A stretch of 64,000 nucleotides of DNA. Origin: Akkermansiaceae bacterium. GTDB lineage: Bacteria > Verrucomicrobiota > Verrucomicrobiia > Verrucomicrobiales > Akkermansiaceae. Every line of letters starts with the position of its first letter. Positions within the stretch are counted from its first letter, which is position 1. The translations under genes were made by a program, and so were the position numbers. The notes under the pieces were generated by a model, which made no database searches, was not told the origin of the DNA, and was given only the letters and a program-made list of their open reading frames with translations. The stretch is taken from NCBI GenBank assembly GCA_030725745.1, contig JANRFH010000057.1, positions 69,037-133,036 on the forward strand, in the 5' to 3' direction. Below, piece after piece: positions 1-64,000 of the stretch.

Positions 1-1
1 T

Positions 2-811
2 CCGAGACTTCACGAGTTCTTATGGTTTGGGCTGAAGCAGGCGTGGGCTTGCATCTTCGGAGCGCTGCTCTTGCTAGGCATTCTCGGCACCCGTCTTTGG
101 TATCCGGATGTCCCGCTTGCCCGCTATGACTTCTTGGTGATCTATGCAGTCGCCATCCAGCTCGCGTTGCTTCTGCTGAAGCTGGAGTCTTGGCGCGAAA
201 TCGGGGTCATCTTCCTCTTCCACTTGATGGCCACAGGCATGGAGCTTTTCAAAACCTCCACCGAGATCGGCTCTTGGTCTTACCCGGAAGACTCATTTCT
301 CCGCATCGGTGCCGTACCCCTTTTCACCGGCTTCATGTATTCATCCGTCGGCTCCTACATGGCTCGTGCGTGGCGCGGATTCCATTTCTCCTTCACCGGA
401 TTTCCGCCGCTTTGGGTCGCAGGGATCATTGCAGTGCTCGCTTACGCGAACTTTTTCACCCACCACTACATACCGGATATCCGCTGGCCACTCATCATGG
501 CTGGAGTATTTTTCTTCAGGAATACTCTCGTTCATTTTCAGCCAAAAAACTTCGCCCTGAAAATGCCACTGCTACTTGGATTCGGCCTCGTCGCACTATT
601 TATCTACTTCGCCGAAAACCTCGGCACCATCGCCCGTGCATGGCAGTACCCCGGTCAGGAAAACGAATGGAAACCTGTCCATTTCTCGAAATTTTCCGCA
701 TGGTATCTCCTCATGCAACTGTCCTTTATTCTCATCTACTCCCTCCGTATGTTAGAGGCAAAACTAGGTGTCCAGGGCCCGGAGAAAATCATCCCAGGGA
801 AATCCATCTGA
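2..811 (+). CDS. DUF817 family integral membrane protein, 5'-truncated by window edge
   Basis: The frame is open to the first base of the window, so the true start lies upstream; 269 residues are visible. The opening residues (LHEFLWFGLKQAW) followed by several hydrophobic helices and the segment MELFKTSTEIGSWSYPE look like the DUF817 family, polytopic inner-membrane proteins of about 270-300 residues with no established function. The conserved stretch GAVPLFTGFMYSSVGSY lies near the middle. It converges on the DUF1080 gene with only a 6-base gap. An internal TTG or ATG could be taken as a start, but that would discard family-typical sequence. Family assignment is from pattern memory; function unknown. 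Confidence 0.8.
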   Translation, partial: PRLHEFLWFGLKQAWACIFGALLLLGILGTRLWYPDVPLARYDFLVIYAVAIQLALLLLKLESWREIGVIFLFHLMATGMELFKTSTEIGSWSYPEDSFLRIGAVPLFTGFMYSSVGSYMARAWRGFHFSFTGFPPLWVAGIIAVLAYANFFTHHYIPDIRWPLIMAGVFFFRNTLVHFQPKNFALKMPLLLGFGLVALFIYFAENLGTIARAWQYPGQENEWKPVHFSKFSAWYLLMQLSFILIYSLRMLEAKLGVQGPEKIIPGKSI

Positions 812-817
812 GATAGC

Positions 818-1378
818 TCAATCAAGTGCACGAATGCGGATGTTGCGAAACTCGACCTTACCGTCGTTTTTCTGCAAGCCTATGATGCCAGTTTTCAACG
901 GTGTCTCGTCTTGGTAGTCCACCGTCATCTCGCCATCCAGCCAGACTTTCACATGGCCGTCCTTCACGATGATGCGGTATTTCCTCCACTCCGCCTTTTC
1001 GCCGGCACCCTCGAAGAGCTTCCGTTTGACGATGCTCCCTGTGGGAAAGGGGTTCGATGGCGGTGCGATATTCACCTCGTAGCATTCTTTGCTTTCATCG
1101 GCGACAGTGGGCTTCGTCTCGATGAAAATCCCGCTGTTGGTGCCGATTTGCGCACGGAAATCGAGCTCAAGTTCGTAGGATTCTAGAGCAGTCTCCATGG
1201 TCAACAAGCCGACTGCGCCTTCATCCACTACGATTGCACCATCCTCCACGCGCCAGTTCGCCTCATTCTGTTGAGTCCACCCCTCTAGGGTTTTTCCATT
1301 GAAGAGCACTTTCCAGTCCTCCTCTGCGGCGAGCAAAGAAAGGGATGACAACAACAACGCAAAAATCAGATTTTTCAT
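818..1378 (-). CDS. Secreted DUF1080 (3-keto-disaccharide hydrolase-like) protein
   Basis: A 186-residue protein with a signal peptide (residues 1-18, ending LLAA) followed directly by the hallmark opening of DUF1080 domains, WKVLFNGKTLEGW (residues 22-34). The rest is a single concanavalin-like beta-sandwich with typical motifs SGIFIETKP and a closing GIIGLQKNDGKVEFRNIRI. DUF1080 proteins are abundant in Planctomycetes and Verrucomicrobia and are linked to 3-keto-glycoside hydrolysis or glycan binding outside the cytoplasm. It is a minimal single-domain member. The substrate cannot be read from the sequence. It ends 6 bases from the convergent DUF817 gene. Confidence 0.88.
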   Translation of the reverse strand: MKNLIFALLLSSLSLLAAEEDWKVLFNGKTLEGWTQQNEANWRVEDGAIVVDEGAVGLLTMETALESYELELDFRAQIGTNSGIFIETKPTVADESKECYEVNIAPPSNPFPTGSIVKRKLFEGAGEKAEWRKYRIIVKDGHVKVWLDGEMTVDYQDETPLKTGIIGLQKNDGKVEFRNIRIRALD

Positions 1379-1435
1379 AAGAGTCTTATCAACTAGCTAC
1401 TCTTAACCCACCTGTCACGTTCCCCTTTCTCGGGA

Positions 1436-2977
1436 TCAATGCCTGAAATGCCTGTGTCCGGTGAAGACCATCGCCATACCCGCAGCATCCGCAGCGGCGA
1501 TGACTTCCTCATCGCGCATCGAGCCGCCCGGCTGGATACAGGCAGTGGCGCCGGCATCGATGGCAGATTGCAGACCGTCGGCGAACGGGAACATCGCATC
1601 TGAGGCAACGATGCTACCCTTGAGATCGAGACCTGCTTCCTTCGCCTTCCAGATGGCAATCCGTGAGGAATCCACCCGGCTCATCTGGCCTGCTCCGATG
1701 CCCAAAGTGCGATCCGCCTGAGCGTAGACGATGGCGTTCGACTTCACGTTCTTCACGATCCTCCAGCCGAAACGCATCGCACGGAGTTCCTCCTCCGTCG
1801 GCGGGCGTTTCGTCACGACCTTGTTTTCCAGATCATCGAGACCCAGCGCGGTGTGGTCGCGATCCATGACCATCAAGCCGCCCGGACTGGAGCGAATGAC
1901 CGCTGCCTTCTGCGCAACGAGATAGCCGTCGTTCATTTTCATGAGGCGTAGGTTCTTCTTCTTCTGGAGAAGCGCCCTCGCATCTGCCTCAAACTCTGGA
2001 GCAATGATGACGTCGGTGAAAATTTCCGAAATCACGCGAGCAAGCTCAAGAGTGAGCGGGCGGTTGGTCACGATCACGCCGCCGAAGGGTGCTTGGCGAT
2101 CCGTCTCAAAGGCCTTTTTCCACGCTAGGCGCAGATCCTCGTCGTCCTGACCCACTCCGCATGGGTTCGTGTGCTTGAGGATGGCCACCGTAGGTCTAAC
2201 GAAATCTAGGATGAGATCTGCCGCAGCCTCGATATCGATGACGTTGGTGTAGCTGAGGCCTTTTCCCTGAAGCTTCGTGAAACAGCTTCCGAAATCTCCA
2301 TACATTGAGCATTTCTGGTGCGGGTTGTCGCCGTAGCGGAGCTCTTGGTCGAGCGGCAGACTGAGGGTGAAGGAAGCACCCGTTCCCTGGCGGGATTGGC
2401 CGAGGAAATTTGTGATTGCACCATCGTATTGCGATGTGCGGAGGAAAACTTTTACTGCGAGTTCTTCGCGCAGACCCTTGGTGGTATCGCCGCCGTTTTC
2501 ACGCATTTCTTCGAGCACGCGAGGGTAATCTTCCGGTGCGACGATGACGGTGACGTGCGAGTGGTTCTTCGCAGCGCTGCGCAGCATCGAGGGGCCACCA
2601 ATATCGATATTCTCAATCGCGTCTTCCAGCGTGACTCCTTCTTTCGCGACGGTTTCTTCGAAAGGATAGAGGTTCACCACCACAAGATCGATGGGAGGAA
2701 TGCCGTGCTTCTTCGCATCTGCCACATGCTGCTCGTCATCACGGCGGTGGAGGAGGCCACCGTGAACCATCGGGTGCAGGGTCTTTAAACGACCTTCGAA
2801 AAGCTCTGGAGCGCCAGTGTATTCGGAAACGTCAGTGACCTTGAGTCCTGCATCGCGCAGCGCCTTTGCGGTTCCTCCAGTGGAGAGCAGATCGACGCCC
2901 ATTTCCACAAGCCCCTCCGCAAATTCTACCAGACCTGTTTTGTCAGAAACCGAAAGCAACGCTCTTGAAATAGCCAT
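1436..2977 (-). CDS. purH: Bifunctional AICAR transformylase / IMP cyclohydrolase
   Basis: Catalyses the last two steps of de novo IMP synthesis in the cytoplasm. The 513-residue length is normal for PurH. The N-terminal MGS-like cyclohydrolase domain shows SVSDKTGL (10-17), [10 protein letters not shown] (60-69) and [15 protein letters not shown] (125-139). The transformylase domain shows LRYGDNPHQ (213-221), LSYTNVID and the catalytic Lys-His pair in KHTNPCGVG (268-276). The frame continues upstream to 3079, but the ATG at 2977 begins [13 protein letters not shown], which is where the family starts; the longer version adds 34 residues without family character. trmO lies 108 bases upstream on the same strand, so the two may be co-transcribed. 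Confidence 0.97.
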
Positions 2978-3085
2978 ATGATGTAAATTTGATAAACATC
3001 CGGCGGCAACCGCCGTGCCGGACATGCATCCCCGTATCCAACCCCCATCCGGCACGCAAGCGGGAATCCTTCCGGCCATCCCGCA

Positions 3086-3775
3086 TTATCCACTAATCGT
3101 TGATAACCAGCAGGTTCCATCAACAAAACGAAACCTAACATTTCTCCCACAAAGCGCCGCTCCGTAGGTTCTGCCCACCTCACCGCGCGCCGCAGGGCGT
3201 GGATCGAGCGCCAAGACTTCCAGTATCACCTGCTGGGAGCGTTCGTCGAGTGCACGGAAATCCTCTTCCGCACCCGGCTCGATCTCCACATTCACGCGCT
3301 CCGGGGATTTCCCTGCGTAGCCCCCGATGGCATCGGGCAATGATTCGGCGTAGGGCAGGTATGGCTTGATATCATAGATCGGCGTGCCATCGACCAGATC
3401 CACTCCAGAGAAATGCAAGATTGGCGGCTCACGACCTTCTTCCTTTTCCATGCCGATACGATCCAGCTTCACCAGCGAAAGCCCCAGCCCGTTTGGCCGG
3501 TAGGTCGAGCGGCTGGCAAAAACCCCCACCCGCTCGTTACCGCCCAGCCTCGGCGGCCTGACGGTTGGCTTCCAGCCCTCTTCCACCGTTTCGTGAAAAC
3601 CGAAGACCAGCCAAACATGCGAGAAGCCTTCGAGCCCTCGCACCGACTCCAGCGACCGGTATTTCTCGTCCAACTCCAGCTCACCCCAAGCACTCGGGCA
3701 CAATCCCGGCTGCCTCGGCACCCCGAATTTCCCTCCGAAACAGGTTTTAAGATATCCTATTGGCTCAATTTCCAT
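3086..3775 (-). CDS. trmO: tRNA (N6-threonylcarbamoyladenosine37-N6)-methyltransferase, TsaA/YaeB family
   Basis: A 229-residue TsaA-like beta-barrel protein. Family-defining stretches are IGYLKTCFGGKFGVPRQPG at the N-terminus, LEGFSHVWLVFGFHE near residues 48-62, and the S-adenosylmethionine-binding segment VGVFASRSTYRPNGLG (83-98). The C-terminal part, ending in a tail with PRPAARG, completes the TrmO architecture. TrmO methylates t6A37 of certain tRNAs reading ACY codons. It lies upstream of purH on the same strand and is preceded by the terminator of the next gene, so it probably begins its own transcript. Confidence 0.93.
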   Translation of the reverse strand: MEIEPIGYLKTCFGGKFGVPRQPGLCPSAWGELELDEKYRSLESVRGLEGFSHVWLVFGFHETVEEGWKPTVRPPRLGGNERVGVFASRSTYRPNGLGLSLVKLDRIGMEKEEGREPPILHFSGVDLVDGTPIYDIKPYLPYAESLPDAIGGYAGKSPERVNVEIEPGAEEDFRALDERSQQVILEVLALDPRPAARGEVGRTYGAALCGRNVRFRFVDGTCWLSTISG

Positions 3776-3780
3776 ATTCG

Positions 3781-3818
3781 TAAAAAAATACCCCCCGTTC
3801 CACAGGGAAACGGAGGGT
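3781..3818 (-). terminator. Rho-independent terminator of the large lipoprotein gene
   Basis: On the minus strand a 10-bp stem ACCCTCCGTT / AACGGGGGGT (one G-U wobble) with a short loop is followed by ATTTTTTTA. It sits just after the stop of the gene at 3842-6151 and just before trmO, separating the two co-directional genes. Confidence 0.85.
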
Positions 3819-3841
3819 GTTGAAGTTCATTTACTGGGCGA

Positions 3842-6151
3842 TTACTTCGTCTTGAAGTGCATCGAGTTACGGACGTAGCCGTTCTCCTTTTTCGCAGTCC
3901 ATGTCAGTGAGTCGAAATCACGGCAGGCTTCGATAATCTCCTTATATCCCTCCTTGTTGCGGTTAAAATCGCCAAGGTCATACTCGTTGGTGAAAATCGA
4001 ATCTTTGTTCTTTTCCACAACCGCCAGCATCATATCCGCGTAATCGGTGAGGGCATTGAAATTCACATAGAACTCCATGCCGTTTCCTGCTTCGCCACCA
4101 GCAGCGGCCTTGCCGATGAGATCCACTGCCTGGAGCTTCGAGGTCGATGCCGCGAACCAATCATCACTGACCGTCACGGAAGGCAGGAAGTCGTCTTGGA
4201 AGAATGGGAATGAGAAAAACCAAGTCGTCATGCCATCCTTATCGGAACTGATCGGCTTCTGCATTGGGATATCCACATCGAACATCTCACTCGCTTTAGA
4301 AAGGAGTGAAGAGATACTGCTATCCATCTGCTTCCAAGACTCAGCCAGCTTGCTACGATCCGTCACTGGCGCGACCCAAGTGATTCGCGGCACTTTTGCT
4401 TCATCCACAAGCTCCTGAGGGATACCGGGAACAGCTGGAGTAGCTCCTTTGAGATCGATCACGATCGCCGTTTCATCACCAATTCCATCAGAGAGTCCGC
4501 CACTGACCGCCTCATAGAGACCGATGACATCTGTGCGGAACTGTGTGTCGAAAATCTCTGCGAATTGCTTAGCTTCCAGAAGATCGCCGTCTTTGACCTC
4601 AATCTCGGAGAGCTTCATCGTAGATGCGTATAGCGTTTCGAAAATCGCCTCGAAGTATGCTGAAACCTTATCGTTGTAGTCAGCATCGCTAGCAGCATTG
4701 AAGAAAAGCACGTTGTCTCCGCTGTCGCCGAGGTGTGAGAGGCTCGTCTTCGCAGACCAGTCGAGAGATCCTTTGTCGTAACCACCAAATGTTTCGACTT
4801 TCAGACCTTCATCGGTGAAAGCCACCATGCCGAAATCGTTGGCACTTCCCAGAGACATCAGATCCTTTTCACGATCCGCAATCATCTGGAGTAATGCCTC
4901 AAGATCGCGGGTATCGCCCAGTGCCTCGCCACCTGCGATGCCATCGCGGATGCCGATCGCATAGCTTGCGAGACCACCAGCATCATCCATGATGCCTTCC
5001 CAGCCATCTTTACCACCGTAGGACAGAGCAAGCAACGGCTTATCCGCGAATGCATCCACGAAATTCAACTCATCTGTGCCGACGAGCGAGTCCTTCACAT
5101 CTGCTGCGAGCTTGAGATCGGCTTCGTCGCCGCCGATCATCGCCACTACATAGTTACCAATGGTTCCACTGACCACCACGAGGTTCTTCTTAGCGATAGC
5201 GTCCAGCAAGGCCGATACGGTCTCAGGCTTGAGATTCTCTTCCATGCTATCGCGATTTTCGGCGAGCGTTTCAGAGAGCTTTTCACCCAGCAGCTTGTAT
5301 CCGCTGAATGTAGCACCACCTGTCTCGAACTCGATCGGAACGGCCATTTCACCAGCCATAGCAAATATTCCCATACTGCCGCCTACGAGTTGAGCAGCCT
5401 GATCAAGCTCACCCTCCTTGGCGCGGAATGCGATGTAAAGGGGCGGCATCACCATATCCTTGAAAAGATTAACTCCGCCTTCGGGATCCTCGAGGAGATC
5501 CAAGAAAAATCCCTCATCTCCTATGGTGTTTTCGATAGCGTCTGTGAAATCATCTGGATCACCACTCTCTGCAAATTTCTGAGCAGCCTTGCCCAGTGCG
5601 AGTGCTTGGAAATACCCCATGCGCTTGTTCAGAGTCAGCAAATGACCAACCTGTTCGCCGGTCGGCTTGCCGAGGGCGAAAGTCACTTCCTGGCCGAGGA
5701 GCATCCATGGATCCGGCTCGCCACCTTGGGCTTCCAATTCCATCTCCATGTCATTTTCCTGCTCGGCATCACCCTCCTCCATCATGTCCTCTTCGATCAT
5801 TTCCTCTATGATCTCGTCTTCCATTTCCATACCCATGCCGGACTCCCTCTCGATAATCCCATACAACCTCAGTGCCTTGAGCTGCTCGGCGGCACCTTTT
5901 GTATCGTAGACTGAAAACACCACCTCAGTGTCTTGCGGCAGATACTGCGCAAAACCTACCTTGGCGGCTCGCTCTTCGTCGCTCAAACTCTGTGTAAGAG
6001 GAACTACCGTTTCCTTCACCTTGTCGACCACGGTATCGACGATGGATTTCTCCTCCCCCTTCTCCTCAGTGACACTAGGTTTCTCTTTGCAGGAAACGGC
6101 GCTGAGAATTACAATGGAACCGACACACCAAATGCTGTTTCGTATTTTCAT
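3842..6151 (-). CDS. Large acidic lipoprotein of unknown function
   Basis: A 769-residue protein with a type II signal peptide and probable lipidation cysteine at residue 21 (LSAVSC). Mature sequence starts with a Glu/Lys-rich linker. Residues about 103-145 form a striking Met/Glu-rich insert (MGMEMEDEIIEEMIEEDMM and following). The remainder looks like an alpha/beta extracytoplasmic protein with repeated motifs of the form DTEVVFSVYDT, NVLFFNAASD and MEFYVNFNALTDYADM, suggesting several related lobes; I recognise no enzyme motif. It has its own terminator and faces pdxH divergently. Codon use resembles its neighbours. It could be a Verrucomicrobia-specific surface or periplasmic protein; function is not inferred. 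Confidence 0.8.
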   Translation of the reverse strand: MKIRNSIWCVGSIVILSAVSCKEKPSVTEEKGEEKSIVDTVVDKVKETVVPLTQSLSDEERAAKVGFAQYLPQDTEVVFSVYDTKGAAEQLKALRLYGIIERESGMGMEMEDEIIEEMIEEDMMEEGDAEQENDMEMELEAQGGEPDPWMLLGQEVTFALGKPTGEQVGHLLTLNKRMGYFQALALGKAAQKFAESGDPDDFTDAIENTIGDEGFFLDLLEDPEGGVNLFKDMVMPPLYIAFRAKEGELDQAAQLVGGSMGIFAMAGEMAVPIEFETGGATFSGYKLLGEKLSETLAENRDSMEENLKPETVSALLDAIAKKNLVVVSGTIGNYVVAMIGGDEADLKLAADVKDSLVGTDELNFVDAFADKPLLALSYGGKDGWEGIMDDAGGLASYAIGIRDGIAGGEALGDTRDLEALLQMIADREKDLMSLGSANDFGMVAFTDEGLKVETFGGYDKGSLDWSAKTSLSHLGDSGDNVLFFNAASDADYNDKVSAYFEAIFETLYASTMKLSEIEVKDGDLLEAKQFAEIFDTQFRTDVIGLYEAVSGGLSDGIGDETAIVIDLKGATPAVPGIPQELVDEAKVPRITWVAPVTDRSKLAESWKQMDSSISSLLSKASEMFDVDIPMQKPISSDKDGMTTWFFSFPFFQDDFLPSVTVSDDWFAASTSKLQAVDLIGKAAAGGEAGNGMEFYVNFNALTDYADMMLAVVEKNKDSIFTNEYDLGDFNRNKEGYKEIIEACRDFDSLTWTAKKENGYVRNSMHFKTK

Positions 6152-6245
6152 GCTGCCAGTAAAAGGCCGGATGACATCGGTTCAAGCCTCAAACCGGGAC
6201 ATTACGCAAATTTTACAGGGACTCAAATCCACAAGTCCTTGGTAG

Positions 6246-6274
6246 TTGTAAACTTGCCTTAACGACATTATCTA
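6246..6274 (+). promoter_or_regulatory. Candidate sigma70-type promoter of pdxH, predicted leaderless start
   Basis: TTGTAA, a 17-base spacer and TATCTA lie directly before pdxH. The -10 box ends at 6274 and the ATG is at 6280, so transcription would start on or next to the start codon. No Shine-Dalgarno sequence is visible. Prediction from spacing only. Confidence 0.5.
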
Positions 6275-6279
6275 ACCCC

Positions 6280-6918
6280 ATGGATCTTTCCGACTTCAGA
6301 AAGGAATACACATCACAAGGCCTGCATCGCCGCGATTTGCATGATGACCCGACGGAACTTTTCGACAAATGGTTCAGACAGGCAACGGAGCTTGGTGTCC
6401 ACGAGCCCAACGCCATGACTCTCGCCACGGTGGCACCCGACGGATCACCCTCGCAACGCACCGTCCTGCTCAAGGCATTCGACCAGAAAGGCTACACCTT
6501 TTTCACGAACTACAACTCCACCAAAGCCGCACACATCGCCGCCAACCCCGCCGTCTGCCTGCTATTTCCATGGATCACACTTGAGCGGCAGGTCATTATC
6601 CGTGGAATTGCTGAAAAAATCTCAACCACCGAATCTCTCGGCTACTTCACCTCTCGCCCTCGCGATTCACAGATCGGCGCATGGGTGTCGAACCAATCCG
6701 AAGTCATCACCTCACGGAAATTCCTCTTGATGAAAATCGAAGAGATTAAAAACAAATTCAAGGATGGCGAGATTCCACTGCCCTCGTTTTGGGGCGGATA
6801 CCGAGTTATCCCGCAGAGCATCGAGTTCTGGCAGGGCGGATCGGCGCGCATCCACGACCGCTTCCTCTACACCCGCCAGCCCGGAGGCGAGTGGAACATC
6901 GACCGCCTCTCGCCATGA
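6280..6918 (+). CDS. pdxH: Pyridoxamine/pyridoxine 5'-phosphate oxidase
   Basis: Uses FMN and oxygen to oxidise PNP/PMP to pyridoxal 5'-phosphate. The 212-residue length is typical. Recognisable family blocks are the N-terminal DLSDFRKEYTSQGL, FMN-binding PSQRTVLLKAFD and YTFFTNYNSTKA (about residues 62-90), and the C-terminal signature FWGGYRVIP, SIEFWQGGSARIHDR, WNIDRLSP. The stop overlaps the ATG of the following small lipoprotein gene by 4 bases, so they are translationally coupled. Upstream lies a candidate promoter implying a leaderless mRNA. Confidence 0.96.
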   Translation: MDLSDFRKEYTSQGLHRRDLHDDPTELFDKWFRQATELGVHEPNAMTLATVAPDGSPSQRTVLLKAFDQKGYTFFTNYNSTKAAHIAANPAVCLLFPWITLERQVIIRGIAEKISTTESLGYFTSRPRDSQIGAWVSNQSEVITSRKFLLMKIEEIKNKFKDGEIPLPSFWGGYRVIPQSIEFWQGGSARIHDRFLYTRQPGGEWNIDRLSP

Positions 6919-7355
6919 TGCGACCCATCACATATTTCGCAGCCGCTGCCCTTGCCTTATTCCTACCCGCCTGCGCCGATAAGGAGCCTGAGGAGAAACC
7001 GAAGGAAAAAAAGGAAGAGCAAACCACCAAGCCTAGACTCGTCGGCCGTATCGCCTCAATGCCAGCCGACCGCAAATTCGTCCTCATCCAGTCTTACGGC
7101 ACCTGGGACGTGCCCACCGGATCTATCCTCACCACCCACGGCCCCGATGGACGCGCTGCCAACCTCCTAGCTACGGGCGAAAAACTTGGGCAATATGCCG
7201 CTGCGGATGTCAAATCAGGAATCCTTGAAGTGGGCGACGGCGTTTACACCATTGGAACCCAAAAGGAATCCAACCCCAATCCCGTGCCAGAACTATTGGA
7301 ACCCGGCGAAGAGAAGGAAGAACCTACGCCGACACCACCGGCATCGGAATCGTGA
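6915..7355 (+). CDS. Small lipoprotein of unknown function
   Basis: A 146-residue protein starting in the ATGA overlap with the pdxH stop. It has a signal peptide with a lipobox (LFLPAC) and a Lys/Glu-rich linker (KEPEEKPKEKKEEQ), followed by a compact domain of about 75 residues (VGRIASMPADRKFVLIQSYGTWDVPTG) that resembles small beta-rich domains, and an acidic Pro/Thr-rich tail. An ATG one codon later (6918) is equally possible. Its last 32 bases overlap the convergent HAD gene. No enzyme motif is visible; envelope location is inferred from the lipobox. Confidence 0.7.
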   Translation: MMRPITYFAAAALALFLPACADKEPEEKPKEKKEEQTTKPRLVGRIASMPADRKFVLIQSYGTWDVPTGSILTTHGPDGRAANLLATGEKLGQYAAADVKSGILEVGDGVYTIGTQKESNPNPVPELLEPGEEKEEPTPTPPASES

Positions 7356-7935
7356 TCACATGCATCCCAGCTGCCTGAGCAGCGATCACACCCGGAGGCG
7401 CATCCTCCAGCACGAGGCATTTCTCAGGAGCAACCCCCATCAGCTGCGCAGCTTTAAGGAAAATATCAGGAGCCGGCTTACCGTTCTGGACATCGTCTGC
7501 CGTCACCACCTCGTCAAACCAATCCGAGCAACCCATAAGGCGGAGCGTTTTCTCAACAACATAACGAGAACCGCCGGAAGCAACCGCCATCGGCACAGTC
7601 CCGCGCAATGATCTGGCGAAATCTGCTACTTCATCAATGAACTCAATCTGACCCAGCTTCGCAAGGTAGGCTTCACGCTTCGCCAGCGCGACCGCATCTG
7701 GATCGAGCCTAAGGTCATATTCTTCGTTCAGATCCTCCACGATGTCCTTCGTCGGCCTGCCGCCCATCGCGAAGAAAACATCCTCTTTGAAAACCCCACC
7801 AGCCCCGTAGGCGGCCAGCGCCTCACACCACGCATCGAAATGCGCAGGCATCGAATCCACCAGTGTGCCATCACAATCGAAGATCACCGCTTCGAACCCA
7901 TCTTTTGGAAAATCAATCGCTCCTACCTTTGCCAT
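7324..7935 (-). CDS. HAD-superfamily phosphatase (beta-phosphoglucomutase/YqaB-like)
   Basis: A 203-residue HAD subfamily IA hydrolase. Motif I is FDCDGTLVDS (Asp20 nucleophile, Asp22), motif II VASGGSRY, motif III NGKPAPDIF, and motif IV LEDAPPG. The cap inserted after motif I begins MPAHFDAWCEAL, as in YqaB (fructose-1-phosphatase) and beta-phosphoglucomutases. It therefore acts on a small sugar phosphate in the cytoplasm; the exact substrate cannot be told. The gene overlaps the convergent lipoprotein gene by 32 bases, which is unusual in this otherwise tidy layout. Confidence 0.88.
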   Translation of the reverse strand: MAKVGAIDFPKDGFEAVIFDCDGTLVDSMPAHFDAWCEALAAYGAGGVFKEDVFFAMGGRPTKDIVEDLNEEYDLRLDPDAVALAKREAYLAKLGQIEFIDEVADFARSLRGTVPMAVASGGSRYVVEKTLRLMGCSDWFDEVVTADDVQNGKPAPDIFLKAAQLMGVAPEKCLVLEDAPPGVIAAQAAGMHVITIPMPVVSA

Positions 7936-8008
7936 ATGGCGCGGCGAAATATCGGCGAAGCGCCACTAATGCAAGACCTGTTCGGAGCAAAGTGCCGAGA
8001 CTTTCCAA

Positions 8009-10708
8009 TCACTCACCCAGAAGTCCCTCAGCCGTAGCCAGCGTATCGATGTCATTCAGCCCCTTGTCGCGCCGGATTGCCTTAATGCGAGGAAACCGCA
8101 GAGCCAATCCCGAATCGTGACGTGACGACCTACGTATCGAATCGAAGGCAATTTCTAATACCACATCTGGCACCACCTTGCGCTTTCTCCTCTCCCTCGA
8201 AATCGTGTTTTTCATAAAATGCTCAGTCAGTTCTTCGATCTCCAGATCCGTGAGCCCTGAGTAAGCCTTGCCCAGCACCCGTAGCTCCCCACTCACCTCA
8301 TCCCTCACGGAAAATGTATAGTCAGATAGCACATCAGACCTCCGCCCGTGCCCTTGTTCGGCAAATACCACCACACAGTCCAGCGTTGGCATCACGCCCT
8401 TGAGCTTCATCCACGCCTTTCCCCTACGCCCCGGCACGTAGTTACTCTCGGGATCCTTCGCAATGAGCCCTTCATGCTCATCCTGAAGTGATCTTTTGAA
8501 ACACGCCTCCGCCTCCGCGTCGGTATCTGCACGCATTAGATCGATCACCCCGAACATCCCTGCTAAGCCCAGACTCTCCAGAGCTGACCTCCTACCTGCC
8601 AACGGCAAGTTCAACATCTCCTCACCCTCACTCCAGAGCAGATCAAAAGCGACAAACCTCAGCGGCACCGAAGCCGCACCGTCTTTCGATTCCATGAAAA
8701 GATCCCCCTCCACTCGCTTCCTTCCCAGCCGCTTCTGAAGATCCGCAAAACCCAGCTTCCGCCCCTCCGCATAAGCGATCAACTCACCATCCAAGACGAA
8801 ATCACCATCCAGCTTTTTTACCTCCTCAATCAGCTCTGGAAATTCCTGATCCAGCGGCCTGAGATCGCGAGAAAAAAGCCCAACGTCATCACCCAGCTTG
8901 TGCAGCTGAGCTCGTATCCCATCATGCTTTGGCTCAAGCCATAACGGTCGCTTGAATCGAAGATTTGAAAACTTTAGCCCATCCGTTTCTTCATCCCTCT
9001 CCAGCGGCGATGCCAGCATGCATCGTATCGGAACCAATGGCGTCAACTTCGCCTGCGCAAGTCCTCCGTTTTTCGCCAAAACAGCCGTCCTACCCAGATC
9101 ACCCGTCAGCATATTCGCCCGAGAAATCTCCGAATGCTCCGCCCCGAAAACCACCCCAACCGCCTCCTCAACCAAGCCCTCCTTCAAACCAATCCTAAGA
9201 TCACCTGTTAACAACTTAATCACAGTCTCAGCCTCGACAGGATGCAAATCAAACAATCGTTTCGAAAGAAGATCGACCTTCGCCAGTGACTCACCCTTTT
9301 TTGAGAGTTCTAGGAAATATTCTTTCAATCCACTCAGAGTTAATGGTTTTGATGCTGATACGACTTCTTGTAAAAGCACTCTTCCCGTCCTCGCGATATC
9401 GTTTTGAATTGTGGATATCTCCTTATATCGATCAGCCCTCACACCAGGCACTCCCAACAACGATCGTTTAATTCCAGCTGCGCCGATCTTCAAAACTCGA
9501 TGCCCTGCACGCCTTGGTAACGCCTCTCCAGTGAACCATCGAGTCGCAATCTCCAAGACAGCATCATCTTCAATTTTCCGCAGGTAACTTACAAGATACT
9601 CCACCTTAGATAAACGACTATTTGTTTCTCCGATTAGCCGACAAACATCCGAAAAGTCCGCCAATTCACAAACGGGTCGCGCCTGTCTAGGAATACCAAC
9701 TCCAACCGAAGGAGCCGTCTTTTTCCCCAGCGAAAGCTCCAGTTGATCACCCCCACTGGCGCACCAAGCCTCGATCCCCTTCTCCCTCAACTCAGCCGCA
9801 AATTCCTTCGCAAAACCATGCACCGTCAGCACACGTTTCGGTCTCACCCGCATCACACACTCCATCAGCCCAGGATGATCCGCATGATCCGACATCGGGA
9901 TCACACTGCCCACCCGGTATCGATAAAAAGCCCCCGACTGGAGCGCCCAGCCTGTCAGCATCGCCGTCCGCTTATCCTTGAGGCCGCGAAGCAATTTCGC
10001 CTTCACCGCATTCGGCGGCGCGACCACCACATGCCCCTCTCGTGCAAACCCCTCGAAAACCACCGGCTCGGGCAAATCCACACCCGCAGCCCGGCACGCC
10101 AGCGTCATTTCCGCCACCTTAGGATGCGATAAAACAGGAATCCCATTCTCTGCAAGCAGCGCAATCGCCTCCTGCGCCTTACCCAGTGAATAACCGAACA
10201 AAACAGGTGTTTCACCATCGGTAAACGCATCGTTCACAAATCTCAGCACCGCCGCATCCACCTCCATCGGCGCGGGGAAAACCAGATGCGGAAGCCCAAA
10301 AGTCGTCTCCATGATCAAGGTGTCCGCTTGGATGAAATTCACCAGCTGCGTCGTCCTGCCCTTCTTCGCCTTGAAATCCCCCGTGTAGAGCAAGGTCGCC
10401 CCATCCTTTATCCGAGTCACATGCAGCATTGCCGAGCCCACGATGTGCCCCGCCGGCAGCATTCTCAGCCTGAAACCATCCCGCTCAATGATATCCCCGA
10501 AGTCCGCCGCCTCCAGCCGCGCCTCGGCCATGTTAAATCTCGCCCGTAGCAACGCCGCCGTAACCGTCGAGCACAGTGCCTTCCCGTGCCTAGAAAAGTG
10601 ATCTGCATGCGCATGTGAAACAAATGCCGACTCCCTAGCATCCCAAGGATCCAGCCAGAAATCCATCTCGGGCAGATACAGCCCGCGGTTGAATTTCACT
10701 TCGATCAT
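8009..10708 (-). CDS. Fusion of ligase-associated MBL-fold exonuclease and ATP-dependent DNA ligase
   Basis: An 899-residue two-enzyme protein. Residues 1-330 are a metallo-beta-lactamase/beta-CASP-type nuclease of the ligase-associated exonuclease family: zinc motif SHAHADH (31-37), LLYTGDFK, ALQSGAFY and MSDHADHPG. Residues about 345-555 form the ligase DNA-binding domain, followed by the adenylation domain with nucleotidyl Lys594 in EPKHDGIRA, LDGELIAY, EGLIAKDP and AWMKLK, and an OB domain. In other bacteria these are separate adjacent genes of a DNA repair cluster that also holds an Lhr-type helicase and a phosphoesterase; neither partner is in this window. The start at 10708 (MIEVKFNRGLYL) matches the nuclease family; 57 extra upstream residues do not. 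No junction defect is visible. Confidence 0.93.
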   Translation of the reverse strand: MIEVKFNRGLYLPEMDFWLDPWDARESAFVSHAHADHFSRHGKALCSTVTAALLRARFNMAEARLEAADFGDIIERDGFRLRMLPAGHIVGSAMLHVTRIKDGATLLYTGDFKAKKGRTTQLVNFIQADTLIMETTFGLPHLVFPAPMEVDAAVLRFVNDAFTDGETPVLFGYSLGKAQEAIALLAENGIPVLSHPKVAEMTLACRAAGVDLPEPVVFEGFAREGHVVVAPPNAVKAKLLRGLKDKRTAMLTGWALQSGAFYRYRVGSVIPMSDHADHPGLMECVMRVRPKRVLTVHGFAKEFAAELREKGIEAWCASGGDQLELSLGKKTAPSVGVGIPRQARPVCELADFSDVCRLIGETNSRLSKVEYLVSYLRKIEDDAVLEIATRWFTGEALPRRAGHRVLKIGAAGIKRSLLGVPGVRADRYKEISTIQNDIARTGRVLLQEVVSASKPLTLSGLKEYFLELSKKGESLAKVDLLSKRLFDLHPVEAETVIKLLTGDLRIGLKEGLVEEAVGVVFGAEHSEISRANMLTGDLGRTAVLAKNGGLAQAKLTPLVPIRCMLASPLERDEETDGLKFSNLRFKRPLWLEPKHDGIRAQLHKLGDDVGLFSRDLRPLDQEFPELIEEVKKLDGDFVLDGELIAYAEGRKLGFADLQKRLGRKRVEGDLFMESKDGAASVPLRFVAFDLLWSEGEEMLNLPLAGRRSALESLGLAGMFGVIDLMRADTDAEAEACFKRSLQDEHEGLIAKDPESNYVPGRRGKAWMKLKGVMPTLDCVVVFAEQGHGRRSDVLSDYTFSVRDEVSGELRVLGKAYSGLTDLEIEELTEHFMKNTISRERRKRKVVPDVVLEIAFDSIRRSSRHDSGLALRFPRIKAIRRDKGLNDIDTLATAEGLLGE

Positions 10709-10804
10709 TTGCACCAAGTTAACAGCACCCAGCATACGCGCAATTCCTTCCCTCTGGCAACTGCCGGTTTGCCAAATCCACCACTGTTCCCTAACATCAG
10801 CCTT

Positions 10805-11335
10805 ATGCGGGAACTCACACAGTGGTTCGACTCCGTCGAGACCGACCGACCTTTCGAAATTTGTAAGGTCTGCGCCCAACTGCTGCCCCTCGCCGCCGAT
10901 TCATGGGTGGTCAACAAGCACTACCACCGCGGCGAGTGCACCCTCGAATACGCTGTCTGCGAAAAATGCCGCGATAACGTCTCTTCCGAGTTCAGCGACT
11001 CATCAAAGGCCACCATACGCAACTTCCTAGAAAACGAAATCGAATGGGAAAACCGCCTCCTCGAATGGATGGCGCTCGAAAACTCCGCCGACCGCCTTAG
11101 CAAATGCGTAGCATGCTCCTGCCCCCGCTCCTCTACCCAAGGCTTCTCGATCTCCGCACAATTCCGCCACGACGGCTCGCTAATCGACGGGGCTCTTCCC
11201 CTGATGCTATGCTCGGACTGCATTGCTGAGATCACCAAATCCCTCTCACCCGAATCTCGCAGCGTCTGGCAAAACTTTATCTCCCAACACTTCGAAGGCC
11301 CCGACTCCGAGGACATCGACATGGGCATCTTCTGA
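10805..11335 (+). CDS. Cysteine-rich zinc-ribbon-like protein of unknown function
   Basis: A 176-residue soluble protein with paired cysteines suggesting two structural zinc sites: Cys20/Cys23 with Cys52/Cys55, and Cys101/Cys104 (plus Cys106) with Cys136/Cys139. Between them runs an amphipathic, acidic segment (IRNFLENEIEWENRLLEWM). No enzyme motif is visible. It is divergent from the exonuclease-ligase gene and followed 10 bases later by a small membrane protein gene, so those two may form an operon. The ATG at 10805 gives MRELTQWFDSVE; the frame runs upstream to 10709, but that part would encode low-quality sequence. Confidence 0.72.
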   Translation: MRELTQWFDSVETDRPFEICKVCAQLLPLAADSWVVNKHYHRGECTLEYAVCEKCRDNVSSEFSDSSKATIRNFLENEIEWENRLLEWMALENSADRLSKCVACSCPRSSTQGFSISAQFRHDGSLIDGALPLMLCSDCIAEITKSLSPESRSVWQNFISQHFEGPDSEDIDMGIF

Positions 11336-11345
11336 GAACACCACC

Positions 11346-11810
11346 GTGATCGATTTCCTAGCAAAATACCTCCTGCTCTTACTGTTGTTGCTCCCATTTA
11401 TCGCATTGACGACAGATGCGCTGAAAAAGACCCAAAGCAGGATGCTGGTTGCTGTGGCTGGCGTTGTGGTAATTTCGGTTTTCGTGGTGTTAGCCACCGG
11501 CGATCTCGGCCAGCATCCAAACGTGGCGGACGTCTTCGCCTGCGCTTTCTTTGCCTGGCCAATTGCTCTCCTTGCCGCGAAAGCCCGGAATCCATTGCTG
11601 AAATGGTTCGACATATGGACGTCAGTTCCGCTGATGAGTTGGTATCTCGTGAACATGGTTACATGGTTCGCCCCCAGCTCCAATGGCTTCGGAGCGATGC
11701 TCAACCTAATCGCCGGAGGACTCTACATGCCCATCATTTTCGCGCCGTTGTTCGGCGTTTTCGTCGGGATCAAAGCAATGATCCACCACCTGAAATCAAC
11801 GCCACGCTGA
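11346..11810 (+). CDS. Small four-helix membrane protein of unknown function
   Basis: A 154-residue protein with about four transmembrane segments: residues 5-20 (Leu-rich run), 30-48, 60-75 and two more toward the C-terminus around WYLVNMVTWF and MPIIFAPLFGVFVG. The GTG at 11346 begins VIDFLAKYL immediately before the first helix and 10 bases after the preceding stop, so it is preferred over upstream starts that would read through the neighbour. No family recognised; inner-membrane location is inferred. Confidence 0.6.
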   Translation: MIDFLAKYLLLLLLLLPFIALTTDALKKTQSRMLVAVAGVVVISVFVVLATGDLGQHPNVADVFACAFFAWPIALLAAKARNPLLKWFDIWTSVPLMSWYLVNMVTWFAPSSNGFGAMLNLIAGGLYMPIIFAPLFGVFVGIKAMIHHLKSTPR

Positions 11811-11867
11811 TCACTTCATGCCTCAATAATGGAGAGCCGCGTCTGCGACCGGCTTCACAACCCCAGC

Positions 11868-11904
11868 AAACGGACCGCGGGACTTCAGCCCGCCCCAGAA
11901 CCAC
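11868..11904. repeat. Dispersed hairpin repeat, copy 1
   Basis: A 37-bp segment almost identical to 53971-54007 (three mismatches). Its core GCGGG-acttcag-CCCGC folds as a hairpin. It lies between a small membrane protein gene and the convergent VWA gene. In the reverse orientation it reads GCGGGCTGAAGTCCCGCGG, related to the repeat at 51509. Confidence 0.75.
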
Positions 11905-11943
11905 CGTCCACATCAAGCCGGTCAAAGCCCCGGCTCTCCAGCA

Positions 11944-14643
11944 TCACTTTCTATCCTTCGCCTTCTGGAAACGCGACTGCCTCTCCGAAGGCACCTCTTC
12001 AGGAGCGCTGGCTTTAGCCGGCACTTCCTTCTGCACAGAAACCTTAGCCACCACCGGCTTCACAGCTTTAGCCGCTTTCGCCTTCTTCACCTTCGGCTGC
12101 CTCTCCAGTTTCACAAATTCCGGCAATTTCCACCCCGTCCTCGTAATCAGCGCATCCAGCAAAATCATCGCTAACAACCCAATCCCCAACGGCAGGCTCA
12201 GCGAATTCGCCGCCACATAAGGCGGCCGCAACCACGCCTCCTCCAAGTTCAGCAGCTCACGCCCTTTTGTCTGAAAGGAAACCTGCCTCAGCTCCGCCAG
12301 CCGCTCCGGCTCGAAAGCCCACTCCACGCTCGACCCCACACTCACGGGGCCAAACCCAATTGCATTATCCCCCACACGGATCGCGCCTTTTACCACAGAA
12401 CCCTCCTCCAGATCCCTCGTCAGCGAGAAATGCCCCGGCTCCAGCCGCCTCCACGGCAGCTCATACACCGCACCTCCCGCATCATCCTGCAGCTTCACCG
12501 TCGGCGGATCTTGGCTGAGTTTTTCACCCCACTCCTCCACATCATAGAGCAAATCCAGCTCCAGCCGCGTCCCCTCAATCTTATGCCTTAGCGCAATCCC
12601 CGGCGGCAGCTCCTGCCCCATCAGAAAGCGCCCCATGGTCTGCATGAAATCTCCGTAGCCCGCCCACTGCCTCACCGGCTCGGAAAACTCCCCACCCAGC
12701 GGAAACGACACCGCCGCCGTCCTCCCCAACCCGCGCCGCGCATGCGCCACCAACGGAGCCGCATACTCATCCTTCGAGACCAACGAAACCGTCGCATCCT
12801 TCCGCGCATACGAAAGATTATACCCTCCCACAGCCTCCATCCACTCCAGTGGCTTGGGCGAAATCTCACTCCACCGCCCAGACGCCAGCGTCCCCACCTT
12901 CTCCTCCAGGAAAGCCGACCTCGCAATCGTCACCGTCTCCTGCGCGAAGATCTGCGGAATATCCATCGGCCTGTCGGAAAAGAAAATACGCCCGCCACCC
13001 AGCTTCGCAATATCCTCACAAAGCTTCGCATCCACATCCCCCTTCGTCCCCAGCCCGATCACCGACACCGTCGCCCCCTCCTTCGTCATCTCCGCCAGCA
13101 ACTTCTTATATGCACCCGGCTCCTCAGTATCCTGCGTGTCTGTGAAAAGAATGATATGCCGCGTCCCCGCCTTCGATTTCCTCAGCTCCTCCCAACCCGC
13201 TTTGAGCCCCGTATAAACATAAATCCCCCCACCGCCCGAAGAAATCCGCGCAATCCGCCCATTGATCTCCTTCTGCTTCCCACCCACCGCCGTCAGCGGC
13301 ACAGCCTTCGTCGGCTCACTATCTACGGCGAACACCGTAATCTGATCCATCATCCCCAGCAGATTCACCGCAGAGATCGCCCCGGAGTTCGCCAAGTCCA
13401 TCTTCGTCTTCCCACCGGCCACACCCATCCCCATCGAACCAGACCGATCCATCACAATCGCCAGCGCCACCGCTAGCTTGCGATGCTCTGACTTCAACTC
13501 CATCGACACCGGCAACAACTCATCGATATCGGATTGGAAATACCCCCCCGAACCGAACGACCGTTTCCCACCAACCATCAGGAAACCACCGCCCTGCTCC
13601 CTCACAAAGAAATCCAACGACTTCATGAAATCGTTCGGAATCTCATGCGCCGGCACATTGTTGAAAATCACCGCTTTCGAACCACCCAGCATCCCCGGCT
13701 TCAGCTGCGAGAAATCACTCACCACCTGCACATCGAAATCCATGTCCGCCATCGCACCCGCCACCGGATCATCCGTGTATTTCGTCACCAGCAACAACCG
13801 CGGCCCACCCGTAATCTCGATCCATCGTTTCAGCCGATTGTTACCCGGATGTGCATCCTTCTCCGGCTGGATCTCCGCATCGTATTCATACGACCCCACC
13901 TTCCCGATCCGATCCGTAAACTCCACCGTCCCCACCCCATCGATCACCTCCACCTCGGTCTCCACCAGCGTCTGGCCATTCCGTCTCAGCGCCAGCGGCA
14001 CCTTCCCATCCTCATTCCCCCGCACCAGCACCGAGATCAAGTACGGCTCACCCACCTGCACCCGTTCCGGAAACGACAGCCTCGCCAGCCTCACATCCTG
14101 CGTCGTCTCATCCCGCACCAGGCGGAAATCCAGCGGCACCCCCCTCTGCGTCAATTGCGCCGCCGCCTCAGTCAGCGGCTCCGTCGCATACCCATCTGTG
14201 AAAAGCAAAACACGCGTCGGCTTCGTCTCATCCACCGTCGCCATTAGATTCGAGAGCGCCAGCCCAGTCTTCGTCAGCTTTCGTGAGCCGGTGAACGACG
14301 ACCCATCAATCCCCGCATCCGCCACCTCCGCCGCGAAATTCACAAACCGCAGCGTATCCTTCCGCCCCGGCTTCGATTTCTCCAACAACCGCGTCCACTC
14401 CGGCAGCCCCTTGTCGATCAAGTCTTCCGTCGATTCAGACCGATCCAGCAGCACCAGCAAATCCAGCGCATTCTGCTGCTTCTGAATCCTAGGCCCCGCC
14501 AAAATCGTCACCGCCAGCAGCACAATCAAAACCCGCAACGGCCGGAACAACCCCAACCGAGGCCAAAACCACCCCACCAGCCCAATCAAAGGCACCAACA
14601 GGAAACTCTCCGGATAATCAAAACCCATGCCCGCCAACTCCAC
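11944..14643 (-). CDS. VWA-domain membrane protein with amidotransferase-like domain
   Basis: An 899-residue protein. N-terminal hydrophobic segments (residues about 13-50) lead into a first von Willebrand A domain with MIDAS residues in LLDRSES (Asp67, Ser69, Ser71) and LLFTDGYA. After Ig-like beta domains comes a class I glutamine-amidotransferase-like segment (AVIFNNVPAHEI, GGGFLMVGGKRSFG; about 290-375). A second VWA follows with MDRSGSMG (about 398-405) and IILFTDTQD. A late transmembrane helix is followed by a Lys/Ala/Pro-rich cytoplasmic tail. The architecture is familiar from Planctomycetes and Verrucomicrobia but has no settled function. The ATG at 14643 starts MELAGMGFDY right before the first helix. 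It is monocistronic here. Confidence 0.85.
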   Translation of the reverse strand: MELAGMGFDYPESFLLVPLIGLVGWFWPRLGLFRPLRVLIVLLAVTILAGPRIQKQQNALDLLVLLDRSESTEDLIDKGLPEWTRLLEKSKPGRKDTLRFVNFAAEVADAGIDGSSFTGSRKLTKTGLALSNLMATVDETKPTRVLLFTDGYATEPLTEAAAQLTQRGVPLDFRLVRDETTQDVRLARLSFPERVQVGEPYLISVLVRGNEDGKVPLALRRNGQTLVETEVEVIDGVGTVEFTDRIGKVGSYEYDAEIQPEKDAHPGNNRLKRWIEITGGPRLLLVTKYTDDPVAGAMADMDFDVQVVSDFSQLKPGMLGGSKAVIFNNVPAHEIPNDFMKSLDFFVREQGGGFLMVGGKRSFGSGGYFQSDIDELLPVSMELKSEHRKLAVALAIVMDRSGSMGMGVAGGKTKMDLANSGAISAVNLLGMMDQITVFAVDSEPTKAVPLTAVGGKQKEINGRIARISSGGGGIYVYTGLKAGWEELRKSKAGTRHIILFTDTQDTEEPGAYKKLLAEMTKEGATVSVIGLGTKGDVDAKLCEDIAKLGGGRIFFSDRPMDIPQIFAQETVTIARSAFLEEKVGTLASGRWSEISPKPLEWMEAVGGYNLSYARKDATVSLVSKDEYAAPLVAHARRGLGRTAAVSFPLGGEFSEPVRQWAGYGDFMQTMGRFLMGQELPPGIALRHKIEGTRLELDLLYDVEEWGEKLSQDPPTVKLQDDAGGAVYELPWRRLEPGHFSLTRDLEEGSVVKGAIRVGDNAIGFGPVSVGSSVEWAFEPERLAELRQVSFQTKGRELLNLEEAWLRPPYVAANSLSLPLGIGLLAMILLDALITRTGWKLPEFVKLERQPKVKKAKAAKAVKPVVAKVSVQKEVPAKASAPEEVPSERQSRFQKAKDRK

Positions 14644-14683
14644 ACCCTTTCACCCACCTTGGCAAGCGGTGCCTCCCGAAAGG

Positions 14684-14749
14684 AACCGCGATTTAGAAAT
14701 CGCGACTGCAACCGCAGCAGAACCTCAGAGCATTTCGCCAAGTAGGTCG
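14684..14749. repeat. Left flanking repeat of the 14.8-15.9 kb cassette
   Basis: It contains the 18-bp palindrome CGCGATTTAGAAATCGCG (14687-14704) and, after 16 bases, the unit AACCTCAGAGCATTTCGCCA with AGTAGGTCG (14721-14749). The latter matches 15960-15988 in 24 of 29 positions in direct orientation, and the palindrome recurs with two changes at 15987-16004. Confidence 0.65.
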
Positions 14750-14847
14750 TAACTTTAGCACCTGCAATTCTTCCCTAGGAGCGATTGCACACTTGCCGCC
14801 TAAAAGACGGAACTTCTATTCTAATTCAAGGTATGTACCACACTGAA

Positions 14848-15507
14848 ATGAAACGCAGCTCTATTTTCGCCTTATCGTTTCTGATATCTTTTTCATTCAC
14901 CCGCGCAGAGGAAGATCCCTTCGCCTACATCGAAAACGAAGCTGAGAAAGCCATTTCAAAAGCTGAATCTCGATTCTTCGATGCAAAGTCAAAGCTCCAG
15001 TCTGACTACCGAGTAGATCTCGCCAAAGCGATTGCTAAGGGAGATCAAATTGAAATCTACCTGCTCGATTTCGAGATGGAAGATACTCGATCAGACTTCT
15101 TATTCTGGGACACACGACTTGAGGATAACGAATTCCCAATCATCCCTTACGGCTGCAAGTCTGAGATTCTAAAGCGTGTTAAGTTGACCGTGGAGCAGCA
15201 GAAAACCTTTTTGCCGAAGCTTCAACATGTCGTAGGTGTTCCGGGTGAGGTTGACGGCGGAGCTGCTTGCCACTTCCCGATTCATGGTGTCCGAATATTT
15301 TCGGGAGAGCGGATCATTTTTCAATCGAGCTTTTGCTGGAAGTGCCAAAACTTCGCGATCAGCTATCCCGATTCACCATCTTGGGTTGGAATTAGTGAGG
15401 GTGATCTTTTCGCCGCTTTTTGCGAGATTATGCCCATCCCTCAGTCGGAGATTGATCGTTTCGACGCCCAATTTAAAAAGGAGGCGACGGATCCAGAATC
15501 AGAATAG
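14848..15507 (+). CDS. Secreted protein of unknown function
   Basis: A 219-residue protein with a signal peptide (MKRSSIFALSFLISFSFTRA, cleavage about residue 20). The mature part starts with a charged helical stretch (EDPFAYIENEAEKAISKAE) and continues with a mixed domain containing several cysteines (CGC-type spacing CKS, ACHF, CWKC, FCE), which could form disulfides in the periplasm. The ATG at 14848 places the signal peptide at the N-terminus; an upstream in-frame start adds 21 hydrophilic residues. The gene is visibly AT-richer than its neighbours, and it and the next gene lie between repeat copies, suggesting acquisition. No family recognised. Confidence 0.68.
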   Translation: MKRSSIFALSFLISFSFTRAEEDPFAYIENEAEKAISKAESRFFDAKSKLQSDYRVDLAKAIAKGDQIEIYLLDFEMEDTRSDFLFWDTRLEDNEFPIIPYGCKSEILKRVKLTVEQQKTFLPKLQHVVGVPGEVDGGAACHFPIHGVRIFSGERIIFQSSFCWKCQNFAISYPDSPSWVGISEGDLFAAFCEIMPIPQSEIDRFDAQFKKEATDPESE

Positions 15508-15522
15508 AAATCTTCCTAAATT

Positions 15523-15900
15523 ATGAGCAATAAACAGAAGAAAAAAGATCTACTTACACGCCGCGAGGCAAGAAGTAAGACCAAAGCTCAAATCTCATTG
15601 CAGCAAGGCTTACAGGACGGATCAGTTGTCCGTTCAAATCCAGAAAAAATTTCTTCACGCAGCGTCCTTCCTAGTGTTCCAGAATTCTACTTCGACCACG
15701 AATTTGCGTGTAGGAATTGTGGGGTCGTGGAGGTGTGGACAGCAAAACGACAAAAGCAATATTACGAAGAGCAACAGGGCGAGATTGAAGGCAGGCCGAT
15801 CAGGTGCAATACTTGCAGAAAAATCGAAAGAGAGAGAAGAGATGAAGTAAGGAGATTGCAGATTGAAGGCATGCAGAAGAAGGCTAAGAAACTTCGCTAA
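15523..15900 (+). CDS. Zinc-ribbon-domain protein
   Basis: A 125-residue very basic protein. The central part has a treble-clef/zinc-ribbon arrangement, CRNCG (about residue 63-67) and CNTC (about 94-97), with EVWTAKRQKQYYEEQ between them; this pattern fits the small 'probable zinc-ribbon' family often found as solitary bacterial proteins. Both termini are rich in Lys/Arg (SNKQKKKDLLTRREA; KKAKKLR), as for nucleic-acid-binding proteins. It starts 15 bases after the secreted-protein gene and shares its low GC, so they form one cassette. Function unknown. Confidence 0.75.
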   Translation: MSNKQKKKDLLTRREARSKTKAQISLQQGLQDGSVVRSNPEKISSRSVLPSVPEFYFDHEFACRNCGVVEVWTAKRQKQYYEEQQGEIEGRPIRCNTCRKIERERRDEVRRLQIEGMQKKAKKLR

Positions 15901-15959
15901 CAAAATACTGCGGCAAGCACGGAGAGACACTCAACGACTCGCTTCTGCATCAGTTGCGG

Positions 15960-16008
15960 AACCACAGAATATTTCGCCAAGCATGTCGCGATTTCGGAAT
16001 CGCGGCTC
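15960..16008. repeat. Right flanking repeat of the 14.8-15.9 kb cassette
   Basis: AACCACAGAATATTTCGCCA with AGCATGTCG (15960-15988) is a direct repeat of 14721-14749 (24 of 29 identical). It runs straight into the palindrome CGCGATTTCGGAATCGCG (15987-16004), whose left-hand cousin precedes the unit instead of following it. Confidence 0.65.
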
Positions 16009-16013
16009 CTTTC

Positions 16014-17492
16014 CTAACGGCTCGATACACACCAATCATTCAACGCCAGCCCGAGATACACCGCAACATCCCCCGCCGTCGCCGGACTGCCCATTTCCGT
16101 TTCCGAAATCTCCCCCGCACGACCACAAACCCATGCCCCCAAAGCGGCAGCATCAAACCCTTCCATCCCCCCACCCAACAGCGCCCCAATCACCCCGGAA
16201 AGTAGATCACCCTGCCCGCCGTTCGACATCGCAGGTGTTCCCGTGGAGTTAATCCGCAGCGCCTCCCCCTTTTTCCCCACAATCGTCCGCGCACCTTTTA
16301 GCAAGAGCACCGCTTCACTCCCTTCCAAAAACTCCCGCACCGCCTCCTCCCGCGATTTCCCGGAAAGCCCAGGAGCCAGCCTCGCGAACTCACCCGGATG
16401 CGGAGTCAATACGCACCCTGACCCCGCCTTCACCCCGCGCTTCGCCAAGAGATTCAGCGCATCCGCATCCACCACCACCGGAACTTTTGCCGAAGAAATC
16501 AGCTCCACCAGCCCATCCGCGAAATCCCCTTCCATCTCACCCAGCCCCGGCCCCACCACCAGCGCATCCCATTTCCCGGAAAGCAACTCCCTCGGATCAT
16601 CACAGGCTTTGAGCATCGCCTCCAGCGGCAACCTCGACCGTATCGCCTCACACGCCGCCGTCGGCGCATGCAGCGTCACCAAACCCGCTCCCGCCCTCAC
16701 CGCCCCCAGCGCAGAAATGATCGCCGCCCCCGTGAATTGTGGCGAACCCGCAAGGATCGCCACCCGCCCCGCCTTGCCTTTGTGGAAATCAAAATCCCTC
16801 GGCGCTTTCCCGAAACCCATCACCTGCGGCGCGATCAATTCCATTTCCCCCTCACCACCAGCCAGACCATCCACCTCCACCAGCGAGATCGCCCCCACCG
16901 CATTCGTCGCAGTCCCTAACAACAGCCCCACCTTCGCCGCGCCGATCATGAACGTCACATCCGCCCTCACCGCACCTTCGTAAATCTCCCCCGTATCCGG
17001 ATCCACCCCGGAAGGCACATCCACCGCCGCGACCCGCGCACCTTTAGTCGCCCGCAGCCCGTTCATCTCCCCGATCAACTCCACAATCCTCCCCCTCGGC
17101 ACACCCTTTGCCCCGATCCCTAATAACCCATCGATCAGCAACAAATTTCCCCCACGATCCTCCATCTCCAGCCCCTCATCCCACTGAGCCAAAGTTAGCT
17201 CCGCCCATTCCTCCTGCGGAAATGCCGCCCTCACCCCGGTTTCCCAGCCAAACTCATCACGCAGAACCCTTAGCGCAATTAGTGCATCCCCCGCATTGTG
17301 CCCCTTTCCCAAAAAAGCTACCGCACGACCCACCTCTGGAAACATCAGCCCCATCGCTCTGCCCAAGGCCACGCCCGCCATATTCATCAGCTGGGCTTCG
17401 GACACCCCAGCACGCATCGCATCTGCCTCAATCCGCCTCATTTCAGCTACGCTCACTGCCGCCATTCCTACAGTCTGGCACGGCAGGGGCAT
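16014..17492 (-). CDS. nnr: Bifunctional NAD(P)H-hydrate repair enzyme (epimerase + ADP/ATP-dependent dehydratase)
   Basis: Repairs damaged NAD(P)HX. The N-terminal YjeF_N epimerase domain (residues 1-215) has AEMRRIEADAM and the glycine motif GKGHNAGDA (62-70). The C-terminal ribokinase-like dehydratase shows GRVAILAGSPQFTGA, GAVRAGAGLVTL, VVDADALNLLA, LTPHPGEFARL and the catalytic NGGQGDLLSG. Length (492 residues) is normal. ATGs at 17492 and 17465 are both possible; 17492 is chosen because a purine-rich stretch lies upstream. The gene stands alone. The epimerase motif carries Ala where many members have Gly, but both domains look intact. Confidence 0.93.
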   Translation of the reverse strand: MPLPCQTVGMAAVSVAEMRRIEADAMRAGVSEAQLMNMAGVALGRAMGLMFPEVGRAVAFLGKGHNAGDALIALRVLRDEFGWETGVRAAFPQEEWAELTLAQWDEGLEMEDRGGNLLLIDGLLGIGAKGVPRGRIVELIGEMNGLRATKGARVAAVDVPSGVDPDTGEIYEGAVRADVTFMIGAAKVGLLLGTATNAVGAISLVEVDGLAGGEGEMELIAPQVMGFGKAPRDFDFHKGKAGRVAILAGSPQFTGAAIISALGAVRAGAGLVTLHAPTAACEAIRSRLPLEAMLKACDDPRELLSGKWDALVVGPGLGEMEGDFADGLVELISSAKVPVVVDADALNLLAKRGVKAGSGCVLTPHPGEFARLAPGLSGKSREEAVREFLEGSEAVLLLKGARTIVGKKGEALRINSTGTPAMSNGGQGDLLSGVIGALLGGGMEGFDAAALGAWVCGRAGEISETEMGSPATAGDVAVYLGLALNDWCVSSR

Positions 17493-17608
17493 CGCGTAAA
17501 TTCTCTTCGTGGCATTTCCCTCCACATCTGATAGAGTCCCTTATTGCAAGAGAAGCCATAGGCGGCACGCCGCGAGCTGTAATCATTGCTTAACCCCACA
17601 AAAATATC

Positions 17609-17992
17609 ATGTCATCCCCATTCTCAGAAGACGCCAAAATGAAAGATCTGCTAGGCCGAGTCGGCGATGATCTCTCACAGCTCCGCAGCGATCTCTCATC
17701 ATTTTTCTCCCACACCGGCAGACACACGATCCCCACCAGCGCCCGCGACCTCCGAGACAGTGCTAGAGAAAGGCTAAGCGCAGGCGGTGATTTCGCAGCC
17801 AACTAGTTTCGCTATATTGCCGAAAATCCCACACGCTCATCCATCGGCATCGCTGGCGGATTGATTCTCTTGGGAGCCGTCGGCGCAGGAATCTACTACC
17901 TCTGCAAAAGCGATTGCTGCTTCAAAGGCTGCTCATCCGACACATCGGAAGACGATTCCGCGGAGGAAGAACTTCCAGCCGAGATTTCCTGA
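17609..17992 (+). pseudogene. ElaB/YqjD/DUF883-like gene interrupted by an in-frame amber codon
   Basis: The frame from ATG 17609 encodes 65 residues with an amphipathic helix (LLGRVGDDLSQLRSDLSSFF) and ends at TAG 17804-17806. The same frame then continues without another stop for 61 codons to TGA at 17990-17992, encoding RYIAENPTRSSIGIAGG, a glycine-rich transmembrane helix (LILLGAVGAGIYYL) and an acidic tail. Helix, then Y-[IV]-xEN/DP, then a terminal glycine-rich helix is the layout of ElaB/YqjD ribosome-associated inner-membrane proteins. The two halves together give a normal-size member. One base change in a sense codon (for example CAG) would explain the stop; sequencing error or readthrough cannot be excluded. 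Confidence 0.78.
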
Positions 17993-18041
17993 AGCCGTGC
18001 ATTGCACTTCCCATCCGCATTTCGCCCACTAATCTCGCCCC

Positions 18042-19118
18042 GTGGTCGAGAAAAGTGACTTGCGTGCCGTCCTTCAGTATATCCCCCAGTTCCGGGGAAA
18101 GGTTTTTTGTGTCCTGATCGAGGCAGGGCTCCTGCCCGAGCCCGCTGTCGCGGAAACCTTGCTCGATCTCGCCGTCCTCGAAGATCTCGGAGTAAAGCTT
18201 GTCCTCGGCGTCCTCGGTGGCGATCTAAAGGAGCTCTACGACTGGACTCTTGAGTGCGAAATTATGGCCGCCCGCGTCACCGCACCCATCGGCGGCGGAG
18301 CAGCACAGGAAGTAAAAGACATTCTACAGCGTGGCCAATCCGCCATTATCGATGCATCCGGTATAGGCCCGCTCGACGCAGGAGTCGTCGATTTCGCCAA
18401 ACGCATCGGCGTTTCGAAAATCATCGCTTTGCTTGAGGAAAGCATCCTCGTCAACGGCCAACCCGCCCACGCCATCCGCGCAGCAGATGTGCCCTCAGTT
18501 TTAGAAAACGAAGACGTCTCCGGCCGCGAGTTACTCATCGCCGCAGCAGAAGCCTGCAAACGCGGCATCCCCCGTGTCCACGTCCTCAATGGCCGCCAGC
18601 AGGGCGTCCTAGTCGATGAACTTTTCTCCAACGAAGGCGTCGGCACCATGGTTCACGCCGATAGCTACCGCGTCATCCGCGAGCTACGTGATGAAGACAT
18701 CCCCGAACTCCTCGGCATGATCGGTCGCGTCGTCCGCCGCACCAAACTTGTCGCCAGAACCTACGAAGACATCCAGGCGAAGATCGGCGACTACCGAGTC
18801 ATGACCATCGATGACAACGTCGTCGGCTGCGTAGCTCTCCACGAATACGCCTCGGAAAAATGCGCAGAAGTCGCCTGCCTCTACGTAAAGCAAGCTCACG
18901 AAGGCCGCGGCTACGGCTATGAACTCACCGCTCACGCAGAAGAAATCGCCGCCACTCGGAAGATCCCTCGCGTCTTCGCCCTCACCAACCGTGCCGCGTC
19001 TTTCTTTGAGCGCGCTGGATACACCGAGGCAGACCTCACCGCCCTCCCCGCACCTCGCCGCGCCCAATTCGAAGCCAGCGGCCGCGACTCCTTGGTTTTC
19101 ACGAAACCTCTCCCTTGA
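18042..19118 (+). CDS. argA: N-acetylglutamate synthase-like protein (amino-acid-kinase domain + GNAT domain)
   Basis: 358 residues. The N-terminal ~200 residues resemble the amino-acid-kinase fold of ArgA/ArgB (LAVLEDLGVKLVLGVLGG, IDASGIGPLDAG, GIPRVHVLNGRQQGVLVDELF, EGVGTMV). A GNAT acetyltransferase domain follows (DEDIPELLGMI; acetyl-CoA loop HEGRGYGYELTAHAE; FALTNRAASFFERAGY). This order is that of classical ArgA, the first enzyme of arginine synthesis. The usual glycine-lysine ATP motif at the N-terminus is replaced by FCVLIEAGLL, as expected for synthases that no longer phosphorylate. The start is GTG at 18042. The protein is shorter than proteobacterial ArgA (about 440). Its stop lies within a heptamer array. 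Confidence 0.85.
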   Translation: MVEKSDLRAVLQYIPQFRGKVFCVLIEAGLLPEPAVAETLLDLAVLEDLGVKLVLGVLGGDLKELYDWTLECEIMAARVTAPIGGGAAQEVKDILQRGQSAIIDASGIGPLDAGVVDFAKRIGVSKIIALLEESILVNGQPAHAIRAADVPSVLENEDVSGRELLIAAAEACKRGIPRVHVLNGRQQGVLVDELFSNEGVGTMVHADSYRVIRELRDEDIPELLGMIGRVVRRTKLVARTYEDIQAKIGDYRVMTIDDNVVGCVALHEYASEKCAEVACLYVKQAHEGRGYGYELTAHAEEIAATRKIPRVFALTNRAASFFERAGYTEADLTALPAPRRAQFEASGRDSLVFTKPLP

Positions 19119-19148
19119 AACTGAACACTTCCAACTAGCAAACTTAAA
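19114..19148. repeat. Heptamer array (degenerate) between argA-like and DUF1802 genes
   Basis: Seven-base units CTTGAAA CTGAACA CTTCCAA CTAGCAA ACTTAAA run from the last codons of the argA-like gene to 3 bases before the next ATG. The TGA stop of the upstream gene is inside the array. CTAGCAA-ACT is shared with the array at 23730. Confidence 0.5.
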
Positions 19149-19151
19149 GAC

Positions 19152-19721
19152 ATGTCCACCGCATTCAAGGAATGGCAGGTCATCTGTGATGCCCTCGCCT
19201 CTGGCCGCCAATCCATCATCCTCCGCAAAGGCGGCATCCACGAAGGCCGCACCGGCTTCTCCTTTGCCCACGATTCCTTCTACCTTTTCCCGACGAAATT
19301 TCATGCCCAGACAGATCATGTCCGCGAGGGTTCTTTCACACCGGATTCCGAATGGAAAGATGGCGACGAATTCCAGATCACCCACCATGCACAGGCGCTT
19401 TTCGCCGTCACACTGACTGATTGGGAAAAGGTCGCCGCCCTAAGCCCCTACCATATCTACACGGATGAGACACTGAAGGATCGCTTCGATTGGGAAGGAA
19501 AAGGCATGGCCTCCGGCAGCATCCACATCGCCTGCGTTCGCGTTTCAAAACTTCAGCAACCTATTACGCTCACCTACTCCAAGCGCTTCGGTGGTTGCCG
19601 ATCCTGGGTGGAAATGGAAGAAATCGCCGATTCCGCCGCCGAAAACTCGCTGCCGGTCATTGCGGACGAGAATTTCGAAATAATTCAGGCGGAAATCACC
19701 GGAATTTGCAGCCCCACCTAA
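19152..19721 (+). CDS. DUF1802 family protein
   Basis: A 189-residue soluble protein. The opening FKEWQVICDALASGRQSIILRKGGIHE, then FSFAHDSFYLFPTKFHAQ and HHAQALFAVTL, matches the DUF1802 family, whose members start with a conserved 'FKEW..V..AL..G.Q.ILLRKGGI.E' block. The biochemical role is unknown. The C-terminal region SKRFGGCRSWVEMEE is the other family-typical stretch. It follows the argA-like gene by 33 bases across the heptamer array and may be co-transcribed. Confidence rests on the N-terminal block. Confidence 0.85.
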   Translation: MSTAFKEWQVICDALASGRQSIILRKGGIHEGRTGFSFAHDSFYLFPTKFHAQTDHVREGSFTPDSEWKDGDEFQITHHAQALFAVTLTDWEKVAALSPYHIYTDETLKDRFDWEGKGMASGSIHIACVRVSKLQQPITLTYSKRFGGCRSWVEMEEIADSAAENSLPVIADENFEIIQAEITGICSPT

Positions 19722-19872
19722 GCAAAACCGACGGATCAGGAGGTTTTTCCGGTTGTGTTAATCCGTAATTCCGGATATTAAAACGCGGCTAATTGGGAAT
19801 TTTACCGCTTTTTTACACAAATTTCCGATTGGTAGACGCTAATCCGCAAACCTTATCTAAGGCCGACCGAAT

Positions 19873-20529
19873 ATGAACCGACCCAAACTCCTCGTCCTCG
19901 CAGCAGTCCTGATCGCCCCAATCGTCACCAGTTGCGGCCCCAACCTCAACATCCTGTCCAAAGGCGACATCGAGGATCACGGGCACGGTATCAAGTATTC
20001 CAAGAATCAGAATTTCTCTCCAAACTCACCTTCGAGCTCCCTTCTCTCTAAAGCAGCCTCGAAACCCAAGGACAAGCACTCGATGCCGATCTATACCTTC
20101 GGTGAGCGCAACCGAGTCGTCCGCACCACCGCCTACACCTGCTCCGAGGACGACCACCTCATCTACGGCAGCAAAAACGCCACCGGCACCAATCTCCGCT
20201 ACTCCGACCGCGTCCGCAGCGCGGCAGCAGACTGGTCTTTCTACCCTGTCGGAACGGTTTTCAAAGTCAAAGGAATGAGCCAGCTCTATGTCGTGGATGA
20301 TTACGGCTCCGCCCTCACCGGCACCGGCACCATCGATATGTATCAGCCAAGCAAGGCTCTCATGAACCAATGGGGTCGCCGCAATGTCGAGATCACTGTA
20401 GTGCAATGGGGTTCCTTCACCCGCAGCGCCGAGCTTCTCGCCGGTCGCACCAAGTTTTCCCACTGCCGCCAGATGCTCGCAAACATCCATCGCCAGCGTC
20501 CCGATCTCGTGAACGTCGCTTCACGTTAA
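19873..20529 (+). CDS. 3D-domain lipoprotein (RlpA/MltA-like double-psi beta barrel)
   Basis: A 218-residue lipoprotein: signal peptide and lipobox IVTSC (Cys21), a polar linker, then a domain starting RVVRTTAYTCSEDDHL. The 3D signature with three conserved aspartates is VVDDYGSALTGTGTIDMY, followed by RNVEITVVQWG. Such domains occur in MltA-type murein transglycosylases and in cell-wall resuscitation proteins, so a peptidoglycan-related role at the envelope is likely. No second catalytic domain is present. About 150 bases of AT-rich intergenic sequence precede it with no confidently called promoter. Its 3' end faces the cardiolipin synthase gene. Confidence 0.85.
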   Translation: MNRPKLLVLAAVLIAPIVTSCGPNLNILSKGDIEDHGHGIKYSKNQNFSPNSPSSSLLSKAASKPKDKHSMPIYTFGERNRVVRTTAYTCSEDDHLIYGSKNATGTNLRYSDRVRSAAADWSFYPVGTVFKVKGMSQLYVVDDYGSALTGTGTIDMYQPSKALMNQWGRRNVEITVVQWGSFTRSAELLAGRTKFSHCRQMLANIHRQRPDLVNVASR

Positions 20530-20610
20530 TAGGGATTACGGCTCGGTGTGCCCCTTGGGTATTCCGCTATCTGGCGCGTAGCCAAGCTTCCAAGCACGGC
20601 ACCAAAAGAC

Positions 20611-22056
20611 TCACTGCACTGGCGCCATCAACCTTGCCGCCCTGCAGGCCACCCGGAAAAGAAACGACTTTTCCGTAAACTCCTCCACCGCCACTTCACG
20701 GCAGTTTCCGAAATCCGTTTCAAGCATACCCTCTACCTCAGAGACGAACTTTGCGCCGGAAACAAAAGCCGTCACCTCGAAGTTGAGGCGGAATGACCTG
20801 TTGTCCAAGTTCGCCGTACCCACCGCAGCCATCCGCCCATCGATCAGCATCACCTTCTGGTGCAAGAACCCCTCTTGGTAGCGGAAAAGCTTTACCCCAT
20901 ATGGGATCGAATCCTCATAATAGGAAAACGCTGAAAGCCAGACGAGGATGTGATCCGGCTTATCTGGTAGCATGATCCGCACATCCACCCCACGCAGTGC
21001 TGCAAGCTGCAACGCCGTCAGAACCCCGTCGTCAGGCACAAAGTAAGGACTCGCGATCCAAAGCTTTTTCCGCGCCGAGTTCGCCGCCTCCGCCACCAGC
21101 AGCTTCCAGGACTCCACGGGATCCGCCGGCCCGGTGGGGATGATCGCCGCAACTTGATCCTCTTCCTGAATTTCAATCTCCCAATTCAGCTCCGGCACCC
21201 GGTCGCACGCCCAGAACCAGTCCTCCATGAAAACGAGCTGCACCGCCTGCACCGACGGCCCCCTCATCGCCATGTGCGTGTCGCGCCAGTTGCCGAATTT
21301 CACGCTCCTCCCAAGATACTCATCCCCGACATTGAGTCCTCCGAGCAAGGCTTCCTTCCCATCCACCACCACGATCTTCCGGTGATTCCGGAAATTCAGC
21401 TGAAAGCGCGACCACCACATCCGGTTCGCCCCAAAACTCTCACACTCCACTCCTGAATCCTTCAATTCTCCCAGATAGGTGGCGCTCAGTTTGTAAGATC
21501 CAACCTCGTCATAGAGGAAATACACCTTCACTCCCGCCTTCGCCCTCGCAATCAAGGCTCGCTGGAAACGCATCCCCACCTTGTCGCTCTTCACGATATA
21601 AAAATTTACGCAAATGTATTCCTGCGCCCCTTCTATCGCCTCGAAAATCCTCTCGAAGGTCTCGTCTCCATCCACCAGCAACTCAAGTTGGTTTCCCGAA
21701 GTGAATGGCAGCCCGCCCAACTCCTGCGCAGCCCGCTCGAACACATTCTCCTCAGGCAGATCCACCGCATACCCCTTCACCCGCGACGACATTTCTTCCG
21801 CAAGCTTCGCCATCTCCTTGTCGTTGCCCCGCCTCGCCCGCACATAGCCCATGAACTTATTTCTCCCCAGCAGCCAGTAGAGCGGTATCGCAATGAACGG
21901 CATGGTCAGCAGTGAAACCACCCACGCAATCGTCCCTTGTGAAGTCCGTGTCCGCATCAGCGCATGCAGGATGTGGAAAAATCCCACTGCATAAAACAGC
22001 ACCAGCCCCGCCAGCCCGAGCGCTGTCGTTGCATCAATCCCTACGAATTCGAACAT
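20611..22056 (-). CDS. cls: Cardiolipin synthase (phospholipase D family)
   Basis: A 481-residue membrane enzyme that condenses phosphatidylglycerols into cardiolipin. Two N-terminal transmembrane helices (about 12-30 and 42-63) include the PLDc_N motif TIAWVVSLLTMPFIAIPLYW. Two HKD catalytic motifs are complete: His225-Lys227-Asp232 in HRKIVVVDGKEALLGG, and His399-Lys401-Asp406 in HQKVMLIDGRMAAVGTANLD. Length and layout match bacterial Cls. It stands alone and is divergent from aroK. Confidence 0.95.
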   Translation of the reverse strand: MFEFVGIDATTALGLAGLVLFYAVGFFHILHALMRTRTSQGTIAWVVSLLTMPFIAIPLYWLLGRNKFMGYVRARRGNDKEMAKLAEEMSSRVKGYAVDLPEENVFERAAQELGGLPFTSGNQLELLVDGDETFERIFEAIEGAQEYICVNFYIVKSDKVGMRFQRALIARAKAGVKVYFLYDEVGSYKLSATYLGELKDSGVECESFGANRMWWSRFQLNFRNHRKIVVVDGKEALLGGLNVGDEYLGRSVKFGNWRDTHMAMRGPSVQAVQLVFMEDWFWACDRVPELNWEIEIQEEDQVAAIIPTGPADPVESWKLLVAEAANSARKKLWIASPYFVPDDGVLTALQLAALRGVDVRIMLPDKPDHILVWLSAFSYYEDSIPYGVKLFRYQEGFLHQKVMLIDGRMAAVGTANLDNRSFRLNFEVTAFVSGAKFVSEVEGMLETDFGNCREVAVEEFTEKSFLFRVACRAARLMAPVQ

Positions 22057-22157
22057 GCCGCACAGAATAGGCCGATTTCAGGCGCGGACAAGTAACACCA
22101 TCAGCACCCCTGTTTTGCTTCTTCTACCTTGTCCCACTTCCATGTAACCTCGCACCC

Positions 22158-22709
22158 ATGAATCAGAAGGAAGTCACACCCAAGAACATCGTTCTTATCG
22201 GCTTCATGGGCAGCGGAAAATCCACCGTCGGGCGCGAGCTCCATCAACGGCTTGGCTATTCCCTCACGGACATGGACCATCTCATCGAAGAAACGATGGG
22301 CAAAAAAATCACCGAGATCTTCAAAGAGGAGGGCGAAAAAGCGTTCCGCGATTTCGAGACCCTCCAGCTCATCGAAATCGCCAAGCAGACCGATACCCGC
22401 CACATCATCTCCACCGGCGGCGGCATCGTCATCCGCCCGGAAAATCGCTCCCTTCTCCGCAAGCTCGGCTATGTCGTCTGGCTCGATGCTCCAGAGGAAA
22501 TCATCTTCGAGCGCACCTCCCGCAACCGCGACCGCCCCCTCCTCAATAAGAAAAACGCCCGCCAGCGCATCACCGAACTACTTGCTGAGCGCGAGCCATG
22601 GTATCGCGAGACCGCCCACCTCAAGGTCGATACCAAAGGCCTAGACTCAGGGGAAATTGCCGCCGGCATCCTGGAGAGCGCCCGCTATTTCTTCACCCAG
22701 CCCGCATGA
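22158..22709 (+). CDS. aroK: Shikimate kinase
   Basis: Phosphorylates shikimate in aromatic amino-acid synthesis. The 183-residue P-loop kinase shows Walker A GFMGSGKST (15-23), the shikimate-binding DMDHLIEE with an Asp near residue 40, the lid region RNRDRPLL, and the STGGGIV glycine motif. The stop overlaps the start of queG by 4 bases (ATGA), giving a two-gene operon of unrelated pathways. Confidence 0.95.
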   Translation: MNQKEVTPKNIVLIGFMGSGKSTVGRELHQRLGYSLTDMDHLIEETMGKKITEIFKEEGEKAFRDFETLQLIEIAKQTDTRHIISTGGGIVIRPENRSLLRKLGYVVWLDAPEEIIFERTSRNRDRPLLNKKNARQRITELLAEREPWYRETAHLKVDTKGLDSGEIAAGILESARYFFTQPA

Positions 22710-23740
22710 GCGAGGAATCAGTGAAGCAATGGGCCGCCGAACTCGGATTCGACGACTGCCGCATCGCCACCGCAAAAATCGCCACCCATGCCAGTGATTT
22801 CCACGAATGGCTCGCCGACGGCCGCAACGGCGACATGGCATGGCTGGAGCGCAACCCCGGCCGCCGCGCAGACCCACGCGAAGTCCTTCCCGGCTGCAAA
22901 TCCGTCATCACCCTCGCCATCAACTACTACACAGGCCGTAGCCCTTTCCCCGAAGGCCATCCGGAGGACTACCGCATCGCCCGCTACTCTTGGAACAACG
23001 ACTACCACGACCTCGTCGAAAAACGCCTCGCCGAATTTAACACGAAACTCGTCGAACTCGGCGGCACCCAGCGCTACTACGTCGATACCGGCCCAGTCCT
23101 CGAACGCGATTTCGCCACCGACGCAGGCCTCGGCTGGAACGGCAAATCCACCGTCCAGATCCACCGCCACCTCGGCACATGGTTCTTCCTCGCCGAGCTC
23201 CTCACCACCCTCGACCTCACGCCGGACACCCCCTTCGGCGACCACTGCGGAAAATGCACCCGCTGCATCACCGCCTGCCCCACCCAGGCGATCACCTCAC
23301 CCCACAAGCTCGATGCCCGCCGCTGCATCTCCTACCTCACCATCGAAAACAAAGGCCCAATCCCCCTAGAGTTCCGCCGCGCCATCGGCGACCGCATCTA
23401 CGGCTGCGACGACTGCCTCGATGCCTGCCCGTGGAACCGTTTCGCCAAACTCTCCCACGAAATCTCCTTCCAGCCCCGCCATGAAATTTTCTCCCACAAG
23501 CTCCGCGATTTCCTCTCCATGACCGTCGAAGACTTCCGCACCGTCTTCGCCAAATCCCCCATCAAGCGCATCAAACGCCCCGCCTTCCTCCGAAACGTCT
23601 GCGTCGCCCTAGGAAACACCGGCACCCCCAAAGACCTCCCCGCCCTCGAAATCGCCTCCCAAGACCCAGATCCCCTCATCTCCGAACACGCCCAATGGGC
23701 GATAGGAGAAATCCAGCACCGCCTCGGCACTGAAAACTGA
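22706..23740 (+). CDS. queG: Epoxyqueuosine reductase
   Basis: Reduces epoxyqueuosine to queuosine in tRNA, the final step of queuosine synthesis, with cobalamin and two [4Fe-4S] clusters. The 344-residue protein has the N-terminal cobalamin domain (FDDCRIA, MAWLERNPGRRADP, Asp in RDFATDAGLGW) and cluster cysteines 181/184/187/191 (CGKCTRCITACP) and 234/237/241 (CDDCLDACPWN) with Cys207. The C-terminus carries a HEAT-like stretch (LVRN-like FLRNVCVALGNTG). The start at 22706 lies in the ATGA overlap with aroK. The stop lies inside a heptamer array. queE occurs at 50.7 kb, consistent with a queuosine pathway in this organism. Confidence 0.95.
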   Translation: MSEESVKQWAAELGFDDCRIATAKIATHASDFHEWLADGRNGDMAWLERNPGRRADPREVLPGCKSVITLAINYYTGRSPFPEGHPEDYRIARYSWNNDYHDLVEKRLAEFNTKLVELGGTQRYYVDTGPVLERDFATDAGLGWNGKSTVQIHRHLGTWFFLAELLTTLDLTPDTPFGDHCGKCTRCITACPTQAITSPHKLDARRCISYLTIENKGPIPLEFRRAIGDRIYGCDDCLDACPWNRFAKLSHEISFQPRHEIFSHKLRDFLSMTVEDFRTVFAKSPIKRIKRPAFLRNVCVALGNTGTPKDLPALEIASQDPDPLISEHAQWAIGEIQHRLGTEN

Positions 23741-23754
23741 AAACTAGCAAACTG
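23730..23754. repeat. Heptamer array after queG
   Basis: CTGAAAA CTGAAAA CTAGCAA ACTG repeats every seven bases. It supplies the queG stop codon (TGA 23738-23740) and lies about 50 bases before the ABC-F gene. Confidence 0.6.
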
Positions 23755-23801
23755 TTCCCGGCATTGACCGGGAGCGCTAGAAATGCACTCTCCCGGCGTT
23801 C

Positions 23802-25805
<2,004 letters not shown>

Positions 25806-25869
25806 AACTCCCTCATTCTTGCAAATTTAGGGTTTCCCCATCCGCTACCTGTACCTACCCTCCCGCCCC

Positions 25870-27027
25870 GTGCCAACAACCGCCATCCTCGCCCTCGAAG
25901 ACGGACGCTGCTTCTCCGGAATTTCCTTTGGAGCCAGTGGAACCACCACCGGAGAAATCTGCTTCAACACCTCCATGACCGGTTACCAGGAGGTCATCAC
26001 AGATCCGTCCTACCGCGGTCAGATCGTCGCGATGACCTACCCGATGATCGGAAACTACGGGGTCAACCCCGAGGACAACGAGTCCGCCGGCCCACACATC
26101 CGCGCATTTGTCATCGGTGAACTCTGCGAAATCCCTTCGAACTGGCGCTCCACCGAAAGCCTGTCCTCCTACCTCGGCCGCCACGACATCCTCGGCATCG
26201 AAGGCATCGACACCCGCGCCCTCACGAAACACCTGCGCTCCCTCGGAGCCATGCGCGCCTGCGTCACCACCGAACTCTCCGAAGAGGAAGCCATCGCCGC
26301 AGCTAAAGCCTCCCCCTCCATGGAAGGCGCGGATTTCGTCAAAGAAGTCACAACCAAAGAAGCCTACAACTGGACGGAGGAATCCCGCCTCTGGACTCTT
26401 CCAAACGCCTCCATCGGCGAAACGGAAACCTACGCCGAGCTTCCTCCCGTCAAATACAAGGTCATCGCCATCGATCTCGGCCTGAAATACAACCAGCTCC
26501 GCATGCTCCGCCAAGCGGGCTTCGAAGTCGAAGTCGTCCCGGCCACCACCTCAGCAGCAGACATCCTCGCGAAAAATCCCGACGGCCTGTTCCTCACCAA
26601 CGGCCCCGGAGATCCGGCCTCACTCGGCTACATCCATGCGGAAATCAAAGAGCTCATCACCAAGCTCCCCACCTTCGGCATCTGCCTAGGCAACCAGCTC
26701 CTCGCCCACGCCTACGGCGGCAAAACCTTCAAACTCAAGTTCGGCCACCGCGGCGGCAATCAGCCCGTCAAAGATCTCCGCACTGGGAAAATTTCCATCA
26801 CCTCCCAGAACCACGGCTTCGCCGTAGATCCCGCATCCCTCCCCGACGACATTGAGGTCACCCACATCAACCTCAACGACAACACCGTCGAAGGCATGCG
26901 TCACAAAAAATACCCGGTCTTCTCCGTCCAATACCACCCCGAGGCCGCCCCCGGCCCCAACGACGCCGCCTACTTCTTCGAGGAATTCTCCACCCTAATC
27001 GAATCGAATAAGAAAAACCGCGAATGA
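25870..27027 (+). CDS. carA: Carbamoyl-phosphate synthase small (glutaminase) subunit
   Basis: Provides ammonia from glutamine to CarB for arginine and pyrimidine synthesis. The 385-residue protein starts at a GTG. The N-terminal domain contains LEDGRCFSG, GEICFNTSMTGYQEVITDPSY and IEGIDTRALTKHLR. The class I amidotransferase domain has LTNGPGDPAS, the nucleophile Cys in FGICLGNQ, and SVQYHPEAAPGP with the catalytic His-Glu. The last five residues, KKNRE, and the TGA stop are encoded by the left inverted repeat of a mobile element (27016-), so the native C-terminus appears to have been rewritten. carB is not in the window. The stop overlaps the GxxExxY start by 4 bases. Confidence 0.95.
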   Translation: MPTTAILALEDGRCFSGISFGASGTTTGEICFNTSMTGYQEVITDPSYRGQIVAMTYPMIGNYGVNPEDNESAGPHIRAFVIGELCEIPSNWRSTESLSSYLGRHDILGIEGIDTRALTKHLRSLGAMRACVTTELSEEEAIAAAKASPSMEGADFVKEVTTKEAYNWTEESRLWTLPNASIGETETYAELPPVKYKVIAIDLGLKYNQLRMLRQAGFEVEVVPATTSAADILAKNPDGLFLTNGPGDPASLGYIHAEIKELITKLPTFGICLGNQLLAHAYGGKTFKLKFGHRGGNQPVKDLRTGKISITSQNHGFAVDPASLPDDIEVTHINLNDNTVEGMRHKKYPVFSVQYHPEAAPGPNDAAYFFEEFSTLIESNKKNRE

Positions 27028-27462
27028 ACGCGAATGAACGCGAATTGATTCTGAAAGACGAAGTTTTCGCGCTTGTTTCCTGTGCTATGGAAATTTCCAA
27101 CGGATTGGGACACGGACTACTTGAGAAAAACTACGAGAACGCTCTCGCCGTCGAATTTTCGCACAGACAAATACCATTCGCACAGCAAGTTCGTTTCCCT
27201 GTTAGCTGGCGCAATGTCAAAGTCGGCGAGTTTATTCCCGATCTCATCGCTTACGAGCAGATCGTTGTTGAAACCAAAACCATAGACCGCATTACAGATC
27301 TCGAACGCGGCCAAGTCCTCAACTACCTTCGCATCACCAACCTCCCGGTAGCCATTATCCTCAATTTCAAAAAACCTCGTCTCGAATGGGAGCGCATTGC
27401 ACTCACTCAACGCTCCCAACCACCCACTCTTCATTAGCGTCCATTCGCGTTCATTCGCGGTT
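27016..27462 (+). mobile_element. Inverted-repeat element carrying a GxxExxY gene
   Basis: A 447-bp unit bounded by inverted repeats: left AACCGCGAATGAACGCGAAT continuing GAACGCGAATT, right (reverse complement) AACCGCGAATGAACGCGAAT continuing GGACGCTAAT. The first 21 bases are identical on both sides. The left end lies inside the 3' end of carA and the right end stops 9 bases before the purA start. The enclosed gene starts inside the left repeat and stops at the inner edge of the right one. No transposase is encoded and no target-site duplication is obvious. Gene-free cousins lie at 33362-33450 and 49355-49506. Confidence 0.8.
27024..27437 (+). CDS. GxxExxY protein, PD-(D/E)XK nuclease-like fold
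   Basis: A 137-residue protein. The family motif is GLLEKNY (Gly31, Glu34, Tyr37), and the nuclease-like core is FIPDLI (Asp73) plus VVETKTI (Glu83, Lys85), then GQVLNYLR and the closing IILNF, which matches the GxxExxY/PDDEXK_3 family. All putative catalytic residues are present. Its biological role is unknown. The first seven residues, MNANERE, are encoded by the terminal inverted repeat, and the ATG overlaps the carA stop as ATGA, so translation may be coupled to carA. The gene sits between carA and purA on the same strand. Base composition is lower in GC than both neighbours, consistent with transfer. Confidence 0.92.
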   Translation: MNANERELILKDEVFALVSCAMEISNGLGHGLLEKNYENALAVEFSHRQIPFAQQVRFPVSWRNVKVGEFIPDLIAYEQIVVETKTIDRITDLERGQVLNYLRITNLPVAIILNFKKPRLEWERIALTQRSQPPTLH

Positions 27463-27471
27463 AAATATCAT

Positions 27472-28740
27472 ATGAATACTGTAATTATCGGCCTCCAATG
27501 GGGCGACGAAGGAAAAGGCAAGATTGTCGATTACCTCACCGAAACCGCCGACGTCGTCATCCGCGGCCAAGGCGGCAATAACGCCGGCCACACGGTCATC
27601 GCCAAAGGCACGAAATACGTCCTTCACCTCCTGCCCTCCGGCATCCTCTGGGATGACAAGGTCAACGTGATCGGCAACGGCGTCGTCGTCGATCCCATCG
27701 GCCTCTGCGTCGAGATCGCCCGCATCGAAGGCCAGGGCGTCGTCATCTGCCCGGAAAAACTCCTCATATCCGACCGCGCCCACGTCGTCCTCCCTTTCCA
27801 CAAAGAGCTCGATGCCGCCCGCGAAATCTCCCTCGGCGACCAGAAGATCGGCACCACCAAGCGCGGCATCGGCCCCGCCTACGCGGACAAGGTAAACCGC
27901 TGTGGTCTTCGTATGGCAGACCTGCTAGACCGACCCTTCGCCGAAAAACAGATCACGCGCCGTGTTTCCGAAGTGAATGAGATCCTTGAGAAATACGAGC
28001 TTCCCACCTTCACTGCCGAGGCTGTGATCGAGGAAACCTACGCCGCCTTCGAGCGCCTACGCCCTCACGTCACCAACACCATCCCCGTCCTTCACAAGGC
28101 GTGGAAGGCAAAGCAAAATCTCCTCTTCGAGGGCGCACAAGGCACCCTGCTCGACATCGATTTCGGCACCTACCCTTTCGTCACTTCCTCGAACACCACC
28201 GCAGGAGGCTCCACCACCGGCACCGGCCTCCCGCCGACCGCCATCGAAGCCGTCATCGGTGTCTGCAAGGCCTACACCACCCGTGTCGGCTCCGGCCCCT
28301 TCCCCACCGGCGATGAAGGCCTTTCCAAATATCTCCACGACCTCGGCCGTGAATTCGGTGCCACCACCGGTCGCGCACGCGGCTGCGGCTGGCTCGATAC
28401 CGTCCTGCTCCGCTTCGCCTGCATGGTGAACGGCGTCACTGACCTCGCCGTCACCAACGTCGACGGCCTCGACGAATACGATGAGCTGAAAATCTGCACC
28501 GCCTACGATGTCGATGGCACCATCCACGAGCTACCACCCGCCGACCGCTCATTCTGGGATCGCGCAAAACCCGTTTACGAAACCCTCCTCGGCTGGAAGG
28601 AAGACACCACCGCCTGCACGGAATACGATCAGCTTCCGGAAAACGCCAAAGCCTACCTCAGTCGCCTTTCCGAACTCTGCGACGCACCCATCGCCTTCGT
28701 AGGTGTCGGCCCCGACCGGGTACAGACATTGAAACGGTAA
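27472..28740 (+). CDS. purA: Adenylosuccinate synthetase
   Basis: Converts IMP and aspartate to adenylosuccinate using GTP, the first committed step to AMP. The 422-residue protein begins MNTVIIGLQWGDEGKGKIVD (P-loop-like GDEGKGK with catalytic Asp and the NNAGHTV motif following). Further blocks are GTTKRGIGPAYADK, FEGAQGTLLDIDFGTYPFVT and the GTP-binding TNVDGLDEYDELKICTAY. The start ATG at 27472 lies 9 bases after the inverted repeat of the GxxExxY element, so the element now forms its 5' leader. It is downstream of carA, grouping pyrimidine and purine genes. Confidence 0.97.
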   Translation: MNTVIIGLQWGDEGKGKIVDYLTETADVVIRGQGGNNAGHTVIAKGTKYVLHLLPSGILWDDKVNVIGNGVVVDPIGLCVEIARIEGQGVVICPEKLLISDRAHVVLPFHKELDAAREISLGDQKIGTTKRGIGPAYADKVNRCGLRMADLLDRPFAEKQITRRVSEVNEILEKYELPTFTAEAVIEETYAAFERLRPHVTNTIPVLHKAWKAKQNLLFEGAQGTLLDIDFGTYPFVTSSNTTAGGSTTGTGLPPTAIEAVIGVCKAYTTRVGSGPFPTGDEGLSKYLHDLGREFGATTGRARGCGWLDTVLLRFACMVNGVTDLAVTNVDGLDEYDELKICTAYDVDGTIHELPPADRSFWDRAKPVYETLLGWKEDTTACTEYDQLPENAKAYLSRLSELCDAPIAFVGVGPDRVQTLKR

Positions 28741-28743
28741 ATT

Positions 28744-28756
28744 CATCATATTGATG
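28744..28756. promoter_or_regulatory. Palindrome upstream of vapB, possible toxin-antitoxin operator
   Basis: CATCATATTGATG is a perfect 13-bp palindrome in an AT-rich leader between purA and the vapBC pair. VapBC complexes usually bind palindromes near their own promoter. Binding here is inferred from position only. Confidence 0.35.
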
Positions 28757-28802
28757 CAATTTTTATCTTGTTTTGATGATTTTTGAGGATTATCGTCACC
28801 AC

Positions 28803-29042
28803 ATGAGAATCACTGTAGACATCGAGGAAGACATCCTCACCGATTTGCTCGAAATCACCGGGGACAAGGCCAAAAGCCCAGCCGTTGCCAAAGCAGTCAC
28901 TGAATTCGTCCGGCGGAAAAAAGCCAAGGAGTTCGGCAGGATGATCCGGGAAGGGGAGTTTGACTACCCCGCCCCGCCTAACGACTCCAACGGACTCGAT
29001 CCCGCGAATCCCATTCCGCCCCTTTATCCGGAGACAAAATAA
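28803..29042 (+). CDS. vapB: VapB-type antitoxin
   Basis: A 79-residue protein starting MRITVDIEEDILTDLLEITG, the ribbon-helix-helix-like N-terminus of DUF2191/VapB antitoxins. KSPAVAKAVTEFVRRKKAKEF forms the second helix pair. The C-terminal part (GEFDYPAPPNDSN and the Pro-rich tail) would wrap the toxin. The frame is open upstream to 28773, but ATG 28803 gives the family start. TAATG couples it to the PIN toxin gene with a 1-base overlap. Confidence 0.88.
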   Translation: MRITVDIEEDILTDLLEITGDKAKSPAVAKAVTEFVRRKKAKEFGRMIREGEFDYPAPPNDSNGLDPANPIPPLYPETK

Positions 29043-29467
29043 TGGTTTTGGTGGATTCTTCAGCGTGGATCGAGAGCCTACGCCGGGACGGTGACATGCG
29101 CGTGAAACTCGCTGTCGAGGGACTCCTGGAAGCCTATGAAGCGCAGTGGTGCACCCCCGTCCGTCTTGAAGTTCTAGGTGGTGCCCGAAAAAACGAGCGG
29201 GCGCGTTTGGGGCATCAATTTTCTGTGATTCCCTACCGTATCTGCAAGGAAGACGATTGGGAACGCGCAGTTGCACTTGCCTGGAGATTGCGGGGCGAGG
29301 GTTTGAACATCCCTTGGCTCGATGTGCTCATTGCCTCCATCGCGATTCATGACAACATCCGCCTTTACGCCATCGACAAGCATTTCATCGAGGTTGCAAA
29401 AATCGCGCCCCTGCTCCTCTATCAACCCGGATACGGAGGCAGCTACAACGATCACCAGGGCGGCTAG
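29042..29467 (+). CDS. vapC: VapC-type PIN-domain toxin
   Basis: A 141-residue PIN ribonuclease. Acidic active-site residues are visible as Asp5 in VLVDSSAWIE, Glu in VRLEVLGG, Asp in IPWLDVLIAS and Asp in LYAIDKHF. VapC toxins cleave tRNA or rRNA when not bound by VapB. The gene overlaps vapB by one base. The active site is complete, so the pair looks functional. The C-terminus (YQPGYGGSYNDHQGG) is longer and more polar than usual. Confidence 0.9.
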   Translation: MVLVDSSAWIESLRRDGDMRVKLAVEGLLEAYEAQWCTPVRLEVLGGARKNERARLGHQFSVIPYRICKEDDWERAVALAWRLRGEGLNIPWLDVLIASIAIHDNIRLYAIDKHFIEVAKIAPLLLYQPGYGGSYNDHQGG

Positions 29468-29478
29468 CAACCACTACA

Positions 29479-29508
29479 TTGAAGGTTGAGAATTGAAATT
29501 TGAGAGTT
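29479..29508 (+). repeat. Heptamer array before uppS
   Basis: TTGAAGG TTGAGAA TTGAAAT TTGAGAG TT: four clear seven-base units of pattern TTGARRN ending 1 base before the GTG start of uppS. The final GAGAG could serve as a weak ribosome-binding site. Confidence 0.75.
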
Positions 29509-29509
29509 A

Positions 29510-30199
29510 GTGAAACACATCGCAATCATCATGGACGGCAATGGCCGTTGGGCGAAGGAACGTGGACTCCCCCGTGCCGAAGGTCATCGCGCAGGAGCGG
29601 AATCCGTACGCGAAGTCATGGACGCCTGCAAGGAGCTAGGTGTGAAGTATCTCACCCTCTACGCCTTTTCTTCGGAAAACTGGAACCGCCCCGAGGCTGA
29701 AATCGAAGCCCTGATGACTCTACTCGACACTTTCCTCGATGAAAAAGCCGAGGAACTCGACAAGCAGAACGTCCGCCTCAAAGCCATCGGCCAGATCGAG
29801 CGCTTGCCACAATCCACTCGTGACCGGCTCGAACGAATCCAGGCACACACTGCAAAAAACGACTCCATGACCCTCGTCCTCGCCCTCTCATACGGCGCCC
29901 GCGAGGAAATCACCCACGCAGCAAAATCCATCGCCCAAGCTGCCATCGACGGCAAAATTTCCCCCGAAGACATCACCAACGATCTCTTCGCGCAGCACCT
30001 CTACACCGCAGACATCCCGGATCCCGACCTGCTCATTCGCACTTCCGGCGAAATGCGCATTTCCAATTTCCTCCTCTGGCAAATCTCCTACTCGGAAATC
30101 GTCATCGTGAAAAAAATGTGGCCGGACTTCCGACAAGGCGATCTCTTCGCCGCCGTCGAGGAATTCAACAAACGCCACCGCCGATTCGGAGCGCTTTAG
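29510..30199 (+). CDS. uppS: Undecaprenyl diphosphate synthase (cis-prenyltransferase)
   Basis: Makes the C55 lipid carrier for peptidoglycan and O-antigen synthesis. The 229-residue protein starts at GTG 29510: MKHIAIIMDGNGRWAKERGL with catalytic Asp9 and the RAEGHRAGAE block, then LTLYAFSSENWNRP, and the C-terminal DLLIRTSGEMRISNFLLWQ. Length is normal. The start lies directly behind a heptamer array and no other ribosome-binding site is visible. It converges with the RND operon 10 bases after its stop. Confidence 0.96.
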   Translation: MKHIAIIMDGNGRWAKERGLPRAEGHRAGAESVREVMDACKELGVKYLTLYAFSSENWNRPEAEIEALMTLLDTFLDEKAEELDKQNVRLKAIGQIERLPQSTRDRLERIQAHTAKNDSMTLVLALSYGAREEITHAAKSIAQAAIDGKISPEDITNDLFAQHLYTADIPDPDLLIRTSGEMRISNFLLWQISYSEIVIVKKMWPDFRQGDLFAAVEEFNKRHRRFGAL

Positions 30200-30209
30200 T
30201 CATTACTCC

Positions 30210-33200
30210 TCACTGCATCGGCTTTTTATCCAATCCCAGATAAGCGCGGAGAAATTTCCGGATATCGTTGATGATAATGAACAACACCGGCAGCAGGAAC
30301 AGGGTGATCACCGTCGCGAAAACGATCCCGAATGCCAGCGAAGCCGCCATTGGTTTGAGGAACTGAGCCTGGACTTCCTTTTCCATGAGCAAGGGTGCTA
30401 GCCCGAAGAAGGTTGTTAGCGAGGTGAGTAGGATCGCGCGAAAACGATCCACTCCAGCCCGCCTGACAGCCACATCAAGAGAATGCCCTTCGTCCTGAAG
30501 GTCGTTCACCGCGCAGACCAGCACGAGCGAATCGTTCACCACCACCCCCGACAGCGCCAGGATGCCGAAGACCGACAGGATCGAGATCGGAATACCCATG
30601 ATGTAGTGACCCATAAGTGCTCCGATGATTCCGAAAGGAATGACTGCCATGATGATAAGCGGCTTCAGATAACTCCGCAGCGGAATCGCGATGAGCACGT
30701 AAATAAAAACGATGGAAAACGCGAATCCCTTCAGAAGCGATCCGAGTGATTTTTTCCGCTCCTCTACCTCGCCACTTTCCGTGATCGAAATCGAAGGATG
30801 TCTTGCTAGGAACTCAGGGAAAAACTCTTCTTCCAAACGTTCGGTGATCAGATCCGAGGAAGTCTTCGATTTGTCCACCGAGGCCTCAATGGTCACTACC
30901 CGCGTATTATCGATGCGCTCGATGGAGGCAAGAGCTTCAGAAAATTCCGTATCGGCGATCACGGTGAAAGGCACCGCTGACCCATCCGGCGCACGCACCC
31001 GCATCTCGCGCAGCGTTTCCAATGATCCGCGCTGTTCTTCCGGATACCTCACCATCACGCGCAGCTCATCACGCCCACGCTGCACACGCTGCGCCTCGCG
31101 TCCATAGAAGGCATCACGCACTCCCAGCGCCAGATCCCTGCGAGTGAAACCCGCCGCCTCACCCACAGGCGTAATCGAATAAACGATCTCCGGCTTCCCG
31201 GATTTAAAGGAATCATTCACATCGAACGTCCCCGGATAGGTGGCGACTTGCTCAGCCACTTCCTTCGCCGCGCGTTCTAGCTCCTCTAGATTATCGCTCT
31301 CCAGATTGATCGCCAAATCCCCTCCCGGCGGCCCGGCGGTCGCGTTAAATATCAGCGAGCGCGCTCCCGCCACCTCACCCACCGCTTTCCTCCAGTCCTT
31401 CACGATTTGATCAGTCGGAAGAAACTCCCTCTCGGTAGATCGAGTCAACTCCGTGACCACCGATGAACTCGTGTTCGAACTCGCGGAAATCTGAATCTCA
31501 GTGAAAGGGTTGTGACCGTATTTTTCACGATACTGCTTACCCAGCTTCCTCGCCTCATCCGCCATGCGCTCGGACTGGCTGTGCAGGTATTCTACCGATT
31601 GTCCCTGCTCGAGATTTAGGTTCGCACTGACGTTGTCGTTGTAGATATTAGGAAAAAACACGAAGCGCAACTGACCTGCGGGAAACAAGCCGATCACCAA
31701 AATGAACACGGCGACAAACGACGCCAGCACCGCATAGCGCCACGGGATCGCCCAGGCAATGGCCGGTTTGTAGCATTTTTCCACGAAGTCATTAAGTCCA
31801 CTGGACACCCCCCTCTGTAGTCTAACAAAAGACTTAGTAACTGGATTCTTCGCCTTCTTGTGAACATTGAGGTGCGCCAAGTGAGCGGGTAGGATCAGCT
31901 TCGATTCAATCAGCGAAAAGATCAGACAAAAGATCACTGTGGTCGCGATCTGACCGAAGACATTGCCCAGCCGTCCGCTGACTTGAGTCAGTGGTAGAAA
32001 GGCCGCGATCGTGGTAATCACCCCGAAGGTCGCCGGTGTCACGACCCTACTCACCCCACTGACGGTTGTTGCGATGGCATTTTCATCGCCATCCCCCTTC
32101 GCTTCTTTTTCAGAATAAATAGACTCACCGATGACAATCGCATCGTCCACCACGATGCCGAGCACCACGAGGAAACCGAACGCGGAGATGACGTTCACCG
32201 ACATATCGACACCTGGTATCTGGAAGAGAGTCACCGCACCTGCCAAAGAAACGGGAATGCCCAGCGCCACCCAGAAGGCCAGCCGTAGATTCAGGAATAG
32301 CATCAGAATTCCCAACACGAGCGCAACACCGATTACCCCGTTCTTGCCCAGCAGCACGAGCCTGTCTCGGATATTCGTCGAGCCATCGAGCCAGCTCGCG
32401 ATCTTCACGCCCTCAGGCAAATCCTTAAATTCCTCCACCACCTTCCTCGCCTGCTTCACTGCGTCGATGATGTCATCCTGCCCCTCGGTGACGACTTTCA
32501 GGCTGGTTGTCGCCTCACCACGGAAACGGTTTAAAAATTTCTGATCCACGAAGGCATCCCGCACCTGCGCCACATCCCTCACGAAGATCCGCGTGCCGTC
32601 CGCGTTTGTCCTTACCGGGATGTTTTCGAAATCTGCCTTCCGGTATGCCTGATCCCTCGCCCGCAGGGAAATATCACCCCGATCCGACCTCACATCGCCC
32701 CCGCCCAGATCGAGCGAATTGTTAGAAACCGCATTTGCCACTTCCTCAAAGGTCAGCCCATACACTCTGAGCTGCTCCTCGGATGGCTCGATGGAAATCT
32801 CGTAATCCCGAGATCCGAACGTCTCCACTAGCGAAATCGCCGGCTGTGCCAGCAACCTGTCTCGCAGTTCTCGCGCGGTCTCCTTCCTGAGCGCTTCGTT
32901 TCCCGAGCCATAGACCTCGATCCAAATGACCTGGTTGCTGCGCTTGTTTTCCTTCACCACCGGCTTCTCCGCCTGCTCCGGCAAGGTCGGGATCGCATCC
33001 ACCTGCACCTTCACATCATCCAGTAGCTTCTCGATGGAATACTTCTCGATAGCCTCCACCGTGACCGTGGCGAGGCTGTCGGTGCTTTCCGAACGGATCT
33101 CCTCGATGCCGCTCACCGACTCCAGAGACTCCTCGATGCGGATGGAAACACCACGCTCCACGTTCTCCGGAGTGCCCCCACGTATTGGCACCGTGATAGT

Positions 33201-33344
33201 CACGGATTCTGCCGCAAAGGCAGGAAAGCCTTCTTTCCTAACTGTCAGAGAGGAAAAAATTCCCGCCGCCAAGATGGAGAACATCAGAATGTTCGCCACG
33301 ACCGGATTGGACGCGAACCAGGTGATGAAAGGATGTTTGTTCAC
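30210..33344 (-). CDS. RND-family multidrug/solute efflux permease
   Basis: A 1044-residue inner-membrane pump of the HAE1/AcrB class: one N-terminal helix, a large periplasmic loop, six helices, a second loop and five helices. The proton-relay aspartates are present in GIVVDDAIVIGESIY (TM4). The second half repeats the pattern with LSGVVVNDSLVLVCAVNDLQ. It is the last gene of a minus-strand operon OMF-adaptor-permease. Substrate is unknown. Between it and the adaptor gene lies a gene-free inverted-repeat element. Confidence 0.95.
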   Translation of the reverse strand: MNKHPFITWFASNPVVANILMFSILAAGIFSSLTVRKEGFPAFAAESVTITVPIRGGTPENVERGVSIRIEESLESVSGIEEIRSESTDSLATVTVEAIEKYSIEKLLDDVKVQVDAIPTLPEQAEKPVVKENKRSNQVIWIEVYGSGNEALRKETARELRDRLLAQPAISLVETFGSRDYEISIEPSEEQLRVYGLTFEEVANAVSNNSLDLGGGDVRSDRGDISLRARDQAYRKADFENIPVRTNADGTRIFVRDVAQVRDAFVDQKFLNRFRGEATTSLKVVTEGQDDIIDAVKQARKVVEEFKDLPEGVKIASWLDGSTNIRDRLVLLGKNGVIGVALVLGILMLFLNLRLAFWVALGIPVSLAGAVTLFQIPGVDMSVNVISAFGFLVVLGIVVDDAIVIGESIYSEKEAKGDGDENAIATTVSGVSRVVTPATFGVITTIAAFLPLTQVSGRLGNVFGQIATTVIFCLIFSLIESKLILPAHLAHLNVHKKAKNPVTKSFVRLQRGVSSGLNDFVEKCYKPAIAWAIPWRYAVLASFVAVFILVIGLFPAGQLRFVFFPNIYNDNVSANLNLEQGQSVEYLHSQSERMADEARKLGKQYREKYGHNPFTEIQISASSNTSSSVVTELTRSTEREFLPTDQIVKDWRKAVGEVAGARSLIFNATAGPPGGDLAINLESDNLEELERAAKEVAEQVATYPGTFDVNDSFKSGKPEIVYSITPVGEAAGFTRRDLALGVRDAFYGREAQRVQRGRDELRVMVRYPEEQRGSLETLREMRVRAPDGSAVPFTVIADTEFSEALASIERIDNTRVVTIEASVDKSKTSSDLITERLEEEFFPEFLARHPSISITESGEVEERKKSLGSLLKGFAFSIVFIYVLIAIPLRSYLKPLIIMAVIPFGIIGALMGHYIMGIPISILSVFGILALSGVVVNDSLVLVCAVNDLQDEGHSLDVAVRRAGVDRFRAILLTSLTTFFGLAPLLMEKEVQAQFLKPMAASLAFGIVFATVITLFLLPVLFIIINDIRKFLRAYLGLDKKPMQ

Positions 33345-33361
33345 TTGGTAGATGGGAATTC

Positions 33362-33450
33362 AACCGCGAATAGACGCGAATGGACGCTAATAATGGGCAC
33401 GGAGAAATTCATGAAAAAGAATTCGCGTTCATTCGCGTTCATTCGCGGTT
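33362..33450. repeat. Gene-free inverted-repeat element inside the RND operon
   Basis: Left arm AACCGCGAATAGACGCGAAT plus GGACGCTAAT, right arm (reverse complement) AACCGCGAATGAACGCGAAT plus GAACGCGAAT; about 25 of 30 positions pair across a 29-base centre. It belongs to the same repeat family as the ends of the GxxExxY element. The last codons and stop of the adaptor gene (TANERE, TGA) are inside its right arm. Confidence 0.85.
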
Positions 33451-34577
33451 TGGTCTTTCTCCGCCGGTTTCACCTTCATCCCCGTCCGGAAATTACTCAG
33501 TGGCCGCGTCACAATGTTTAGCTCGCCTGTTTCAGCTTCTAGCGGTCTCACAAAAGCCTGCCCGTCATCTGTGTGAATGCGTTCCGCCTCCACTCTCTTG
33601 AGTTTCCCCTCTCCGTCCATGACCCAGACATAACAGTCTTCCACAAACGCGGCCTCAGGAATTTTGTAAGAGTCCTTGATCGGTTTCGCTGTGATGCTCG
33701 CATTCGCAAAAATTCCCACCGGCAGTGGTGATTTTCCCTCTGCAAAAGGATCGATCACTTCGGCTACTGCAAAAATCACTTGGTTCTGCTGATCCACCGT
33801 CGGCTCCATGCGAACAAGGGTAGCCTCCCAAGCTTCGCCAGGCTTGAGCGGACTCGTCAGCGTTGCTTTCGCGGGTATGTCCACACGTACCGCCTGCTCA
33901 GCCGTCAGCGGCAGGCGTATCTCCACTTTCTCCGTAGAAACCAATGTCCCGAGTGAGGTCTGCGAGGATGCTTGGTTGCCCGGAGAGGCGCTGCGTGCCG
34001 TGATGATCGCCGCAAATGGAGCTCTCACTTCCGTGCGTTCCAAGTCCGCGCGCGCCTTGTCGATCTGTGCCTGCACCGCCTCCATATCCGCCTTCGCCGC
34101 CGCGAGTTGTGGCTTCCGCAGGACGAAATCCGATGCCGTCGCAAGCTCCCTGCCAGATGCCTTCCAATCCCCCGCCGCCTGCTCCGCCCGGATCTCTTCT
34201 TCGGCGTAGGTGCGCTCAGCCACCGTCAGCGCGGACTCTTGTTGTGCCAAAGCCGCCACATAATCCGTCGGATCGATTTTCACCAAGACGTGTTCGGTAT
34301 CTACCGTCTCACCGACGCGGAATTTCGGCGAAACATAGTTGATCTTTCCACTCACCTGCGGCGTCAGTCCCGTTTCAAAATAGGCAGTGACTGTGCCGTA
34401 GCTATTGACCGGCGGCGCATGTTCCTGCGGAGAAACCTTCGCCAGATCAACGATCGGCACCACTGGTGGTGGCTGCTTGCTCTCCGGCTTCGGCTTGAGT
34501 GAGACGAGTATTTTAAAGCCGACGAAGGCCAACAAGATGATGCCCAGCGGGATGATGATTTTGAGAGCGACTTTCAT
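33429..34577 (-). CDS. RND periplasmic adaptor (membrane fusion protein, HlyD family)
   Basis: A 382-residue adaptor anchored by an N-terminal helix (LKIIIPLGIILLAFVGFKIL). The biotinyl-lipoyl halves are TGLTPQVSGKINYVSPKFRVGE, split in two by a coiled-coil hairpin, and ERTEVRAPFAAIITARSASPGNQ-type sequence; beta-barrel and membrane-proximal domains follow. It links the permease to the outer-membrane factor encoded immediately upstream. The last six residues, TANERE, are encoded by an inverted repeat at 33421-33450, so its natural C-terminus has been changed. Confidence 0.92.
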   Translation of the reverse strand: MKVALKIIIPLGIILLAFVGFKILVSLKPKPESKQPPPVVPIVDLAKVSPQEHAPPVNSYGTVTAYFETGLTPQVSGKINYVSPKFRVGETVDTEHVLVKIDPTDYVAALAQQESALTVAERTYAEEEIRAEQAAGDWKASGRELATASDFVLRKPQLAAAKADMEAVQAQIDKARADLERTEVRAPFAAIITARSASPGNQASSQTSLGTLVSTEKVEIRLPLTAEQAVRVDIPAKATLTSPLKPGEAWEATLVRMEPTVDQQNQVIFAVAEVIDPFAEGKSPLPVGIFANASITAKPIKDSYKIPEAAFVEDCYVWVMDGEGKLKRVEAERIHTDDGQAFVRPLEAETGELNIVTRPLSNFRTGMKVKPAEKDQTANERE

Positions 34578-34583
34578 GTTCGG

Positions 34584-35975
34584 TCAGTAGGCTTTCCCCA
34601 GCGCAAGCGCGAGTGCGACACGGTTCTGGTAGCGGAGATTTTTCAGATTGATCAGGCTTTCTTCTGCTGCGAAGCGGCGGCGTTTCGTCTCCAACACATC
34701 GAGGATCTCTATCAGGCCTGAGTCAAAATTTCTCAAGCTCCGCTCCTCCGCACTCTTTGCAGCTTCCAGCGCACTCGCCGTCGCATCTTCCTGTTTTTTC
34801 AAATACTGCTCGGAGCCCAATGCATTCTCCACCTCGCGGAAGGCATTCAGCACCGTCGAGCGATAACTCGCCAGCGCCTGCTTTGCCCGCGCATTCGCCG
34901 CGCCAAGCTCAGCACGCCTACTACCGCCATCGATGATAGGTGCACTCAGCCCTGCTGCCACAGACCACACGGAAAAATTAGATTTCGCCAAATCTCTCAA
35001 CGCCGAAGATTGCTGACCACTACTGGCAGTGAGAGTAAAACTTGGAAACAGATCACGGTGGGCGACTTTCACATTCGAATCCGCCGCTAAAATCCGCGCA
35101 TACGCGGCATAGATATCAGGCCTGACCTCCAGCAAGGTCGAGGGGATGCCGGATGAAACGCTTTTCTTCAGGGAAGGCCATTCCGTAGCGCTTTTCCCTG
35201 CATCCGGGTAGCTTCCTGTTAGCGTCGCAAGCTGACGCGCCGCCTGATCCCGGTTGTCCTTCTGCGCATTAATAGCAGCCCGCGCGTTTTCCACATCCGT
35301 TTTGGCAAGGCTCACCTCACCGAAATCCGCCGTCCCCAGCTCAAAACGCCGATCTACCAGATCAAAAGTGCTCTGAAACGACTCCAATCGCCGCTGCGCC
35401 AAATCCTGCAATTTCTCTGCCGCCACAAGAGAAAAATACGCCTGCGCCGTCTGCGCGGCGATCGACTGGCTAGCCGCCGCGTAATCCGCATCTGCTGCTA
35501 GGTAGCTCGCCTCCGATGCCGCAACCCCCGCACGAATTCGCCCCCAGACATCCACCTCCCACTGGGCGTCCAGCGAAGCACCATATCTTTCGGTGATAAA
35601 CGAGCCCGCATTGAATCCCGCTCCAGAGGAATTGTTCTTCGACCGCGACCCACTGCCATTCGCAGTTAAAGACGGGAAAAGCCCCGCACGTGCGCTTCGA
35701 GTATTGAAGCCAGCCTCCTCCAGCCTCGCTGCAGCCTCCGCAAGATCGGGATTTTTCTCTTGTGACAGGCTAATCTGCTTCTTCAGATCGCCACTCCCGA
35801 AGACATCGCCAAGACTCCCAACAAGCTCCGGAACTGCTGCTTTCCCGCTATTATAATCCGATGGCACATCCAATCCATTGTTCCGGCCGGATGCTTTTGA
35901 ACCGGGAAGAGATGGGCATGCAACGAGGAACAAGCTCGCCCCAAAGGGAAGTATCAATGCAATCAGCCGTGCCAT
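34584..35975 (-). CDS. RND outer-membrane factor lipoprotein (NodT/TolC-like)
   Basis: A 463-residue outer-membrane channel lipoprotein: signal peptide and lipobox LFLVACPSLPG, then paired helical hairpin repeats such as NPDLAEAAARLEEA and SLAKTDVENARAAINAQ and the periplasmic VRPDIYAAYARILAADSNV block that mark the NodT family. The frame extends nine codons upstream, but ATG 35975 gives MARLIALILPFG, a proper lipoprotein start. It is the first gene of the OMF-adaptor-permease operon, 6 bases before the adaptor. Confidence 0.92.
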   Translation of the reverse strand: MARLIALILPFGASLFLVACPSLPGSKASGRNNGLDVPSDYNSGKAAVPELVGSLGDVFGSGDLKKQISLSQEKNPDLAEAAARLEEAGFNTRSARAGLFPSLTANGSGSRSKNNSSGAGFNAGSFITERYGASLDAQWEVDVWGRIRAGVAASEASYLAADADYAAASQSIAAQTAQAYFSLVAAEKLQDLAQRRLESFQSTFDLVDRRFELGTADFGEVSLAKTDVENARAAINAQKDNRDQAARQLATLTGSYPDAGKSATEWPSLKKSVSSGIPSTLLEVRPDIYAAYARILAADSNVKVAHRDLFPSFTLTASSGQQSSALRDLAKSNFSVWSVAAGLSAPIIDGGSRRAELGAANARAKQALASYRSTVLNAFREVENALGSEQYLKKQEDATASALEAAKSAEERSLRNFDSGLIEILDVLETKRRRFAAEESLINLKNLRYQNRVALALALGKAY

Positions 35976-36150
35976 AATTTCACTAATGAGTGGATGACTC
36001 ACCCGCCCTCCTTGGCGGCACCCTAAACGCAGATAAGCGTTTTCAAACGATTTTTTGGATAAAACCGCTCATCACCTGCGTAGAAATCTCCATTCGTATA
36101 CTTGCCAACCAGCGACCGAACCTGTAATCCATCTAAACCTTAAAAAACCA

Positions 36151-37770
36151 ATGACAAAAACAAACGCAATAGCACCGAACGCAAACCGGCTCCTATGGGC
36201 TGGATTCACCGCCATTCTCGCCGCCGGAGTTGGTTTCGGCGTCCGTGGAGGCATCTTCGCAAACTGGGCACAAGAGTTCAACTTCTCCGGCGTGCAGCTG
36301 GGAGCCATCGGCGGCGCCGGCTTCACCGGATTCTGCTTCGGAATCGTCATTGGCGGCGTTGTCGTCGATAAAATCGGATACGGAAAACTTGTTCTCGCGG
36401 CTTTCCTTTTCCACATCATCTCTGCTTTTGTCACCATCGGTGCCTCAGAAGGAATGGCCTCCGCCACAGCATACCAATTGCTTTTCTGGGGCACCTTCAT
36501 TTTCGCCCTCGCAAACGGAACCCTTGAAGCGGTCTCCAATCCCTTGGTTGCCACCCTTTATCCAGACAATCGCACCCACTACCTGAACATCCTCCACGCA
36601 TCGTGGCCGCTCGGAATGGTCTTCGGCGGACTCATCGGCTGGACTCTCGGCTCTGGCGACAACGCATGGGATTGGAGATGGCAGCTAGCCCTCTACATCG
36701 TGCCAACCATTGCCTACGGTATCATGTTCCTCGGCCAGAAATACCCGAAGTCGGAAGCTTCCGAAAAGGGACTGAAAATCGGCGAAATGTTCAAGGACGT
36801 CGGACTACTCAGCGGCGGTGTCGTCTGCTTCATGCTCTACCTTTTTACAAAGGGCACACTCGCACCGTTTTTCGATGAAGCTTCGAATGTCCCGACAATG
36901 ATCTCGGCTCTTTTCGCCGTCGTCCTACTCGGCATCATCGGAAACATTACGAAATTCAGCATCGGCCACTGGCTCCTCTTCGTCCTCTTCATCGCACACG
37001 CACTCATCGGCGCGGTGGAACTCGGCACCGACGGCTGGATCCAGAACATCACCGGAGCAATCCTCGATCCTACCCAAGGCAAAATCCTGTTCGTGATCAC
37101 ATCCCTTCTGATGTTTGGCCTCCGCTTCTGTGCACACTTCATCGAGAAAAAGGTCGGGCTCAACCCCATCGGACTTCTCCTTGTCTGCTCACTTCTCGCC
37201 GTCCTCGGCCTGAACTTCGTCGCAGCGGTCAATAGCTTTGGTGCAGCCGTCGGCGCACTCGCCGTCTACGCCGTAGGAAAAACCTTCTTCTGGCCAACGA
37301 TGCTAGCCATCGTTGGCGACCGCTTCCCTGCCACGGGCGCAGTCGCCATGAGCCTCATGGGTGGGGTCGGCATGATGTCCGCCGGACTCATCGGCTCCCC
37401 CGGTCTCGGCTACTTCAAGGATCGTCTCGCCGCAGAGGCTCTCCAAGAAAAGAGCCCTGCTCTTTATGAAGAATTCAAGAGCGATGGAGATTCAAGCAAG
37501 TTCCTTGCTTTTGAAGCAGTCCAACCAATCAATCCGCAAACACTCGAAGAGGCCAAAACAACCAAGAAAGCTGAGCGTTCAGAAGCTCAGCAAACCATCG
37601 TGGATGCAGATATCGAAGGAAACCGGGACACTCTCCGGGTCGACTCCTTCATCCCGGCGGCAATGGCGGTCATATTCCTGTTCCTTTTCCTCTATTTCCG
37701 GAAAATTGGCGGATATAAACCTTTGAGCATCGAAAAGTTGACCGGCGGAGTCCAAGGCCCCGTCGCATAA
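36151..37770 (+). CDS. Major facilitator superfamily transporter
   Basis: A 539-residue polytopic protein with about 12 helices in two halves. It starts [19 protein letters not shown] and [29 protein letters not shown], the MFS motif A region with Asp-Lys. Later blocks are [26 protein letters not shown] and [26 protein letters not shown]. This subfamily is common in Verrucomicrobia and Planctomycetes but its substrate is not known to me. A long soluble insert near residues 430-500 (Gln/Glu-rich) separates the last helices. A strong terminator follows. Confidence 0.88.
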
Positions 37771-37782
37771 TACGAAGCCCTC

Positions 37783-37818
37783 AAGGCGCAGGCTCAGGCC
37801 TGCGCCTTTCCTTTTTCC
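37783..37818 (+). terminator. Rho-independent terminator of the MFS transporter gene
   Basis: A perfect 11-bp stem AAGGCGCAGGC / GCCTGCGCCTT with loop TCAG, followed by TCCTTTTTCC, 12 bases after the transporter stop. Confidence 0.92.
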
Positions 37819-37857
37819 CTTGCTCGAAAAGCTCTCCGGGGGCTGAATTGTGTGCGG

Positions 37858-38547
37858 ATGGCAAAAGGTCTTAAATCCCCCCCCCGCTCAGTGCGGCTCC
37901 CGGCTTTCGCAAGATGCATGGCCGTTCTTGTCCTGCTCTGCATTTTCTTAGGAAATGCTCCGGCATTTGGCGATGTAAAGGTGTCCATCGCAGACGGCTT
38001 CGACTTCCCAGTCGGCAAGCCCGATGCCGCCGGCTACTACAAAGCTCGCGGCCTTCGCCTACGCTCCCCCACTCACTTCGGAGAGGATTGGAACGGGCGC
38101 GGAGGTGGTAACACCGATCTACGCGATCCCATCTACTCCTGCGCAAACGGTGTCGTCACCTTTGCTCACAATGTTCGCCAAGGCTGGGGAAATGTCGTCC
38201 TCATCCGCCATGCCTACCGTGACCCTTCGGACGGTAAGGTAAAATACGTCGATTCTCTTTACGGACATCTCGACGCAATTCATGTAAAAGTCGGCCAGAA
38301 AGTGAAACGTGGCGATCAGATCGGAACCATGGGCACAAATTTCGGCATGTACCCCTGCCATCTCCACTTTGAGATTCGCTACAACCTCTCTACAGGCATG
38401 CAGCGCAACAGCGTCCCCTCCGACTACGCGAACTGGGCGGATCCCACACAGTTCATCAATAAATTCCGCCGCCTCAGCCGAGAGTGGCGCAGCGTCAGCG
38501 TCCCCACCGGCACCTACAAGGAATACCAAGGCTTCAAAGGCCTCTGA
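37858..38547 (+). CDS. Secreted M23-family metallopeptidase (LytM domain)
   Basis: A 229-residue protein with a signal peptide (LVLLCIFLGNAPAFG). The peptidase M23 domain shows the first zinc ligands in HFGEDWNG (His, Asp), a central IYSCANGVVTFAHN and GHLDAIHVKVGQKVKRGDQIGTMG, and HLHFEIRY with the HxH motif. It should cut peptidoglycan cross-links in the periplasm or outside. No binding domain is attached. A GTG two codons upstream (37852) is an alternative start. Both zinc motifs are complete. Confidence 0.92.
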   Translation: MAKGLKSPPRSVRLPAFARCMAVLVLLCIFLGNAPAFGDVKVSIADGFDFPVGKPDAAGYYKARGLRLRSPTHFGEDWNGRGGGNTDLRDPIYSCANGVVTFAHNVRQGWGNVVLIRHAYRDPSDGKVKYVDSLYGHLDAIHVKVGQKVKRGDQIGTMGTNFGMYPCHLHFEIRYNLSTGMQRNSVPSDYANWADPTQFINKFRRLSREWRSVSVPTGTYKEYQGFKGL

Positions 38548-38560
38548 TTCGCTTCGCTCG

Positions 38561-38665
38561 AAACTTTAAATCTTAAACTTTAAACCCTAAAGTTTAAGCC
38601 CGGTGCCGAGAGCACTCCGTCCAAACAAGTCTTCCTTGGAGTTTAAAGTTTAGAGTTTAAAGTTT
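38561..38665. repeat. Inverted pair of heptamer arrays
   Basis: On the minus strand 38598-38561 reads TTTAGGG TTTAAAG TTTAAGA TTTAAAG; on the plus strand 38641-38665 reads GTTTAAA GTTTAGA GTTTAAA GTTT. The two seven-base arrays face each other around a 42-base GC-richer centre. The second ends 5 bases before the ATG of the SNase-like gene. Confidence 0.75.
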
Positions 38666-38670
38666 CCTGC

Positions 38671-39396
38671 ATGCCACGCAAGAGCCGCTCCAAGTCCTCC
38701 TCCATCATCCCCATTCTCATCCTCTGCGCTGCAGTGGCAATCTGGGTTTATGATGCATACAGCCAAGGGAAACTCAGCCGCTTCTTCGATCCTATTGAAG
38801 CCCCTGCCGCGCCTACCACCACAGGAGCAGATAAACCCGCAAAGGAATCCACTTCCACCTCACCGCAGCGAATCGGTCGATACGATGTTTACCGTAGCTG
38901 CACCCTAGCCAGCGATCGTGGTAACGATGGTGATTCCTTCCGCGTGAAACTCCCCAACGGAAAAACCGAAATCATCCGCCTCTACTTCGTCGACACCCCG
39001 GAAAGTGCATTTAAGACCTATGGCGGAGGCCGTAACAACCACGACCGCATCGCCGAGCAAGCCCAAGACATGGGCGGTATCAACTCGCAAGAAGCCGTCG
39101 AAATCGGCAAAAAGGGCAAAGCATTTACCCTAGAGCATCTCGGGAAAACCCCCTTTACCATCTACACCGAGTGGGACAGCCCCTTCAACGACCAGCGCTA
39201 CCACGCCTTCGTCGAAATTTCCTACAACGGCAAACCTCGTTTCCTCCACGAGCTCCTCATTGAAAAAGGCTACGCCCGCATCCACACCAAAGGAGCACCC
39301 ATGCCCGACGGAACCTCAGAGCGAAAACAGGAAGACTACCTCTTTGACCTCCAGCGCACCGCAAAATCCAACAAAGCCGGTGCCTGGGCATTTTAA
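38671..39396 (+). CDS. Membrane-anchored staphylococcal-nuclease-like (SNase/TNase) protein
   Basis: 241 residues: a basic start, one transmembrane helix (IIPILILCAAVAIWVYDAY) and a Pro/Thr linker, then an SNase-like OB domain. Calcium/catalytic-loop residues are recognisable in GNDGDSFRVKLPNGKTEIIRLYFVDTPES, then EIGKKGKAFTLEHLG and the RYHAFVEI segment, ending with a C-terminal LIEKGYARIH. The usual Arg-Glu-Arg active site is only partly recognisable, so it may be a nuclease or a binding domain. Location is inner membrane, domain outside. The start lies 5 bases after a heptamer array. Confidence 0.85.
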   Translation: MPRKSRSKSSSIIPILILCAAVAIWVYDAYSQGKLSRFFDPIEAPAAPTTTGADKPAKESTSTSPQRIGRYDVYRSCTLASDRGNDGDSFRVKLPNGKTEIIRLYFVDTPESAFKTYGGGRNNHDRIAEQAQDMGGINSQEAVEIGKKGKAFTLEHLGKTPFTIYTEWDSPFNDQRYHAFVEISYNGKPRFLHELLIEKGYARIHTKGAPMPDGTSERKQEDYLFDLQRTAKSNKAGAWAF

Positions 39397-39401
39397 CCCA
39401 A

Positions 39402-39431
39402 TTGAAAATTGAATTTTGAAAGTTGAGATTT
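39402..39431 (+). repeat. Heptamer array containing the ArsC/Spx-like start codon
   Basis: TTGAAAA TTGAATT TTGAAAG TTGAGAT TT: four seven-base units of pattern TTGARRN. The third TTG (39416) is the only plausible start codon of the next gene. Confidence 0.75.
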
Positions 39432-39772
39432 ACACACTGAAAACCTGCGACTCCTGCCGTAAAGCCACCAAATGGCTCAAGGAAAACGACATCCCTTTCA
39501 CGGAAATCCCCATCCGCGAAACCCCGCCCTCGAAAGCGGAACTCACCCGTGCCATAAAAGCCACCGGAGACATCAAAAAACTCTTCAACACCTCCGGCCA
39601 GGACTACCGCTCCCTCAACTTAAAGGAGAAACTCCCCACACTCTCCGAAACCGAAGCCATCTCCCTCCTCGCCTCAAACGGCAATCTCATCAAACGGCCT
39701 TTTCTCATTTCGAAAGACTCCATCCTAGTGGGCTTCAAGGCCGACATCTGGGCTGACAGCTTCACCGTCTAA
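39416..39772 (+). CDS. ArsC/Spx/MgsR-family thioredoxin-fold protein
   Basis: A 118-residue protein: MKVEIYTLKTCDSCRKATKWLKEN with a CxxC (about residues 11-14), then IPIRETPPSKAEL, LFNTSGQDYRSLNL and a terminal IKRPFLISKDSILVGF containing the Arg-Pro turn. This is the YffB/Spx/arsenate-reductase-like family. The presence of CDSC resembles Spx/YffB-type proteins; arsenate reductase activity cannot be assumed. Translation must begin at a TTG inside the heptamer array, so the first five residues come from the repeat. Confidence 0.85.
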   Translation: MKVEIYTLKTCDSCRKATKWLKENDIPFTEIPIRETPPSKAELTRAIKATGDIKKLFNTSGQDYRSLNLKEKLPTLSETEAISLLASNGNLIKRPFLISKDSILVGFKADIWADSFTV

Positions 39773-39832
39773 TTCTCAGCCGCCCGCACAGCCTCACTTG
39801 TCAGCGGCACCAGATCTGCTCATGTTCCGCGC

Positions 39833-41263
39833 ATGTTCATGGATACACGCGCGCAAGCGAGGAGACTGCTCGGTTCATTCGAACGCGATGAGCGCAAAGG
39901 CATGGCTAAGACCGCCGCTTGCCTCCTTCTCGCTCTATCGGTCGTTTTCCTCCCAGGTCTTTTGGGAACCGATGTTTTCTCTGGCTTAGGTGAAGGAGGA
40001 AAAGCCGCGCTCGGCATCATGGTCTTCGCCGCAGCGCTCTGGGTCACTGAGGCCATGCCTGCATTCGCCGTTGCTCTACTGGTGATCGGATTACAAATCG
40101 CCATCCTCGGCAATCCCGGCGGCGTATGGGCTGCCGAAGGCGACACCAAGGCTTGGACGACTTTTGTGCAACCGTGGTCGTCACCCACCATGTGGCTCTT
40201 CCTCGGGGGCTTCGTCCTTGCCCATGCCTGCTCCAAGACACAGCTCGACAAATGGCTCGCCGGAATGGTGCTCGGGCGATTCGCCACCAGCCCGGCCAAG
40301 CTCGTCGCCAGCGTCATGGCCATCACCTTCGTTTTCAGCATGTTCATGTCGAATACCGCTACCGCCGCCATGATGATCGCAGTCACCGCACCCGTCCTTG
40401 CTGGACTGCCGAAGGACAGCCGCCTCGCGAAAGGCCTCGTCCTTGCCGTCGCCGCTGGGGCGAACCTCGGCGGTATCGGCACGATCATCGGCACACCGCC
40501 CAACGCCATCGCGGCGGGAGAACTGCAGGGCAGGGTGGATTTCGTAAAATGGATGATGATCGCGCTCCCCCCCGCCCTAATCTTGGCCACGGCGGTCTAT
40601 TTCCTCATCTGGCGCATCTACATCCACGGCAGCGGAGAGGAACCGAAAATCAACCTCGACTCCTCCGTGCAAAGTAACGCTCGCCTGAAACGCCATCGCA
40701 TCACCGTGATGATCGTCTTCACCATCACCGTGGCAATGTGGATGAGTGAGTCGCTCACGGGCATTTCATCACCCGTCGTTTCCTTCATCCCCATCGTTGC
40801 ACTCGCAGTCTCGGGCGTCATCGGGGCAAAGGACATGCGGGTGCTCCCATGGGATGTGCTACTGCTTCTGGCGGGCGGGCTTTCGCTCGGTGTCGGCGTG
40901 GAGGTGACTGGCCTGGCGGAGTGGTTCGCCTCACTCGTCCCAGGAAATCTTGGCATCGTTTCTATCGCCGTCGTCTTCAGCATACTCGGGCTTTTCCTCT
41001 CAAACCTGATGAGCAATACCGCCGCCGCCGCCTTGCTCATCCCCCTCGCCGCCAGCCTCACCGGGGATGCCGATTCCACGCTGGTCACCGTTTCCATCGC
41101 CATCAGTTGCTCGGCTGCCATGGCTTTGCCTATTTCCACACCGCCGAACGCCATTGCCCACGGCACAGAACGCCTTTCTTCTAAGGATTTCCTCATGCCC
41201 GGACTACTTGTAGCAGCGTGCATGGCTTTAGTGCTTCCGTGGCTAGCACTCGTCCTAAAATAG
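39833..41263 (+). CDS. Sodium-coupled dicarboxylate/anion symporter (DASS/SLC13 family)
   Basis: 476 residues with about 11-12 helices. Two SNT-type motifs are visible: FSMFMSNTATAAMMIAV in the first half and LSNLMSNTAAAALLIPLA in the second, plus GTIIGTPPNAIA and PISTPPNAIAHG in the paired hairpins; these are the substrate/sodium-binding sites of DASS transporters. Likely substrates are C4 dicarboxylates, sulfate or similar anions; this cannot be resolved. A soluble N-terminus (RAQARRLLGSFERDERKG) precedes the first helix. Confidence 0.92.
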   Translation: MFMDTRAQARRLLGSFERDERKGMAKTAACLLLALSVVFLPGLLGTDVFSGLGEGGKAALGIMVFAAALWVTEAMPAFAVALLVIGLQIAILGNPGGVWAAEGDTKAWTTFVQPWSSPTMWLFLGGFVLAHACSKTQLDKWLAGMVLGRFATSPAKLVASVMAITFVFSMFMSNTATAAMMIAVTAPVLAGLPKDSRLAKGLVLAVAAGANLGGIGTIIGTPPNAIAAGELQGRVDFVKWMMIALPPALILATAVYFLIWRIYIHGSGEEPKINLDSSVQSNARLKRHRITVMIVFTITVAMWMSESLTGISSPVVSFIPIVALAVSGVIGAKDMRVLPWDVLLLLAGGLSLGVGVEVTGLAEWFASLVPGNLGIVSIAVVFSILGLFLSNLMSNTAAAALLIPLAASLTGDADSTLVTVSIAISCSAAMALPISTPPNAIAHGTERLSSKDFLMPGLLVAACMALVLPWLALVLK

Positions 41264-41320
41264 GCTATTCTACCTGAAATAACGCTTCTCACTTATACCT
41301 TCATTTTCCACATTACCCGC

Positions 41321-42436
41321 ATGCCAATTTCCAATTTCGCCAACTCCTTCGTCTGTGACCTCGTAGCCTACGAACCAGGAAAACCCATCGAAGAAACCGC
41401 CCGTGAACTCGGGCTCGATCCGTCCAGCATCGTCAAGGTCGCCTCAAACGAAAACCCGCTCGGTCCCTCGCCCTTGGCGAAGAAAGCTATGCAAGAGGCC
41501 ATCGAATCCGCCCACATCTACCCAGACGGCGGCGGCTACAAACTCCGCTCCGCTATTGCGGAAAAAATAGGCTTCGGCATCGAGAACGTCGTGCTAGGAA
41601 ATGGCTCCAACGAGATCATCGAACTACTCTGCCATACCTTCCTCAACCGCGATGCCGAACTTATCGCAGCAAAGCACGCTTTCGTTGTTTACAAGCTCAT
41701 GGCCACGCTCTTCGGCGCGAAATACGTCGAGGTCGATGACCCGGATTTCATCCACGACCTCGATGCGATGGCGGATGCGATCACGGAAAACACCCGCCTC
41801 GTCTTCATCGCGAACCCGAACAACCCCACCGGCACCCAGGTCACTCAAGAGGCCATCGACCGTTTTGTGGATCGCCTTCCGGAGCACGCCATCGCCGTCT
41901 TCGACGAGGCTTATTTTGAATTCCTCGACACTCCACCCGATGTTCTCAAACACATCCGCGCCGGAAAAAATGTCATCGTTCTCCGCACATGTTCGAAAAT
42001 CCACGGCCTCGCCGCACTCCGCATCGGCTACGGCATCGCCCCTGAGTCACTTGCCAACCTTCTTCAGAAGGCGCGCCAGCCCTTCAATACGAACGCCATC
42101 GCGCAAGCAGGAGCGCTCGCAGCTCTCGATGATGACGATCACATCCAGAAAACCCGCGCCATCAACTCCGAAGGCCTCGTTTTCTATGAAAAAGCCTTTG
42201 CAGAACGCAGCCTGAAATTCGTCCCTTCCGTGGCCAATTTTATCCTCGTCGAAGTCGGCGATGGTGGCCTCGTCTTCAAGGAAATGCTCAAACAGGGCGT
42301 CATCGTCCGCGCCATGGGCGGATATAAACTCCCCGGCTGGGTTCGTATTTCCATCGGCACCCCGGCAGAAAACGCCCGCGCCCTCGAAGTCCTCGACGAC
42401 GTCCTCGCAAAAGCAGGCCTAGCGCCAGCAGTCTGA
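41321..42436 (+). CDS. hisC: Histidinol-phosphate aminotransferase
   Basis: A 371-residue class I/II PLP enzyme of histidine synthesis. It shows KVASNENPLGPSPLAKKA, FANPNNPTGT-type IANPNNPTGT, DEAYFEF and the PLP lysine in CSKIHGLAALRIGYG, followed by RQPFNTNAIAQAGALAALDD typical of HisC. The start ATG at 41321 gives MPISNFANSFVCDLVAYEPGKP. Other his genes are not in the window, so it is a stand-alone gene; a broader aromatic aminotransferase role is possible. It is followed 55 bases later by dapA. Confidence 0.93.
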   Translation: MPISNFANSFVCDLVAYEPGKPIEETARELGLDPSSIVKVASNENPLGPSPLAKKAMQEAIESAHIYPDGGGYKLRSAIAEKIGFGIENVVLGNGSNEIIELLCHTFLNRDAELIAAKHAFVVYKLMATLFGAKYVEVDDPDFIHDLDAMADAITENTRLVFIANPNNPTGTQVTQEAIDRFVDRLPEHAIAVFDEAYFEFLDTPPDVLKHIRAGKNVIVLRTCSKIHGLAALRIGYGIAPESLANLLQKARQPFNTNAIAQAGALAALDDDDHIQKTRAINSEGLVFYEKAFAERSLKFVPSVANFILVEVGDGGLVFKEMLKQGVIVRAMGGYKLPGWVRISIGTPAENARALEVLDDVLAKAGLAPAV

Positions 42437-42491
42437 TCCCGAGCACCTCTGCTGTTTACAATCGTCTCATTTCCTCCATTTTCCCCGCGTT

Positions 42492-43373
42492 ATGAATTTT
42501 ACCGGCACACACACAGCCCTCATCACCCCTTTCCGCGATGGCAAGGTCGATGCTGCGGCTTTCGAAGCCCTCATCGAGCGCCAGATCGCCGGTGGTATCA
42601 ACGGCATCGTGCCCGTCGGCACCACGGGTGAATCCCCCACCCTCGACAGCAACGAACACATCGAGGTCATCCGCCTCGCCGTGAAATTCGCTGCTGGCCG
42701 CTGCGAAGTCATCGCCGGCTCCGGAGCCAACGCCACCGCAGAGGCCATCGAACTCACCAAGGCCGCCGAGCAAGCGGGTGCCACCTCATCCCTGCAGGTC
42801 TGCCCGTATTACAACAAGCCATCCCAAGAAGGCCTCTACCTCCACTACAAGGCCATCGCAGATTCCACCGCCCTGCCCATCATGCTCTACAGCGTGCCAG
42901 GCCGCTCCACCGTGGAAATCGCTCCTGAAACCGCCGCCCGCCTCGCTGCGGATTGCAAAAACATCACCGCCATCAAGGAAGCAGGCGGATCCGTCGACCG
43001 CATCAACCAACTCGTCCAGGCACTCCCGGATGGCTTCGGCATCCTCAGCGGCGACGATCCACTCACTCTCCCGTTCATCGCAAGCGGTGCAAACGGCCTC
43101 GTCTCCGTCGCAGCGAACCTCATCCCCGATGTCATGTCGAAGCTCGTCAATCACTGCCTCGCCGGTGAATTCGCCGAAGCCCTAGCCATGCAAAAACAAT
43201 ACTACCCTCTCATGCGCGGCCTCATGTCGCTCGATGTAAACCCCGTCCCCATCAAGACCGCCGTCGCCCTCGCAGGCCATTGCACCGATGAGCTGCGCCT
43301 CCCCCTCGCCCCCATGGCCGAGGACAACCTCGATGCGCTTCGCACACTCCTCAAATCCTACAACCTTATTTAG
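42492..43373 (+). CDS. dapA: 4-hydroxy-tetrahydrodipicolinate synthase
   Basis: A 293-residue class I aldolase that condenses pyruvate with aspartate semialdehyde for lysine and diaminopimelate synthesis. It shows GTTGESPTL (pyruvate carboxylate binding), CPYYNKPSQEG, LYSVPGR (Tyr, with Ser in place of the common Asn) and the Schiff-base lysine in ITAIKEAGG. SGDDPLTLPFIASGA follows as usual. It is co-directional with hisC and the aminotransferase downstream; DAP is needed for the peptidoglycan of this Gram-negative envelope. Confidence 0.96.
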   Translation: MNFTGTHTALITPFRDGKVDAAAFEALIERQIAGGINGIVPVGTTGESPTLDSNEHIEVIRLAVKFAAGRCEVIAGSGANATAEAIELTKAAEQAGATSSLQVCPYYNKPSQEGLYLHYKAIADSTALPIMLYSVPGRSTVEIAPETAARLAADCKNITAIKEAGGSVDRINQLVQALPDGFGILSGDDPLTLPFIASGANGLVSVAANLIPDVMSKLVNHCLAGEFAEALAMQKQYYPLMRGLMSLDVNPVPIKTAVALAGHCTDELRLPLAPMAEDNLDALRTLLKSYNLI

Positions 43374-43385
43374 TAGCAACCCCAG

Positions 43386-43414
43386 CCTTCGCGCCTTCGC
43401 GTCTTAGCGGTTCA
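43386..43414 (-). repeat. Solo repeat related to the GxxExxY-element ends
   Basis: The minus strand reads TTGAACCGCTAAGACGCGAA followed by GGCGCGAAGG. It has the same AACCGC-then-ACGCGAA architecture as the arms at 27016, 33362 and 49355 but a different variant, and no partner arm is found nearby. It lies between dapA and the class V aminotransferase gene. Confidence 0.6.
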
Positions 43415-43426
43415 ACAATCCATCTT

Positions 43427-44500
43427 ATGACACCCAAACTCTTCAATCCAGGCCCCGTCGATGTCTCACCAGAAACTTTCGCGGCCATGTCCCACACCAT
43501 GATCGGCCATCGCGGCAAGGATTTCGAGGATCTCTACGCCTCGCTCCAGCCCGGCCTCAAGGAAATCTTCGGCACCTCCCGCCCCGTCTTCCTCTCCACC
43601 TCCTCCGCATGGGGAGTCATGGAAGCCGCTCTCCGCAACCTCACTAGTAAGAAAGTCCTCAGCCTCTGCTGTGGTGCCTTCTCAGACAAGTGGGTCGATG
43701 TCGCGAGAAAATGTGGCTACGAAGCCGAAGCTATCCAAGTCGAGTGGGGCGAAGCTATCGACCCCGAGGTCGTCCGCGCTAAACTCGCCGAGGGCGGATT
43801 CGACACCGTCACCTTCATCCATTCAGAAACCTCCACCGGCGTCCTCAACGACCTCGAAGCGATCTCTAAAGTCGTGAAATCTTTCCCAGATACGATGCTT
43901 ATCGTAGATACGGTTTCGTCACTCTCCACTGTCGATATCGAAATGGACGCGAACGGCATCGATGTCTGCCTCGCCGGTGTGCAGAAAGCCCTCGCACTTC
44001 CTCCCGGCCTCGCGCTATTCGCTGTTTCTGAAGCCGCCATGGAGCGCGCCAAAACCATCCCGAACCGCGGTTACTACTTCGATTTCTTCGAATTCGCCAA
44101 AAACGACGCAGCGAACAACACCCCGACCACCCCCTGCATCTCCTTGCTTTTCGGACTCCAGTTCATGCTCGGTGAAATCGCCAAGGAAGGCTTCGCCGCA
44201 CGCAAAGCTCGCCACGCGAAGACCAACGCCATGATTCACGCATGGGGCGCGAAACATAACTTCAAACTCTTCGCACCCGAAGGCCTCCGCTCCTTCGCAC
44301 TCACCTGCTTCGCCACACCGGACGGCTTCGATCTCTCGGGATTCATCAAGACCCTGAAGAACGAACACAACCTCCTCATCAACGGCGGCTACGGCAAGAT
44401 CAAGGGAACTACCTTCCGCATCTCCAACATGGGCAACGAAACCGAAGCAAGCATGCAGGAGCTCATCGACGCCATGGACTCCGTCCTCGCGAAGATGTAA
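43427..44500 (+). CDS. Class V aminotransferase (serine-pyruvate / alanine-glyoxylate type)
   Basis: A 357-residue PLP enzyme of the AGXT/SPT group. It begins LFNPGPVDVSPETFAAMSH and IGHRGKDFEDLY, then STSSAWGVMEAALRNL, IHSETSTGVLNDL (PLP phosphate and Asp environment) and the PLP lysine in GVQKALALPPGLAL. It could act in glycine/serine interconversion, or substitute for phosphoserine aminotransferase as some class V members do. The exact substrates are not readable. A terminator follows, inside the 3' end of the convergent gene. Confidence 0.88.
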   Translation: MTPKLFNPGPVDVSPETFAAMSHTMIGHRGKDFEDLYASLQPGLKEIFGTSRPVFLSTSSAWGVMEAALRNLTSKKVLSLCCGAFSDKWVDVARKCGYEAEAIQVEWGEAIDPEVVRAKLAEGGFDTVTFIHSETSTGVLNDLEAISKVVKSFPDTMLIVDTVSSLSTVDIEMDANGIDVCLAGVQKALALPPGLALFAVSEAAMERAKTIPNRGYYFDFFEFAKNDAANNTPTTPCISLLFGLQFMLGEIAKEGFAARKARHAKTNAMIHAWGAKHNFKLFAPEGLRSFALTCFATPDGFDLSGFIKTLKNEHNLLINGGYGKIKGTTFRISNMGNETEASMQELIDAMDSVLAKM

Positions 44501-44522
44501 ATGCGCGCTGGCACGGGCTACT

Positions 44523-45419
44523 TCAGAAAAATCTATTCAAATCGCCTACGCTCCTTCTTCCGATGAGAGTGTAGGCGTTTTTTTCGTCCACCCATCTGGC
44601 CATCGCCCATTCGCCGTCTAGGCGCACATCGGGCTTGTCCACACCAGGCAGATCACAGGAAACATCGCGGCGGCGGAACGTCACCAGATGCAACGCACCC
44701 TTGTCCGTGTCAAAACACACCAAGGTGCCATGCTTACCATCAACCACCAGCTCCCGGCAGCCAAGACCCTTCAAATGCTCCAGCCCCGGAGGAAGATCAG
44801 CATCGGCCACCGGCAGGCCTTGCTCACGCAGCCCAGCAAAAAGAACCGGAGTTTTGTCGTTGTGAGCATCTAGACTAAAAATCGGTGATTCATAGGCGCG
44901 GACAAACCCGGCCTCCACCGCACCGATCGTGATCTCATCCGTTTCCGACGACACAACTTCCTGAGTGGAATCCTCCCTCAGTGAAACGAACGCGAAAGCT
45001 ATGCCCGCCGCCGCCGCCAACGGGATGCCAAACCTCGCCCAGCTCCATTCCTTCTCCTCAACCCTCGATTTCGCCGTCTGCTCCATCGACACCAAGATCC
45101 GCTCCCGCAGCCCTCCCGGCACCTCGATCCCGGCCATCGCCTGCATCATTTCCGCCTCCCTCTTGAGATCAACCCTCGGCGCGTCAGCACTATCCTGAAC
45201 CATCCCGAGCAACACTTTTTCACGAAGCCCTTCAGGCAAATGCACACGCGCCAACGCCTCGGCGAATTCCGCATCGAAAGCACGCTCACGCATCAGCCAA
45301 TTTCCCAGTTCACGGTCGCTCGTCGCGAACCGCAAAGCCTCCGCGAAATCAGCATCCTCCGCATCCGCACCATCAGGTCGGAAGCTCTCCAAGATGAATT
45401 TTGCCCTTTCCTTATCCAT
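44523..45419 (-). CDS. Probable anti-sigma factor
   Basis: A 298-residue protein: cytoplasmic N-terminal part (MDKERAKFILESFRPDG, repeated LPEGLREKVLLGM and VPGGLRERILVSM segments), one transmembrane helix (FGIPLAAAAGIAFAFVSL, about 145-162) and an extracytoplasmic domain with three cysteines. It lies directly behind the ECF sigma factor gene and overlaps it by 8 bases (ATG at 45419, sigma stop at 45412), the classical sigma/anti-sigma pairing. A GGAAAA stretch precedes this ATG. No zinc-binding anti-sigma HxxxCxxC motif is seen. Function is inferred from position and topology. Confidence 0.72.
   Translation of the reverse strand: MDKERAKFILESFRPDGADAEDADFAEALRFATSDRELGNWLMRERAFDAEFAEALARVHLPEGLREKVLLGMVQDSADAPRVDLKREAEMMQAMAGIEVPGGLRERILVSMEQTAKSRVEEKEWSWARFGIPLAAAAGIAFAFVSLREDSTQEVVSSETDEITIGAVEAGFVRAYESPIFSLDAHNDKTPVLFAGLREQGLPVADADLPPGLEHLKGLGCRELVVDGKHGTLVCFDTDKGALHLVTFRRRDVSCDLPGVDKPDVRLDGEWAMARWVDEKNAYTLIGRRSVGDLNRFF
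44543..44584 (+). terminator. Terminator of the class V aminotransferase gene, inside the 3' end of the convergent anti-sigma gene
   Basis: Plus strand CGCCTAC ... GTAGGCG (7-bp stem with further partial pairing GCTC/GAG and a loop) followed by TTTTTTTC. It overlaps the last 20 codons of the opposite-strand gene. Confidence 0.8.
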
Positions 45420-45960
45420 GTTGTTTTCCAAAAAGTTCGGGGTTCGTTTCCACTAGGTTTTTGGGGCCGCTGGAGGGCTCCATCACCATTTTTTTCCTCA
45501 GCATCTCCTTACCGCGCGATAGTCGCGACATCACCGTGCCAATAGGCACATCCAAGATCTCCGCGATCTCCTTGTAGCTATGCTGCTGGAGGTAAAAAAG
45601 CGCAAGCGGAGCACGATACATTTCGTCCATGTCACCTAGCAACTCCACCGCACGCTGCCCGTCCATTTGTCGTTCCGCCCCCTCCTGCGGTGCCTCCTCC
45701 GCACCCATCATACCCTCGTCCACAGGTTCATCAGAGAACCGCGCCATTTTTCTTCGCTGCCCGAGAAACTCTCGGTGCAGCGTCGTGAACAGCCAAGTCT
45801 TCGCCTTGCTCCTATCGCGCAGTTGAGCGTTTTTTTCCGCCCAAATACAGAAAGTCTCCTGCACCAGATCCGCCGCCCTGTCTGGACTGCGGCTCAGCGA
45901 ATAGCCGAAGCGATACAGCGCCTCGTAATGCGCATCCACCAGTTCTGCAAATTCACTCAT
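45412..45960 (-). CDS. ECF-family RNA polymerase sigma factor
   Basis: 182 residues: region 2 near the N-terminus (ALYRFGYSLSRSPDRAADLVQETF, WLFTTLHREFLGQRR) and region 4 near the C-terminus (MYRAPLALFYLQQHSYKEIAEIL, VPIGTVMSRLSRGKEMLRKKM), with no region 1 or 3. It would direct a small regulon in response to an envelope or stress signal, held by the overlapping anti-sigma gene. The linker is acidic and Met-rich (EPVDEGMMGAEEAPQEG). Start ATG at 45960. Confidence 0.93.
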   Translation of the reverse strand: MSEFAELVDAHYEALYRFGYSLSRSPDRAADLVQETFCIWAEKNAQLRDRSKAKTWLFTTLHREFLGQRRKMARFSDEPVDEGMMGAEEAPQEGAERQMDGQRAVELLGDMDEMYRAPLALFYLQQHSYKEIAEILDVPIGTVMSRLSRGKEMLRKKMVMEPSSGPKNLVETNPELFGKQHG

Positions 45961-46018
45961 TGTTACATCCTAAGAGCGCTTCCTCCCCAAAGCTATTCCG
46001 AAAAATATCTCGCACATC

Positions 46019-47710
46019 TCAAGTAGCATCCGCTCTACCCCATTCCCGCATCCTCCGGATAAGATTCCTCTCGGTTTCCGGCTCCGCCGATTTCCCTTCG
46101 TAGCGCACCCCGTAGTGATACCCCAGCAACTCCTCGGAAAACTCCGGCACAGGAGCCACACTCGCGAGCTGCGCTTTCAGCGTATCCCCTTTTTTCCTCC
46201 TCACCGCACGCTCCGAACACGCCTTTTCCCAAGCAGCAATATAACCCGCCCTCCGCTCACCACGAATGAGTCCTCCACCCACTCCAGCCCGAGAAGCACG
46301 CCCTTTCAGGAAAAACAGCACCACCGCCAGCCCCCCGAAGCCACCCATCAGGATCAGCGCCGTCCTCTCGACATGCGAACCGCCAACATCCGCATATTCC
46401 TCATCCGAAAGCTCATCCAACGGCTCAGGAACCTCGTCCCCCGCTTCCGCAACCCTCGGCGCGCCCCCACCACCAAGCACCATCGGCGGAGTCGGATCCA
46501 TCACCACCCAGCCGTAGCCATCCAGCTTCACCTCCACCCAAGCATGCGCCTCTCTAGCCACGAAAACAAACATCTGGTCATCCTTAAAATAACTCCCTCC
46601 TGCCCATCCATAGGCCACTCGGCTCTCCACCCCGATCTCCCTCGCCATCAACGCTCCCGCTGTCGCGAAAAACTCACAATGCCCGCGCTTTTCACCAAAC
46701 AAGAAATTCTCCAATGGCTCCAGATTCTGCGGATTTTCCGTCACCAAGGAATACCCGTAACTCTCACGTAGGAAATCCCTGATCTTCACCAGTCTCTCCA
46801 CCACCGTCCCTTCACCAGCCGCCTTCCTCGCCAGAATCGCAATCCTATCCTGACCCTCCGCCCCGCGTTCCGCCTCCAGCTTAACCCCTTTCAAATCATC
46901 CAAGCCCACCGGCAGCGAACTCGCTAGGTATCTGAAACCCGTAGCACCACCAACATTCGGCAGAAAATTCATCCCATCCGCTGCTACCCGAATTTCCGGC
47001 AACCTCACCGCTCGCACCCCTTGCAGAGTCGTCAGAAGATCGCGCGCGCCCGCATCCTTCGCATGGAAAACCTCATGCAGGATTTCCCGCTCATCCGTTT
47101 CGCCGAACCTCACCCAACCATCTTCACCAGCAGCAATCTCCTCCACCTTCGCCTCACTCATACTCCACGTGGAGTCCGCAAAGTCCCCCAGCGCGAAAGC
47201 CCGCACATACACCTTCCGCTTCAGCAGAGCCTTCGCATCATCTGCGCTCCTCAGCTTCACGAAAACTTCCGGCTTCGCCCCAGGCTTCAAATTCGTCCTC
47301 ATCGGCAGCTCCCTGCGTGTCCCGTTTTCCCACAGCCAGTTTCCCGAAATAGCACCTCCGCCCTCAGCCTCTACCCTCTCGGCAGCCGCCTCCGGGCGCA
47401 GCCTCTCCTCGATCACTAGCGCCATCTCTTCCAGCGGAGCCGGTGCTGCACTCAGCAGCCACAGAAACCCGCACTCCAGCGCCAGGAAACCCGTCCCCAC
47501 CACCAACATATCCCGCCACCCCGGTTTACCACCTCCCGCCGCCGGGACGTCGTTCGAAGATTTTCTCACCGACCACCAGCCCAGCCCAGCTGCCAGCAAC
47601 AGCACCGCCAGACATGCCCTCAACAAAACTGGCAGCCCCTCCGGCCACCCTCGCAACAAAGCATACGCCCCCGCCCCACAAGCACACAGACCCAACAATC
47701 GGATGATCAT
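46019..47710 (-). CDS. TgpA-like membrane transglutaminase-fold protein
   Basis: 563 residues with N-terminal helices (AVLLLAAGLGWW; DMLVVGTGFLALECGFLWLL), a large periplasmic domain, then a transglutaminase core with Cys in GHCEFFATAGALM, His in REAHAWVEVKL and Asp in VMDPTPP, i.e. a complete Cys-His-Asp triad. A late helix (LILMGGFGGLAVVLFFL) precedes a cytoplasmic tail. With the DUF58 gene it forms the known DUF58-transglutaminase module; a MoxR-type ATPase that normally accompanies it is not in this window. Overlaps the DUF58 gene by 4 bases. Confidence 0.9.
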   Translation of the reverse strand: MIIRLLGLCACGAGAYALLRGWPEGLPVLLRACLAVLLLAAGLGWWSVRKSSNDVPAAGGGKPGWRDMLVVGTGFLALECGFLWLLSAAPAPLEEMALVIEERLRPEAAAERVEAEGGGAISGNWLWENGTRRELPMRTNLKPGAKPEVFVKLRSADDAKALLKRKVYVRAFALGDFADSTWSMSEAKVEEIAAGEDGWVRFGETDEREILHEVFHAKDAGARDLLTTLQGVRAVRLPEIRVAADGMNFLPNVGGATGFRYLASSLPVGLDDLKGVKLEAERGAEGQDRIAILARKAAGEGTVVERLVKIRDFLRESYGYSLVTENPQNLEPLENFLFGEKRGHCEFFATAGALMAREIGVESRVAYGWAGGSYFKDDQMFVFVAREAHAWVEVKLDGYGWVVMDPTPPMVLGGGGAPRVAEAGDEVPEPLDELSDEEYADVGGSHVERTALILMGGFGGLAVVLFFLKGRASRAGVGGGLIRGERRAGYIAAWEKACSERAVRRKKGDTLKAQLASVAPVPEFSEELLGYHYGVRYEGKSAEPETERNLIRRMREWGRADAT

Positions 47711-48834
47711 CTCGCGCCTCCTCTCCCCTTTCTCACCAGCTCATATTGGCTAGCATCCACCGTCACCGGAGCCAGTGCCGCCTCGGGTAGCACTGCTCTC
47801 CAGACACCTCCCGGCATATCGGAAATCACCACCACACACTCACGATCCGCCGCCTGTGCAAATGCCGCGCCCAGATCATGCGCTTCCGTCCATGCCGCTC
47901 GCACAGCTTTCATCAGCACCTCCCGCGATTCTGCAAGCTGCCGCTTCGTCCTAAGCTCATGTTCCTCCCAGCCGTCAAAATCTGCCACCCACCTCACCGG
48001 CATACCCAAGCCCTGCAGCACGCCCAGCGTCCCGTTCATCAACATCAGCGCCTTCTCAAACCGATCCGGACGAATCAGCTCACCATCCCCACCGTAGGAG
48101 TGGAAAATCACCAAAAAGCCCTCCGCATGACTTCCCGGCGGCTCATCCTCGCGCACCAAAACACCCCGCCCCGCAGCCTCAGAGCGCGCACTCGCCGCCC
48201 ACGCAATCCGCTTCACCGCATCACCCCCGCGCCACCCACGCAGCCCCTTCCACTCACCTATCGCCCCCGAAACCTTCGACCCACCCAGCGGCGAACCATC
48301 CAGTAGAAACCCACTCAACGCCAACTCCCTCGGAACCACCGCCGCTGGCAACACCCCGATCTCCATCCCAACCTCAAGCGCCTTCTGAAAGTCAAAAAGC
48401 CCCAACGGAAAACCCGATTTTAACCACCCCTTCTGACTCTCCGTAAACCCACGCTTCTTGAGCGACACCTCCCGCTCCGTCTCAGCCACACCACCGCACC
48501 CCACCCACGAAGCCCGACCCACCACCTCGCCCTCACCCAACAGCGACACCCCGAACTCCACCCGAAACGCATCCAGACCACCCCGCCGATTCAGCAAACT
48601 TACTTTCACAGGAAACGCACGCCCCACCTGCACCCGCCGATCCGCCCGACAATGCACCTCCAGCCCTTTAAGATTTATTCCCCCGGCCAACCTTGCCACC
48701 ACTAGCATCCCAGCAGCGGCCAATCCCAGCGACGCCATCACCCCATCGATACGCCAGATCCCAACCACAAAAAGGGCGACGCCTAGCGCCGCCAAAATTA
48801 CTCCACGCGGTGTCATCACCGCCTGCACACGCAT
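47707..48834 (-). CDS. DUF58 domain protein
   Basis: 375 residues with two N-terminal helices (GVILAALGVALFVVGIWRIDGVMASLGLAAAGMLVVARLAG-type region), then a DUF58 domain with LSGFLLDGSPLGGSKVSGA, the conserved LRGWRGGDAVKRIAWAASARSE block, then a VWA-like fold. It is usually in operons with MoxR ATPases and transglutaminases. The start at 48834 has GAGG about 10 bases upstream and lies 13 bases after the rsfS stop; an upstream ATG at 48879 overlapping rsfS is a less likely alternative. Confidence 0.88.
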   Translation of the reverse strand: MRVQAVMTPRGVILAALGVALFVVGIWRIDGVMASLGLAAAGMLVVARLAGGINLKGLEVHCRADRRVQVGRAFPVKVSLLNRRGGLDAFRVEFGVSLLGEGEVVGRASWVGCGGVAETEREVSLKKRGFTESQKGWLKSGFPLGLFDFQKALEVGMEIGVLPAAVVPRELALSGFLLDGSPLGGSKVSGAIGEWKGLRGWRGGDAVKRIAWAASARSEAAGRGVLVREDEPPGSHAEGFLVIFHSYGGDGELIRPDRFEKALMLMNGTLGVLQGLGMPVRWVADFDGWEEHELRTKRQLAESREVLMKAVRAAWTEAHDLGAAFAQAADRECVVVISDMPGGVWRAVLPEAALAPVTVDASQYELVRKGRGGAR

Positions 48835-48847
48835 CAGCGCGATACCC

Positions 48848-49237
48848 TCAGTGGGTGAAATTCGATTTGGATTTTCCATCGCCGGATTCGCTCCATTCCA
48901 GCTCCTTTGCCTCAGCCCAGAGCTCTTCCAGACCATAGAAATCACGCATCTCCTCGTGCATTACGTGCACCATGACATCGATGTAATCGAGAACCACCCA
49001 ACGAGAATCTACCTTACCTTCCGTGAACGCCGGCTTCGATCCCGAGGATTTCTCCACAATCCCACCCACCTCGCGAATAATCGCGCGCAAGTGCGGCATC
49101 GAGGAACCCGAGCACACGATCATGAAATCGGTCAGATTCGATACGCCCCTCATATCCCATACACGGATGTTCTCCGCTTGGATCTCTTCCGCTGCTTTCA
49201 CGCAGGCCTTCGCCAATTCTTCTCCTACAATCGCCAT
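48848..49237 (-). CDS. rsfS: Ribosomal silencing factor RsfS (Iojap family)
   Basis: A 129-residue protein that binds ribosomal protein uL14 and blocks subunit joining under starvation. It shows IQAENIRVWDMRGVSNLTDFMIVCSGSS and VDSRWVVLDYIDVMVHVMHEEMRDFYGLEELW, the two family signatures. It heads the operon with the DUF58 and transglutaminase genes. The 316 bases between its start and the stop of the next upstream gene carry no gene but hold a palindromic element (49355-49506). Confidence 0.95.
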   Translation of the reverse strand: MAIVGEELAKACVKAAEEIQAENIRVWDMRGVSNLTDFMIVCSGSSMPHLRAIIREVGGIVEKSSGSKPAFTEGKVDSRWVVLDYIDVMVHVMHEEMRDFYGLEELWAEAKELEWSESGDGKSKSNFTH

Positions 49238-49354
49238 ATTTCTTACCTTCGGGAGACGATCTTATGACCCCACCCCACGGATTTGCAACCCGCATTCTCA
49301 TCTGAACGATGTAGATCGACCCCGCTAGGGGGCTTCCTCCGCACATCCATGAAG

Positions 49355-49506
49355 TTTCAACCGCGAATCAACGCGAATTTACGCCAATCCACTACATGCA
49401 GGGCTTCGTGAAATTATTTTTTTTGTGAATCAAATTTGATTTTGCCCACAGAATATTTTCACGAAACCCCAGATTAGCGGCCATTCGCGTTGATTCGCGG
49501 TTGAAA
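49355..49506. repeat. 152-bp gene-free nested palindrome of the GxxExxY-end family
   Basis: Outer arms TTTCAACCGCGAATCAACGC GAAT... (49355-49388) and its reverse complement (49473-49506) agree in about 30 of 34 positions. Inside, GCTTCGTGAAATTAT and ATATTTTCACGAAAC form a second, inner inverted repeat around an AT-rich centre, so the whole unit would fold into a long hairpin. It fills most of the 316-bp gene-free stretch 49238-49553. Confidence 0.85.
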
Positions 49507-49553
49507 TCTTACTCAGTCGCTCGGCAGTATCCCAAGTTTGACGCTAGCGGATT

Positions 49554-49946
49554 TCAGAAACCTATCAAAGCCACCAGCTCCTGATCGCTGAAATCTTCAG
49601 GATGATCCGCCGCCGCAGCCAGCAGTTCCACCGTCGCAGCCTCCTCGATCGCCACCCACTCTTCCGCAGGGGAAACCTCCTCTGGAACATTGGCTACGCC
49701 GGGTTTTTCACCCATATCCGAGCTATCCACGAAGAAAAGCACCGCAACCGCCGCACATGCAGCAGCCGTCAGCCACGGAGCCGGACGAAGAATCTTAGGC
49801 CACCAAGGATCCGCTTCTGGAAGTAACCTGACCGCCCGCAACGTATTGTCAGCAAACCTAGGGCTAGCCTTCTCGGGCGCAGATTCACCGAGCAACTTCC
49901 ATGTTGCATCGTCCTCTGCCCAGTCTTCATCGCGTTTCATTTTCAT
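49554..49946 (-). CDS. Single-pass membrane protein of unknown function (anti-sigma-like topology)
   Basis: A 130-residue protein: an acidic cytoplasmic part (WAEDDATWKLLGESAPEKASPRFADNTLRAVRLL), one transmembrane helix (PWLTAAACAAVAVLFFV), then an acidic C-terminal half. The N-terminal 'DATWxLLGxSxxxxASPRFxxNTLRAVR' block looks like proteins found near sigma factors in Verrucomicrobia, but no sigma gene adjoins it. Starts at 49946 or 49940 are both possible; the frame upstream to 50000 is basic and atypical. The plus-strand zinc-ribbon gene is divergent from it. Confidence 0.6.
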   Translation of the reverse strand: MKMKRDEDWAEDDATWKLLGESAPEKASPRFADNTLRAVRLLPEADPWWPKILRPAPWLTAAACAAVAVLFFVDSSDMGEKPGVANVPEEVSPAEEWVAIEEAATVELLAAAADHPEDFSDQELVALIGF

Positions 49947-50074
49947 CTCTTTACACAATCTTAAACTCCGCCGCCGCAAAAAAGTTCCATCTTTTTTCAC
50001 TTTTCAATCCCTATGGCACTTCACGCTTCCAGAATCATCTCAACCAATTACCTTCCCACACCAACAGCCTGCCA

Positions 50075-50668
50075 ATGACTGACGATCTAACTCCCACGGA
50101 TGCAAATTGCGGATACTGCGGGCACCATCTCGATTCACGGGTCTATTTCTGTCCGTCCTGCTCGAAACCCTTCCGCTCCGCCGAACTCTCTCTGACTCCT
50201 TCCGTCGCCCCTTATCAGGATACCGAAACGCGACTCAGAACTGGAGCTCCCGATGTCTGGATCATCAACTACCGGAAGCTCTTCGTCGATGCACGTGATC
50301 GCATCGCCCCCTTGAAAAAAGAAGAACTCGTCCTCGAACAGAGTTCACTGGGTAACCTGATAGAAATCAAACTGTCGGAGATTGACCGCAAACACTCCGC
50401 CCTGATCTTCCTCATTGATCGGGGCGATGGATGGCAACGTGTTGAATCCACTAAACCCGGCGATGCCCCCGATCTCACTTGGCAGGAATTCTCTGCAATA
50501 CTGGCCATTCACCAAGGACGCGTGCGTGTAGACTTCCTCAACAAAGAGAACAAAATCCTCGCATCCCGCGAAGTCGATCTACGAGCTCTCCACAAAGACG
50601 ATTCCATCAAAGTTCCAGTCGTCATCGACCCTAAAGATCGCATCGCAAAGGTTATCTTTCGTCCATAG
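50075..50668 (+). CDS. Zinc-ribbon protein of unknown function
   Basis: A 197-residue protein with an N-terminal zinc ribbon CGYCGHHLDSRVYFCPSC (two CxxC pairs) followed by KPFRSAELSL and a larger alpha/beta domain (PDVWIINYRKLFVDARD, LGNLIEIKLSEIDRKHSALIFLIDRG, VDFLNKENKILASREVDLRALHKDD). No family recognised. The ATG at 50075 gives MTDDLTPTDANCGYC; the frame upstream is spurious. Cytoplasmic location is inferred from the absence of signals. Confidence 0.68.
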   Translation: MTDDLTPTDANCGYCGHHLDSRVYFCPSCSKPFRSAELSLTPSVAPYQDTETRLRTGAPDVWIINYRKLFVDARDRIAPLKKEELVLEQSSLGNLIEIKLSEIDRKHSALIFLIDRGDGWQRVESTKPGDAPDLTWQEFSAILAIHQGRVRVDFLNKENKILASREVDLRALHKDDSIKVPVVIDPKDRIAKVIFRP

Positions 50669-50687
50669 GCGTGAGTGCCTTAAGGCT

Positions 50688-51440
50688 CTAAACCCCTCTC
50701 TTATCTCCCCACAGCCGCACATGCAGCCTGTCGGAAAAACGCACGCCCAAATCTCGGCACCTCTCCGCCAGCCACGCCGCTGATTTATCAAGCTCCTCAA
50801 CCGTCCTCCCCTCCGGCATCAGGATCAGCCGATCCATCGGAATCCCGTACCCCTTCACCAAGCCCAGAACTTCCTGCACATCACTCTCTCCCTGCACCAC
50901 AAACTTAAACCAAGCCTTCCCCGTCCCCACCAAACCCCGCAACACCTCTGGCTTCACCCTCAGCCCCTCCTCCATCCCACTATTCGCCAGCTTCGGGGAA
51001 ACATTCATCTGCCCCACCCCTTCAACAAACGCCTCTCCCGGCATCTTCGTCCCATTCGTCTCCACCTCGAAAATCCACTCCTCCCCATCCTCTCGCAAAG
51101 CCGCCATCAACTCCACCAGCCCCGCCTCCTGCAGAAGCGGCTCCCCACCCGTCAGCACCACCCTCCGGCAACCATACCCGCGCACCACTTCCGCAATTTC
51201 CCCCACTCCCATCTCGATGATCACATCCTCCTTCTTGTGCTTCACATACCCCGCCACCGCATCCTTCTCATGCTTCCACGGCGTCCCCTCAAAATTCCAC
51301 GTATGATCCGTATCGCACCACACACAATGCAGATTACACAACGACAGCCTCACAAACACCGCAGGCGCCCCCATCGACACCCCCTCACCCTGCAAGGTGT
51401 GAAAAATCTCCGCCCCATCTCCTAACCGCGCCAACTTCAT
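50688..51440 (-). CDS. queE: 7-carboxy-7-deazaguanine synthase (radical SAM)
   Basis: Forms the deazaguanine ring of queuosine precursors from carboxy-tetrahydropterin. The 250-residue protein has FHTLQGEGVSMG near the N-terminus and the radical-SAM cluster motif CNLHCVWCDTDHTW (CxxxCxxC), then GGEPLLQEAG (GGE motif) and ETNGT. The start at 51440 (MKLARLGDGAEIF) fits; upstream residues are not family-like. queG is at 22.7 kb. Its 5' side (51441-51564) holds only a hairpin repeat. Confidence 0.93.
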   Translation of the reverse strand: MKLARLGDGAEIFHTLQGEGVSMGAPAVFVRLSLCNLHCVWCDTDHTWNFEGTPWKHEKDAVAGYVKHKKEDVIIEMGVGEIAEVVRGYGCRRVVLTGGEPLLQEAGLVELMAALREDGEEWIFEVETNGTKMPGEAFVEGVGQMNVSPKLANSGMEEGLRVKPEVLRGLVGTGKAWFKFVVQGESDVQEVLGLVKGYGIPMDRLILMPEGRTVEELDKSAAWLAERCRDLGVRFSDRLHVRLWGDKRGV

Positions 51441-51508
51441 GCACGTAGATTGTTTCCGAAACGATGGAATTTGAAGCACGGAGTTTCCTGCTGTCTTCCA
51501 AAACACCT

Positions 51509-51530
51509 GCGGACTAAAGTCCGCGTTCCA
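51509..51530. repeat. Hairpin repeat related to the 11868 and 53971 copies
   Basis: GCGGACT-aa-AGTCCGC is a perfect 7-bp stem followed by GTTCC. In this orientation it aligns with the reverse complements of the copies at 11868 and 53971 (GCGGGCTGAAGTCCCGCGG followed by TCC). It lies between queE and the PIN toxin gene. Confidence 0.6.
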
Positions 51531-51564
51531 TTGGAAAGCCGTCCTTCTAGGCGGCAGCAAAGCC

Positions 51565-51948
51565 CTAAGGATTCGTCAGAGGAATCGGCGATTTCGAAAA
51601 ACCCGCAGGATCGCGCGTCACAATCAACTCAGCACCACATGCAAGGGCGGAGGCGATCTGCATGGCATCCTCGAAATCCCCTTGGTCATGACAGAAAGCC
51701 ACTTCGAGATCGTCGTGCCCGACAGGGGCGATCCGGCACACGGAAGTGATGTTCCGAATAAAGAGATGGGCGTTTTCCCGCCCCTCAAGTTTTCCGAGAA
51801 TATAGGAGAGATTCGAAACAGTATGCCACGAGATGAAGCATGCATTGTTCGCAATCGCATCCGTCAAAATAGCCTCCGAAGCAGCAAAATGAGGCTCCCT
51901 CCTCAACGCGACATCAAGAAGGATATTTGTATCAAAAAACAGGTTCAT
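51565..51948 (-). CDS. PIN-domain toxin of a type II toxin-antitoxin pair
   Basis: A 127-residue PIN ribonuclease: Asp6 in LFFDTNILLDV, the Glu-bearing HFAASEAILTD, acidic DFEDAMQIASALACGAELIVTRD and a terminal Asp. It overlaps the antitoxin gene by 4 bases. It differs from the vapC at 29 kb in sequence and has a Phd-type rather than a VapB-type partner. All acidic positions appear present, so it is likely active. Confidence 0.88.
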   Translation of the reverse strand: MNLFFDTNILLDVALRREPHFAASEAILTDAIANNACFISWHTVSNLSYILGKLEGRENAHLFIRNITSVCRIAPVGHDDLEVAFCHDQGDFEDAMQIASALACGAELIVTRDPAGFSKSPIPLTNP

Positions 51949-52235
51949 TCGACGCGGGTATACTTTTCCCAGATCGCCTTCGCCCTAGGATCTTCGTCCA
52001 ATGCCAACGCTTCATCAGCCGCCGCCGGGCGCTTCGCCCATTTTTCCAAAAACCGCAGGGCTTTCTTCCTCTCCGCTTCAGATGGGGACACCTTTTGTTG
52101 CTCGCTATAAGCCTGGAAGGAAAGCATCACGGCGACAGGACGTCCCTGTTTTTCAATCGTCACAGGCTCCAACTGTGCCTGATCAAGCAAAGCTCCAAAC
52201 CGCGTTTTGGCATCAGAAGCTGAAATTTTTGTCAT
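51945..52235 (-). CDS. Phd/YefM-family antitoxin
   Basis: A 96-residue protein with the Phd N-terminus MTKISASDAKTRFGALLDQAQLEPVTIEKQGRPVAVMLS, which binds DNA and represses the operon, and a C-terminal helical half that should bind the PIN toxin. The antitoxin gene comes first and overlaps the toxin by 4 bases. A good sigma70-type promoter lies so close that the mRNA may begin at the start codon itself. Confidence 0.92.
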   Translation of the reverse strand: MTKISASDAKTRFGALLDQAQLEPVTIEKQGRPVAVMLSFQAYSEQQKVSPSEAERKKALRFLEKWAKRPAAADEALALDEDPRAKAIWEKYTRVE

Positions 52236-52241
52236 GTCAGC

Positions 52242-52270
52242 AACGTAGCAAAATCGTCTAAAACAGTCAA
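52242..52270 (-). promoter_or_regulatory. Candidate promoter of the phd/PIN operon, predicted leaderless
   Basis: On the minus strand TTGACT, a 17-base spacer and TACGTT precede the phd ATG (52235) by 6 bases. Transcription would start at or next to the ATG. No Shine-Dalgarno sequence fits in the gap. Prediction only. Confidence 0.5.
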
Positions 52271-52280
52271 ATTAACCTTT

Positions 52281-52310
52281 TTGAGAGTTGGAACTTGAGA
52301 TTTGAGAGTT
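52281..52310 (+). repeat. Heptamer array before pxpBC
   Basis: TTGAGAG TTGGAAC TTGAGAT TTGAGAG TT: four seven-base units of the TTGARRN pattern, 44 bases before the pxpBC start and just outside the phd promoter. Confidence 0.75.
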
Positions 52311-52353
52311 CCCTCCCCCTTGCACCACCCCTCGTTTCTGCCACCTTATCCCC

Positions 52354-53970
52354 ATGGGATTGCACGCGCTCGGAGACTCTGGATGGCTGTTCAAGGCCAG
52401 CGGTTGGTCTTCGGAAGGGAAACTGCAGCTAATCCTCCGCCTGCGCCGGATACTGGAACTCAATCCCTTTCCTGAGATCGTTGATATCGTCTCATCCTTC
52501 GACACCATCGCGGTTCAATTCAATCCCGCCGACGGTCAAAAGGTCATCGAACACCTGACCTCGCTCCACCTCGACGATGCCTCTGATCAACAAACCCTTG
52601 GTGGCCAGACCATCACCATCCCCGTCGTCTATGGCGGGGATCACAACTCTGACCTGCAATCACTCGCAGACACCAAGAATCTCACCATTTCCGAACTCAT
52701 CGCCCTCCACCGCGACACCGAATTCACCGTCGCCGCCATCGGATTCTCCCCCGGCTTCCCCTATCTCCAAGGACTGCCCCCAGAACTCCATCAGCCACGC
52801 CACGCCAGCCCGCGAAAAGTTCCCGCAGGCTCAGTAGCAATCGCCGGAGACCAAGCCGGCATCTACCCCTTCGCCTCACAAGGCGGATGGCATGTCATCG
52901 GCCACACCGATCAAACCCTCTTCGATCCCAACCGCGAGAACCCATCCCTCCTCCAACCCGGCGATAAAGTCCGCTTCGAGGAAGTTCAAACCCTCCAAGA
53001 GCCCAGGCCCGCTCCCCCCGAACCTGAACCCCTCCTCGATGGCATCACCGTCATCGAACCAGGCGCACTCACCTCCGTCCAAGATCACGGCCGGTGGGGT
53101 CGCCAACACTTCGGAGTTTCACCCGGCGGTGCCGCCGATCCCGTCCTCGCCTCTATCGCCAATCGCCTCGTCGGTAACCCAGACGAAGCCGCCGTCATCG
53201 AATGCACCATGACCGGCGCTGTCCTCCAGTTCGACACCGATGTCCGAGTGGCTTGGGTCGGCTGGGCAGATGAGTCCTCCGGAAAACCACACGAGTTTAA
53301 AGCCGGCACCCAACTCGATCTCCGCAGCCGCATGTGCCATCTCCGTGGCTACATCGCCGTCGCAGGCGGTATCGATGTTCCCAAGATCCTCGGCAGTCGC
53401 GCCACCGATCTCCGTGCAGTCCTCGGCGGCCACCAAGGCCGCACCCTCCAAGCCGGAGACACACTACCTATCGGCAAGGAAAGCTCCGCAGCCGTCTCAG
53501 AAAAATGGCACGTCTCTTGGCCACACCCGGATGGCAAAGTTATCGAAATCCGCTACCTCCCCGGAATGCAGACAAATTGGTTCACCGAAGAATCCCACCG
53601 CCTATTCTCCGGAAGCTATTACGAAATCACACCTACATCCGACCGCACAGGCACGCGCCTCAACGGCTACAAGCTCAAACTCAACGAACCCCGCGAGATG
53701 GTTTCACAACCCGTCATTTTCGGATCCATCCAAGTTCCTCCAAACGGCCAACCCATCGTCCTGATGAGCGAACGCCAAACCATCGGAGGCTACCCACAGA
53801 TCGGCCACGTCATTTCCGCAGACATCCCCAAACTCGCCCGCGCATGGCCAGGCACCCAAGTCCACTTCCGCGAAGTCGATCTCGAAGAAGCCCGCCATGC
53901 TTGGGACGAATTGCAACGCGACCTCGGCATCCTCAACGTTGGCCTCATGATGAAACTCCAAGAGCCCTAA
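52354..53970 (+). CDS. pxpBC: 5-oxoprolinase subunits B and C fused (PxpB-PxpC)
   Basis: 538 residues. Residues 1-210 match PxpB/KipI: GLHALGDSGWLF at the start, DTIAVQFNP, then the family core IPVVYGG, FSPGFPYLQGLP and GWHVIGHT. From about residue 235 PxpC/KipA begins: VIEPGALTSVQDHGRWGRQHFGVSPGGAAD, RGYIAVAGGIDVPKILGSRAT, and SDRTGTRLNGYKL. With PxpA, encoded next, it would cleave 5-oxoproline to glutamate using ATP. In Escherichia coli these are separate genes; the fusion is in-frame with a short Pro/Glu-rich linker. Confidence 0.95.
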   Translation: MGLHALGDSGWLFKASGWSSEGKLQLILRLRRILELNPFPEIVDIVSSFDTIAVQFNPADGQKVIEHLTSLHLDDASDQQTLGGQTITIPVVYGGDHNSDLQSLADTKNLTISELIALHRDTEFTVAAIGFSPGFPYLQGLPPELHQPRHASPRKVPAGSVAIAGDQAGIYPFASQGGWHVIGHTDQTLFDPNRENPSLLQPGDKVRFEEVQTLQEPRPAPPEPEPLLDGITVIEPGALTSVQDHGRWGRQHFGVSPGGAADPVLASIANRLVGNPDEAAVIECTMTGAVLQFDTDVRVAWVGWADESSGKPHEFKAGTQLDLRSRMCHLRGYIAVAGGIDVPKILGSRATDLRAVLGGHQGRTLQAGDTLPIGKESSAAVSEKWHVSWPHPDGKVIEIRYLPGMQTNWFTEESHRLFSGSYYEITPTSDRTGTRLNGYKLKLNEPREMVSQPVIFGSIQVPPNGQPIVLMSERQTIGGYPQIGHVISADIPKLARAWPGTQVHFREVDLEEARHAWDELQRDLGILNVGLMMKLQEP

Positions 53971-54007
53971 CAACGGACCGCGGGTCTTCAGCCCGCCCCA
54001 AAACCAC
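53971..54007. repeat. Dispersed hairpin repeat, copy 2
   Basis: Almost identical to 11868-11904 over 37 bp. It begins directly after the pxpBC stop codon and lies between pxpBC and pxpA, with the core GCGGG-tcttcag-CCCGC. Confidence 0.75.
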
Positions 54008-54081
54008 AGCCCTCATGCCAAGACTACAACTCCAGAAAATTTCTCTTCCTTGGCGAACTTGGCGGTGAAAATTCAAAAATC

Positions 54082-54810
54082 ATGCAAACCATCGATCTCA
54101 ACGCAGACCTAGGAGAAGGCGGCGATCAAGATACCTCCATCATCGAACTGGTCAGTTCCGTCAACATCGCCTGCGGTGGCCACGCCGGTGATAAAGAAAC
54201 CATACGCCGCACCGTCGATCTCGCCCTCAAAGCACAAGTCGCTATCGGCGCTCACCCCGGCTACGAAGACCCCGAAAATTTCGGCAGGAACCCCATGCAG
54301 CTTTCCTCCGAAGAAATCCGCAGCCTCATCCTGCGCCAGCTCGAACGCATGTTGCTCATCCACCCAAATCTTCACCACGTGAAGCCACACGGAGCCCTCT
54401 ACAACCAAGCCAACCAGGATGAGTCCATCGCAGCAGCCTTGGTCGCCGCTATCGCAGAACTACAACCGAAAACCATCCTCTACTGCCCACCCCAAGGCGA
54501 ACTAGCCAACGCAGCCGCCGTAATCAAACTCACCACCTGCGCCGAAGGATTCATCGACCGCCGCTACCAAGACGACGGAAACCTCTGCCCTCGCTCTGAA
54601 CCAGGTGCCGTCATCGAATACGCCAACAAAGCCGCCTTACAAGCCCTCAAGATCGCCAATCAAGAGGTCGTCAACACCATCAACGGTACCACCATCCCCC
54701 TGAAAGTCAGAACCCTATGCGTTCACGGCGATAGCGCCAATTCCCTCATCACCCTCAAGCTCACCCGCTCAGCCCTTGAAGACGCCGGCATTCGAATATC
54801 AGCCCCCTGA
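54082..54810 (+). CDS. pxpA: 5-oxoprolinase subunit A (LamB/YcsF family)
   Basis: A 242-residue protein with the YcsF signature at its start, IDLNADLGEGGDQD, then VNIACGGHAGDKETIRRTVDLA, IGAHPGYEDPENFGR, HVKPHGALYN and a C-terminal TLCVHGDSANSL. It supplies the catalytic subunit that works with PxpB-PxpC in 5-oxoproline disposal. It is 111 bases downstream of pxpBC with only a hairpin repeat between them, so the two are probably one transcription unit. Confidence 0.95.
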   Translation: MQTIDLNADLGEGGDQDTSIIELVSSVNIACGGHAGDKETIRRTVDLALKAQVAIGAHPGYEDPENFGRNPMQLSSEEIRSLILRQLERMLLIHPNLHHVKPHGALYNQANQDESIAAALVAAIAELQPKTILYCPPQGELANAAAVIKLTTCAEGFIDRRYQDDGNLCPRSEPGAVIEYANKAALQALKIANQEVVNTINGTTIPLKVRTLCVHGDSANSLITLKLTRSALEDAGIRISAP

Positions 54811-54859
54811 ATTTCCGGCTGTTCTTGCCAAACAAACAACTCTCTTCGCTAATACCTAT

Positions 54860-56119
54860 ATGCCTGCATCACTAAAAACAGGAAATCTTCCCCTCGTTCT
54901 ATTTTGTCTTCTAGCCATCGGCTGCTCCCATGAAAGAAAATACTCCCTCATGCCGACCCCAGTGCTATTCACGCACTCGAAGCTCGATCCCTTCGCACAC
55001 CTCACAGAAAATCATAAGACTCCAGACACTCAGGTTTTCTACGCCACCACCCGTTCACGCCAGGACGATAAAAATGGCATCAAATACGGGAACAGTTTTA
55101 GTAGCGACCTCCACCTAGGCACAGCCGATGCGTTCCTAGCCGACCCCTCCGACACGTGGATTAAATTGCGTGATACCACTCTCACCAACACCGGAGAGAC
55201 TCCTGTCCCTCTGACACTCGGAAAAATTGAGGAACTAGCCACTCTCACTTCCAGCGAAGACAACAACCCTTCAGCAGAAGCATTTGCACAAAAAATCAAC
55301 GCACAGCTAGCCACCGCCCTCGACAAGGAGATCATGATCTACGTCCATGGCACCAAAGTTGATTTTGAAAACTCTGCACTCCTCACTGCTGAAATCGATC
55401 ACTTCGCCGGACGTGATTTCGTAGGCGTCGCCTTCGCGTGGCCATCCCACCAAAACATCTTCAGCTACTTTTTGGGAGAGGACGTAAAGCGCGCGCGACA
55501 CTCTGGCGAGCCACTCAAACAGCTCATCAAATTTCTCGCCAAAAATACACGCGCCGAGAAAATCAATATTCTCTCCTACAGCGCTGGAGGCCGTGTCACT
55601 TCCAAAGCACTTGAATCCCTCCACTCAGATTCATCGTCTTCGAAAAAACAAAACCGGATCGGCACCGTAGTCTTCGCGGCAGCCGATGTTGAGCTTGATA
55701 GTTTCCTCAACCGACTCGAACCCATCAGTAAAGTCTCCGAGCACGTCGTCATCACCATGAGCGACGCCGACAATGCGCTCATCGCTGGCGAACGCTTCAT
55801 GGGCGGCGGCAGCCGTGCCGGCGAAGAAAAATCCCTACAAGCGGAAGTCGATTTCATCGAAAAGAAACACCTCAAAAACGTCGAAATCATCGATGTATCC
55901 GCGGGCAGAGAACTTCGCGGCTTCGACATCACTGGCCACCACTACTGGTATCGCCACCCATGGATGAGCAGCGACATCGTGCTCACCATGCGCACTGGCC
56001 TCACCGCCGCCCAACGCGGCCTCTCCCCTTCCGAAATGGGTGGTGTCTGGTACTTCTCCGCCGACTACCCGAACAAAGTCACTGAAGCAGCCACGAAGCA
56101 TCTCTCTGGCCAATGGTAA
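54860..56119 (+). CDS. DUF900-type alpha/beta-hydrolase lipoprotein
   Basis: A 419-residue lipoprotein (signal peptide, LLAIGCSHE lipobox). DUF900 features are QVFYATTRSRQDDKNG, an oxyanion-type IMIYVHGTKVDFENSA, FVGVAFAWPSHQN and the nucleophile elbow LSYSAGGRVTSKAL, with an Asp and a His region (DITGHHYWYRHPW) later. It is probably an envelope-anchored serine hydrolase; substrate unknown. The ATG at 54860 starts at the signal peptide; the frame reads back into pxpA. It is co-directional with the pseudouridine synthase gene 7 bases later. Confidence 0.83.
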   Translation: MPASLKTGNLPLVLFCLLAIGCSHERKYSLMPTPVLFTHSKLDPFAHLTENHKTPDTQVFYATTRSRQDDKNGIKYGNSFSSDLHLGTADAFLADPSDTWIKLRDTTLTNTGETPVPLTLGKIEELATLTSSEDNNPSAEAFAQKINAQLATALDKEIMIYVHGTKVDFENSALLTAEIDHFAGRDFVGVAFAWPSHQNIFSYFLGEDVKRARHSGEPLKQLIKFLAKNTRAEKINILSYSAGGRVTSKALESLHSDSSSSKKQNRIGTVVFAAADVELDSFLNRLEPISKVSEHVVITMSDADNALIAGERFMGGGSRAGEEKSLQAEVDFIEKKHLKNVEIIDVSAGRELRGFDITGHHYWYRHPWMSSDIVLTMRTGLTAAQRGLSPSEMGGVWYFSADYPNKVTEAATKHLSGQW

Positions 56120-56126
56120 TCACCGG

Positions 56127-56795
56127 ATGACCGTCTCCCAACTCATCGCTAAACGCACTGGCCTCGGCAAGCGGCACGCTAAGAAACTCTTGGAATCAGG
56201 ACAGGTCATACTCAACGACCAACTCGTCACCGACGGCACACTTCCTCTCGGAAAATTCGATCACCTCACCGCCGGTGGTGAAATGCTTCAGGCAAACACT
56301 CCTCGTTATCTCCTCCTCCACAAGCCCGCCGGCATTCTCTCTGCCACGACTGATCCCACTCACAAAACCGTCATCGACCTGATCGATGAACCATGGGCAT
56401 CGGAGCTCCACCTCGCCGGCCGCCTCGACCGCGCCACCACCGGCCTCGTCATCCTCACCAACGACTCCACCTTCTCCGAATCCCTCACCCAGCCCGGAAA
56501 AAAAATCCCAAAAACCTACCTCGTTCACACCGACCTACCCATCCCCCCGGAGTCCATCGAAAAATTCCGTAGCGGCATGTCCTTTAAAAAGGAAAACACA
56601 CGATCCCAACCCGCCACGGTAGACCTCCTAACAGACACCTCCTGCCGCCTAACCATTTACGAGGGCCTCCACCATCAGATCAAACGCATGTTCCTTCGAT
56701 TCGGCATACGCGTTACGAAACTCCACCGCGAATCCATCGGCCCCTACCAGCTGGCAGATCTCAAACCCGAACAGTGGGTCTTACTTGAAAGTTGA
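56127..56795 (+). CDS. RsuA/RluB-family pseudouridine synthase
   Basis: A 222-residue rRNA pseudouridine synthase. An S4 domain opens the protein (TVSQLIAKRTGLGKRHAKKLLESGQVILND), followed by YLLLHKPAGILSATTD and the catalytic ELHLAGRLDRATTGLVILTND (active-site Asp in the RLDRATTG motif), then TYEGLHHQIKRMFLRFG-like IYEGLHHQIKRMF. The family includes RsuA, RluB, RluE and RluF; which base is modified cannot be told. The last codons (LES, TGA) are inside a heptamer array. Confidence 0.92.
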   Translation: MTVSQLIAKRTGLGKRHAKKLLESGQVILNDQLVTDGTLPLGKFDHLTAGGEMLQANTPRYLLLHKPAGILSATTDPTHKTVIDLIDEPWASELHLAGRLDRATTGLVILTNDSTFSESLTQPGKKIPKTYLVHTDLPIPPESIEKFRSGMSFKKENTRSQPATVDLLTDTSCRLTIYEGLHHQIKRMFLRFGIRVTKLHRESIGPYQLADLKPEQWVLLES

Positions 56796-56807
56796 ATTTT
56801 GAAACTT
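56785..56807 (+). repeat. Heptamer array at the end of the pseudouridine synthase gene
   Basis: TTGAAAG TTGAATT TTGAAAC TT: three seven-base units. It supplies the pseudouridine synthase stop (TGA 56793-56795) and touches the stop of the convergent antiporter gene. Confidence 0.7.
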
Positions 56808-58377
56808 ACCCCTTCACCCGGTCATTGTTCTCCAACCAGTTCATAAAAGTATCCGCTGCCGCCATCGAGTTCATAACCGGCACCCCGCCCGCCTTGCGGA
56901 TCTTCTCGGCATCCACTTCCTCGAAAACCCTCGCCAGCACCGGCACGCCCCTCACATGCTCCAGCATGCTCACCGCATCGCCCACTCGTCGCATGGAAGC
57001 GATGATGAGTTTTGCATCCTTCGCCCCGGCCTTTTCCAAGACCTCGCTCTCCGCACCGTCGCCCCTGAGGAAAGGAATATTTTTCTTCGCCAGTGCCGCG
57101 CAGACCACCGCATCGTCATCCACCACCAGCACCTTTTCTCCCTGCGCAAGCAATGGCTTCACCGTCCACATACCCGCAGATCCGAATCCCAAAATCAGCA
57201 CATGCCCCTCATGCGCTACATCCACCTTTTTCTTTTTCCGCAGGGGATGAAACGGCAGCAGGAAATTTGCCACCTCTTCGCGACCCAGCATCGGGGTCAG
57301 CGCCATCGTGATCACGGTGGTCAACGCCAGAACGGAAAAGGTCTCCACGCTCACGTGACCCAGCATTAGACCGCTAATCGCCAACAGGATCGAATACTCA
57401 CTCGTTTGCGCAAGAAGCAGCCCCGACTCGATTCCCGCCCGCGCATTCAGCCCGCGCCACTCTGCCACCAGCGCGACCAGCGGTGGAGTCACCACCACCA
57501 CGACCAACGAATACACCCCCGCCTGCGCCCATAGTTCCCAATCCGGCACTCCCAGCAACGCACCGAGAGCCACGAAGAACATCGCTTGGAAAAAGTCCAC
57601 CAGCGATGAGAGCTGCCCCCGCACCAAGCCGTTGAGCGGAAATGCAGAGAACACGAAGCCCCCCGCAAACGCCCCAGAAATCAGCGGCAGACCCAGCCAC
57701 GCCGCCACACCCACAAACGCCAGCAGCACCGCCACCAACCACAACAAAAGATTCTCCTCATCCGGCTTAAAACGGAACACCAACTTCGGAATCACAAACT
57801 TCTGCGCCACCCAAGCGAACCCACCCATCACTGAAACTTCAACCAACGCCTTCCCCAAATTCCAGCCACCGCCATCCACCTGAGAAAGCAACACGATCAG
57901 CAACACCAACGCCACATCCTGCACCAGCAACACACCCGTCACCACCCGCCCATATGGCTCGAACATCGCTTTGCGGTTCATCAAATGCCTCAGCACCACC
58001 AGCGTAGAACTCGCAGCCAGTCCACCGCCCATATATACAGCCTCCAGAGTCTCCAGACCCATCCACTTCGCACACAGAAACCCCACCCCCATCGCCAGAG
58101 CAAACTGCACCGCCGCCACCCAAAGCACCGCCGCCCGGAAACGATTGAACCGCCCCGGATTCAGCTCCACACCGGAGGCAAAAACTAGGAATACAAGCCC
58201 GAGCTCGAGCATATCCCCGGCACCATCTTCGCCCATTTCCAAGCCCGGTGGCACCACCCCAGAGAGCCGCAGCGCCATCCCCCCACCGATCAGCAAGGGA
58301 ATCGAAGGCAACCGGAAAAATTTCGCCAGCCCGTAGGCCACCGCTGCCACCGCCAGTAAAAGTGCGAAGGCATTCAT
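56806..58377 (-). CDS. CPA2-family cation:proton antiporter with TrkA-N domain
   Basis: 523 residues. About 12 helices of the Kef/CPA2 type (FASGVELNPGRFNRFRAAVL, LLLIVLLSQVD, GVAAWLGLPLISGAFAGGFVFSAFPL) are followed by a Rossmann TrkA-N regulatory domain: VLILGFGSAGMWTV (glycine-rich NAD motif), VVDDDAVVC, LRGDGAESEVLEKAG. It would exchange K+ or Na+ for protons. It overlaps the next antiporter gene by 4 bases (ATGA). Confidence 0.9.
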   Translation of the reverse strand: MNAFALLLAVAAVAYGLAKFFRLPSIPLLIGGGMALRLSGVVPPGLEMGEDGAGDMLELGLVFLVFASGVELNPGRFNRFRAAVLWVAAVQFALAMGVGFLCAKWMGLETLEAVYMGGGLAASSTLVVLRHLMNRKAMFEPYGRVVTGVLLVQDVALVLLIVLLSQVDGGGWNLGKALVEVSVMGGFAWVAQKFVIPKLVFRFKPDEENLLLWLVAVLLAFVGVAAWLGLPLISGAFAGGFVFSAFPLNGLVRGQLSSLVDFFQAMFFVALGALLGVPDWELWAQAGVYSLVVVVVTPPLVALVAEWRGLNARAGIESGLLLAQTSEYSILLAISGLMLGHVSVETFSVLALTTVITMALTPMLGREEVANFLLPFHPLRKKKKVDVAHEGHVLILGFGSAGMWTVKPLLAQGEKVLVVDDDAVVCAALAKKNIPFLRGDGAESEVLEKAGAKDAKLIIASMRRVGDAVSMLEHVRGVPVLARVFEEVDAEKIRKAGGVPVMNSMAAADTFMNWLENNDRVKG

Positions 58378-60029
58378 TTCAGCACCCCCATTTCCCGCAG
58401 GGTCGCCAGCTGCGCCTTCACCCCGTCCACCTTGGAGACCATCAGATAATCCGTCTCAAGTTCCAGTAAGTTATCCACCACAGAAAAGTCCACCACGTGT
58501 ATCGCACACGGCGTCTTAACGCTCTTGCAACGGTAGGCAAGAAGGTCATTCGCCTCCTCGATCTGCAATGCCGAGATCAACAGCTTCGCCCTCTTGTATC
58601 CCGCCTCCTCCAGCACCGTCAGATAGCCCACGCTGCCAAGCAGGCTGTGCCCCGGAAGCCCTTCCAACTTCACCGGATCGGTATCCACCGCCAGCACATC
58701 CTCTCCCTTCGCCACCAGACGCCTGACCAGTTCACGACCCAGCGTATTCATCCCCACCACGATGATATGCTTCTCCAGATGCTCACCCAAATGCGTGATT
58801 TGATCCGACAACTCCGGCTTCCCATTTAGAAACTTCATCCTCAAAAAACCCATCCTCAAGACCCACGCATATAGCCCGTGTGAGTAAATGATCATGTAGG
58901 ACGAAACCGCAATCGTCACCACGCCTATCAACGCCGAAATCAGCAACAGCTCCCCACCGATCAGCCCCTTGCTCATCGCGAGTCCCGCCAGGATGAACGA
59001 GAACTCACTCGTCTGCGCCAGCGTCGTCCCCGTTAGAAACGACGTCTTCCGCCCATATCCCGCCAGCCCGAGGATAGTCACAAAAATCAGCGGCTTGCCC
59101 AGCAGCACGAACCCGGAAAGCGTCAGCGCCGTCCCCACCTGACCCAACGCACCTGTTAGGTCGATACGAATTCCAAGCGTCACAAAAAACACCGCCACGA
59201 AAAAGTTCATCAGAGGATTCACCCGCCGCCGCAAATCTTCATTGTAAGGCAGCTGCGCCAAACTCATCCCCGCAAGGAACGCCCCCACCTCCAGCGAGAG
59301 ATGAAATGCATGCGCCCCATAGACCATCAGGAAACACCACGAAAGCGCCCACACCATCATCACCTCAGGAGATCTCGCCGCCCACTTGAACGGTCTCGGC
59401 AACAACCATTTCGATGCCACCAGCGCCACCACTAACAGCACCGCCATCCCGCCGAACGCCTTCGCCAGCCCCCAACCAATCGCCGCCGCATCCAGCCCAC
59501 CCTCGCCACCGGAAAGCCCAGCCAGAAACGTCAGCAACATGATCACCACTAGATCCTGCACCAGCAGAACCCCCACCCCGATCCGTCCATAAAGGCTCTC
59601 CAACTCGCCCTTCTCTTCCAGCAGTTTCACCACCACCACCGTGCTACTAAAGGTCAGTGCCATCGCCAGAAATGCCGCCTCCATAGCCCCGAAGCCCAAC
59701 ATCCAAGCCACCGCAAAACCCAGCCCCGCTGTCAGCCCCACCTGCGAGAAGCCCGCCACCAGCGCCACCTTACCCACATCCTTCACCTTAAAAATGCTCA
59801 GCTCCAGCCCCACGAGGAAAAGAAGCAGCGCAATCCCTGTCTCAGAAATCAGCTCCAACCCCTCATCCATCTCCACCCAGCCAAACACCGGCCCCAGCAA
59901 GATCCCACACAACAGATAAACCACGATCGCCGGCATCCGCACAGCACGCCCAAGTGCCACCATCACCGCAGCACTCACTGCAATAATCCCCAAACTCTCT
60001 AAAAATCCCAAACTTCCCACTGCCTCCAC
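58374..60029 (-). CDS. CPA2-family cation:proton antiporter with TrkA-N domain
   Basis: 551 residues. Typical Kef-like features are LLCGILLGPVFGW, ETGIALLLFLVGLELSIF, FSSTVVVVKLLEEKGEL, YGRIGVGVLLVQDL and LGAFLAGMSLAQLPY-like EVGAFLAGMSLAQLPYN. A C-terminal TrkA-N domain follows with IIVVGMNTLGRELVRRL and VDTDPVKLEG. It is the upstream member of a two-antiporter operon; the pair is not duplicated recently, since their sequences differ strongly. Confidence 0.92.
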   Translation of the reverse strand: MEAVGSLGFLESLGIIAVSAAVMVALGRAVRMPAIVVYLLCGILLGPVFGWVEMDEGLELISETGIALLLFLVGLELSIFKVKDVGKVALVAGFSQVGLTAGLGFAVAWMLGFGAMEAAFLAMALTFSSTVVVVKLLEEKGELESLYGRIGVGVLLVQDLVVIMLLTFLAGLSGGEGGLDAAAIGWGLAKAFGGMAVLLVVALVASKWLLPRPFKWAARSPEVMMVWALSWCFLMVYGAHAFHLSLEVGAFLAGMSLAQLPYNEDLRRRVNPLMNFFVAVFFVTLGIRIDLTGALGQVGTALTLSGFVLLGKPLIFVTILGLAGYGRKTSFLTGTTLAQTSEFSFILAGLAMSKGLIGGELLLISALIGVVTIAVSSYMIIYSHGLYAWVLRMGFLRMKFLNGKPELSDQITHLGEHLEKHIIVVGMNTLGRELVRRLVAKGEDVLAVDTDPVKLEGLPGHSLLGSVGYLTVLEEAGYKRAKLLISALQIEEANDLLAYRCKSVKTPCAIHVVDFSVVDNLLELETDYLMVSKVDGVKAQLATLREMGVLK

Positions 60030-60148
60030 ACTAGCCTGCTGCCCCGTCGCTTGGTAGGAAGATTTCAGAAAATCCTCTCCTATGAGATCATGATATAAAA
60101 AAAATGTTAACTATTAATAAATCAATTATAAATATTAAAGAAATACCA

Positions 60149-60177
60149 TTGACCCGCCATCTTCACAGTTATATAGA
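60149..60177 (+). promoter_or_regulatory. Sigma70-type promoter of the PEP-CTERM gene
   Basis: TTGACC, a 17-base spacer and TATAGA lie 48 bases before the ATG at 60226, in the most AT-rich stretch of the window (60085-60150). The 60030-60225 region holds no gene. Confidence 0.65.
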
Positions 60178-60225
60178 CAGGCGAATTTCATAAAGAAGTT
60201 CGTTCCCCCACACCCCCCACCCCCC

Positions 60226-60878
60226 ATGAAAACTAGTGCTGCACTACTTGTCCTATTGCTTTGTCCTCTTGCTGCATACTCGCAGACCTTGACCACCTCA
60301 TCCGAATACGGATTACCTATCGTTAAGACCAAGACCGAGATCAACCAAACCGGAACACTCGCAAAATTCGATTCCAACTTAGGAGAACTCACCGGCGCAA
60401 CGCTCATCATCTATGGAGCTGCTGATTTCAGCGTTCAAGCAACTAACAACTCTCCACAGTCCCAGACTGCGCGGATTGGTTCGACTACAAGTTTGTTCAT
60501 TACTAGTAGCGAAACTGCCCTGAACAATCTCATCCAATCGGAGACGAAAGCATCGATCTCGCCTACAGAACCCCGCTGACGACTTTCGCCTCGGGAGAAA
60601 CGATCAACTTCGGCCCTATCACCAACGAAGAGCAGTTCTCCTACGACCTAGCTCCGATCTTAGCCTCTCTTCAGAGTAACGGCGCCGGAAGCTTCACGAT
60701 CAACGTTGAATCGATGAGCGGACTCTCCATTGTAGGCGGAGGCGGAAATCTCAGTGCCTCACAGTTCACCATCGCAGGAGCCGGTGCGAAGATCGTCTAC
60801 TCCTACGTTCTAGAGCCATCCTCCGCCCTGCTTTGCGGAATCGCCGGACTTGGTCTCATTGTCAGACGCCGCCGCTAA
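60226..60878 (+). pseudogene. PEP-CTERM-anchored choice-of-anchor-type protein, frameshifted
   Basis: The frame from ATG 60226 encodes a signal peptide (LLVLLLCPLAAYSQ) and 117 residues resembling choice-of-anchor E proteins (GTLAKFDSNLGELTGATLIIYG). It ends at TGA 60579. From about 60540 the other frame continues GDESIDLAYRTPLTTF, then NVESMSGLSI and a C-terminal sorting tail LEPSSALLCG, a hydrophobic stretch and RRRR, with stop at 60876-60878. A single-base deletion near 60538-60540 reconciles both halves into one protein of about 217 residues. Promoter and terminator are intact, so decay is recent, or the shift is a sequencing error. The tail marks export and surface sorting (exosortase). 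Confidence 0.8.
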
Positions 60879-60904
60879 TCCTCCTGGAAAAGCACTAACT
60901 CTTT

Positions 60905-60935
60905 AAGGCTGATGGAATTCCCATCAGCCTTTTTC
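60905..60935 (+). terminator. Rho-independent terminator of the PEP-CTERM gene
   Basis: A perfect stem GGCTGATGG / CCATCAGCC (with flanking AA/TT) around loop AATTC, followed by TTTTTT, 26 bases after the reading-frame end. Confidence 0.95.
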
Positions 60936-60997
60936 GTGGGTAAAAACGAAACCCACACCCATTTCTAGTCAGGAGCTTCAAAACTTCTTCCTTTGGG

Positions 60998-61015
60998 GTT
61001 TAAAGTTTGAAATTT
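60998..61015 (+). repeat. Short heptamer array before rph
   Basis: GTTTAAA GTTTGAA ATTT: two seven-base units plus a partial, 19 bases before the rph ATG. Confidence 0.5.
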
Positions 61016-61034
61016 ACTGCTTAGCGTCCCGCCC

Positions 61035-61817
61035 ATGACACGCCCTGACGCACGAGCCAACGATCAGCTCCGCCCCATTTCCTTTCACCCAAACGTCGCC
61101 CCAAACGCCACCGGCTCCGTATTAGTGAGTTTCGGCAACACCCGCGTCATCTGCTCCGCCACCATCGAAGAAGGCGTCCCTGGCTGGATGCGCTATCAGA
61201 ATGTCTCCGGCGGCTGGCTCACTGCTGAGTATTCCATGCTCCCCTACTCCACCCACGACCGAAAATCCCGCGACATCTCTCGCGGCAAGCTCGACGGGCG
61301 CTCCTCCGAAATCCAACGCCTCATCGGTCGCTCCATGCGCGCAGTCGTCGATCTCCAAAAAATCGGCCAGCACACTCTCTGGATCGATTGCGACGTCCTT
61401 CAGGCAGACGGCGGCACCCGCACCGCCTCCATTACCGGAGCCTGCGTCGCCACCGCGATTGCCTTCAACCGCATGATGGCTGAGGGAAAAATCAAAGACT
61501 TCCCCCTCAAGAAACTCGTCGCTGCTGTCTCCGCGGGAGTTTACGAAGACACACCAGTCCTCGATCTAAACTACCCGGAAGACAAGGCAGCCACCGTCGA
61601 TTTCAACATTGTCATGACCGAGTCACTTGAGTTTGTCGAAGTCCAGGGCGCAGGCGAAGAAGCAGTCTTCACCAAAGCACAGATGGACGCCATGCTCGAC
61701 CTCTCAGCAAAAGGCATCTCAGAAATCTTCTCTCTCCAAAAAGAAGCCATTATCAACGCCGACCGCGCCGAACCCGTCGATTTTGCCTCCCTCATAGGCA
61801 CCTTCGGAAAAAGCTGA
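61035..61817 (+). CDS. rph: Ribonuclease PH
   Basis: A 260-residue phosphorolytic exoribonuclease that trims tRNA 3' ends. It starts TRPDARANDQLRPISFHP, then FGNTRVICSATIEEGVPGW, SRDISRGKLDGRSSEIQRLIGRSMRAVVDL, IDCDVLQADGGTRTASITGACVA and DLNYPEDKAATVDFN, all characteristic blocks, including the phosphate-binding arginines in the RSSEIQRLIGRS segment. Slightly longer than most RNase PH (about 240). It lies downstream of the PEP-CTERM gene terminator and a short heptamer array. Confidence 0.96.
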   Translation: MTRPDARANDQLRPISFHPNVAPNATGSVLVSFGNTRVICSATIEEGVPGWMRYQNVSGGWLTAEYSMLPYSTHDRKSRDISRGKLDGRSSEIQRLIGRSMRAVVDLQKIGQHTLWIDCDVLQADGGTRTASITGACVATAIAFNRMMAEGKIKDFPLKKLVAAVSAGVYEDTPVLDLNYPEDKAATVDFNIVMTESLEFVEVQGAGEEAVFTKAQMDAMLDLSAKGISEIFSLQKEAIINADRAEPVDFASLIGTFGKS

Positions 61818-61861
61818 TCTGCGGCACCTTTACAGGTTCAAAAACTAGACTACTGTAGCTT

Positions 61862-62065
61862 ATGGCAAACGAAAGCAAATCTCCCATCACATCAGCCGCA
61901 GCAGTTGGGCTGAGCCTCCTCACAGGTGTCATTCTCGTCGCCCCTACAGTGGTCAGTGCGATCACTGGCCCACCGGATGACTCCAAGATCCCGGATGATC
62001 CGAAAAACAATCCAGGCGAAGGCTCGGATGCCGCATCGAACGATCCCGGCACCCATCAGGCCTGA
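61862..62065 (+). CDS. Small single-helix membrane protein, hypothetical
   Basis: A 67-residue protein: short polar start (ANESKSPITSAAA), one hydrophobic helix (VGLSLLTGVILVAPTVVSAI) and an acidic Pro/Asp/Asn-rich tail. It follows rph by 44 bases on the same strand and ends 5 bases from the convergent glycosylase gene. No family recognised; ribosome-binding site not clear. It may be real or a chance frame. Confidence 0.45.
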   Translation: MANESKSPITSAAAVGLSLLTGVILVAPTVVSAITGPPDDSKIPDDPKNNPGEGSDAASNDPGTHQA

Positions 62066-62070
62066 GACGT

Positions 62071-62805
62071 TTACCAGTGATCCTCTCCGAGGATCGCTTT
62101 AAGTTGTTTTTCCGCTGCTTCCGCCCAGCCACGGTTTGCCGCAGGAGACGCAGGTGATGGATGAAGAATCTTCGCGACCACCCCTCCACAGCCCAGCTCC
62201 GCCTTCGCTTCCTCCATGCGCTTTTCCGCATAGGCTCCGACCCCGATCAAATATTCGGGCTCCAGCACCTCGATCAATTTCCGCAGGTGCTTCTGGCACG
62301 CGGCATCCACCGGAGCCATCTCCGCTGCACGGATCTTGTCCGGCGTCAGGTTAGCCCCCGTATCCTTCATCCATATAAGCGGACAGAAATTGATCGCTAG
62401 GTGATCCTTGAAAAAGTCCTTCGCCACCGGGAATTTCTCAGAAAAACATCCCCACAGCCGCCGCCCGCTCACCTCGGACTTCGGGCAATCCATGCCCAGC
62501 ACCTTGCGCTTCGGATGCTCCTTCTCCGGCTTGCCGATCTTCGGCTTGAGCCCCATCCAATCCCTAACCATGGCAATTTCACCGAACGGCACCCCCGTCT
62601 GCGCCATACCAAACGGCCCCGGATTCATTCCCAGCATCAGCACACGCTTCTTGGAATTTCCGAATTTTTCCAGATACCCCTCATACCCTTCTGCCGCATA
62701 ATCTACAGTTAGGTATGTATGAGTCACTGGGTCGGAAAACTCCAATGGCCGCAGCTCATCAGCCAGCTCCCTCCCAGCAAGAATCAGTTTTTCGGAAATC
62801 TTCAT
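62071..62805 (-). CDS. SMUG1-like uracil-DNA glycosylase
   Basis: A 244-residue family 3 uracil-DNA glycosylase. Active-site motif 1 is MLGMNPGPFGMAQTGVPFG, with the water-activating Asn, and motif 2 is LHPSPASPAANRGW. LSEKFPVAKDFF-like FSEKFPVAKDFFKDHLAINFCPL is the usual middle block. It excises uracil or hydroxymethyluracil from DNA. A lone gene between a small membrane protein and the ion channel. Confidence 0.9.
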   Translation of the reverse strand: MKISEKLILAGRELADELRPLEFSDPVTHTYLTVDYAAEGYEGYLEKFGNSKKRVLMLGMNPGPFGMAQTGVPFGEIAMVRDWMGLKPKIGKPEKEHPKRKVLGMDCPKSEVSGRRLWGCFSEKFPVAKDFFKDHLAINFCPLIWMKDTGANLTPDKIRAAEMAPVDAACQKHLRKLIEVLEPEYLIGVGAYAEKRMEEAKAELGCGGVVAKILHPSPASPAANRGWAEAAEKQLKAILGEDHW

Positions 62806-62917
62806 GGCAAAACCTAAGAACTCGCAGCTGAACCCGCAATACCTAGCAAGAAAATCCCATCCGCCACGTATCGAATGCGATTGAATGTGCTAGCAGGCAC
62901 CATTACATAAAACAAAC

Positions 62918-63751
62918 ATGAGCGAAGCTGATCTAATTTTACTCCTTGAGAGGAAAAACGTATCCACCACTCGCCAGAAGCTCGCGGCATGGATCGAGTC
63001 TCGCCGTGTCCAGACCTTCGTCATCATCGCCATCTTGCTCAACGCAATAGTCCTCGGCATGGAAACTAGCCCGAGCATCATGGCGTCCTTTTCCACCGCC
63101 CTAATCACTATCGATAAGCTCTGCCTCGTCGTCTTCGTCATCGAGCTGATCATCAAGATGTTTTGCTACCGTCTCTTTTTCTTCCGCAGCGGATGGAACA
63201 TCTTCGATTTCTTCGTGGTCGGCATCGCCCTAGTTCCCGGTGCCGGTGTCTGGGCAGTCCTCCGCTCCCTACGCGTCCTCCGTGTGCTCAGGCTTCTCAC
63301 CGCCATCCCGAGCCTGAAAAAAGTCGTCGCCGCCTTCATCCACGCCATACCTGGCCTGTCCGGAGTGATGACCGTCATGTCCATTTTCTTCTACACCATG
63401 GGTGTCCTCGCCACGAAGCTCTTCGGTGCCAGTCATCCCGAGTGGTTCGGCACACTCGGAGCAAGCCTCTACACCCTTTTCCAAGTTATGACCCTGGAAA
63501 GCTGGTCTATGGGCATCGTCCGCCCCGTCATGGAGACACACCCATGGGCTTTCGCCTTTTTCGTCCCCTTCATCATCATCGCCACCTTCACTATCCTGAA
63601 TCTCTTCATCGGCATCATCGTTTCTACCATGCAAGAACTCTCCCTCGCACCGGAAATACAAACGCACACCGATCCAGAGCTGGTCACGCTCCTCGAAAGG
63701 ATCGATACCGACCTCAGGGCACTCAGGAAACAGATCGAGAAAAAGCCCTGA
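62918..63751 (+). CDS. NaChBac-like voltage-gated ion channel
   Basis: A 277-residue six-helix monomer that would tetramerise. S4 carries regularly spaced arginines in VLRSLRVLRVLRLLTA. The pore loop has FQVMTLESWSMGIVRPVM, with the TLESW filter of bacterial sodium channels. S1-S3 are FVIIAILLNAIVLGMETS, LCLVVFVIELIIKMFCYR and FDFFVVGIALVP. A cytoplasmic coiled-coil C-terminus (TLLERIDTDLRALRKQIEKK) matches the tetramerisation helix of such channels. Na+ selectivity is inferred from the filter. Confidence 0.93.
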   Translation: MSEADLILLLERKNVSTTRQKLAAWIESRRVQTFVIIAILLNAIVLGMETSPSIMASFSTALITIDKLCLVVFVIELIIKMFCYRLFFFRSGWNIFDFFVVGIALVPGAGVWAVLRSLRVLRVLRLLTAIPSLKKVVAAFIHAIPGLSGVMTVMSIFFYTMGVLATKLFGASHPEWFGTLGASLYTLFQVMTLESWSMGIVRPVMETHPWAFAFFVPFIIIATFTILNLFIGIIVSTMQELSLAPEIQTHTDPELVTLLERIDTDLRALRKQIEKKP

Positions 63752-64000
63752 TCAGCCCTTCCACGCAATCAACAACAGCGTCAGCGCCACTGGTAGATAG
63801 ATTAGCGTCGAGAAAAACAACTGACGGCACGACTTCCTCTCGCCATCTCCCAGAAACCTCACCCCCAACGCCGTAATCATCAGCGCCAGCAAAGTCCCGC
63901 CCACCAGCCACACCAGATTCGCAAAACCCCACACCCCCGGCAGCAGCGAAAAAGCCGCCAGCATCAGCGCGAAAATCACACATAGCAGCCCACTCTTCTT
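63752..64000 (-). CDS. ctaB: C-terminal part of heme O synthase (protoheme IX farnesyltransferase), cut by window edge
   Basis: The minus-strand frame is open to the window end, so only the last 82 residues are seen: hydrophobic helices (VIFALMLAAFSLLPGV, LVWLVGGTLLALMITALG) and the terminal block RQLFFSTLIYLPVALTLLLIAW. The A..R.lF..SliYLPl pattern near the C-terminus fits CtaB/CyoE, the UbiA-type enzyme that farnesylates heme B for cytochrome oxidase. Assignment is from the C-terminus alone, so a related UbiA prenyltransferase is possible. Confidence 0.7.
   Translation of the reverse strand, partial: KKSGLLCVIFALMLAAFSLLPGVWGFANLVWLVGGTLLALMITALGVRFLGDGERKSCRQLFFSTLIYLPVALTLLLIAWKG

Follow-up and report, generated by a model that had tools for sequence, protein, structure and literature searches.

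A Gene-Free Inverted Repeat, Probably a Mobile Insertion, between the Adaptor and Permease Genes of an RND Operon Shares Its Arms with a GxxExxY Nuclease Gene

In REPIN-RAYT systems, hairpin-forming REP doublets go together with REP-associated tyrosine transposases, each repeat type being associated with a distinctive enzyme gene of its own (PMC3116915, PMC8266576). Bacterial MITEs such as QMITE1/2 (PMC5896051) and RU/ERIC (PMC2759123) are described as short, gene-free, repeated and hairpin-forming, with target duplications, and the C-terminus of a gene is sometimes extended by them. For example, in Coxiella enhC it depends on an indel whether the last 33 residues come from QMITE2 (PMC5896051), and the enterobacterial gene ECA3499 has lost its normal stop to an RU-1 located at its end (PMC2759123). 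The GxxExxY family (TIGR04256, PDDEXK_3, PF13366) is named, without further account, in the literature passages found. Here we describe an inverted repeat within 64,000 nucleotides of DNA from an Akkermansiaceae bacterium (this whole stretch is referred to as the window). The family to which this repeat belongs shares these MITE features, including the extended C-terminus, and differs from the bacterial MITEs in that no parent transposon was seen among the copies examined and its arms also flank a nuclease gene that keeps one genomic position. A published description of these repeats was not found among the titles and abstract openings searched, which covered few subscription journals.

The repeat lies in an operon in the order outer-membrane protein, adaptor and permease, between the adaptor and permease genes (Table 1). 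It consists of 30-bp arms, 87% complementary, around a 29-base centre, and the arm entered by the adaptor gene has exactly the sequence of the left arm in the copy at 27016, which carries a GxxExxY gene; the arms, their spacing and their kinship with the GxxExxY element are as the preliminary description had them. The same holds for the end of the adaptor, whose residues TANERE and TGA stop are arm sequence. A 20-base arm pattern, allowing up to three mismatches, matches the window 8 times, whereas 100 shuffles give an expectation of 0.03 and in no case as many as 8, and the transcribed strand of the RND-operon repeat is predicted to fold at −40.6 kcal/mol (z −6.68; 0 of 200 shuffles equally stable). 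A scan of positions 26000-36500 against Rfam at the gathering score gave 0 matches. In the GxxExxY copy, carA ends NRE-stop within the left arm, and the same arm encodes the N-terminus (NANERE) of the GxxExxY protein. This protein belongs to its family by score (TIGR04256, 119.1 bits with a curated cut-off of 35; PDDEXK_3, PF13366), and its closest named records come from a Verrucomicrobiaceae MAG and a Prosthecobacter MAG; the RND-operon copy has no gene. A further inverted repeat at 38560-38666, built of AAACTTTAAA-like units, is separate and unrelated in sequence to the adaptor-repeat family.

Table 1. Positions of the RND operon, the repeat within it and related copies in the window
Feature	Position	Strand	Remark
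Efflux outer-membrane protein gene	34584..36002	-	first in operon
RND periplasmic adaptor gene, 382 aa	33429..34577	-	ORF ends ...EKDQTANERE
RND permease gene, 1044 aa	30210..33344	-	
Gene-free inverted repeat	33362..33450	-	89 bp arm to arm
Arm entered by adaptor gene	33421..33450	-	AACCGCGAATGAACGCGAATGAACGCGAAT on minus strand
Centre, 29 bases	33392..33420	-	
Permease-side arm	33362..33391	-	
Adaptor TGA stop codon	33429..33431	-	within arm
6-bp outer end AGACCA	33451..33456	-	placed by family geometry
17-bp outer end GAATTCCCATCTACCAA	33345..33361	-	placed by family geometry
GAGAA, candidate left target copy	33457..33461	-	4/5 with right one; putatively GTGAA minus TG
GTGAA, candidate right target copy	33340..33344	-	contains permease GTG start
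Same arms around GxxExxY (PD-(D/E)XK) gene	27016..27462	+	between carA and purA
Third copy, gene-free	49355..49506	+	82 nt between arms

Short and non-coding, with inverted repeats near its ends and family members at many unrelated sites, the 89-bp repeat behaves like a MITE in these respects. We considered whether it could be a deletion derivative of the GxxExxY copy and set this aside: the arms agree closely, and the 29-base centre is without clear similarity to the gene copy. Among ten comparisons of the centre with the gene copy, the best result, reached by two of them, was equalled by 7 of 200 shuffles; clear similarity was likewise not found between the centre and four gene-free copies.

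The arms are dispersed throughout the host genome (3.42 Mb, 57 contigs), where a core pattern with up to one mismatch has 50 + 38 matches, grouping into 34 places, and the reversed control has 0 + 0; within the genus, the arm pattern is matched in 50 of 73 genomes. From the places listed in eight other genomes, in which at least 81 further places were found, 80 regions were taken, two of them (L214 and L217) containing no 30-base arm at five mismatches or fewer. Both arms are present at 42 of these 81 places, and 18 of the 42 measure exactly 142 bp arm to arm. We scanned for identical 5-mers at all offset pairs up to 44 outside the arms in 64 paired copies (2 of 66 were excluded for short flanks). 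Exact 5-bp duplications occur at 6 to the left and 17 to the right of the arms in 7 of the 64 copies and at the mirror offset in 3, the next-best offset also giving 3, and the ten exact 5-mers, turned one way, all read NTNAN. With 4/5 or better identity, 12 + 6 of 65 copies have such duplications (one, L168, was added by hand, and the RND-operon copy is one of the 18), against a mean of 1.24 (sd 1.17) over all offset pairs; a few of the 18 are probably due to chance. The shared offsets and their duplications therefore indicate that the element extends 6 and 17 bp past its arms and duplicates 5 bp. The 142-bp copies have outer ends of the CCTAGA and CCTCTTAAAG type. In the RND-operon copy, the 5-mers at the family offsets are GAGAA and GTGAA, 4/5 identical; compared with the ends of the 142-bp copies, its 6-bp outer end does not match the CCTAGA type, and any match of its 17-bp outer end is weak or absent.

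In the host genome, a second unit was observed in five copies (L061, L062, L072, L073 and L080; contigs C1, C22 and C41), in which the same arms lie inside CAGGGCT...AGCCCT ends around a conserved centre, with exact 9-bp duplications in three copies and one mismatch in a fourth. The 5-bp and the 9-bp units are difficult to account for together by a single mobilising enzyme. Fixed-length short duplications, here 5 bp and, for the CAGGGCT unit, 9 bp, are usual for DDE transposases, and the copies could thus be ordinary MITEs moved by the DDE transposase of an insertion sequence with matching ends, the arms being subterminal and GxxExxY irrelevant to movement. Ends lying 6 and 17 bp outside the arms, and the presence of the same arms inside a second kind of ends, would fit such an origin; yet no transposase-bearing version with the family ends was seen among the 115 places fetched. 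The sole long copy (L168, G018, 2453-4182) was examined as a candidate autonomous parent and rejected: its arms are 1.7 kb apart with CTGAA on both sides, and it is a 142-bp-type copy, a MITE, interrupted by an insertion sequence. The inner insert has TTGAAAATG on both sides and a 463-aa transposase-like ORF, which we take to resemble an ISL3-type transposase.

A genome of the same genus, G052, in which the adaptor is 69% identical, has the operon without the repeat, as the empty-site comparison proposed in the preliminary description called for, although in a different species. The last residues of the G052 adaptor are ...GMKIKKAE, and the TGA that follows them overlaps the GTG start of the permease gene as GTGA; the junction reads ...AAGAAAGCCGAGTGAACAAG, in which GTGAA is the stop/start overlap. 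The 8 kb around the G052 adaptor contain no arm, despite 52 arm hits elsewhere in that genome. Compared with G052, the window has 115 extra bases between the matching GA and GTGAAC, and the final nine codons of its adaptor, KDQTANERE, run past the G052 adaptor end. On the permease side, homology resumes as CCAAGTGAACA in the window and CCGAGTGAACA in G052, which puts the boundary a few bases at most from the point, 17 bp outside the arm, at which the element is predicted to end. The left junction is not exactly alignable, since at 69% adaptor identity G052 represents another species. Related adaptors end KKAE (G052), AGDLSE (G004), QSHGN (G068) and PEADAK (G029), each followed by its stop, and no arm at seven mismatches or fewer was present in the 7.5-16 kb inspected around each of these four genes; among them, none ends in TANERE without the repeat, a case that would have spoken against capture of the adaptor end. 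G004 was not retained as an empty site: the adaptor has a natural end there, but no permease follows it, so that only the adaptor end is informative. In this genome (L093), the outer-membrane protein and adaptor genes are kept, and a convergent gene instead of the permease gene follows the adaptor gene.

The gene-level empty site in G052, the dispersed copies and the target duplications of the family together argue that the 89-bp repeat is very probably a non-autonomous, gene-free mobile insertion in the RND operon, in line with the MITE-like derivative first proposed. The insertion would have occurred after the lineage of the window split from that of G052, at a GTGAA formed by the overlapping adaptor stop and permease start. 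It probably duplicated 5 bp, so that both genes would initially have kept their own stop and start. A later loss of TG from the left copy would then have removed the adaptor stop and extended the frame by nine codons to the TGA of the arm; the exact insertion point and the two-base loss are those suggested by the pair GAGAA and GTGAA. Survival of the operon may be more simply explained by the duplicated overlapping stop/start than by any property of the arms, and taken alone the insertion is an ordinary event, in which a gene junction received a small mobile repeat that lends a stop codon.

The hairpin between the adaptor and permease genes is very stable, and the G052 genes overlap as GTGA, a type of junction that serves translational coupling. 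The repeat might thus be a selected regulatory device that uncouples adaptor and permease translation or alters mRNA stability, and hence pump stoichiometry. We regard this as improbable, because the operons of G052, G068 and G029 lack the repeat, as does the surrounding of the G004 adaptor, and because the same repeat occurs at 33 other places of the host genome.

The main interest may lie in the repeat family and its association with a nuclease and less in the single operon insertion. Inverted arms of short repeated units, clearly above shuffled flanks, are present at 52 of 58 GxxExxY loci, a set made up of 30 of the highest-scoring loci, 11 of 12 from a second list and 17 picked by hand, with one locus cut by a contig end (L131) left out; seven of the hand-picked loci were chosen for known type-A arms, and without these the count is 45 of 51. 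The arm sequence follows the nuclease clade, with 12 changes on the nuclease tree against a shuffled mean of 30.6, where arm labels were assigned by eye for 44 of 50 rows and orthologues at the same locus inflate the clustering. Loci of one arm type mostly have common flanking DNA across genomes, as judged by eye, with an exception (L096) in which type-B arms lie at another locus. Two arm types, A (AACCGCGAAT) and B (CGCCAAG), were compared. All nine type-A loci checked (27016-27462 in the window, L124, L125 and L143-L148) lie between carA and purA, eight of them distinct, as L124 and L146 have the same protein and flanks; in G001 and G004 the type-A gene is fragmented. Gene-free doublets are also formed by type-B arms, which are paired in 14 of the 20 regions fetched, four in the host genome. 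Arm families at further GxxExxY loci (L094-L123, L126-L135 and L150-L159) include CGCCAAG, CACGGAGG, CAGGATT, CACTGAT and CGCAGAT among others, and the loci extend as far as an Acetobacteraceae MAG.

Furthermore, the number of arms follows the presence of the matching nuclease across the 73 genomes. The median of type-A arm hits is 10.5 with the matching gene (18 genomes) and 2 without it (p 1.9e-5, kinship ignored), and that of type-B arm hits is 2.5 with the matching gene (20 genomes) and 0 without it (p 3.1e-4, kinship ignored). When the arm pair that flanks the gene is not counted, p is still 2.4e-4 for type A, for which the orthologue limit of 60% identity was set after the list had been viewed and excludes G057 at 59%. 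When each arm type is compared with the other nuclease, p is 0.34 and 0.029 (kinship ignored), type-A arms correlating weakly with the type-B gene at 0.029. No nuclease orthologue at 60% identity was found in G052, G054 and G022, despite 52, 26 and 23 arm hits, and target duplications around GxxExxY genes had no common offset. An origin as DDE-moved MITEs leaves both the arms flanking GxxExxY genes and the tracking of arm number with the matching nuclease unexplained, and we consider it rather unlikely.

These associations suggest that the GxxExxY PD-(D/E)XK nuclease, whose gene has its fixed place between carA and purA, most likely recognises the arms, and that it would move or keep the gene-free copies in trans, much as RAYTs are believed to do for REPINs. 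The nuclease as the mobilising agent is inferred from arm and gene distribution. We assign a probability of about 0.5 to the account as a whole, comprising a mobile insertion at GTGAA, the loss of TG and a GxxExxY nuclease acting on the arms in trans. By analogy, the system may work like REPIN-RAYT. Here too, inverted doublets that fold as hairpins are dispersed, each repeat type has one enzyme gene flanked by that repeat (type A at one locus), and the repeat type follows the enzyme clade. In contrast to REPIN-RAYT, a PD-(D/E)XK nuclease takes the place of the Y1/HuH transposase, and the arms consist of 10-bp units and go with 5-bp target duplications. Because the defining Y1 (HuH) enzyme feature fails, we do not file the system as a REPIN-RAYT member. 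Mobilisation by a RAYT was also considered and rejected, as type-A arms were found at 0 of the 10 Y1 transposase loci of the host genome in the stretches read, within about 1.5 kb. Four of these 10 loci (L240, L241, L242 and L247) have inverted repeats of their own, so that true REP-RAYT-like sets may coexist in the host genome.

More generally, and more tentatively, GxxExxY proteins might be resident, vertically inherited nucleases of widespread hairpin-repeat populations, with clade-specific arms of 9-10-bp units and gene-free doublets copied or inserted in trans at NTNAN, resembling REPIN-RAYT with PD-(D/E)XK in place of Y1. Connecting GxxExxY with a set of arms, a constant genomic position and a scattered hairpin population brings together two observations that had stood apart, a nuclease whose role is unexplained and repeats of ~10-bp units that likewise lacked an explanation, as one testable system, in which GxxExxY could possibly represent a repeat-mobilising enzyme of a new type.

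Finally, the preliminary description had proposed that the arms are pre-adapted to end any reading frame they enter, so that insertion does minimal damage. The arm entered by the adaptor gene indeed reads NRE-stop, TANERE-stop and PRMNANERE (open) in its three frames; this reading holds for that arm and not for the family as a whole. Among 181 arms, an arm closes a mean of 1.10 frames, compared with 1.00 in 200 composition shuffles (range 0.88-1.13), and 500 redraws of the variable dinucleotides give a mean of 1.08, with 157 redraws as high or higher. The NRE frame is closed in 54% of these arms, the TANERE frame in 36% and the PRM frame in 20%; 33 of the 181 close no frame and 2 close all three. 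Furthermore, 10 of 16 other GxxExxY arm sequences are stop-free in every frame. Selection for stops in several frames as a way of limiting insertion damage could be read from the seven of 115 places, representing each of the three frames, at which both a C-terminus and the stop after it are encoded by an arm, but closed frames do not exceed the two null models and most of the other arm sequences have no stop, and pre-adaptation of the arms is thus highly improbable. That genes capture a stop from the element follows from its arrival close to their ends, for which the RU and QMITE2 cases offer precedents.

A home-made codon-usage gene caller placed a gene stop within the element in 11 of the 115 places and missed one more (L068), where a 311-aa gene ends STANERE. 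The arm-encoded ends make up seven of these twelve stop-containing places: NRE in one (CarA), TANERE (RND adaptor and L068) or TANGRQ (L204, L238 and L221) in five and PRMDANERQ in one (L213). At L071, L198, L209, L219 and L235 the stop lies in the centre or at the element edge and is not arm-encoded. L204 (G002) and L238 (G024) represent one element at a position shared by two genomes, and both genes end TANGRQ, which indicates that a captured C-terminus can persist.
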